Source: a virus. From it: a DNA stretch of 21,818 nt. Shown here in pieces: positions 1-21,818 of the stretch. A program made the translations under genes and the position numbers. Position 1 is the stretch's first letter. Each line of letters opens with the position of its first letter. Under the pieces are notes generated by a model, which was not told the origin of the DNA, ran no database searches, and saw nothing but the letters and a program-made list of their open reading frames with translations. The DNA lies in IMG/VR virus record IMGVR_UViG_3300021963_000740, positions 1 to 21,818 of that record; one strand, 5' to 3'.

Positions 1-2
1 TC

Positions 3-8
3 TCTCCT
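3..8 (-). promoter_or_regulatory. Ribosome binding site of a gene beyond the left edge
   Basis: Read on the minus strand this is AGGAGA, just downstream of the stop codon of the SprT-like gene. It implies that another leftward gene starts immediately outside the window and that the leftward block continues. No start codon is visible, so this is inference from the motif and its position. Confidence 0.45.
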
Positions 9-19
9 AGGTACTGGTT

Positions 20-631
20 TCAAATCAAAGCGAGGGTGTCGCCCTCATTGGGGCAGATCGGCAAGTTGAGGTTGCCTTTCTTGTATGCCCACTTGGAGGT
101 GAGCCGAACTGCATATCCGCATGATGGGCACTGAGCAAGCAACATCCGAGTGCCTTGCTTTTTGCCAATCGAGGCTGACAACTCAGCGTGGACGTATGCA
201 CCGAGCGAGTCGATGATCTGCTGATAGGCTTGAACGAATGCACCGCCATGAGTCACCGACTTGTAACGGGCTGACTGAGTGCCGTTGGGTAACAGCAACA
301 TGGCATCGGCTATCTTCTGATAAGGCTTGCCGTGATTGAGCGCACCCTTAGCGGTATGGCACAACATGGCAATGAGGGTCTCAAAGACCTTGGTTGGATC
401 GGCAAGCACAGGGCTGATGAAAATCTCATAGTGAGCGTCAGCACTGTTCGTACTAGGGAAGCACTCGCCAACTGACTTGAAGTTGGTGCGCTTGGCATTG
501 GAGGGCAGAGCGCAAGACACTCTGATTCTGTCGCTGATGGACACGCCATTGATAAGAAAGAAAGGCTTCAACTCATTGATAGCACCATTGAGCCAATCTT
601 CACGGGTAGAGTAAATGACAGGTAGTGACAT
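20..631 (-). CDS. SprT-like protein with a degraded metalloprotease motif and C-terminal zinc ribbon
   Basis: A 203-residue protein that resembles the SprT-like proteins of phages (family recognised from memory, not from a search). The middle part, EIFISPVLADPTKVFETLIA, matches the stretch that leads into the zinc-metalloprotease HExxH helix. Here that motif reads AMLCH (residues 88-92): the first histidine and the catalytic glutamate are missing, while H92 and the later H100 (NHGKPY) remain. The C-terminus keeps KKQGTRML followed by CPSCGY (C168, C171) and a lone CP at C193, so the zinc ribbon also lacks its fourth cysteine. SprT/Spartan relatives act on DNA-associated proteins; this copy is probably not catalytic and may only bind DNA or protein. 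The start is chosen because it fits the reading frame length and follows a two-hairpin leader. The gene is the last of the leftward set in the window. Confidence 0.7.
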   Translation of the reverse strand: MSLPVIYSTREDWLNGAINELKPFFLINGVSISDRIRVSCALPSNAKRTNFKSVGECFPSTNSADAHYEIFISPVLADPTKVFETLIAMLCHTAKGALNHGKPYQKIADAMLLLPNGTQSARYKSVTHGGAFVQAYQQIIDSLGAYVHAELSASIGKKQGTRMLLAQCPSCGYAVRLTSKWAYKKGNLNLPICPNEGDTLALI

Positions 632-647
632 AGTAGGTCTCGGTTGA

Positions 648-685
648 AGTGGGAATTTCCACTGGTGAACCCCGAAAGGCTCACC
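648..685 (-). promoter_or_regulatory. Two-hairpin leader (copy A) upstream of the SprT-like gene
   Basis: Plus-strand arms are GGTGAACC (664-671) and GGCTCACC (678-685) around a 6-nt loop, then AGTGG (648-652) and CCACT (659-663). In the leftward transcript this gives a stem of 8 pairs including one G-U, followed by a second stem ending 16 nt before the start codon at 631. The same arrangement precedes three other leftward genes. Confidence 0.55.
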
Positions 686-705
686 GCTAAAAATTCAATA
701 ACGTG

Positions 706-734
706 AGTGTAAACGAAAGCGATATCCTTTGCAA
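706..734 (-). promoter_or_regulatory. Candidate sigma70-type promoter for the SprT-like gene
   Basis: On the minus strand TTGCAA (729-734) and TACACT (706-711) are separated by exactly 17 nt. This resembles TTGACA/TATAAT with several mismatches. Transcription from here would start near 699 and include the whole two-hairpin leader. Only the spacing and partial match support it. Confidence 0.35.
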
Positions 735-746
735 GTGGGTATCGCT
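718..746. repeat. Imperfect inverted repeat over the candidate promoter
   Basis: AGCGATATCC (718-727) and GGGTATCGCT (737-746) are inverted copies matching at 9 of 10 positions around a 9-nt spacer. It overlaps the -35-like element above and lies just after the stop codon of the DUF6011-like gene. It has no following T-run, so an operator is more likely than a terminator. Confidence 0.5.
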
Positions 747-765
747 ATCATGTTTAAACAGTGTC

Positions 766-1344
766 TTACCAACCAAACCGCTTGGCACAGACAGCACCCA
801 TGCCGAGTGCGACTGACTCAGGATCTGACAGATCCCTGTTACAGACTGAACAACGTCCGAATGTTTTGCCATAGGCAATGGCTGAACTACGGGGGTCAGC
901 AAGCACCTCGCTGATCTGACTTGCACTCTCAGAGGAGGCATCACGGGAGGTGAACAACTTACCGCCTGTCACCTTGCCGAGGTAGACACCCTCGGACTTG
1001 ACGTAGATTGAACCCGCATTCTTGCCTGTCACAGGGGCAGGGCTGAATACGAAAGCACCGAGCCGTAGCTTGGGGAATGACAGACCCGAATCCTTAGCCT
1101 TGTTAAAGGCAACCTCGATAGGGGACACGTCAACCTGAGCGGAGGGGACAGGCTCAGGGCGAGGGGCAGAGTCCTTAGCCACGCACCGCTGAATAGCGGA
1201 CAGTTGGTTAGGGGTCAGACTGCCATATCTGTGAAGCGCAGACAGCACAGAGGAGGCAAAGGAAAATGAGGGGGCTTTAGCAACAAGCCAGTCATACTCG
1301 GCAGGGTTAGCCTCGATGAACTGGGCGATACGTTGGACATTCAT
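766..1344 (-). CDS. Zinc-motif protein resembling DUF6011
   Basis: A 192-residue protein. The C-terminal 35 residues carry GRCSVCNRDL, DPESVALGMG and AVCAKRFGW (C165, C168, C186), which match from memory the small DUF6011 zinc-binding domain common in phage and plasmid proteins. The N-terminal 55 residues are helical, with SSVLSALHRYGSLTPNQLSA, a stretch that recurs in phage proteins carrying this domain. Residues 57-75 are a proline-rich linker and 80-150 are a probable beta-rich region. The biochemical role of the family is unknown to me; a DNA- or RNA-binding function is a guess. The start at 1344 follows a GGAGACC ribosome-binding region and a two-hairpin leader. No frameshift or truncation is visible. 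Confidence 0.7.
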   Translation of the reverse strand: MNVQRIAQFIEANPAEYDWLVAKAPSFSFASSVLSALHRYGSLTPNQLSAIQRCVAKDSAPRPEPVPSAQVDVSPIEVAFNKAKDSGLSFPKLRLGAFVFSPAPVTGKNAGSIYVKSEGVYLGKVTGGKLFTSRDASSESASQISEVLADPRSSAIAYGKTFGRCSVCNRDLSDPESVALGMGAVCAKRFGW

Positions 1345-1362
1345 AGTGGGTCTCCGATGTTG

Positions 1363-1405
1363 GGCAAAATTGCCACTTCAAAACCCTGACAAGCAGGGCT
1401 TCAAG
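1363..1405 (-). promoter_or_regulatory. Two-hairpin leader (copy B) upstream of the DUF6011-like gene
   Basis: Plus-strand arms CCCTG (1384-1388) and CAGGG (1394-1398) form the core of hairpin I, extended in the RNA by A-U and G-U pairs between flanking AAAA and CTTC. Hairpin II is GGCAA (1363-1367) and TTGCC (1370-1374), ending 18 nt before the start codon at 1344. The sequence differs from copies A and C but the layout and distance are the same. Confidence 0.45.
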
Positions 1406-1413
1406 GTGAAAAT

Positions 1414-1545
1414 TTAAGCAGTGGCAAACTTCCTGTTTAAACAGTCTTTGTAACTGCCAGTGAAAAAGATGCGGTAGCCGTTACGCTCCCGATCACCCTT
1501 GCAAACAATGATGTTGCCGAACCTGTCAATCTGTGCTGTATACAT
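1414..1545 (-). CDS. Small unknown protein, 43 aa
   Basis: A short open frame beginning MYTAQIDRFGNIIVCKGDRE and ending KFATA. It has a strong ribosome binding site, AAAGGAGACC, ending 3 nt before the ATG, and it starts 11 nt after the stop codon of the leftward 83-residue gene, which suggests co-translation. The composition (mixed charged and hydrophobic residues, one glycine-tyrosine-rich patch) is protein-like. The 3' end includes a GTTTAAAC palindrome at 1435-1442. I recognise no family; it could be a small early phage protein acting on a host target. Confidence rests on the ribosome binding site, spacing and an otherwise unexplained gap. Confidence 0.6.
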   Translation of the reverse strand: MYTAQIDRFGNIIVCKGDRERNGYRIFFTGSYKDCLNRKFATA

Positions 1546-1556
1546 ACTGGTCTCCT

Positions 1557-1808
1557 TTAGATTTTGTAAACACCAACCTCACCGCCATTGATCCACTCAG
1601 CGAACAAGCCACTCTTGCTGAGAACCGCATCAACCTTGGGGTTGACACCGAAAACCCAATCGGCTTTCCCGTTGTAGTTGTCAACCCACAGGTAAGAGTC
1701 AGACTCCTCTGCGCTGATTTGAAATCTGCCGTTCATGTCGTCCCGAACGTAGACAGGAACTCCCATTTTCTTGAGAGCGTTAAAGGCTTTGATGTATTCA
1801 CGTTTCAT
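1557..1808 (-). CDS. Hypothetical protein, 83 aa
   Basis: The protein starts MKREYIKAFNALKKMGVPVY and continues with an acidic, tryptophan-containing half. An in-frame start lies further upstream, but ATG 1808 is preferred: it has AGAGGA 7 nt upstream and is preceded by the two-hairpin leader at the same distance seen for other leftward genes. The upstream extension would run through that leader and be low-complexity noise. The pattern of a helical N-terminus followed by short strands (RFQISAEESDSYLWVDNYNG) suggests a small alpha/beta fold. No signal peptide, membrane segment or metal motif is seen. Family not recognised; probably an accessory protein co-expressed with the 43-residue gene downstream. 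Confidence 0.7.
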   Translation of the reverse strand: MKREYIKAFNALKKMGVPVYVRDDMNGRFQISAEESDSYLWVDNYNGKADWVFGVNPKVDAVLSKSGLFAEWINGGEVGVYKI

Positions 1809-1826
1809 GTTGTGTCCTCTGTAGCC

Positions 1827-1863
1827 GTGCAACATTGCACTGGTCAACCCCGTAGGGCTGACC
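1827..1863 (-). promoter_or_regulatory. Two-hairpin leader (copy C) upstream of the 83-aa gene
   Basis: Hairpin I arms on the plus strand are GGTCAACC (1842-1849) and GGCTGACC (1856-1863) with loop CCGTAG; hairpin II is GTGCAA (1827-1832) and TTGCAC (1835-1840), ending 18 nt before the start at 1808. Compared with copy A, one arm base changes G to C and its partner changes C to G, so the pairing is kept. Confidence 0.6.
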
Positions 1864-1872
1864 GCTGAAATG

Positions 1873-2067
1873 TCAGATGGAATCCATAGCCAATTGACGG
1901 GCTTGCTTGAGCAGAGCCTCGACTTCATGCTCAAGGGTCATTAGCAACTTGGCATCCTCAGCGTTGAGCATGATGGAAGCAAAGGGGTGCTTACGGCTGT
2001 AAGCGATAAGCCGTTTTAGATTGTCCTGAGAGGGGCTGATCTTGTAGGCATTTAGAAGCTTGTTCAT
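1873..2067 (-). CDS. Hypothetical helical protein, 64 aa
   Basis: A 64-residue, probably all-helical protein (MNKLLNAYKISPSQDNLKRL, then LNAEDAKLLMTLEHEVEALL). Its ATG overlaps the last four bases of the leftward 72-residue gene (2064-2067), so translation is likely coupled. The second half has a heptad-like leucine pattern that could form a short coiled coil or a dimer. No cysteine, membrane segment or known motif is visible. I do not recognise the family. The two genes together form the promoter-proximal pair of the leftward block and are probably expressed early; that is inference from position next to the divergent regulatory region. Confidence 0.65.
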   Translation of the reverse strand: MNKLLNAYKISPSQDNLKRLIAYSRKHPFASIMLNAEDAKLLMTLEHEVEALLKQARQLAMDSI

Positions 2068-2282
2068 ACAACCTCCAATGCATCGAGGGTATCGACAACT
2101 TCAAAGATCAAACCGAACTTAATGGGCTGATCGTGACCGATGCGCAAGCCCATTGCAATGATGTAGGCGAGACCGCCAAAATCATCATTCTTACGGGCAA
2201 AGATAGCGTCATCTAACAAGTTCCGAGCAATGATGCCCTTGATAGCCTGATCGGCTTGGGCTTTGAAATCAATGATTTGCAT
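2064..2282 (-). CDS. Hypothetical protein, 72 aa, first leftward gene
   Basis: The protein begins MQIIDFKAQADQAIKGIIAR and ends in a hydrophobic, acidic tail (IFEVVDTLDALEVV). The helical N-terminus followed by a glycine-rich hydrophobic centre (GGLAYIIAMGLRIG) is compatible with a small globular protein; the centre is too short and mixed to call a membrane segment. It is the first gene leftward from the divergent non-coding region and has its own two-hairpin leader. The upstream Shine-Dalgarno is weak (AAAGA before ATG). No family recognised. Confidence 0.6.
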   Translation of the reverse strand: MQIIDFKAQADQAIKGIIARNLLDDAIFARKNDDFGGLAYIIAMGLRIGHDQPIKFGLIFEVVDTLDALEVV

Positions 2283-2298
2283 AGTGTCTTTCGGTGTT

Positions 2299-2333
2299 AG
2301 TGCAAGAGCGCACTCCGTAGCCCTAGGGGCTAC
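2299..2333 (-). promoter_or_regulatory. Two-hairpin leader (copy D) upstream of the 72-aa gene
   Basis: Hairpin I has perfect 7-bp arms GTAGCCC (2317-2323) and GGGCTAC (2327-2333) with a 3-nt loop; hairpin II is AGTGC (2299-2303) and GCACT (2310-2314), ending 16 nt before the start at 2282. Layout matches copies A, B and C. Confidence 0.5.
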
Positions 2334-2682
2334 AGGCTGAACTCTAGCTAGAGGGGCAGGGGGATTTCAAACGTTTTACGTACCTGATTAGTCCCTGCCT
2401 CAAGACTCTTGTTGGTGTCCCCAACTCTGTCTCACTAGGGCTTCTATCGGTAGCCTAGAACGTATCCCCTTGTGTCGGTTGGCGGGGAAAACATCTAAAG
2501 AACAATCAACCGACAACTGAACTTTAGCAGAATGATAGTGCCTGTCAATACACCTAATATTTATCCGAGTAAACTGTAGGGTTATTAAATTGTGGGTGTT
2601 TGATGGGCTGAATCGAGTCGCTCTTATTAGTAGGTTTACTGGGTCTTGGGGCATAGCATGAACCATGCCAGAGTCCAAAAAG

Positions 2683-2704
2683 TAATACTTTTCCAAAAGT
2701 ATTA
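2683..2704. repeat. Perfect 22-bp dyad, operator-like
   Basis: TAATACTTTT (2683-2692) and AAAAGTATTA (2695-2704) are exact inverted copies separated by CC. The AT-rich sequence has no T-run in the right place for a terminator. A regulator binding site, or an easily melted element of an origin, are both possible; which one cannot be decided from sequence. Confidence 0.6.
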
Positions 2705-2885
2705 AAAAACGCTCAGAACGGCTCAGGATCGTTTTTTTTGGGGGTGGTAGGGGGGTAGTAGCCAAAAGAATTTAAAACGCACTGAGAGCGTTCTGATGCG
2801 TTCTAGAGCCATGTATGTTTATACAGTTCGCACTTACATTTGAGGTATTCAGTAGTACTTGAGTACTCAGTTCTCTGTGTTGTTT

Positions 2886-3015
2886 TTATGCACTGTATAA
2901 GATATGTATAACTTATGTATAACCCTGTGGATAACTGAGGGTTGTGGATAACCTGTGGCTAACATCCTGTGGATAACTTTGACTTATGCACAGGGTGTGG
3001 ATAAACTGTGCATAA
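2886..3015. other. DnaA-box cluster, candidate replication origin
   Basis: Within 130 bp there are six perfect matches to TTATNCACA or its complement: TGTGGATAA at 2926-2934, 2943-2951, 2968-2976 and 2996-3004, TTATGCACA at 2984-2992 and TGTGCATAA at 3007-3015. Two near matches are TTATGCACT at 2886-2894 and TGTGGCTAA at 2954-2962. Five of the perfect boxes lie in one orientation. An AT-rich stretch with TATAA-like steps precedes them (about 2881-2925). The density is that of a bacterial oriC, so host DnaA very likely binds here; whether it fires replication, represses the flanking promoters or titrates DnaA is inference. Confidence 0.8.
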
Positions 3016-3088
3016 TACGAACAGTGTGTTTCCCTGCGTTGGTGCGGGGAAAATGTGCAGGGCTTATATATAGATGGAGCGTTTAAAC

Positions 3089-3769
3089 ATGAGCAAGACA
3101 AGTCAAGCTGAGTACAGGGCTGAATTGGATCAGGCACTGGAGGAACAGGAACACTGGGGCGAGGATGTAGACCTAGAAGCCCTTAGCGAAGCGGAACAGT
3201 TAGCCCATCTCGCAGAGAGACCAAAGCTAAGAAAGGATGGAGAACACAAGGGATCAGATATACATAGACCAAGACCTCTAAGCCCTCGGCAAGTACTGTT
3301 CACTCAGGGTGTCATCCTAGGCAAAAGCCTAAGACAAGCATACAGAGATGCCTATGCCAACGACACTGGATCAGATGCATCTATATCAGCCAGTGCTAAC
3401 AAGCTAATGAAAGATCCGAGGATCAAAGTAATACTAGAGGAAGCATGGGAGGAGACTGCCGAACACCTGAGCGAGGATCTGTCAGCGTCTAAAAGATATG
3501 TGCTGAAAGGGTTGCTTGCACTAAGCAAGAAAGCCAAGCAAGAGGGTACTAAATTAAAAGCACTGGAACTGATGGGCAAAGCCTGTGGGCTGTTCACCCC
3601 GACAGACGTGCAAGACAAGGCAGTGATCACCGCAGATCAACTGAAGCGTGAACTGTCAGGGCACATCAAGTTACTAGAGCAAGGCAAGGCATCAGTGCTA
3701 GACGTAGATGCCAAGCGTTTACACGCAACAGAGAGGATACCAGTAGCAGGAGCGCAGGGGGACGTTTAA
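3089..3769 (+). CDS. terS: Terminase small subunit
   Basis: A 226-residue protein. After an acidic N-terminus (residues 8-45) comes LSPRQVLFTQGVILGKSLRQ and AYRDAY, then SASANKLMKDPRIKVILEE, which is the helix-turn-helix pattern of terminase small subunits: a search-like start, an AYR(D/R)AY helix and a K(D/N)P-V/I-I helix. The downstream SKRYVLKGLLALSKKAKQEG and KLKALELMGKACGLF is the usual oligomerisation helix. It would recognise the packaging site and load the large subunit. The start is ATG 3089: GGAG lies 9 nt upstream with the palindrome GTTTAAAC filling the spacer. An upstream in-frame ATG at 3074 would place the ribosome binding site inside the gene. The stop codon TAA lies within another GTTTAAAC (3764-3771). 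Confidence 0.85.
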   Translation: MSKTSQAEYRAELDQALEEQEHWGEDVDLEALSEAEQLAHLAERPKLRKDGEHKGSDIHRPRPLSPRQVLFTQGVILGKSLRQAYRDAYANDTGSDASISASANKLMKDPRIKVILEEAWEETAEHLSEDLSASKRYVLKGLLALSKKAKQEGTKLKALELMGKACGLFTPTDVQDKAVITADQLKRELSGHIKLLEQGKASVLDVDAKRLHATERIPVAGAQGDV

Positions 3770-4101
3770 ACATGGGCATACTCGTACCCCCACCCGTACC
3801 CGACCCCCACTTGTGGCGAGCCGACACCCCTCCCGCGTATACGCTCAAATCCACACACCCAAATATCTCCCACAGGAAAGCCCCCCCTTCCAATCCCAAT
3901 CGTCCACCCCCGGGGGTATATATATTTTCAGAAAAGGTATTGCGAACGTTCGTGTTTGCGTTTAAACTCACAATGTCTTGGACACGCAGACGTTAAAGCG
4001 AAGTGGGCCTTGGTGGAATCCCGGGGACTTATATGAAGGCACATTGTGGTTGACAACCAAACCGGAGCGTTTAGTCGCCGCACTGGGCAGTGTGCCCTCA
4101 T
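3770..4101. other. Palindrome-rich gap between small terminase and LexA-like gene
   Basis: No gene is convincingly present. A proline-rich 74-codon frame from ATG 3772 (to 3996) has the GTTTAAACATG start context but biased, C-tract-driven composition, so it is not called. Three perfect palindromes lie within 62 bp: ACCCCCGGGGGT (3906-3917), CGAACGTTCG (3943-3952) and GTTTAAAC (3960-3967). The first is followed by TATATATATTTTC. A fourth dyad, GGGCA-GTG-TGCCC, sits at 4085-4097. Next to terminase, this could be a packaging-initiation or regulatory site; this is inference. Confidence 0.5.
4085..4097. repeat. Inverted repeat just upstream of the LexA-like gene
   Basis: GGGCA (4085-4089) and TGCCC (4093-4097) flank GTG, ending 4 nt before the chosen ATG at 4102. 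It covers where a ribosome binding site should be, and could be an autoregulatory operator or a translation-blocking hairpin. Confidence 0.45.
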
Positions 4102-4332
4102 ATGACAAAGCGCAGACAATTGGTATTGGACTTCATCCGTGCATACGTTAGGTTGCATGGTGTGTCTCCGTCTTATGAAGTTATAGCTCGGGGTATTGGA
4201 TTGAAATCTAAGTCAAACATCCACAGGATCATTCACAGGTTAAAGGCCGACGGGCATATTGTGACCAAGCCTTATAAGTTCCATGCTATCAAGCTGGTTG
4301 ATGCAAGCGTACGTGATGTGGTACGTCTATGA
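4102..4332 (+). CDS. LexA-type winged-helix DNA-binding protein, domain only
   Basis: A 76-residue protein starting MTKRRQLVLDFIRAYVRLHG. The order TKRRQLVLDFIRAY, GVSPSYEVIARGIGLKSKSN, IHRIIHRLKADGHI matches the N-terminal winged-helix domain of LexA (helix 1, then the helix-turn-helix, then the wing strand), which binds SOS operators. The C-terminal autocleavage and dimerisation domain of LexA is entirely absent, so it is a stand-alone DNA-binding module, probably a small phage regulator or a factor that marks the packaging site. A GTG at 4090 in frame is the alternative start; no strong Shine-Dalgarno supports either. The stop overlaps the ATG of the large terminase (ATGA), which suggests coupled expression. 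Confidence 0.75.
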   Translation: MTKRRQLVLDFIRAYVRLHGVSPSYEVIARGIGLKSKSNIHRIIHRLKADGHIVTKPYKFHAIKLVDASVRDVVRL

Positions 4333-5828
4333 GTTTACTGACCCACGCAGAGATTAAGAATTATTTGGAGATGGCTCCCAAGGCTTCTCCTGAGAACCGT
4401 GCAAAGATTCAGGCTTTGCTGGAGATGGATAAGATAGAGAGATCCAAGGAGTCATTCCTGTATTTCGTGACGCAGATGTGGCCCATCTTTATCTCAGGCT
4501 CCCATCACAAGATCATGGCAGATGCTTTTGAAAGAGTTGCCAATGGGCAACTCAAGAGGTTGATCATCAATATGCCTCCTAGGCATACCAAGTCGGAGTT
4601 TGCTTCCTTCCTATTGCCTGCGTGGTTTCTGGGGAAGTTTCCTCATAAGAAGATTATCCAGACCGCGCACACTGCGGAGTTGGCTACCGGATTTGGACGA
4701 AAGGTTAGGAATCTTGTTTCATCAGAGCCGTATCAAAAAGTTTTTCAGACTAAGCTATCAAGTGATTCAAAGGCCGCAGGTCGCTGGAACACTCATATGG
4801 GTGGCGATTACTTCGCTATCGGTGTTGGCGGCGCTGTTACAGGTAAGGGCGCAGATCTTTTAATCATTGACGACCCCCATTCTGAGCAGGAAGCCAAGCA
4901 AGCTAACCCTGCCGTGTTTGATGGGGTCTATGAATGGTTCACTTCCGGCCCTCGGCAGCGATTGCAACCCGGCGGGGCGATTATTATTGTGATGACTCGG
5001 TGGTCTAAGCGGGATTTAACCGGTCAGATTCTTAAGAATTCAGACAAAGATGGCGTAGATCAGTGGGAAGTCATCGATTTCCCCGCGATTATGCCCAACG
5101 GGAACCCTTTATGGCCCGGATTCTGGTCTAAAACCGCCCTAGAAGCCCTGAAAGCCGAGCTTCCAGTCTCTAAATGGGAAGCGCAGTACCAACAGAACCC
5201 CACATCCGAGGAAGGCGCGATCATTAAGCGCGAACATTGGATGATTTGGGAAGAAAAACGACCCCCTGAGTGTGAATACATCATCCAATCTTGGGATACT
5301 GCGTTTGAAAAGAACAACCGTGCCGACTATTCAGCCTGTACCACATGGGGTGTGTTCCAACATCCCGACAAGCATGGGAATCTGAAGGCCAACATCATCC
5401 TTTTGGACGCTCTTAAAGAACGCATGGAATTCCCTGATCTAAAACGCAAGGCTTTAGAGATGTACAGGGAATATGAACCCGACACTTTGATCGTTGAGAA
5501 GAGAGCCGCAGGCGCGCCTTTGATCTACGAGATGAGAAAGATGGGAATTCCGGTCGCGGAGTATACGCCGGGCAAAGGAAACGATAAGATATCGCGTGTA
5601 AACGCAATCTCTGCCTTGTTTGAGTCCGGTATGGTGTGGTGTCCCGATACCCGATGGGCTGAAGAAGTAATGGATGAGTTAGCTTCTTTCCCCAACGGCG
5701 ACCACGACGACCTTGTTGACTCAAGCAGTCAGGCTCTGATGCGGTTTCGCTTGGGAGGCTTCATCTCCATCGATTCTGATGAAGAAGATGAACCTTTTTA
5801 CCACCGTAGAAAAGTAGAGTACTACTAA
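4329..5828 (+). CDS. terL: Terminase large subunit
   Basis: A 499-residue packaging motor and headful nuclease. The ATPase half shows the Walker A-like MPPRHTKSEF (residues 82-91), Walker B LLIIDD (177-182) and the coupling motif VMTRW (221-225). The RNase H-like nuclease half shows SWDTAF (D323), VEKRAAG (E390) and GDHDDLVD (D459-D464) as the acidic metal-binding residues. Length and motif order match full-length phage large terminases. An ATP-driven motor docks on the portal and the nuclease cuts the concatemer. It begins in an ATGA overlap with the LexA-like gene and ends 8 nt before the portal gene, with no sign of truncation. Confidence 0.95.
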   Translation: MSLLTHAEIKNYLEMAPKASPENRAKIQALLEMDKIERSKESFLYFVTQMWPIFISGSHHKIMADAFERVANGQLKRLIINMPPRHTKSEFASFLLPAWFLGKFPHKKIIQTAHTAELATGFGRKVRNLVSSEPYQKVFQTKLSSDSKAAGRWNTHMGGDYFAIGVGGAVTGKGADLLIIDDPHSEQEAKQANPAVFDGVYEWFTSGPRQRLQPGGAIIIVMTRWSKRDLTGQILKNSDKDGVDQWEVIDFPAIMPNGNPLWPGFWSKTALEALKAELPVSKWEAQYQQNPTSEEGAIIKREHWMIWEEKRPPECEYIIQSWDTAFEKNNRADYSACTTWGVFQHPDKHGNLKANIILLDALKERMEFPDLKRKALEMYREYEPDTLIVEKRAAGAPLIYEMRKMGIPVAEYTPGKGNDKISRVNAISALFESGMVWCPDTRWAEEVMDELASFPNGDHDDLVDSSSQALMRFRLGGFISIDSDEEDEPFYHRRKVEYY

Positions 5829-5836
5829 GGAATATT

Positions 5837-8326
5837 ATGAGCATTGAACAATCCTTGAGCCAAGCCCCATTGGGCCTGCAAGATATCGAGCTTGATGACA
5901 CGCCCGCAGTTGAGATTGAGATTGTCAATCCCGAGGGTGTCAAGATTGGAATGGACGGCATGGAGATTGATCTCATGCCTGAGACTGAAGAAGAAGACTT
6001 CTCAGACAACCTTGCCGAGTACATGGATGACAGCGAACTCCAAAAGATTGCCAGTGATCTGATTGAGATGGTTGATACTGACGTTAACTCCCGCAAAGAC
6101 TGGGTGGAGATGTATGTCAAAGGTCTAGATGTTTTGGGGATGAAATATGAAGAGAGAACAGAACCTTGGCTCGGTGCGTGTGGTGTCTTTTCCACCGTAC
6201 TCACCGAAGCGGCAGTCAGGTTTCAAAGTGAGACTATTATTGAAACTTTTCCAGCGCAAGGGCCGGTTAAAACAGAAATTATCGGCGCAATTGACAAGCT
6301 TAAAGAGGAAGCAGCAGAGCGTGTCAAAGATGACATGAATTACAGACTGACAGAAGGAATGCCTGAGTATCGACCAGAGCATGAACGCCTTCTGTATTCT
6401 CTAGGTCTGGCTGGCGCAGCTTTCAAAAAGGTCTACTACGATCCTTCTTTGGGCCGTCAAGCTTCTATTTTCATCCCCGCAGAAGATGTAATCATTCCTT
6501 ACGGCGCTTCTAGCGCCATGACCTCAGAGCGTGTGACTCACATCATGCGCAAAACAAAGAATGACATCCGCAAGCTTCAAGTTTCGGGTTTCTACCTAGA
6601 CAAGGAACTTGGCGAACCTCTTCAGTTCTACACCGACGTAGAGAAAAAGAAAGCCGAAGATCAGGGCTACAACCTCAATGATGATGACCGCTATCAGATC
6701 TATGAGATCCACGTAGATTACGACCTGCCCGGCTATGAAGATGAAGACGGGATTGCTCTGCCTTACGTCATCACCTTAGAACGAGGAACGACTGAGATTC
6801 TCTCCATCCGCAGAAACTGGGATGAAGATGACAAACACAAACTCAAGCGCCAGCACTTTGTCCAGTACACATACGTTCCCGGCTTTGGAGCTTATGGCCT
6901 AGGTTTGATTCACCTAATCGGTGGATACGCTCGTGCGGGTACATCTATCATTCGTCAACTCGTGGATGCGGGAACTCTTTCAAACCTTCCCGGAGGTTTG
7001 AAGACCCGAGGACTGCGTATCAAAGGAGATGACACTCCCATCCAGCCGGGTGAGTTCCGTGATGTGGACGTGCCAAGCGGATCAGTCAAAGAGAACATTA
7101 TGGCCCTGCCATACAAGGAACCTTCACAGGTTCTTTTGGCTCTCTTGAACCAGATCACAGACGAGGGCAGAAGACTCGGATCAATCGCAGATATGAACAT
7201 CAGCGATATGTCTGCCAACTCTCCCGTGGGTACAACTTTAGCGTTACTTGAGCGCCAGCTTAAGACTATGTCTGCGGTGCAGGCTCGTGTTCATTATTCA
7301 ATGAAGCAAGAGTTTAAACTGCTCAAAGAAATCATCCGTGACTACATGCCGGAAGATTACGACTACACCCCAGTATTCGGCACTCCCCAAGCCAAACGGG
7401 CTGACTATGACATGGTGGATGTTATCCCCGTGTCAGATCCCAACTCGGCGACGATGGCTCAAAGGATCATGCAGTATCAAGCTGTAATCCAGTTAGCTCA
7501 AGGCGCTCCACAGATCTATAACCTTCCTTTGCTGCACCGCCAGATGATTGAGGTTCTGGGAGTAAAGAACGCAGACAAGCTTGTACCTATTGACGATGAC
7601 ATGACACCACGGGATCCAATCTCAGAGAACATGTCGTTCTTGACGGGTAAACCCACCAAAGCATTCATTTACCAAGATCACGACGCACACATTGCTGTAC
7701 ATACATCAATGATGCAGGATCCGATGGTAATGGGTCAAATGGGACAAAACCCAATGGCTCAACAGATGCAGGCTGCAATCATGGCCCACGTAGCTGAACA
7801 CATCGCCTTCCAGTACAGAACCAAGATTGAGCAACGCCTTGGCGCTACTCTTCCTAGCCCAGATACTGAGATGCCCGAGGATGTGGAAGTCCAATTGTCA
7901 AAGCTCGTTGCTCAGGCTGCAAAACAATTGTTGGACATCAACAAGAACCAAGCAGCACAACAACAAGCCCAGCAACAGATGCAGGATCCTGTTGTACAAA
8001 TGCAACAAGCAGAACTTCAGATCAAACAGCAAGACGCTCAAACCAAAGCTCAGAAAGTTCAAGGCGACTTGGCTATCAAGCAGGCGGAGCTTCAACTCAA
8101 AATGGCGCAGATGCAGGGCGCACAAGGGGAAGACCCTGCCGTGGCTGCACAAAAAGCGCAGCAAGACATTGCAATCGATGCCATGAAGAAACAAGCAGAG
8201 ATGCGAATGGCTGAACAACAGCACCAGCAACAGTTGGAACACAACCAACAAACGCAGGATCTACAGGCTAAACAACAACTTCTTCAGATGCTTTTAAACG
8301 CGAAGAACCAACCGAAAGGTGAATGA
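5837..8326 (+). CDS. Portal protein
   Basis: An 829-residue protein in the canonical slot after the large terminase. Stretches such as WLGACGVFSTVLTEA, HERLLYSLGLAGAAFKKVYY, GRQASIFIPAEDVIIPYGAS and LIRQ-like RQLVDAGTLSNLPGG resemble portal proteins of environmental short-tailed phages. The portal is a dodecameric ring through which DNA enters and leaves the head. From about residue 706 the protein becomes glutamine- and methionine-rich with long heptad runs (QQQAQQQMQ, AELQIKQQ), a probable coiled coil that could form an internal barrel as in phage P22 portal. Large size (P22 gp1 is about 725 residues) fits this. AGGAA precedes the ATG by 6 nt. The end overlaps the next ATG (ATGATG). Confidence 0.85.
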   Translation: MSIEQSLSQAPLGLQDIELDDTPAVEIEIVNPEGVKIGMDGMEIDLMPETEEEDFSDNLAEYMDDSELQKIASDLIEMVDTDVNSRKDWVEMYVKGLDVLGMKYEERTEPWLGACGVFSTVLTEAAVRFQSETIIETFPAQGPVKTEIIGAIDKLKEEAAERVKDDMNYRLTEGMPEYRPEHERLLYSLGLAGAAFKKVYYDPSLGRQASIFIPAEDVIIPYGASSAMTSERVTHIMRKTKNDIRKLQVSGFYLDKELGEPLQFYTDVEKKKAEDQGYNLNDDDRYQIYEIHVDYDLPGYEDEDGIALPYVITLERGTTEILSIRRNWDEDDKHKLKRQHFVQYTYVPGFGAYGLGLIHLIGGYARAGTSIIRQLVDAGTLSNLPGGLKTRGLRIKGDDTPIQPGEFRDVDVPSGSVKENIMALPYKEPSQVLLALLNQITDEGRRLGSIADMNISDMSANSPVGTTLALLERQLKTMSAVQARVHYSMKQEFKLLKEIIRDYMPEDYDYTPVFGTPQAKRADYDMVDVIPVSDPNSATMAQRIMQYQAVIQLAQGAPQIYNLPLLHRQMIEVLGVKNADKLVPIDDDMTPRDPISENMSFLTGKPTKAFIYQDHDAHIAVHTSMMQDPMVMGQMGQNPMAQQMQAAIMAHVAEHIAFQYRTKIEQRLGATLPSPDTEMPEDVEVQLSKLVAQAAKQLLDINKNQAAQQQAQQQMQDPVVQMQQAELQIKQQDAQTKAQKVQGDLAIKQAELQLKMAQMQGAQGEDPAVAAQKAQQDIAIDAMKKQAEMRMAEQQHQQQLEHNQQTQDLQAKQQLLQMLLNAKNQPKGE

Positions 8327-8520
8327 TGACTCAACTTCTTGATGCTTTAAACAAAAGACTTGATGAACACGTCAAGGAGTTGGTCACTGTTGTCAGTGAG
8401 GGTGGTGCTAAATCCCACGATCACTACAAAGAACTGTGCGGGACGATCCGAGGTCTGCAAACCGCTCAGTATGAACTTGCCGATCTCGTGCGAAAAACCA
8501 AGGACTATGAAGATGACTGA
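8323..8520 (+). CDS. Small coiled-coil protein, 65 aa
   Basis: The protein MMTQLLDALNKRLDEHVKEL continues as a nearly uninterrupted, amphipathic helix with heptads (GTIRGLQTAQYELADLVRKT). It starts in the ATGATG overlapping the portal stop codon and its 3' end overlaps the GroES-like gene by 8 nt, so all three are probably translated together. The short length and helical nature suggest a structural adaptor or chaperone that binds portal or scaffold. No family is recognised and no membrane segment is seen. Confidence 0.75.
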   Translation: MMTQLLDALNKRLDEHVKELVTVVSEGGAKSHDHYKELCGTIRGLQTAQYELADLVRKTKDYEDD

Positions 8521-8917
8521 ATTTGATGTCAAGGCGGTTAATCTTGACGGATTGCTTAATACATCCGTTGAAGAAAAAGCCAAACAAGTACCCGATCCGG
8601 CTACTTACCACCTTCTCTGTATGCTTCCCAAAGCAGAAGATGAATATAGCGAGACAGGGATCCTTAAATCTGCGACTGCAATTCTTCACGAGGAGCTTCT
8701 TTCCCCCGTGCTATTTGTAGCCAAGATTGGCCCTGATGCGTTTAAAGACGCAACTCGCTTTCCATCCGGAGCCTCATGCAAAGTGGGAGATTTTGTGTTA
8801 GTGCGTCCTAACACGGGAACCCGCATGAAGATTCACGGTACGGAGTGGAGATTGATTAATGACGACTCTGTTCAGGCAGTTGTGCAAGACCCTCGCGGCA
8901 TCCAGCGACCTAACTAA
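8513..8917 (+). CDS. GroES-like co-chaperonin (Cpn10 family)
   Basis: A 134-residue protein that aligns by eye over its whole centre with GroES: YHLLCMLPK (residues 32-40) corresponds to the first strand, SETGILKSAT (47-56) to the mobile loop with a GIL tripeptide in place of the GroEL-binding IVL, SPVLFVAKIGPDAF (64-77) to VLAVGNG, KVGDFVLVR (90-98) to KVGDIVIF, and RLINDDSVQAVV (113-124) to the C-terminal strand. It should cap host GroEL, as T4 gp31 does, and help fold the capsid protein. No chaperonin-60 gene is in the window. ATG 8513 is chosen over 8507 because AAGGA then lies 8 nt upstream. About 30 residues precede the core, longer than bacterial GroES. Confidence 0.85.
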   Translation: MTEFDVKAVNLDGLLNTSVEEKAKQVPDPATYHLLCMLPKAEDEYSETGILKSATAILHEELLSPVLFVAKIGPDAFKDATRFPSGASCKVGDFVLVRPNTGTRMKIHGTEWRLINDDSVQAVVQDPRGIQRPN

Positions 8918-8926
8918 GGAAAAATC

Positions 8927-9880
8927 ATGGCTGAAATTGAAAAAACAGAATTTGAATTTCCTGATGAAAAGGAAGAAAACCTCCGCAAGGGTGGGAAAGT
9001 CGTAACCCCAGAGGAGGATAAGCCTGAAATTGAAGTCGTAGACGATACCCCGGAAGAGGATCGTTACCGCACTCCAATGAAGGAAGCTCCTCAAGATCCT
9101 ACAGAAGAAGAATTAGCAACCTACTCAGAGAGCGTCAAGAATAGGTTTAAACACTTCACCAAGGGATATCACGAAGAACGCAGAGCCAAAGAGTCTGCTG
9201 AACGTGAGAAAGAAGAAGCTCTTCGCCTTGCTCAGGCAATGTATGAAGAGAACAAAAAGCTTAAAGGCTCCGTCAATCAAGGGCAGACTGTCCTCTTGGA
9301 ACAAGCCAAGAAGGTCATTAACTCCGAGATTGAAGAAGCTAAACGGCTCTATAAAGAAGCTTACGAGTCTGGAGATGCTGATAAGTTGTTAGATGCTCAG
9401 GAAGCACTCACTACTGCCAGAATCCGCGCAGATAAAGTAAATAATTTTAAGCCTGCCCCTTTACAGGAAGAAGAAACTCCTGTACAAATAGCACCACAAC
9501 CTCAACAGGCAGCGCCCGTTGATGAAAAACTACTAGCGTGGCAAGACCAAAATCAGTGGTTTGGAAGCAACAAACGCATGACTTCATATGCTTTAGGGCT
9601 ACATGAGGAACTTGTTGAGAACGGTATCCGAGTAGGCAGTGACGAATACTATCGTCGTATCGACACTGACATACGAGAAAGATTCCCCGACCAAGTTGGA
9701 GCCGGAGAATCCGCTGATGCGAAACCTCAGCGAACCAAGTCCAATGTCGTTTCACCGGCTACCCGTAGTACAGCGCCTAAAAAGATCGTACTAACGCAGA
9801 CGCAAGTGAATCTCGCCAAGCGGTTGGGAGTTCCGTTGGAACTCTACGCCCGTAAGGTTGCTGAAGAAATGAGGAAATAA
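8927..9880 (+). CDS. Capsid scaffolding protein
   Basis: A 317-residue, highly charged, helix-rich protein. Residues 1-60 are acidic and disordered, 75-175 form a coiled coil (RAKESAEREKEEALRLAQAM, ITS-like EIEEAKRLYKEAYESG), a proline- and glutamine-rich linker follows (about 182-200), and the basic C-terminus ends in VNLAKRLGVPLELYARKVAE, a short helical capsid-binding tail typical of scaffolds. Position between portal and major capsid protein is where scaffolds are found. It would direct shell assembly and leave or be degraded. Shine-Dalgarno AAGGA precedes the ATG. No protease motif is seen, so it is probably not a self-processing scaffold. Confidence 0.85.
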   Translation: MAEIEKTEFEFPDEKEENLRKGGKVVTPEEDKPEIEVVDDTPEEDRYRTPMKEAPQDPTEEELATYSESVKNRFKHFTKGYHEERRAKESAEREKEEALRLAQAMYEENKKLKGSVNQGQTVLLEQAKKVINSEIEEAKRLYKEAYESGDADKLLDAQEALTTARIRADKVNNFKPAPLQEEETPVQIAPQPQQAAPVDEKLLAWQDQNQWFGSNKRMTSYALGLHEELVENGIRVGSDEYYRRIDTDIRERFPDQVGAGESADAKPQRTKSNVVSPATRSTAPKKIVLTQTQVNLAKRLGVPLELYARKVAEEMRK

Positions 9881-9882
9881 TT

Positions 9883-10335
9883 ATGGAAAAATCTGCACGT
9901 CCTAGTCGTGATCTATCTACCCGCGAAGTAGCGGAACGTCCAAAACAATGGATGCCTCCTAAACTTCTCCCCGATCCAATCGCGGAAGAAGGCTACAAAT
10001 ATCGGTGGATTCGTATCGCTACGCAAGGTAAAGACGATGGAACCAATTATTCTTCTAAGCTTGCCGAGGGTTGGGAACCCGTTAGAGCTTCTGATCATCC
10101 CGAGATTCGTTTGTTTAACTCTGCTGCGGCTAAGTTTCCAGACAGTATCGAGGTAGGTGGTCTCTTGCTTTGCAAAACACCTGTAGAGTTTACTGTGCAA
10201 CGTAATGCGTATTACCGCCAACAAGCGGATGCGCAGATGGAATCAGTAGACAATACATACATGCGCGAGAATGATCCAAGGATGCCTATGTTCAAAGAAC
10301 GTAAGTCCACGGTCACTTTCGGAAAAGGTACTTAA
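9883..10335 (+). CDS. Unknown virion-associated protein, 150 aa
   Basis: A 150-residue protein, slightly basic, with patches RPKQWMPPKLLPDPIAEEGY, YRWIRIATQGKDD and YYRQQADAQMESVDNTYMRE. The centre (SKLAEGWEPVRASDHPEI, EVGGLLLCKTPVEFT) is probably mixed alpha/beta. It sits 2 nt after the scaffold stop and before the decoration-like protein, so a head-assembly role is likely by position. Similar proteins occur in this slot in environmental phages as far as I recall, but I know no function. The ATG has GAGGAAA upstream within the end of the scaffold gene. Confidence 0.75.
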   Translation: MEKSARPSRDLSTREVAERPKQWMPPKLLPDPIAEEGYKYRWIRIATQGKDDGTNYSSKLAEGWEPVRASDHPEIRLFNSAAAKFPDSIEVGGLLLCKTPVEFTVQRNAYYRQQADAQMESVDNTYMRENDPRMPMFKERKSTVTFGKGT

Positions 10336-10352
10336 TTTTTTTGGAGACTTAA

Positions 10353-10958
10353 ATGTCAATGACCAATACCCCCTATGGCCTACGAGCCATAAATCGTAAC
10401 GACGGCATGCCCTATGCTGGCGCTACGAGTCAGTATTTGATTAACCCAACCAGCGGCGCTGGCACTAACTTGTTTTTTGGACAAGTAGTTCTTATCGACG
10501 CAGACGGTTATATCGCTTTGTCTACCGCTACCGGCGCAGACTTGACTACCAACAACCTTGGTGGCTCTAGTATTGGTGCTTGGGGCGTGTTTGTTGGTGC
10601 ATCTTACATCAACGCACAAGGCCAGCAGATCTACGGTCAGTACTACCCTTCCGGCACAACCGGCGTGGTAACTGCATACGTTATCACTGACCCTAACGTG
10701 ACGTTCCAAGCTCAATTGGATGGTCAAGTAACTCAGGCCGCTCTTGGCGCAAACACCTTCTTTGCCGCTGCACAGTCTACTTCTACAGGTAACACCCGTA
10801 CAGGTAACTCTACCAGCGCTTTGGAAAGCACAGTAGTTACTACTGCCGCTGCGTTCAAGATTATCGGTTTCGCTTCTCCATTGACCGACACATACACTGA
10901 AGTGTTTGTGAAGTTCAATCCCGGCGCTTCCGCTTTCACTAACGCCGTTGGCATCTAA
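10353..10958 (+). CDS. Probable head decoration protein
   Basis: A 201-residue beta-rich protein, low in charged residues and rich in Gly, Ala, Thr and Ser, starting MSMTNTPYGLRAINRNDGMP. It resembles small capsid-cementing proteins encoded immediately before the capsid gene in many phages: a TPYGLRAI-like N-terminal tail and a beta barrel built of short strands (VVLIDADGYIAL, VVTAYVITDPNVTFQAQ). I infer that it binds the outside of the gpT-like shell. GGAG lies 6 nt before the ATG; a second in-frame ATG at 10359 is less well placed. It ends 11 nt before the capsid gene. Confidence 0.65.
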   Translation: MSMTNTPYGLRAINRNDGMPYAGATSQYLINPTSGAGTNLFFGQVVLIDADGYIALSTATGADLTTNNLGGSSIGAWGVFVGASYINAQGQQIYGQYYPSGTTGVVTAYVITDPNVTFQAQLDGQVTQAALGANTFFAAAQSTSTGNTRTGNSTSALESTVVTTAAAFKIIGFASPLTDTYTEVFVKFNPGASAFTNAVGI

Positions 10959-10969
10959 GGAGCTAAATC

Positions 10970-11878
10970 ATGGCTATTTCACGCGCACAACTGCTCAAAG
11001 AATTACTCCCCGGCTTGAACGCTTTGTTCGGTCTTGAGTACGCTAAATACGGCGAAGAGCATAAAGAAATCTACGAAACAGAGACATCTGAGCGTAGCTT
11101 TGAAGAAGAGACAAAGTTGTCTGGCTTCGGTCAAGCACCAGTCAAAAACGAGGGTTCTGCCATCGCTTATGACAATGCACAAGAAGCATGGACTGCACGT
11201 TACACCCACGAAACCATTGCGATGGGCTTCTCCATCACAGAGGAAGCTGTGGAAGATAACTTGTATGACAGCCTGTCTTCACGCTACACCAAGGCTTTGG
11301 CCCGTGGTATGGCTTACACCAAGCAGGTCAAAGCTGCTGCAATCTTGAACAACGGCTTTGCCGGTGGCCCCACTTATGGTGACGGTCAAGTTTTGTTCTC
11401 GACATCACATCCTTTGGTCTCCGGTGGCGTTAACAGCAACACACCATCTACCGCTGCCGACTTGAATGAAACATCGTTGGAAAACGCTGTTATTCAAATC
11501 GCAGCTTGGACAGATGAGCGTAGCTTGCTGATCGCTGCAAAGCCTAGGAAGTTGATTGTTCCTCCTTCTTTGATGTTCGTTGCTACACGTTTGCTGGAAA
11601 CCGAACTCCGTGTTTCTACTGCTGACAATGACATCAACGCATTGAAGAACAACGGTTCTATTCCTGAAGGCTATACTGTTAACCACTACCTGACAGACAC
11701 CAATGCTTGGTTCCTGTGTACGGACGTGCCTAACGGTTTGAAGCACTTTGTGCGTACCCCCATGTCTACAGGCATGGACGGTGACTTTGACACAGGTAAC
11801 GTTCGTTACAAAGCCCGTGAGCGTTACAGCTTCGGCGTGTCAGATCCTTTGGGCGTGTTCGGTTCACCCGGCGCTTAA
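10970..11878 (+). CDS. Major capsid protein, phage Mu gpT-like
   Basis: A 302-residue protein that matches the Mu-like prophage major head subunit gpT family in length (gpT is about 305 residues) and in sequence features: the start MAISRAQLLKELLPGLNALF, the glutamate-rich segment HKEIYETETSERSFEEET, GFGQAPVKNEG, YTHETIAMGFSITEEAVED, DGQVLFSTSHPLVSGG and the C-terminal RERYSFGVSDP. It forms the HK97-fold shell. No N-terminal prosequence is visible, and the scaffold is separate, so processing is not expected. A strong ribosome binding site (AAGGAG) precedes it, and a UUCG terminator follows directly, consistent with very high expression. Confidence 0.9.
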   Translation: MAISRAQLLKELLPGLNALFGLEYAKYGEEHKEIYETETSERSFEEETKLSGFGQAPVKNEGSAIAYDNAQEAWTARYTHETIAMGFSITEEAVEDNLYDSLSSRYTKALARGMAYTKQVKAAAILNNGFAGGPTYGDGQVLFSTSHPLVSGGVNSNTPSTAADLNETSLENAVIQIAAWTDERSLLIAAKPRKLIVPPSLMFVATRLLETELRVSTADNDINALKNNGSIPEGYTVNHYLTDTNAWFLCTDVPNGLKHFVRTPMSTGMDGDFDTGNVRYKARERYSFGVSDPLGVFGSPGA

Positions 11879-11895
11879 TAGGCATCAAAAAAAAG

Positions 11896-11917
11896 GGGAG
11901 CTTCGGCTCCCTTTTTT
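11896..11917 (+). terminator. Rho-independent terminator after the capsid gene
   Basis: GGGAGC (11896-11901) and GCTCCC (11906-11911) close a TTCG tetraloop, followed by six T. An A-run lies on the 5' side, so a longer A-U stem is possible and it may work in both directions. Confidence 0.9.
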
Positions 11918-11918
11918 G

Positions 11919-11947
11919 TTGCATTGGTTTAAACGTAGTGGTATAAA
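11919..11947 (+). promoter_or_regulatory. Candidate sigma70-type promoter between capsid terminator and 180-aa gene
   Basis: TTGCAT (11919-11924) and TATAAA (11942-11947) are separated by 17 nt, with a GTTTAAAC palindrome inside the spacer. The -10 matches 5 of 6, the -35 only 3 of 6. It lies immediately after a terminator, where a new promoter would be useful. Confidence 0.4.
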
Positions 11948-11968
11948 CATATTAATCCGGGCTTATCC

Positions 11969-12011
11969 GGTGTTCTGACAGTCCCGGCTGACGACATGCA
12001 GACAGAACACC
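11969..12011 (+). promoter_or_regulatory. Long-stem leader hairpin upstream of the 180-aa gene
   Basis: GGTGTTCTG (11969-11977) and CAGAACACC (12003-12011) are a perfect 9-bp inverted repeat enclosing 25 nt. The stem ends 25 nt before the ATG at 12037. It lies in the 5' leader if transcription starts at the candidate promoter upstream. Confidence 0.5.
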
Positions 12012-12036
12012 ACAACTTGCATGTAAGGAATACATC

Positions 12037-12579
12037 ATGGCACGTACCACGTTTCAAGGCCCAGTTCGTTCATTGGGCGGCATTTATCAACAAGGCCCAG
12101 CAACTATTGTTGAAATCACAGCAAGCACCACACTAAGCCCCGAAGCTCATGGCGGTCGCATTATTTCTGTTGGTGGCACATTGGCTGCTGCACTAACTTT
12201 GACATTGCCAGCAATCAACACATCAGCAAACTCAGTTACATCTGGCCCCGGTCAAGACCCAAGCACAGCCAACAATGAAGGCGTGGTTTACACAATCTGG
12301 GTTCCTACAACAATTGCCACTAGCTCATTGAAGATTGGCACTAACGGCACTGATAAGTACGTTGGCACAATTGTGATGAACGACGCTGATACTGATGGCG
12401 CGGCATTGGTTGGCTTTAACGCCGCCGCTGCTAATGACTTCATTAACTTGAACGGTACTACCACTGGTGGTGTTGCAGGTTCATGGGTTCAAATCGTTGC
12501 CATTGCCGCTAACAAGTACATGGTCACTGGCATGGTGTTGGGCACAGGCACTGTTGCCACGCCATTCGCTAACTCCTAA
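12037..12579 (+). CDS. Probable virion surface (decoration or head-fibre) protein
   Basis: A 180-residue, beta-rich, low-charge protein starting MARTTFQGPVRSLGGIYQQG. The rest is a run of strands and Gly/Ser/Thr/Ala-rich loops (EAHGGRIISVGGT, LTLTLPAINTSANS, VYTIWVPTTIATSSLKIG, GSWVQIVAIAANKYMVTG). The TFQGPVRSLGG-type N-terminus followed by a beta domain recalls small decoration or fibre proteins of environmental phages. It is isolated from its neighbours by a terminator on each side, indicating an independently and strongly expressed transcript. AAGGAA lies 8 nt upstream. Function is inferred from composition and position. Confidence 0.6.
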   Translation: MARTTFQGPVRSLGGIYQQGPATIVEITASTTLSPEAHGGRIISVGGTLAAALTLTLPAINTSANSVTSGPGQDPSTANNEGVVYTIWVPTTIATSSLKIGTNGTDKYVGTIVMNDADTDGAALVGFNAAAANDFINLNGTTTGGVAGSWVQIVAIAANKYMVTGMVLGTGTVATPFANS

Positions 12580-12586
12580 TCAACCC

Positions 12587-12608
12587 AAGGGGCTTCGGCC
12601 CCTTTTTT
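12587..12608 (+). terminator. Rho-independent terminator after the 180-aa gene
   Basis: AAGGGGC (12587-12593) and GCCCCTT (12598-12604) close a TTCG tetraloop and run into six T (12603-12608). It is the same UUCG design as the terminator after the capsid gene. Confidence 0.9.
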
Positions 12609-12622
12609 AAAGGAGATTGATT

Positions 12623-12892
12623 ATGATGCAAACAGACGTAATAGGTAAGGATTGCGCTGCTGGCGCAACCACTACCGTATATGCGGGACGCGCACGTTTT
12701 AAGGGTATTTGGTATAGCTCTTCTGGCGCTTCTACTATTGCCGTTAAAGATGGCGCTACCACTTTGTTTACTTTCACTGTCGCAGGTCAAGCCTCGGATG
12801 ACATCTGGATTCCGGGCGAAGGCGTATTGTGTGAAACAAGTCTAGTAATCACTACCGGAGCGGGCCTGACCGCAGTGGTGTTCTATGGCTAA
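12623..12892 (+). CDS. Small beta-rich protein, 89 aa
   Basis: An 89-residue beta-rich protein (RARFKGIWYSSSGASTIAVK, TLFTFTVAGQASDDIWIPGE, SLVITTGAGLTAVVFYG). It has the alternating hydrophobic pattern of a small beta sandwich and few charges, so a virion surface or tail-related part is plausible. ATG 12623 is preferred because AGGAG (12611-12615) lies 7 nt upstream; a TTG six bases earlier is in frame but less likely. Its stop codon overlaps the ATG of the next gene. I do not recognise the family with certainty. Confidence 0.7.
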   Translation: MMQTDVIGKDCAAGATTTVYAGRARFKGIWYSSSGASTIAVKDGATTLFTFTVAGQASDDIWIPGEGVLCETSLVITTGAGLTAVVFYG

Positions 12893-13130
12893 GTCACCAG
12901 CATGGCAGAGGAAAGAAGGCAAGTCCGAGAAGGGCGGTTTAAACGCCAAGGGACGAGCCTCCGCGAAAGCGCAAGGTATGAACTTGAAGGCTCCCCAGCC
13001 CGAAGGCGGCTCCCGGCGCGACTCTTTCTGTGCGAGGATGGGCGGCATGAAAAAGAAGCTAACGAGTGCAAAAACAGCAAACGATCCGGATTCACGCATC
13101 AATAAAGCTTTGAGGGCATGGAATTGTTAG
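12885..13130 (+). CDS. Small basic protein, resembles DUF6321
   Basis: An 81-residue, strongly basic protein: MAKSPAWQRKEGKSEKGGLN, AKGRASAKAQG, SRRDSFCARMGGMKKKLTSA, then SRINKALRAWNC. The SPAWQRKEGK-GGLNAKGRAS and SF-ARMGGMK blocks are conserved in aquatic phage proteins that I recall as DUF6321, of unknown function. The arginine- and lysine-rich character suggests nucleic acid binding or packing in the virion. The start overlaps the previous stop by 8 nt, and its own 3' end overlaps the next gene by 13 nt, so translation is coupled. It is the first of a run of small basic genes. Confidence 0.75.
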   Translation: MAKSPAWQRKEGKSEKGGLNAKGRASAKAQGMNLKAPQPEGGSRRDSFCARMGGMKKKLTSAKTANDPDSRINKALRAWNC

Positions 13131-13363
13131 ATCTAAACACAGCATGGTCAGCAATCCTGTCTTTGGTGATTGGCTTGCTTGGCTACATGATGAATGAAAA
13201 GTTCAGGGAACTGGCTCGTGTCACGATCCTGTTGAACAAAACCCGTGAGGAGGTTGCTCGTGATAACGTTACTCAAGCAGAAGTGGATCGCATTACGAAC
13301 CACATTGACCAACGCTTTAACAAGCTTGAAGCAAAAATTGACCAACTTATTCAAAAGGGGTGA
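13118..13363 (+). CDS. Small membrane-anchored coiled-coil protein
   Basis: An 81-residue protein with one N-terminal hydrophobic segment (about residues 9-25, AWSAILSLVIGLLGYMM), a short charged turn, then an amphipathic helix with heptads (REEVARDNVTQAEVDRITNH, NKLEAKIDQLIQKG). This is the layout of small inner-membrane phage proteins; a holin-like or spanin-like role, or a tail-associated protein, are possibilities, but no lysis gene is adjacent. It starts in an overlap of 13 nt with the basic protein upstream, with GAGG before the ATG. Confidence 0.7.
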   Translation: MELLDLNTAWSAILSLVIGLLGYMMNEKFRELARVTILLNKTREEVARDNVTQAEVDRITNHIDQRFNKLEAKIDQLIQKG

Positions 13364-13369
13364 GTAATC

Positions 13370-13825
13370 ATGGCTGGACTTGCTGCACTTGATCTTCTTG
13401 GTAGAGGCGTTAAAGCCGGAGCAAAAGCTTTGGATTATCAAATCCCAAAAGATGTTGAGCCGTTCCTTACTCCAGTTAGCTCTGCTAAAAGTTATTTAGC
13501 AAACAAACTTGAAGAGGCTTTAAATTTACCAAAAGATACAGTTTCTGCTGTAGCAGATCCTAAAGGATTTGTAGCTGGTCTTGCTAAAGACACTGCTAGA
13601 GATTACTTCCAAGACAGGGGAGAAATCCCTGTAGAAGATCGCAGTTTCTCATCGTCAAATGGCGGTTATGACAAATTAGCTCTTAACACCTACGCAGATG
13701 ACGATATAAATGCGTTTAAACGTGGTGGCAAGGTTAAATCTGCGCCAAAATCTAAAGCAAGCACTGCCTCACGTCGTGGTGATGGTATTGCGCAGCGAGG
13801 CAGGACAAAAGGTAGGTATCTGTAA
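13370..13825 (+). CDS. Small phage protein with C-terminal RGDGIAQRGRTKG motif
   Basis: A 151-residue protein. The N-terminal 85 residues are helical and Ala/Lys/Asp-rich (AGLAALDLLGRGVKAGAKAL, EEALNLPKDTVSAVADPKGF). The middle (YDKLALNTYADDDINAFKRG) is acidic, and from FKRGGKVKSAPKS to the end it is very basic, closing with RRGDGIAQRGRTKG. The N-terminus may be amphipathic and membrane-seeking. The end belongs to a motif shared with at least three other genes in this window. Shine-Dalgarno AGGGG precedes the ATG, and its stop overlaps the next start (TAATG). Its role is unknown; a minor virion or ejection protein is a guess. Confidence 0.75.
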   Translation: MAGLAALDLLGRGVKAGAKALDYQIPKDVEPFLTPVSSAKSYLANKLEEALNLPKDTVSAVADPKGFVAGLAKDTARDYFQDRGEIPVEDRSFSSSNGGYDKLALNTYADDDINAFKRGGKVKSAPKSKASTASRRGDGIAQRGRTKGRYL

Positions 13826-14271
13826 TGCCAAGCACAAGCGCAAAACAACGGAATTTCATGGCGGCAGTAGCGCATAATCCTGCGTTTGCCAAGAAAGCGG
13901 GAGTCCCACAATCTGTGGGTAAGGACTTTAATCAGGCTGATAAAGGCCGTAAATTTTCTAAAGGTGGCGATATGGCTGAATCTAAAGCAATGGCAAAAAA
14001 AGAAATTTCTTTTATGAAGAAAAAGGGTGCGCCCGCATCCATGATTAAGCATGAAAAAGCTGAGTACGGCATGAAAAAAGGTGGCATTGCTACTTCTTTA
14101 AAAGCTCATGCTGCGGCCCCTGCTTCTAAAGCGCATGGCATGAAGAGTGGCGGCATGGCTGCATCTAAAATGGGTGCAGTAAAAGTTGGTAAAACAACAG
14201 ATGGTGTTGCGTCTAAGGGTAAAACCAAAGGCACAATGATTGCAATGAAAAAAGGCGGCAGAGCCTGCTAA
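13825..14271 (+). CDS. Lysine-rich phage protein, apparent fusion of two small modules
   Basis: A 148-residue, very basic protein (many K, few acidic residues). Residues 1-48, MPSTSAKQRNFMAAVAHNPA followed by FAKKAGVPQSVGKDF, form one module common in aquatic phage proteins. Residues about 50-88, MAESKAMAKKEISFMKKKGA then PASMIKHEKAEYGMKKGG, form a second module that I recall as a separate small protein in other phages. The C-terminus has DGVASKGKTKG and ends KKGGRAC. Fusion of the two is inference from memory. It overlaps the preceding stop codon and has a good ribosome binding site for the next gene. Function unknown; nucleic acid binding or packaging with DNA is plausible. Confidence 0.75.
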   Translation: MPSTSAKQRNFMAAVAHNPAFAKKAGVPQSVGKDFNQADKGRKFSKGGDMAESKAMAKKEISFMKKKGAPASMIKHEKAEYGMKKGGIATSLKAHAAAPASKAHGMKSGGMAASKMGAVKVGKTTDGVASKGKTKGTMIAMKKGGRAC

Positions 14272-14280
14272 GGAGTTAAC

Positions 14281-14712
14281 ATGAAAAGACGTTATGACGA
14301 TGGCGGTGAAGTAGATGCAATGCAAGCAGCCAATGCTTCTGATGAAGCAATGGATATTGCGGATTCCATGAGGCGTGGCGCTCCCGGCACTTCTGAAACA
14401 GTACGGGCCACTCCCAAGCCTGCGCGTAAGGCTGCTCCAAAAGCTGCTCCTAAATCAGAAGCGCGTAAAGCTGCGGCAGAAACTGATGAGACCAAAATGT
14501 CTTTGGCTGAACGTGCAAAGATGAGCCGTGAACGTGCTAGAGCGGGTAGCGGCCCAACCGATACACGTTCTGTTAGTGATCGCATTCGTTCTGCTATGGG
14601 CATGAAGAGTGGTGGCTCTGTGGGTTCAGCTTCCCGTCGTGCGGATGGTTGTGCCACTAAAGGCAAGACCAAGGGCACTATGGTCAAAATGAACTACGGC
14701 GGAAAGTGCTGA
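14281..14712 (+). CDS. Basic phage protein with ADGCATKGKTKG motif
   Basis: A 143-residue protein: an acidic, helical N-terminus (GGEVDAMQAANASDEAMDIA), a proline/alanine/lysine-rich linker (PKPARKAAPKAAPKSEARKA), a charged helix (MSLAERAKMSRERARAGSG), then RRADGCATKGKTKGTMV and the end NYGGKC. The C-terminal motif and the terminal GG-C are shared with the protein upstream, so these two are paralogous at the C-terminus. AAGGAG lies 6 nt before the ATG. No structural family is recognised. Confidence 0.75.
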   Translation: MKRRYDDGGEVDAMQAANASDEAMDIADSMRRGAPGTSETVRATPKPARKAAPKAAPKSEARKAAAETDETKMSLAERAKMSRERARAGSGPTDTRSVSDRIRSAMGMKSGGSVGSASRRADGCATKGKTKGTMVKMNYGGKC

Positions 14713-14713
14713 G

Positions 14714-14989
14714 ATGATGGCAAGCCGTGGGATGGGCAAAATAATGTCCAGCAAAATGCCCAAAGGCAAGCGTAAAGCTCGCCGGGATGACACTGACTTC
14801 ACGCAGTATGCTGAAGGCGGGAAAGTAAATGCTGCTGGTAATTACACTAAGCCAGATCTGCGCAAGCGGATTGTGTCTCAGGTAAAAGCCGCCTCTACCC
14901 ACGGAACAGATGCAGGCCAATGGTCAGCCCGTAAAGCACAACTTGTTGCTAAAAAGTACAAAGAAGCTGGTGGAGGGTATAGAGATTGA
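14714..14989 (+). CDS. Small basic protein, resembles DUF5872
   Basis: A 91-residue protein. After a Met- and Lys-rich start, residues 48-88 carry NYTKPDLRKRIVSQVKAAST, then GQWSARKAQLVAKKYKEAGG and GYRD. From memory this GQWSARKAQ-KYK-AGGGY block is DUF5872, a short helical domain seen in aquatic phages and in some large eukaryotic viruses. Two ATG codons are adjacent (14714 and 14717). It begins 1 nt after the previous stop and its own stop overlaps the TTG start of the next gene. Function unknown; the helix and the positive charge suit nucleic acid or protein binding. Confidence 0.7.
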   Translation: MMASRGMGKIMSSKMPKGKRKARRDDTDFTQYAEGGKVNAAGNYTKPDLRKRIVSQVKAASTHGTDAGQWSARKAQLVAKKYKEAGGGYRD

Positions 14990-15219
14990 AAGCTCCTCAA
15001 AAATCGCTTAAAGATTGGGGCGACCAGAAATGGCGCACCAAGTCTGGAAAGCCGTCGAGTAAGACGGGGGAGCGGTATTTGCCCGAAGCGGCTATCAAGT
15101 CTTTGTCATCATCTGAGTACGCAGCTACAACCAAAGCCAAACGTGCAGGCAAGGCGGCGGGCAAACAGTTTGTAGCCCAACCTAAAACGATAGCAAAGAA
15201 AACGGCAGGATTTAGATGA
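14986..15219 (+). CDS. Conserved basic protein with TKSGKPSSKTGERYLPEAAI core
   Basis: A 77-residue, highly basic protein. It is nearly entirely one conserved block, with SLKDWGDQKWRTKSGKPSSK, TGERYLPEAAIKSLSSSEYA and KAAGKQFVAQPKTIAKKT. I recall near-identical small proteins in aquatic phages and giant viruses, often beside the GQWSARKAQ protein, as here. Their function is unknown to me. The start is TTG at 14986, inside the preceding stop (TTGA), with GGAGGG 8 nt upstream; this is the only non-ATG start that is clearly needed in the window. Its stop overlaps the connector ATG. Confidence 0.75.
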   Translation: MKAPQKSLKDWGDQKWRTKSGKPSSKTGERYLPEAAIKSLSSSEYAATTKAKRAGKAAGKQFVAQPKTIAKKTAGFR

Positions 15220-16142
15220 CCACTACCGGCTCAACCCTCTTCAATATGGATTTCACGGAGATTGCCGAGGAAGCGTGGGAGAGGGCTGGGCGGGAGATGC
15301 GTTCAGGCTACGATCTGCGTACAGCACGTAGATCAATGAACCTAATGACCATTGAGTGGCAGAACAAAGGTATCAACATGTGGACGATGGAGCAGGGGAT
15401 CATTAACCTGACTCCCGGCCTAGCTACATACGCTCTACCGACAGACACCATTGATTTGCTGGAGCATGTGATCCGCACAGGATCTAACACTTCCTCTACG
15501 CAAGCTGATCTAACCATCACACGCATTAGTGTTTCCACGTATGCAACAATCCCAAACAAACTCAGCCAAGCAAGACCAATCCAAGTTTGGATTCAACGTC
15601 TTTCTGGGCAAACTAATCCAACGACTGCGGTCTTGGATGGAGCCATTACCTCCACGGACACCACGATCACGCTTAACACGGTGGTTGGGTTAGCCGGAGC
15701 AGGCTTTATCCGTTTAAACAGTGAAGACATCTATTACACCTACATCTCAGGGAATACCCTAGGTGGTGTGTACCGTGGTCAGAACAATACGACAGCGGCT
15801 TCTCAAGCAGATGGCACAGCAGTCTTCGTCCCGCAGCTTCCTGCCGTTACTGTGTGGCCTACACCTGATAACAGCACCCCTTACCAATTTGTGTACTGGC
15901 GCTTAAGGCGAGTGCAGGATGCGGGTGCTGGTGTCGAGACATCTGACATGAACTTCCGCTTCCTACCGTGCTTGGTAGCTGGGCTGGCTTATCACATCGC
16001 AATTAAGACACCTGACCTAATGCCTCGCATTCAGATGCTTAAGCAGATTTACGATGAAACCTTTGAGATTGCTGCTGGTGAAGACCGTGAGAAAGCTGCT
16101 GTAAGGTTTGTACCTCGCCAGATGTTTATTGGTAACACATAA
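15216..16142 (+). CDS. Head-tail adaptor (connector) protein, gp4-like
   Basis: A 308-residue protein resembling the head-completion and tail-accessory proteins of short-tailed phages (P22 gp4-like; by eye). The helical N-terminus (AEEAWERAGREMRSGYDLRT, ARRSMNLMTIEWQNKGINMW) and YALPTDTIDLLEHVIR match this family. The C-terminal helices (FLPCLVAGLAYHIAIKTPDL, MLKQIYDETFEIA) complete the fold. Residues about 133-206 (TTAVLDGAITSTDTTITLNT, EDIYYTYISGNTLGGVYRGQ) look like a beta domain inserted between these parts. It would bind the portal and close the head. It starts at the overlap with the basic protein (ATGA) and ends overlapping the next ATG. Confidence 0.7.
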   Translation: MTTTGSTLFNMDFTEIAEEAWERAGREMRSGYDLRTARRSMNLMTIEWQNKGINMWTMEQGIINLTPGLATYALPTDTIDLLEHVIRTGSNTSSTQADLTITRISVSTYATIPNKLSQARPIQVWIQRLSGQTNPTTAVLDGAITSTDTTITLNTVVGLAGAGFIRLNSEDIYYTYISGNTLGGVYRGQNNTTAASQADGTAVFVPQLPAVTVWPTPDNSTPYQFVYWRLRRVQDAGAGVETSDMNFRFLPCLVAGLAYHIAIKTPDLMPRIQMLKQIYDETFEIAAGEDREKAAVRFVPRQMFIGNT

Positions 16143-16525
16143 TGGGAAATAGATTTGCATCCGGCAAGATAGCGATTGCTGAATGTGATCGTTGTGGACA
16201 GCAGTACCAACTCAAGAAGCTTAAGACTGAGATTATTAAGCAGCGTTTGTATCAGTTGTTAGTGTGTCCCGAGTGCTGGGATCCGGATCAGCCGCAGTTG
16301 ATGTTAGGTACATTTCCTGTAGATGATCCACAGGCTTTACGTAATCCACGTAAAGACACAACATATGTGACTTCTGGTGTAAACGCTAATGGCAACCTAT
16401 CCGGTGGCTCAAGAGACATTCAGTGGGGCTGGCAGCCGGTTGGCGGGGCTAGTTTAAATGATGCAGGATTAACACCAAACTACTTGGTGGCAACGACATT
16501 TGTTGGTACAGTAACGATATCTTAA
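16142..16525 (+). CDS. Zinc-ribbon structural protein, 127 aa
   Basis: The N-terminal half has two CxxC pairs, CDRC (C15, C18) and CPEC (C42, C45), separated by 23 residues, a standard four-cysteine zinc ribbon. The second half has DDPQALRNPRKDT and a Gly/Asn-rich end (WQPVGGASLNDAGLTPNYLV). Such a protein is found between the two connector genes in aquatic phages as I recall, so a head or tail joint role is probable. A DNA-contacting part of the connector is a second possibility. It starts at the TAATG overlap with the previous gene. No enzyme motif is visible. Confidence 0.7.
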   Translation: MGNRFASGKIAIAECDRCGQQYQLKKLKTEIIKQRLYQLLVCPECWDPDQPQLMLGTFPVDDPQALRNPRKDTTYVTSGVNANGNLSGGSRDIQWGWQPVGGASLNDAGLTPNYLVATTFVGTVTIS

Positions 16526-16536
16526 GGAGTTTAAAC

Positions 16537-16725
16537 ATGGCATATACAAAATCAGCAGACGGAGTTGCTAAAAAGGGTAAGACTGATGTTCAAGTCTTTC
16601 CTACCAGCGGCCCTTCCCAGAAAGAAATGATGGGTGGAAAAGGTAAAGGTAAGGGTAAAACCAACTCTGACATGAAGACTATGGGTCGTAACTTGGCAAA
16701 GATTGCCAATCAGAAACGAGGCTAA
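16537..16725 (+). CDS. Small basic protein with SADGVAKKGKT motif
   Basis: A 62-residue lysine-rich protein starting MAYTKSADGVAKKGKTDVQV. The motif DGVAKKGKT at the N-terminus matches the C-terminal motif of the genes at 13825 and 14281. A glycine-lysine run (GGKGKGKGKTNS) and MGRNLAKIANQKRG follow. AAGGAG lies directly before the ATG, with the palindrome GTTTAAAC between them (16529-16536). Function unknown; very basic character suggests nucleic acid or lipid contact. Confidence 0.7.
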   Translation: MAYTKSADGVAKKGKTDVQVFPTSGPSQKEMMGGKGKGKGKTNSDMKTMGRNLAKIANQKRG

Positions 16726-16727
16726 CT

Positions 16728-16991
16728 ATGGCTACATACAGTAAAAAAATGATGGGCAAAGAAGTTGGCGATGCCAAGGTCTATGCTACACCCCACACCA
16801 TGACTGGTAAAGTTGTTAAAGCTACTGACAACCCCGGTTCTGGCCCCGACCATAGCGATGCCGGAACAGTCAACATGGCTGTAGGCAACGTGTATCGCCG
16901 CTCACAACCAGCGGCTAAGACAACTGGTATCAAAATGCGTGGTGCAGGTGCGGCTACCAAAGGCGTTATGAGCAGAGGCCCAATGGCATGA
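16728..16991 (+). CDS. Small protein with RGAGAATKG ending
   Basis: An 87-residue protein (MATYSKKMMGKEVGDAKVYA, HTMTGKVVKATDNPGSGPDH). It ends KMRGAGAATKGVMSRGPM, a diverged form of the (R/K)xDGxAxKG motif seen in the neighbours. It starts 2 nt after the previous gene's stop and overlaps the second connector start by 4 nt. The middle is Gly/Asn-rich and probably flexible. No family recognised; proximity to both connectors suggests a minor virion protein. Confidence 0.65.
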   Translation: MATYSKKMMGKEVGDAKVYATPHTMTGKVVKATDNPGSGPDHSDAGTVNMAVGNVYRRSQPAAKTTGIKMRGAGAATKGVMSRGPMA

Positions 16992-17827
16992 ATTACGCCC
17001 AGCTAGTCACCGCAGTATCTGATTACTGCGAAAACTCTTTCCCAACTGACAATATGAATACGTTCATTCGTCAGGCGGAGCAACGCATCTATAACACAGT
17101 GCAGATTGCTAACTTGCGAAAGAACATGACTGGCACATTGCAAACCGGCAATAAGTACTTGTCTGCACCTGATGATTTCCTGTCTACATACAGTTTGGCT
17201 GTTTATCCATATAACACTACAACTGCCACAGGAACATCAGGTCAGATAACAATTGTGGTGGCAAGCACTACAGGGATTGCCGTAGGACAACAAGTTACTG
17301 GGTCTGGCATCGGAACCAACGCAACAGTTCGCAGCATCAATGGAACCACAGTCACGCTGACTGTAGCCAACAGTAGTACCGTTTCTGGTACGGTTGTGTT
17401 TCAAGGCGACTATTTGTATCTGCTTAACAAAGACGTAAACTTTATTCGTGAGGCTTATCCTTTGTCAGCCTATGCGGCAGAACCAAAACACTACGCAATC
17501 TTTGGCCCAAATTCGGCGAACGTAAATGAGTTGACATTTATTGTTGGCCCAACGCCTAGTGCAAACTACCGCGCTGAACTGCATTTTTATTATTATCCAG
17601 AGTCTATTGTTACGGCCAGCACCACATGGTTGGGTGATAATTTTGACTCAACTTTGTTGTACGGAACTATCTGCGAAGCGTACACCTACATGAAGGGTGA
17701 CGGGGATATGGTTAAGTTAGCGCAAGAACGCTATGTTCAGGCTATTGCACTCCTCAAGAACTTGGGTGATGGCAAACAACGCATGGATGCTTATCGTGAC
17801 GGTCAGGTTAGGGTTTCTGTTTCATGA
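16988..17827 (+). CDS. Second head-tail connector protein
   Basis: A 279-residue protein of the phage adaptor type: AVSDYCENSFPTDNMNTFIR, QAEQRIYNTVQIANLRKNMT and the C-terminal LGDNFDSTLLYGTICEAYTY, MKGDGDMVKLAQERY, RMDAYRDGQVR are the helices found in short-tailed phage adaptors (T7 gp11-like or equivalents). Residues about 78-138 (GTSGQITIVVASTTGIAVGQ, GIGTNATVRSINGT) are a beta domain inserted into the fold. Its second half also contains LHFYYYPESIV. It would sit below the first adaptor, joining head to tail. It begins in an ATGA overlap with the small basic gene and ends overlapping the next ATG. Confidence 0.75.
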   Translation: MNYAQLVTAVSDYCENSFPTDNMNTFIRQAEQRIYNTVQIANLRKNMTGTLQTGNKYLSAPDDFLSTYSLAVYPYNTTTATGTSGQITIVVASTTGIAVGQQVTGSGIGTNATVRSINGTTVTLTVANSSTVSGTVVFQGDYLYLLNKDVNFIREAYPLSAYAAEPKHYAIFGPNSANVNELTFIVGPTPSANYRAELHFYYYPESIVTASTTWLGDNFDSTLLYGTICEAYTYMKGDGDMVKLAQERYVQAIALLKNLGDGKQRMDAYRDGQVRVSVS

Positions 17828-18240
17828 GTAGCATTCTTCAAACCCAAACAACTAGCTTTAAAACAGAGCTATACACGGGCGTTCACAACCTATCTACCAA
17901 TACGTTAAAGATAGCCTTGTATACGGCCAATGCTAATTTAAACGAATCAACTACCGTTTACACAACGGATGGTGAAGTTACAGGCACTGGATACGTTGCT
18001 GGTGGGGTAACTCTAACTGGCGTAACAATAAACTCGTCTGGGTTTACAGCCTATGTAGATTTTGCCGATGTGGTTTTTAACGCATCGGTTACGGCTCGTT
18101 GTGCTCTGATCTACAACGTTACGCAAAGTAATAAAGCCATTGCTGTGTTGGACTTTGGGTCTGACAAAACATCTACTAATTTCACCATTACAATGCCAGC
18201 CAATACTGCATCGGCTGCATTAATTCGCAGTTCTAACTAA
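17824..18240 (+). CDS. Small beta-rich tail protein, paralogue of 18454-18945
   Basis: A 138-residue protein with few charges and strong beta pattern. The segment LKIALYTANANLNESTTVYT, then GEVTGTGYVAGGVTLTGV, and the later ALIYNVTQSNKAIAVLDFGS are repeated with changes in the gene at 18454. The C-terminus ends TMPANTASAALIRSSN in one and TMPSNTTSTALIRLATT in the other. Sequence type suggests a tail-tip or receptor-binding domain (beta sandwich). It starts overlapping the connector stop. A tandem duplication followed by divergence is inferred. Confidence 0.75.
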   Translation: MSSILQTQTTSFKTELYTGVHNLSTNTLKIALYTANANLNESTTVYTTDGEVTGTGYVAGGVTLTGVTINSSGFTAYVDFADVVFNASVTARCALIYNVTQSNKAIAVLDFGSDKTSTNFTITMPANTASAALIRSSN

Positions 18241-18249
18241 GGAGCATAC

Positions 18250-18444
18250 ATGGCACTTGTAAACACCACTAAAGGCGAAATGGACGAATCTTTGCTTGAA
18301 AAGCGAGAGGGTTCATTGGATAATGATATTGAATACACAACTTGGGTTGAGTATTGGTTAGAGGGTGAGCTTGTTCACCGTTCTGCTCATGTTCGCTTAA
18401 AGACTTCACCCCCGCTGTTTGCTGAAGCAGCATCTTTTGCATAA
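18250..18444 (+). CDS. Small conserved-type protein, 64 aa
   Basis: A 64-residue acidic protein (MALVNTTKGEMDESLLEKRE, then YTTWVEYWLEGELVHRSAHV). The alternating pattern and tryptophans suggest a compact beta fold. It lies between the two paralogous genes, so it interrupts a duplicated pair, and has AAGGAG 6 nt upstream. The role is unknown; expression with tail proteins suggests a small assembly chaperone or tail component. Confidence 0.65.
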   Translation: MALVNTTKGEMDESLLEKREGSLDNDIEYTTWVEYWLEGELVHRSAHVRLKTSPPLFAEAASFA

Positions 18445-18453
18445 GGAAATATT

Positions 18454-18945
18454 ATGGCTAATACCCAATCAATGACCACTTCGTTCATGGGCGATCTAAT
18501 GGTCGGCGCTCAACAGCTTGGCACAGTTACTTTGGTTTCTCGCGGAAGCTTAACAGCGCCAACAGTTGATACTCTCAAAGCTGCTTTGTATTTGGCATCT
18601 GCTACTGTTAATGCTTCTACCACCGTGTACTCTTCTACTGGTGAAGTTGTAGGTACAAACTATGTGGCTGGTGGCGTAACAGTAACTAACGCAACTGGCC
18701 CAACGGCAACCAACTCTTCTACAACAGCGGGTGTTGCATACTGGACACCTTCAGCAAGTATTACGTACACCAACGTAACGTTGACTACTGCGTTTGATGC
18801 TGTGTTGTTGTACAACTCTACTCAGAGTAACAAGTCAATCAGTGTTCATACTTTTGGCTCACAAACAGTGACTGCCGGTACGTTCACTTTGACAATGCCT
18901 TCAAATACGACAAGTACAGCGTTGATCCGCTTGGCTACAACCTAA
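18454..18945 (+). CDS. Small beta-rich tail protein, paralogue of 17824-18240
   Basis: A 163-residue protein that shares with the paralogue the block KAALYLASATVNASTTVYSS, GEVVGTNYVAGGVTVTNAT, LYNSTQSNKSISVHTFGS and FTLTMPSNTTSTALIR. It has an extra N-terminal stretch (QQLGTVTLVSRGSLTAPTVD) and an insertion TNSSTTAGVAYWTP that the other lacks. AAGGAAA precedes its ATG. Gly/Thr/Ser-rich and low in charge, it is probably a virion component facing outward. Confidence 0.75.
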   Translation: MANTQSMTTSFMGDLMVGAQQLGTVTLVSRGSLTAPTVDTLKAALYLASATVNASTTVYSSTGEVVGTNYVAGGVTVTNATGPTATNSSTTAGVAYWTPSASITYTNVTLTTAFDAVLLYNSTQSNKSISVHTFGSQTVTAGTFTLTMPSNTTSTALIRLATT

Positions 18946-18951
18946 CTAGGG

Positions 18952-18971
18952 ACGGCGGGGTAACTCGCCGT
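18952..18971 (+). terminator. Hairpin between tail gene and repeat protein (possible weak terminator)
   Basis: ACGGCG (18952-18957) and CGCCGT (18966-18971) flank an 8-nt loop and are followed by only two T. It lies 7 nt before ATG 18979 and covers the region where a Shine-Dalgarno would be, so it may instead limit translation of the repeat protein. Confidence 0.4.
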
Positions 18972-18978
18972 TTAGTCT

Positions 18979-20385
18979 ATGTTCGGTATAGCCCCGTTTG
19001 CAGGTGCTCCGTTCTCCTCGCTTGCGGGGGGAAATGTTACTGTTGCCCTTACCGGTGTATCCTCATCGGGGTCGGTAGGATCAGTCTCGGAAATCAATAA
19101 TCCGACTGAAAACGGGGTAGTTGCCAGCGGTTTTGTAGGCACTGTTACAGTCGCAGAACGTAGTATTGCCCTGACAGGTGTTTCTGCTTCTGGTTCAGCG
19201 GGCACTGTTACCGAAACAAACAGCTTACCTGAGAATGGTGTTGTAGCCACAGGCTCTGTTGGCTCTGTAACTTCTAGTCGCACAGTCGCAATAACAGGCG
19301 TTTCAGCCGCTGGTGCTGTTGGCACTGCTTCAGTAGACGCAAGGTCTATTGCAATAACAGGCGTGGCGGCTTCTGCAAACGTAGGCAGTGTTGTTGCTAC
19401 GCCGCTGATTGGGTTAACAAGCGTCACTGCTTTTGGTACTGTTGGTGGAGTAGACGAGACTAACTTACCTGAGATTCAAGAAGTCCATGCTGATGGATAT
19501 GCTGGCACAGTTATCCCAACGTATGCAATTGCTCTGACTGGTGTATCGGCAAATGGTTCTGTTGGTACAGTTGTTGCAGATGTCGTTCAGAGCGTAGATA
19601 TAACGGGCGTTGAGGCCGCAGGTAATGTTGGCACAGTAACAGTTGCTGAACGTTTTATTGCCCTTACAGGTGTATCTGCCAGCGGCCAAGTTGGTGATGT
19701 TACAGAGGTAAACAATCCTACCGAAGAGGGTGTAATTGCCATAGGCTCGGTTGGTACAGTTGGTGTTGGCCCACATCAGTTTTCGTTATCTGGCGTAGAA
19801 GCCAGCGGAAATGCTGGTACAGCTAATGCGGCGCTGACAATAGCTTTGACGGGCGTTTCAGCTTCTGGCGCAGTTGGTTCTGTCGGGCTAGTTAAAACTC
19901 AAACATTAACAGGCGTTGAAGCTGTAGGATCGGTTGGATCTGTAGAGTTTGCCAAAGTTGCGGCCTTGACTGGTGTGGCGGCTACGGGTGAAGTTGGTAC
20001 AGTTACGCAGAGTAGCTCTGAAGATGAAGATGGCGTAGTTGCTACCGGCTCTGTTGGAACTACCATCCCAGTTACAACTGTTGCTTTGGTTGGTGTAGGC
20101 GGCGATGGTTTTGTTGGTACAGTTACGGGTGAAGCTGTTTATACGCAAGCACTTACGGGTGTTTCAGCTACTGGGTCGGTTGGAAGTACGGTTGGGCAAC
20201 GTCTGATTGCAGTTACTGGCAATCAAGCGATGGGCGCTGTTGGTGATATGGGCGTATTTTTCTGGTCATTAATTGATGACACAGAGGATGCAAACTGGCA
20301 AAATATAGACAATACACAAACGTCAGGCTGGACAGTTGTTGATGATGAACAAACGCCGGGGTGGGTCATTGTTGACACAGTCTGA
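18979..20385 (+). CDS. Repeat-rich tail-like protein with C-terminal tryptophan repeats
   Basis: A 468-residue protein made almost entirely of a repeated unit of the form (G)VxAxGxVGxV with short linkers: I count 20 copies. About every third to fifth linker contains an acidic insert (EINNPTEN, ETNSLPEN, ETNLPEIQ, EVNNPTEE, SSSEDEDG). The last 42 residues change to FFWSLIDDTED and three W-x-x-(I/V)-D units (NWQNIDNTQTS, GWTVVDDEQTP, GWVIVDTV). The start MFGIAPFAGAPFSSLAGGN is plausible because similar MFG-x-x-PF starts are known in phage proteins, but no Shine-Dalgarno is seen; the hairpin above lies there. It has beta-repeat character and is probably a fibre-like adhesin or tail decoration. 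Confidence 0.75.
   Translation: MFGIAPFAGAPFSSLAGGNVTVALTGVSSSGSVGSVSEINNPTENGVVASGFVGTVTVAERSIALTGVSASGSAGTVTETNSLPENGVVATGSVGSVTSSRTVAITGVSAAGAVGTASVDARSIAITGVAASANVGSVVATPLIGLTSVTAFGTVGGVDETNLPEIQEVHADGYAGTVIPTYAIALTGVSANGSVGTVVADVVQSVDITGVEAAGNVGTVTVAERFIALTGVSASGQVGDVTEVNNPTEEGVIAIGSVGTVGVGPHQFSLSGVEASGNAGTANAALTIALTGVSASGAVGSVGLVKTQTLTGVEAVGSVGSVEFAKVAALTGVAATGEVGTVTQSSSEDEDGVVATGSVGTTIPVTTVALVGVGGDGFVGTVTGEAVYTQALTGVSATGSVGSTVGQRLIAVTGNQAMGAVGDMGVFFWSLIDDTEDANWQNIDNTQTSGWTVVDDEQTPGWVIVDTV
19033..20253 (+). repeat. Tandem coding repeats, 20 copies of a GVxAxGxVG unit
   Basis: Units are typically 18-24 codons apart. Conserved core examples: GVSASGSAGTV, GVVATGSVGSV, GVEAAGNVGTV, GVAATGEVGTV. 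Three copies deviate clearly (SVTAFGTVGGV, EVHADGYAGTV, GNQAMGAVGDM). Codon use varies between copies, so they are old or diverged copies, not a recent DNA slippage. Confidence 0.8.
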
Positions 20386-20397
20386 AAAGGATAAATT

Positions 20398-20868
20398 ATG
20401 GCTTTTGTTATAGCTGACAGAGTAAAAGAAACTACCACAACCACGGGTACGGGGACAGTTACGCTTTTGGGAGCCTCTACGGGGTTTCAATCATTTGCTG
20501 TTATTGGTAACGCAAACACTACGTACTACTGTATTGCTGGACAGACTGGTAATGAGTGGGAAGTAGGTATTGGTACATATACAGCGTCTGGGACTACGTT
20601 AGCTAGGACAACTGTTTTTTCCAATAGTTCAGGAACACAGCCCTCTGCGTTAAGTTTTTCGGCTGGAACAAAAGATGTTTTTGTAACGTATCCATCAATA
20701 ATGGCTGCGTTTGCCAATGGTACAGGTGCGGTTCAAGAGAACTACACAACCTTGACTGGTACATACACAATGACACCCGGCAAAAATGGTATGAGCGTAG
20801 GCCCAGTTACCGTTAGTTCAGGTTCTTCTTACACAGTTGGCAGCGGCCAACGCTGGGTTATCCTTTAA
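20398..20868 (+). CDS. Tail fibre or adhesin protein, 156 aa
   Basis: A 156-residue beta-rich protein. The N-terminus MAFVIADRVKETTTTTGTGT matches the RVKETTTTTGTG start found in many phage tail proteins, followed by EWEVGIGTYTASGTTLARTT and FSAGTKDVFVTYP. The last 34 residues, TPGKNGMSVGPVTVSSGSSY then TVGSGQRWVIL, recur at the C-terminus of the next gene. Likely part of the host-recognition apparatus. AAAGGA lies 8 nt before the ATG. Confidence 0.75.
   Translation: MAFVIADRVKETTTTTGTGTVTLLGASTGFQSFAVIGNANTTYYCIAGQTGNEWEVGIGTYTASGTTLARTTVFSNSSGTQPSALSFSAGTKDVFVTYPSIMAAFANGTGAVQENYTTLTGTYTMTPGKNGMSVGPVTVSSGSSYTVGSGQRWVIL
20764..20868 (+). repeat. C-terminal fibre module, copy 1
   Basis: The last 34 codons encode a block of the type GKNGMSVGPVTVSSG-TV-GQRWVIL, followed by stop and TAAGGAAAAAATATG. 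A matching block with the same stop and ribosome-binding stretch is at 21619-21723. Confidence 0.7.
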
Positions 20869-20877
20869 GGAAAAAAT

Positions 20878-21723
20878 ATGACAACTGGAACAACAACTCT
20901 TCTTGGTCTAGCTCTTCCCGTAGATGGCGAACTTGACGGTACTTGGGGTGATGTCGTTAACTATGGCATTACTAATTACGTTGATATTTCTGTTGCGGGT
21001 ACGCTAACTTTAAATGGTGATGGTGCAGTTACTTTAGCCAATACGACCGGAACCGCATCTGGCACAAACATTACCAGCACAACAGCGCAGTATGCGATTA
21101 TTCGCATTACAGGCACACTAACCACAACCAAGGTTGTTACAGCACCAAGCTACAGCAAAACCTACATTGTTGATAATGCGGCTACTGGCGGATCGGTAAC
21201 GTTTAAAGCGGCAGGCCAGACCGGTGTGTCTGTGCCAGTTGGTGAAAAAGTCACTGTTTATTACAACGGCACTGACTATGTAAAAATATCAGGCGGAACT
21301 GTTAACTTAGCTACACAGGTAACGGGCGTATTACCTGAAGCAAATGGCGGCACAAATCAATCAACATACACCACTGGCGATATGCTTTACGCATCTGCGT
21401 CAAACACTTTATCTAAAAGAACAGTTGGTTCTACAGGTCAAGTTTTAACTGTTTCTGCCGGATTGCCAACATGGGCAACACCAGCTTCTGGTTTGCCATC
21501 ACAAACTGGTAATGCTGGTAAATACCTCACAACAGATGGATCATCAGCAAGTTGGACAGAAACAGGAGCCGCCGCTGGGGGTAGTATTTATGTTAACAAT
21601 ACGTTAATATCTTCAAACTACACTATTGCTTCTGGGCAGAACGGATTTTCTGTTGGCCCTATAACTCAAGCGCCGGGAGTAACGGTCACTATTACAGCGG
21701 GTCAGCGCTGGGTTGTTCTTTAA
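20878..21723 (+). CDS. Tail fibre protein
   Basis: A 281-residue protein with typical tail-fibre sequences: LGLALPVDGELDGTWGDVVN, YGITNYVDISVAGTLTL, the repeated Thr/Ala strands, KVTVYYNGTDYVKI, TGVLPEANGGTNQSTYTTGD, GSTGQVLTVSAGLPTWATP and the terminal ASGQNGFSVGPITQAPGVT followed by GQRWVVL. The GVLPEANGGTNQSTYTTGDM motif is common in fibres of environmental phages. It is expected to bind the host surface. It has the same TAAGGAAAAAATATG start context as the following gene, suggesting shuffling of gene-sized modules. Confidence 0.85.
   Translation: MTTGTTTLLGLALPVDGELDGTWGDVVNYGITNYVDISVAGTLTLNGDGAVTLANTTGTASGTNITSTTAQYAIIRITGTLTTTKVVTAPSYSKTYIVDNAATGGSVTFKAAGQTGVSVPVGEKVTVYYNGTDYVKISGGTVNLATQVTGVLPEANGGTNQSTYTTGDMLYASASNTLSKRTVGSTGQVLTVSAGLPTWATPASGLPSQTGNAGKYLTTDGSSASWTETGAAAGGSIYVNNTLISSNYTIASGQNGFSVGPITQAPGVTVTITAGQRWVVL
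21619..21723 (+). repeat. C-terminal fibre module, copy 2
   Basis: Encodes GQNGFSVGPI-GV-VTITAGQRWVVL, matching copy 1 at 20764. The junction TTTAAGGAAAAAATATGA after the stop codon is identical in the two copies. Confidence 0.7.
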
Positions 21724-21732
21724 GGAAAAAAT

Positions 21733-21818
21733 ATGAGTACGATTGCAGCAGGAACCACATCTGGCACGGCGCTAGTAAGCACCGGAAACACAGATGGAAC
21801 GATTCAACTTCAAGTTAA
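21733..21818 (+). CDS. Partial tail protein, cut by the window edge
   Basis: Only 28 complete codons: MSTIAAGTTSGTALVSTGNT, then DGTIQLQV. This is the start of a Thr/Gly-rich fibre- or virion-type protein, consistent with neighbours; the rest is outside the window. It is preceded by AAGGA about 8 nt upstream, in the same context as the gene before it. Confidence 0.75.
   Translation, partial: MSTIAAGTTSGTALVSTGNTDGTIQLQV

Follow-up and report, generated by a model that had tools for sequence, protein, structure and literature searches.

The window analysed here, the whole 21,818-base stretch of an IMG/VR virus record, carries rightward genes from which terminase, portal and capsid proteins are made, and a short leftward block of six small genes (20–2282). 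Four of these six genes are preceded by a leader, and all four leaders lie on the minus strand. The canonical element spans about 48 nt and reads, 5′ to 3′, N6 (strand a), W, CAGC, hairpin I, A, GUGS (strand b), N6 (strand a′) and SCAC (strand b′). The 4-bp helix b:b′ (hairpin II) closes a loop of exactly 6 nt, which is complementary to strand a and forms with it the 6-bp helix a:a′. The features of the leftward block are as follows.

20–631, minus strand: gene after copy A (gene A), similar to phage SprT-like protease genes (PHROG 6361)
649–696, minus strand: leader copy A (covariance model 61.1 bits, E 8e-12), with homologous leaders in relatives; a GAATTT 696–691, TTAGC (with the preceding T) 690–686, hairpin I 685–664, A 663, b GTGG 662–659, a′ AAATTC 658–653, b′ CCAC 652–649; 17 nt to the ATG at 631
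766–1344, minus strand: gene after copy B (gene B), DUF6011-containing protein (PHROG 4046)
1362–1415, minus strand: leader copy B, degenerate (24.1 bits, E 0.0066), kept in relatives; hairpin I of 11 bp, TCACC for WCAGC, b′ arm broken, a:a′ down to 5 bp; ATG at 1344, 17 nt away
1415–1545, minus strand: 43-aa open reading frame without its own element, closely following the copy C gene; homologues in relatives such as L093 and L123
1557–1808, minus strand: gene after copy C, 83 aa, function unknown; phage homologues with 36–49% identity
1827–1874, minus strand: leader copy C (67.9 bits, E 1.8e-13); a GACATT 1874–1869, TCAGC 1868–1864, hairpin I 1863–1842, A 1841, b GTGC 1840–1837, a′ AATGTT 1836–1831, b′ GCAC 1830–1827; 18 nt to the ATG at 1808; the TGA stop of the upstream gene (1875–1873) extends into strand a
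1873–2067, minus strand: gene of 64 aa that has no element; it overlaps the upstream gene's stop
2064–2282, minus strand: gene after copy D, 72 aa, function unknown
2300–2346, minus strand: leader copy D (58.4 bits, E 3.5e-11), the first element in the leftward block; a TAGAGT 2346–2341, TCAGC 2340–2336, hairpin I 2335–2315, A 2314, b GTGC 2313–2310, a′ GCTCTT 2309–2304, b′ GCAC 2303–2300; 17 nt to the ATG at 2282
2521–2548, minus strand: candidate sigma-70-type promoter of the leftward block, TTGACA-16-TAAAGT (10/12), with TG before the second hexamer

The promoter at 2521–2548 rests on the consensus match only, and the total number of promoter calls was near that expected by chance. Searches of PHROGs and Pfam with the 83-aa product of the copy C gene gave no match. 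A further promoter-like sequence, TTGCAA-17-TACACT, was observed upstream of the copy A leader (window 697–730) and is kept in most close relatives (about 75–110 nt upstream of gene A in L001–L012), so that the copy A element should lie close to where a transcript begins. Within the non-coding DNA that separates the leftward block from the rightward gene of the small terminase, positions 2900–3020 contain several TGTGGATAA-type repeats which look like an origin or control region.

A preliminary description of this locus, made from sequence alone, had reported four leaders with two hairpins each. The observation itself was confirmed, and the feature proved to be more extensive than described. 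Hairpin II had been placed 16–18 nt before the starts at 631, 1344, 1808 and 2282, and we measured 17–18 nt; the stem pair changing from G-C to C-G between copies A and C was recovered and located in hairpin I. Likewise, the two remaining leftward genes, with starts at 2067 and 1545, are coupled and carry no leader, as claimed: they overlap the upstream stop or begin about 11 nt after it. Two statements did not hold in the form given. Copies B and D had been said to share only the layout, but D is a full member of the sequence family alongside A and C, and B, thought to keep the layout with different bases, is a degenerate member. The two-hairpin model was incomplete as well, because it missed a third helix in which the 6-nt loop of hairpin II pairs with the 5′ six nucleotides of the element, forming a pseudoknot. 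The idea that these leaders are autonomous cis-acting RNA elements whose structure is conserved is supported by the results below, while the suggested function (translation control, processing or protein binding) is still only a suggestion without experimental data.

Covariation shows that the four leaders belong to one RNA family with a three-stem pseudoknot of the H-type, in which hairpin I is inserted between strands a and b. Relatives were collected by IMG/VR searches with the gene A protein (22 loci) and the gene B protein (13 loci), and their upstream regions carry the same element with differing base sequences, as seen in the strand a/loop combinations GAATTT/AAATTC, GACATT/AATGTC and GAAATT/AATTTC. 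In 34 distinct copies, 98.3% of the cells were paired, compared with 31–52% after the partner was slid by 1–3 columns. An alignment of 36 copies from several lineages gave 97.4% standard pairs (33–49% slid), double changes at 16 of 19 pairs and a covariation score of 0.719 (0.065–0.110 slid). Under a tree-aware null, which holds the number of substitutions per column constant, every one of the nine strongest column pairs was a predicted pair (a:a′ accounting for three, hairpin I for five and b:b′ for one), and all 46,800 null values lay below them. This null is approximate, since the tree was built from 40 columns and the elements may recombine.

The covariation obtained from copies found with a structural descriptor is inflated, because such a descriptor selects for pairing. 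This bias was countered by the leaders collected through protein homology and by a partial descriptor specifying only hairpin I and the hairpin II motif. The partial descriptor found 104 sites, all with at least 4 of 6 a:a′ pairs (6/6 in 85, 5/6 in 16 and 4/6 in 3), and no site in a reversed sequence control. The preliminary description had named absence of covariation, or loss of the hairpins in relatives, as what would refute it. This check was run and the idea survived: leaders collected by protein similarity alone retain the structure, all three helices covary, and further copies lie upstream of start codons in other phage lineages. G-U pairs far exceeded A-C mismatches (70 versus 2 in the first alignment, 69 versus 9 in the second), which indicates that the leftward transcript, read toward the genes, is the folding strand and is under selection. 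By two criteria the element qualifies as a conserved cis-acting structured RNA: its proposed helices show more compensatory change than phylogeny alone would produce, and its position relative to the downstream gene on the same strand is constant.

Two alternative folds were considered. Two independent hairpins are ruled out, as the loop of hairpin II changes in concert with strand a, which lies over 25 nt farther upstream. A nested long stem pairing WCAGC with GUGS is predicted for A, B and D by single-sequence folding (z-scores of −3.3, −1.3, −3.7 and −2.9 for A, B, C and D, respectively) but is disfavoured for canonical copies: position 7 can pair with the fourth base of b in just 9 of 88 copies, and that base instead pairs with b′ as C-G, G-C or U-A. 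The invariance of ‘AG’ in the 88-copy count arises by construction. Covariation cannot separate simultaneous from alternating pairing of a:a′ and b:b′. Hairpin I mostly has 8–13 bp, and its caps include the UNCG tetraloops TACG (10), TGCG (4) and TTCG (3).

In copy B and its relatives the layout is preserved while the pseudoknot is incomplete, and these degenerate leaders may retain the nested WCAGC:b fold. B-type leaders were observed at 1362–1415, at the same position in L004, L006, L008 and L024–L030, and before gene A in L013 and L015. They have CACC for CAGC, which would strengthen pairing with b as the b′ arm decays; possibly, the B type is the same element locked into an alternative fold.

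The placement of the element was analysed in 97 distinct contexts, where copies precede blocks of small early genes. The gap from b′ to the ATG is 14–27 nt with a mode of 17, and an ATG with a Shine-Dalgarno (SD)-like motif lies at this distance downstream in 94 contexts. The SD-like motif lies 5–7 nt past b′ in 67 of the 97, and its distance is fairly constant within lineages. An upstream reading frame ends nearby in 67 contexts, and in 59 of these its stop codon overlaps strand a. The stop starts one base before strand a in 41 contexts (TGA, whose GA forms a1–a2), two bases inside it in 15 (TAG of AATAGT) and at its first bases in 3, so that the overlapping stops differ in codon and register between two lineages. 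This overlap may merely reflect genome compaction.

Tracing the genes forward from each element by automatic reading frame calls, we found as the next event another element on the stop codon in 40 cases, and a start overlapping the stop or at most 25 nt from it in 147; in 71 the block ended or a wider gap followed. Coupled starts require very short distances (PMC10666635), and the element therefore seems to mark those blocks which initiate translation independently. Among relatives, a single gene bears different versions of the element and one version precedes different genes, which argues that the leader is not gene-specific and that the elements are exchangeable.

The element recurs across several unrelated environmental phage lineages. 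Across the 3.9 Mb of DNA that was fetched, the structural descriptor recognised 89 distinct cores, compared with 2 matches in the reversed sequence; as the loci were partly fetched by pattern, this is an enrichment in related loci and not a genome-wide rate. These cores came from filtered IMG/VR pattern scans, one of them partial, and their number is a lower bound. Carriers include an AT-rich lineage encoding a DNA polymerase, a primase and a GP88-domain protein (L066/L069 type), the 48-kb phages L092 and L068, and L086 with seven copies in 7.9 kb, whose terminase showed no significant similarity to that of the window by BLASTP. Contigs of about 60 kb, such as G003 and G006, have only two to four copies, clustered in the early block. 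In about a dozen contigs of the L066 type (L066, L069, L105, L129 and others), one element copy is followed by a highly conserved 31-aa membrane-like peptide, MNTFYDVVVGSILTTIFTVIFVAELIIIWGE, which was unmatched among the isolate phages searched.

No element was found in 18 isolate phages searched whole, which carry related portal, SprT-like, DUF6011, GP88 or other downstream genes, and BLAST of element sequences against phages gave chance matches only. The element was absent from 368 of 369 gammaproteobacterial genomes; the sole positive lies on a contig with L066-type sequence, which is likely a phage contig. In a partial pattern scan of genome contigs, the fetched loci gave one true hit only, in a Methylococcaceae metagenome-assembled genome (MAG). 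Its contig L323 (51,330 bases) carries two L066-type copies, so that either a methanotroph host of this lineage or a binning error is possible. This association, perhaps a binning effect, is the only hint to a host.

Comparison with known RNA families gave no identity. At the gathering threshold, the 4227 models of Rfam 15 matched no family in the window and only a tRNA in 11 other element-bearing loci, and permissive Rfam scans returned chance-level unrelated matches only. There was no match to a tRNA-like structure, nor any Rfam match to known self-cleaving ribozymes (hammerhead, HDV, twister, pistol and others). An intrinsic terminator is likewise not indicated: none of the four elements coincides with a called terminator-like site, the bases after hairpin I are AGTG, and no U run comes after hairpin II. 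Nor does the element precede a recognised gene for a single-stranded DNA-binding protein, as an autogenous operator of the gene 32 type would: the downstream genes encode SprT-like, DUF6011 and GP88-domain proteins and small unknowns, none identified as such a protein.

The element probably governs either the translation of the genes behind it or the fate of their shared mRNA. The best explanation, in our view, is a phage-borne cis-acting leader that acts on translation initiation, although we consider it as likely to be wrong as right: the structure, folding strand, placement and recurrence of the element are shown by the results above, the translational role is inferred, and neither expression nor probing data are available. 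According to this proposal, every early block that initiates by itself would be opened by a knot directly upstream of its SD. With its end about 17 nt from the AUG, the knot lies close to where a bound 30S subunit should have its upstream edge, and it could act as a 30S docking or standby structure. Alternatively, it may be the operator of a shared RNA-binding protein governing all early blocks together, for which there are no binding data and no trans-acting factor has been identified. SD sequestration was found in none of the predicted states, and no built-in on/off switch is visible. The position of the knot, its distance to the SD, which is fairly constant within lineages, and the never sequestered SD together fit docking or a protein operator better than a switch that hides the SD. 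During termination at the upstream stop, the ribosome would sit on strand a and transiently open a:a′, possibly coupling translation of one block to initiation of the next. Stop-codon coupling cannot be the entire function, because a promoter-like sequence precedes gene A and no gene abuts it upstream. One may speculate further on a translation-punctuation system in which interchangeable pseudoknots, whose 5′ strand carries or abuts the stop codon of the previous block, open the gene blocks of early transcripts; termination might mechanically reset the next leader, or a single phage factor might read the shared knot and control translation of an early regulon.

The serious rival, which we rate well below an even chance, is an element for mRNA processing or stability between the blocks of polycistronic early transcripts, shielding the upstream 3′ end or the downstream 5′ end or marking a cut site for a host nuclease, by analogy with the RNase III sites of T7 early mRNA. 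Its location, often exactly between a stop codon and the following SD, the position of the gene A element shortly after a promoter-like sequence and close to where a transcript should begin, and the stable UNCG-capped hairpins agree with this view. However, typical RNase III sites are longer than hairpin I with its mostly 8–13 bp, and simple protection needs neither the conserved GUGS/SCAC and CAG nor a fairly fixed distance to the SD. A new small self-cleaving ribozyme cutting the transcript between gene blocks would explain the compact pseudoknot, the few strongly conserved unpaired bases (CAG, A) and the numerous copies between genes. It is nevertheless improbable given the lack of matches to Rfam ribozyme models, a topology unlike that of HDV and pistol, and a placement tied to the SD which points to translation.

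Even less support exists for a metabolite riboswitch or an element acting as DNA, both of which we regard as very unlikely. Pseudoknots near the SD are common in small riboswitches, but the element occurs in several copies per genome before many unrelated small genes, its invariant core is small, and no SD-hiding expression platform was seen. A promoter, repressor operator or recombination cassette border with incidental RNA structure might account for the reshuffling of versions and genes among relatives, and the repeats may well promote cassette exchange. Such a DNA-level function is disfavoured by the excess of G-U over A-C, by the covariation of a loop with a distant strand, which has no DNA rationale, and by the location between stop codon and SD.

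Few examples of pseudoknot-based translational control are known in phages, and a 2010 review named the gene 32 knot as possibly the sole viral case in translational autoregulation (PMC3014915). The element described here forms a multi-copy family, absent from Rfam 15 and present in several phage lineages, whose structure has strong covariation support. It provides a concrete consensus with which phage genomes can be searched, makes a connection between a stop codon and the leader behind it open to testing, and might serve as a portable part for translation should its activity be shown.

Several known systems resemble the element in part. Type III antitoxin RNAs (ToxI-like) are likewise small repeated pseudoknots in phage-related DNA; they form a tandem array beside a nuclease gene, whereas the new elements are single units, each before a different gene. 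The RNase III sites of T7 early mRNA also punctuate early phage genes with structured RNA, but they are longer hairpins cut by RNase III, without a pseudoknot or a conserved GUGS-N6-SCAC. The timP mRNA leader shares a pseudoknot in a bacterial leader, there essential for translation initiation (PMC11228461); that leader belongs to the mRNA of a chromosomal toxin, which is paired with an antitoxin sRNA, and its ribosome binding site (RBS) is sequestered; no sequestered RBS was seen in the new element. The pseudoknot-dependent rep genes of IncI, IncB and IncL/M plasmids such as ColIb-P9 repZ (titles cited in PMC10724649) likewise place a pseudoknot beside the SD and link it to the end of translation of an upstream frame, as is proposed for the new element. 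In the repZ-type mechanism a terminating ribosome lets the knot form, while it should break the knot of the new element; repZ is single copy in plasmids, and in contrast to these plasmids the element is not known to have an antisense RNA. The gene 32 mRNA pseudoknot of T4, T2 and RB69, which serves translational repression by gp32 (PMC3014915), is likewise a phage mRNA leader pseudoknot upstream of the RBS. It is found at one gene, 67 nt upstream of the AUG, and is bound by that gene's own product (PMC3014915), whereas the new element is present in multiple copies before unrelated genes, lies about 17 nt from the AUG, contains an inserted hairpin and often embeds a stop codon.

Follow-up and report, generated by a model that had tools for sequence, protein, structure and literature searches.

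Why should several small and otherwise different virus proteins, encoded close together, share one short peptide? The question is raised by a virus record of 21,818 bases (the window), whose annotated genes lie on the + strand. Named by their start positions, those of the head part run from the small and large terminase subunits (3074, 4329) through the portal (5837), a scaffold-like protein (8927) and a possible head protein (10353) to the major capsid protein (10970). A run of small genes (12037 to 15219) then fills the interval up to the tail adaptor (15216), which is followed by 16142, 16537, 16728, 16988 and more tail genes. Genes 13370, 13825 and 14281 are inside this capsid-adaptor cassette and 16537 is just past the adaptor (Table 1). 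An earlier note on this DNA had reported a DGxAxxGKTKG-like motif in at least four small basic genes, with a diverged copy in a fifth, and had proposed that it is a transferable tag serving as a signal for virion incorporation, for DNA contact or for a binding partner.

Table 1. Tagged genes, their tags and the cassette borders in the window. Bit scores are from a tag HMM built without the window's own rows.
Feature	Position	Strand	Score	Remarks
Major capsid protein, left cassette border	10970..11878	+		phrog_371, 1e-21
DUF6321 gene, same cassette	12885..13130	+		tag absent here, present in 19 relatives
Tagged gene 13370	13370..13825	+		151 aa; helical low-confidence model; no family match
C-terminal tag region of gene 13370-13825	13718..13822	+	37.2 bits	KRGGKV...SRRGDGIAQRGRTKGRYL; short form, 4 residues past core; core 13781-13813; from core start 13781, DGIAQRGRTKGRYL, the final 14 residues of the protein
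Tagged gene 13825	13825..14271	+		148 aa; N-terminal helical domain; tag predicted disordered
C-terminal tag of gene 13825-14271	14200..14268	+	13.5 bits	long form DGVASKGKTKGTMIAMKKGGRAC; terminal Cys; kept in family alignment; core start 14200, then GTMIAMKKGGRAC
Tagged gene 14281	14281..14712	+		143 aa; no family match
C-terminal tag of gene 14281-14712	14602..14709	+	49.7 bits	long form MKSGGSVGSASRRADGCATKGKTKGTMVKMNYGGKC; terminal Cys; core start 14644, then GTMVKMNYGGKC
Tail adaptor, right cassette border	15216..16142	+		relatives' counterpart annotated adaptor
N-terminal diverged tag of gene 16537-16725	16558..16584	+	21.6 bits	SADGVAKKGKT; core = residues 8-16, start 16558; homologues also N-terminal
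Sister motif, C-terminus of gene 16728-16991	16938..16988	+	1.3 bits	RGAGAATKG; similar shape; not a member by HMM score

Are these matches real? All five strings quoted in the note were located at the genes to which it assigned them. With the tag HMM, genes 14281, 13370, 16537 and 13825 all score above the best of 8,700 shuffled window proteins (9.2 bits), so that at least four genes do carry the motif and low-complexity composition does not explain it. Gene 16728 falls under the shuffled maximum with the same HMM; RGAGAATKG is thus not a diverged copy, as had been supposed, but belongs to a separate sister motif. Two of the proteins do end in GG-(x)C, as GGRAC and GGKC. The description of the genes as small and basic was only partly right: the median net charge is +8 for tag regions and +3 for the bodies that carry them, but 26% of body groups are not net positive, and the 13370 protein minus its last 30 residues has a net charge of -2.

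The consensus of 415 distinct tags from relatives is K-x-GG..SASKRA-DG[ICV]A-x-[KR]-GKT-[KR]-G-[KR]-[MFI]-[VIC], i.e., a K-rich hinge with GG, SASKRA-like residues, and then the core D-G-[I/C/V]-A-x-[K/R]-G-K-T-[K/R]-G. D occurs in 98% of tags, A3 in 96%, K7 in 99%, and G1, G6 and T8 in all; the search pattern imposes part of this fixedness, but it leaves free the flanks, the tails and the choice among permitted residues. Where Gly, Ala, Thr and Lys are invariant the third codon base varies, and the four window cores use differing codons for identical residues. Since codons vary while residues are fixed, selection acts at the protein level. A DNA- or RNA-level element was rejected because third codon positions are free at invariant residues; antisense matches numbered 2/203.

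The tag has a short form, in which 220 tags stop four residues past the core (GKMV, GKMC, GRMV, GRFV), and a long form, in which about 124 run 11-14 residues past it (GTMIKM..GGKAC). Most tags are near the C-terminus; only the 16537 family has it at the N-terminus, and a few proteins (L108, L149, L090) have tandem or internal copies. A degron or SsrA-like C-terminal turnover tag would suit the mostly extreme C-terminal location and the short hydrophobic ends, but is close to excluded by the N-terminal, internal and tandem copies, by the extra residues of the long form, and by the fact that the conserved part is an internal core. For the 13825 protein, AlphaFold places a helical domain at the N-terminus with confidence (blocks at 75-89) but predicts disorder in the tag (45-54), and it gave only a poor model for 13370; neither model assigns the tag a structure. 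This bears on another reading, that of a P-loop-like phosphate or nucleotide site, which is prompted by the fit of 412 of the 415 tags to [AG]x4GK[ST] (the Walker A-type GxxxxGK[ST]). The strand before and the helix after such a loop were not found in the region, which is predicted to be disordered, and as only four residues follow the core in the 220 short tags there is no room for the helix. The bodies, moreover, have no Walker B motif or NTPase fold, and we regard a P-loop, like a degron, as close to excluded.

How widely is the tag distributed? The 13825 protein alone matched 515 IMG/VR relatives, of which 80 were kept, and a degenerate DNA pattern for the core matched at least 120 stretches. 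Homologues of window genes were present in all but two of the tag loci examined at that stage, and the full records of these two have the same capsid gene (81% identity). Among prokaryotes, searched as one genome per species (84,980 species), 12 stretches fit the broad core pattern and three are clear tags (L206, L208, L217). Planktothrix phage Pag-Yong1 encodes one tagged protein (UMO75986.1, annotated as 308 aa and ending SGGMIGRDGCAKRGRTKGRFI), between capsid and adaptor, and the tag HMM found no tag in the isolate or complete-genome records of HTVC023P, CRP-902 and DSL-LC04. By type, the tagged loci are 0/31 (HTVC), 0/73 (CRP), 10/40 (Pag-Yong1) and, with false positives removed, about 1/48 (DSL); the sets of the window's own type are 100% tagged but were gathered via the tag or a tagged gene. 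Two regex matches (L503 at 5112 and L511 at 4442) proved spurious, as they fall in a beta-rich protein and are not tags. L503 has a tag alongside a capsid type that is otherwise without one. The distribution in IMG/VR, prokaryote and isolate records places the tag in one broad phage family rather than in phages at large; the motif is not confined to one phage.

A tblastn search of isolate phages with tags of 29 and 39 residues gave no matches, such short or low-complexity queries probably being filtered. PDB searches found no match to the tag, the capsid protein or the Pag-Yong1 tagged protein, and only weak, chance-like ones to the adaptor. The tag is undescribed in Pfam, NCBIfam, the PHROGs matches, the PDB and the literature searched; most subscription papers and preprints were outside this coverage, and an earlier description is possible.

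Both borders are present in 84 loci, which together have 194 tags: 186 fall between the major-capsid and adaptor genes, seven after them and one before. In each of 18 further records of 33-66 kb, a single cluster spanning no more than about 3.5 kb takes in all the tags. The N-terminally tagged 16537-type gene sits just beyond the adaptor, outside the cassette. HTVC027P has few small genes between capsid and adaptor, which makes the cassette accessory, and since it and the CRP type lack the cassette, whatever is loaded by the tag would not be essential to the family.

What are the proteins that carry the tag? Stripped of it, the bodies found in relatives form 33 multi-member groups and 96 singletons, about 129 in all, in line with the claim that the carriers are otherwise different proteins; these counts are approximate because the 13825-family cluster of 188 is probably over-linked, inflated by low-complexity links. 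Among 122 body representatives, Pfam was convincing only for DUF6321, PHROGs added the 13825-type N-terminal domain, and PADLOC gave one weak match. A single match to phrog_5745 ('internal virion protein', E 0.0013 among 122 proteins) was discarded as too weak. DUF6321 (PF19846), to which gene 12885 of the window belongs (65.5 bits, against a Pfam gathering score of 28.5), ends at a WxC cysteine in 172 relatives, the window included, and continues into the tag in 19. A FastTree phylogeny of its body (at most 75 residues) has 11 changes of tag state, in which gain and loss are indistinguishable. That the tag is transferable is borne out by its unrelated bodies, by a family with and without it, by C- and N-terminal placement and by tandem copies. 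Recent copying of one DNA cassette gains no support from the DNA identity of short tags, which is 68% within a genome and 62.5% between genomes; as tags of one genome are only slightly more alike, they appear to be old and selected rather than recent copies.

The bodies also turn over quickly. Close phages were compared in 171 pairs, with capsid identities of 90-99.5% and adaptor identities of 85% or more. Among tagged bodies of the 13825 family, 227 of 318 had a counterpart in the other phage; among the remaining tagged bodies only 107 of 457 did, and about three quarters of these were thus without one. The pairs are not statistically independent, and short bodies may escape BLAST. Turnover of this kind is familiar from counter-defence and host-interaction proteins, and the tag might accordingly act in the cell by binding a protein of the host or an early one of the phage (a membrane, protease, replication or inhibitor target), its clustering with head genes reflecting only a position in the late operon. 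We consider this rather unlikely: whole records have no tags in other late or early regions, PADLOC and Pfam found nothing convincing in the bodies, and the N-terminal domain of 13825 is common to proteins annotated as virion structural. That domain is also present in phiKZ 165.1 and in a Xanthomonas phage XbC2 structural protein, as well as in PHROGs and jumbo-phage proteins that are named or annotated virion structural; as far as annotation goes, this supports a virion context for the tagged proteins.

Could basicity alone account for the tag? It might be a tail that contacts DNA or RNA and condenses or neutralises packaged DNA with no specific protein partner. The charge of the tag, the K/R positions that stay K or R, and the likewise basic cassette neighbours of the tagged genes are consistent with this, and lysines of T4 internal proteins touch DNA phosphate (PMC3012670). 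It is, however, D, G, A, G and T rather than the charges that are most strictly fixed, and two correlations would be needless for non-specific DNA binding. Positions 9 and 11 show an anticorrelation of K and R (R..K 107, K..R 63, R..R 30, K..K 13; p 2.6e-14), and no short tag has Cys both at core position 2 and at C-terminal position 13 (0/77 versus 47/132; p 1.7e-9); both p-values take one tag per genome and, since relatedness is controlled only in part, are too small and overstate confidence. A DNA contact that depends on simple basicity is therefore less likely, and we judge it an unlikely alternative overall. These patterns suggest that positions 2 and 13 come close together in the bound tag, or are equivalent there, for example in a hairpin.

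The same cysteines raise the possibility that tags crosslink or zip the head-cassette proteins outside the cell, through disulfides or a metal site. A terminal Cys is present in 48% of tagged cassette proteins, against 8.8% of cassette proteins that lack the tag and 0.5% of small proteins encoded elsewhere, and the one-or-other rule of the short tags points the same way. Yet the tested positions are free of Cys in 85 of 209 distinct short tags. The function therefore cannot hinge on Cys, and crosslinking is very unlikely.

The explanation that we favor, with a probability of about one in two, is that the tag is a docking motif for a head component and loads accessory proteins into or onto the particle. 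A signal for virion incorporation is the best fit to the gene anatomy because the tags are confined to the capsid-adaptor cassette, the bodies turn over fast, and the 13825 N-terminal domain is shared as described; a binding partner would be implied. The tag would be a short linear binding motif, disordered when free and perhaps hairpin-like when bound, and all tags would dock on the same part of the head during assembly, be it the major capsid protein, the scaffold or the portal. A varying collection of small proteins, most of them accessory, would in this way be taken into or onto the particle, would be present in virions and might be delivered with the DNA. The tree of the capsid protein has eight changes of tag state and those of the adaptor, scaffold and 16142 have nine each, so that none singles out a partner. 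The tag of L503, beside a usually tag-less capsid type, and the N-terminal tag beyond the adaptor were counted against loading.

Several known systems offer a comparison. The cargo-loading peptides of encapsulins are C-terminal short linear motifs on unrelated cargo that bind the inner face of an HK97-fold shell. The tag is likewise a C-terminal short linear motif on unrelated proteins, but its sequence and shell are different, and it belongs to a phage and not to a compartment. Phage scaffolding proteins such as P22 gp8 have a basic, helical, coat-binding C-terminus and are one protein per phage. The tag, too, is basic and mostly C-terminal and might attach to coat as the head assembles; unlike the element of gp8 it is on many proteins, and the window's scaffold-like protein is without it. 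In T4 the capsid targeting sequence (CTS) is N-terminal and is cleaved by the prohead protease; Alt carries it, as do the internal proteins. The latter (IPI, IPII and IPIII) are diverse, have only the targeting sequence in common, vary fast in their bodies between relatives, and are encoded with head genes (PMC3012670). The tag shares with the CTS the use of one short peptide on diverse small proteins with fast-varying bodies, beside head genes. It differs in being mostly C-terminal (the N-terminal position that marks a CTS is absent from most tags), in its unrelated sequence and in the layout of the head genes. The best reading is that it would work like the T4 CTS without being homologous to it or a member of the CTS class.

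The sister motif, RGxG[AC]A[TV][KR]G, was found in 151 distinct cases (116 C-terminal, 34 N-terminal and one elsewhere), and 94 of 121 homologues of 16728 retain RGxGAAxKG. It is common in tag-less relatives, occurring as MAGRGMGCATRGG in DSL-type phages, and no published description of it was found. Like the tag it is terminal, lies in the same region and has a GxA-x-[KR]-G core; unlike the tag it lacks the D and the KTKG. An hhalign comparison of the two motifs (E 0.001, probability only 22%) is suggestive only, and the sister motif may represent an earlier form of the tag device.

A bolder form of the loading explanation, which we put forward tentatively and consider doubtful, is an open cargo system in which any small protein that gains the tag would be loaded into the head and delivered together with the DNA. 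The more than 100 bodies would then be a pool of interchangeable factors, the tag would be bound through a defined structured site (as the exchange of Cys between positions 2 and 13 may indicate), and the older RGxG[AC]A motif would do the same job in tag-less relatives. Among the relatives are the HTVC023P-type pelagiphages; the abundant vSAG 37-F6 has been placed in that type (PMC9599517, PMC5490008). A tag that does act as a loading signal would supply a sequence rule for predicting from genomes which dark proteins enter the particle in a widespread family of aquatic phages. It would also provide a compact, portable address for directing chosen proteins into phage heads, and a route to delivered counter-defence or takeover factors.

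Among the small cassette proteins encoded between the major capsid and tail adaptor genes, in the window and its relatives, a C-terminal cysteine is strongly enriched: it ends 48% of the tagged proteins (those carrying the DG[ICV]A-x-[KR]-GKT-[KR]-G peptide) versus 8.8% of untagged cassette proteins and 0.5% of small proteins elsewhere. WxC is the C-terminal end of DUF6321 (window 12885-13130) in nearly all relatives. Tagged and tag-less family members alike have another terminal motif, RGxG[AC]A[TV][KR]G; in phages of the DSL type it lies at the N-terminus, as MAGRGMGCATRGG.

Features and their positions
Feature	Position	PHROG
N-terminal part of 13825	window 13825-13960	
Two further small basic cassette proteins	window 14714-14989, 14986-15219	17747, 14910
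RGxG[AC]A[TV][KR]G sites	window 16728-16991; L082, L270, L394, L423, L463-L528	
Long repetitive reading frame	window 18979-20385	

The two further basic proteins are untagged and kept in many relatives, and their PHROG families are of unknown function. In one relative (L394) the cassette also encodes a 359-residue protein (6746-7825) that, judged by eye, resembles Rieske-type oxygenases. phiKZ 165.1 shares the N-terminal domain of 13825, and large proteins of jumbo phages that bear a virion-structural annotation carry this domain at their N-terminus. The repetitive frame holds many copies of a repeat of type ALTGVSASGSVGTV, similar to the repeats of CRP-902 gp53, and has a WxxxDDTQ-like C-terminal part.

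The Walker A signature [AG]x4GK[ST] is matched by 412 of the 415 distinct tags, a match that is a trap for annotation by pattern.
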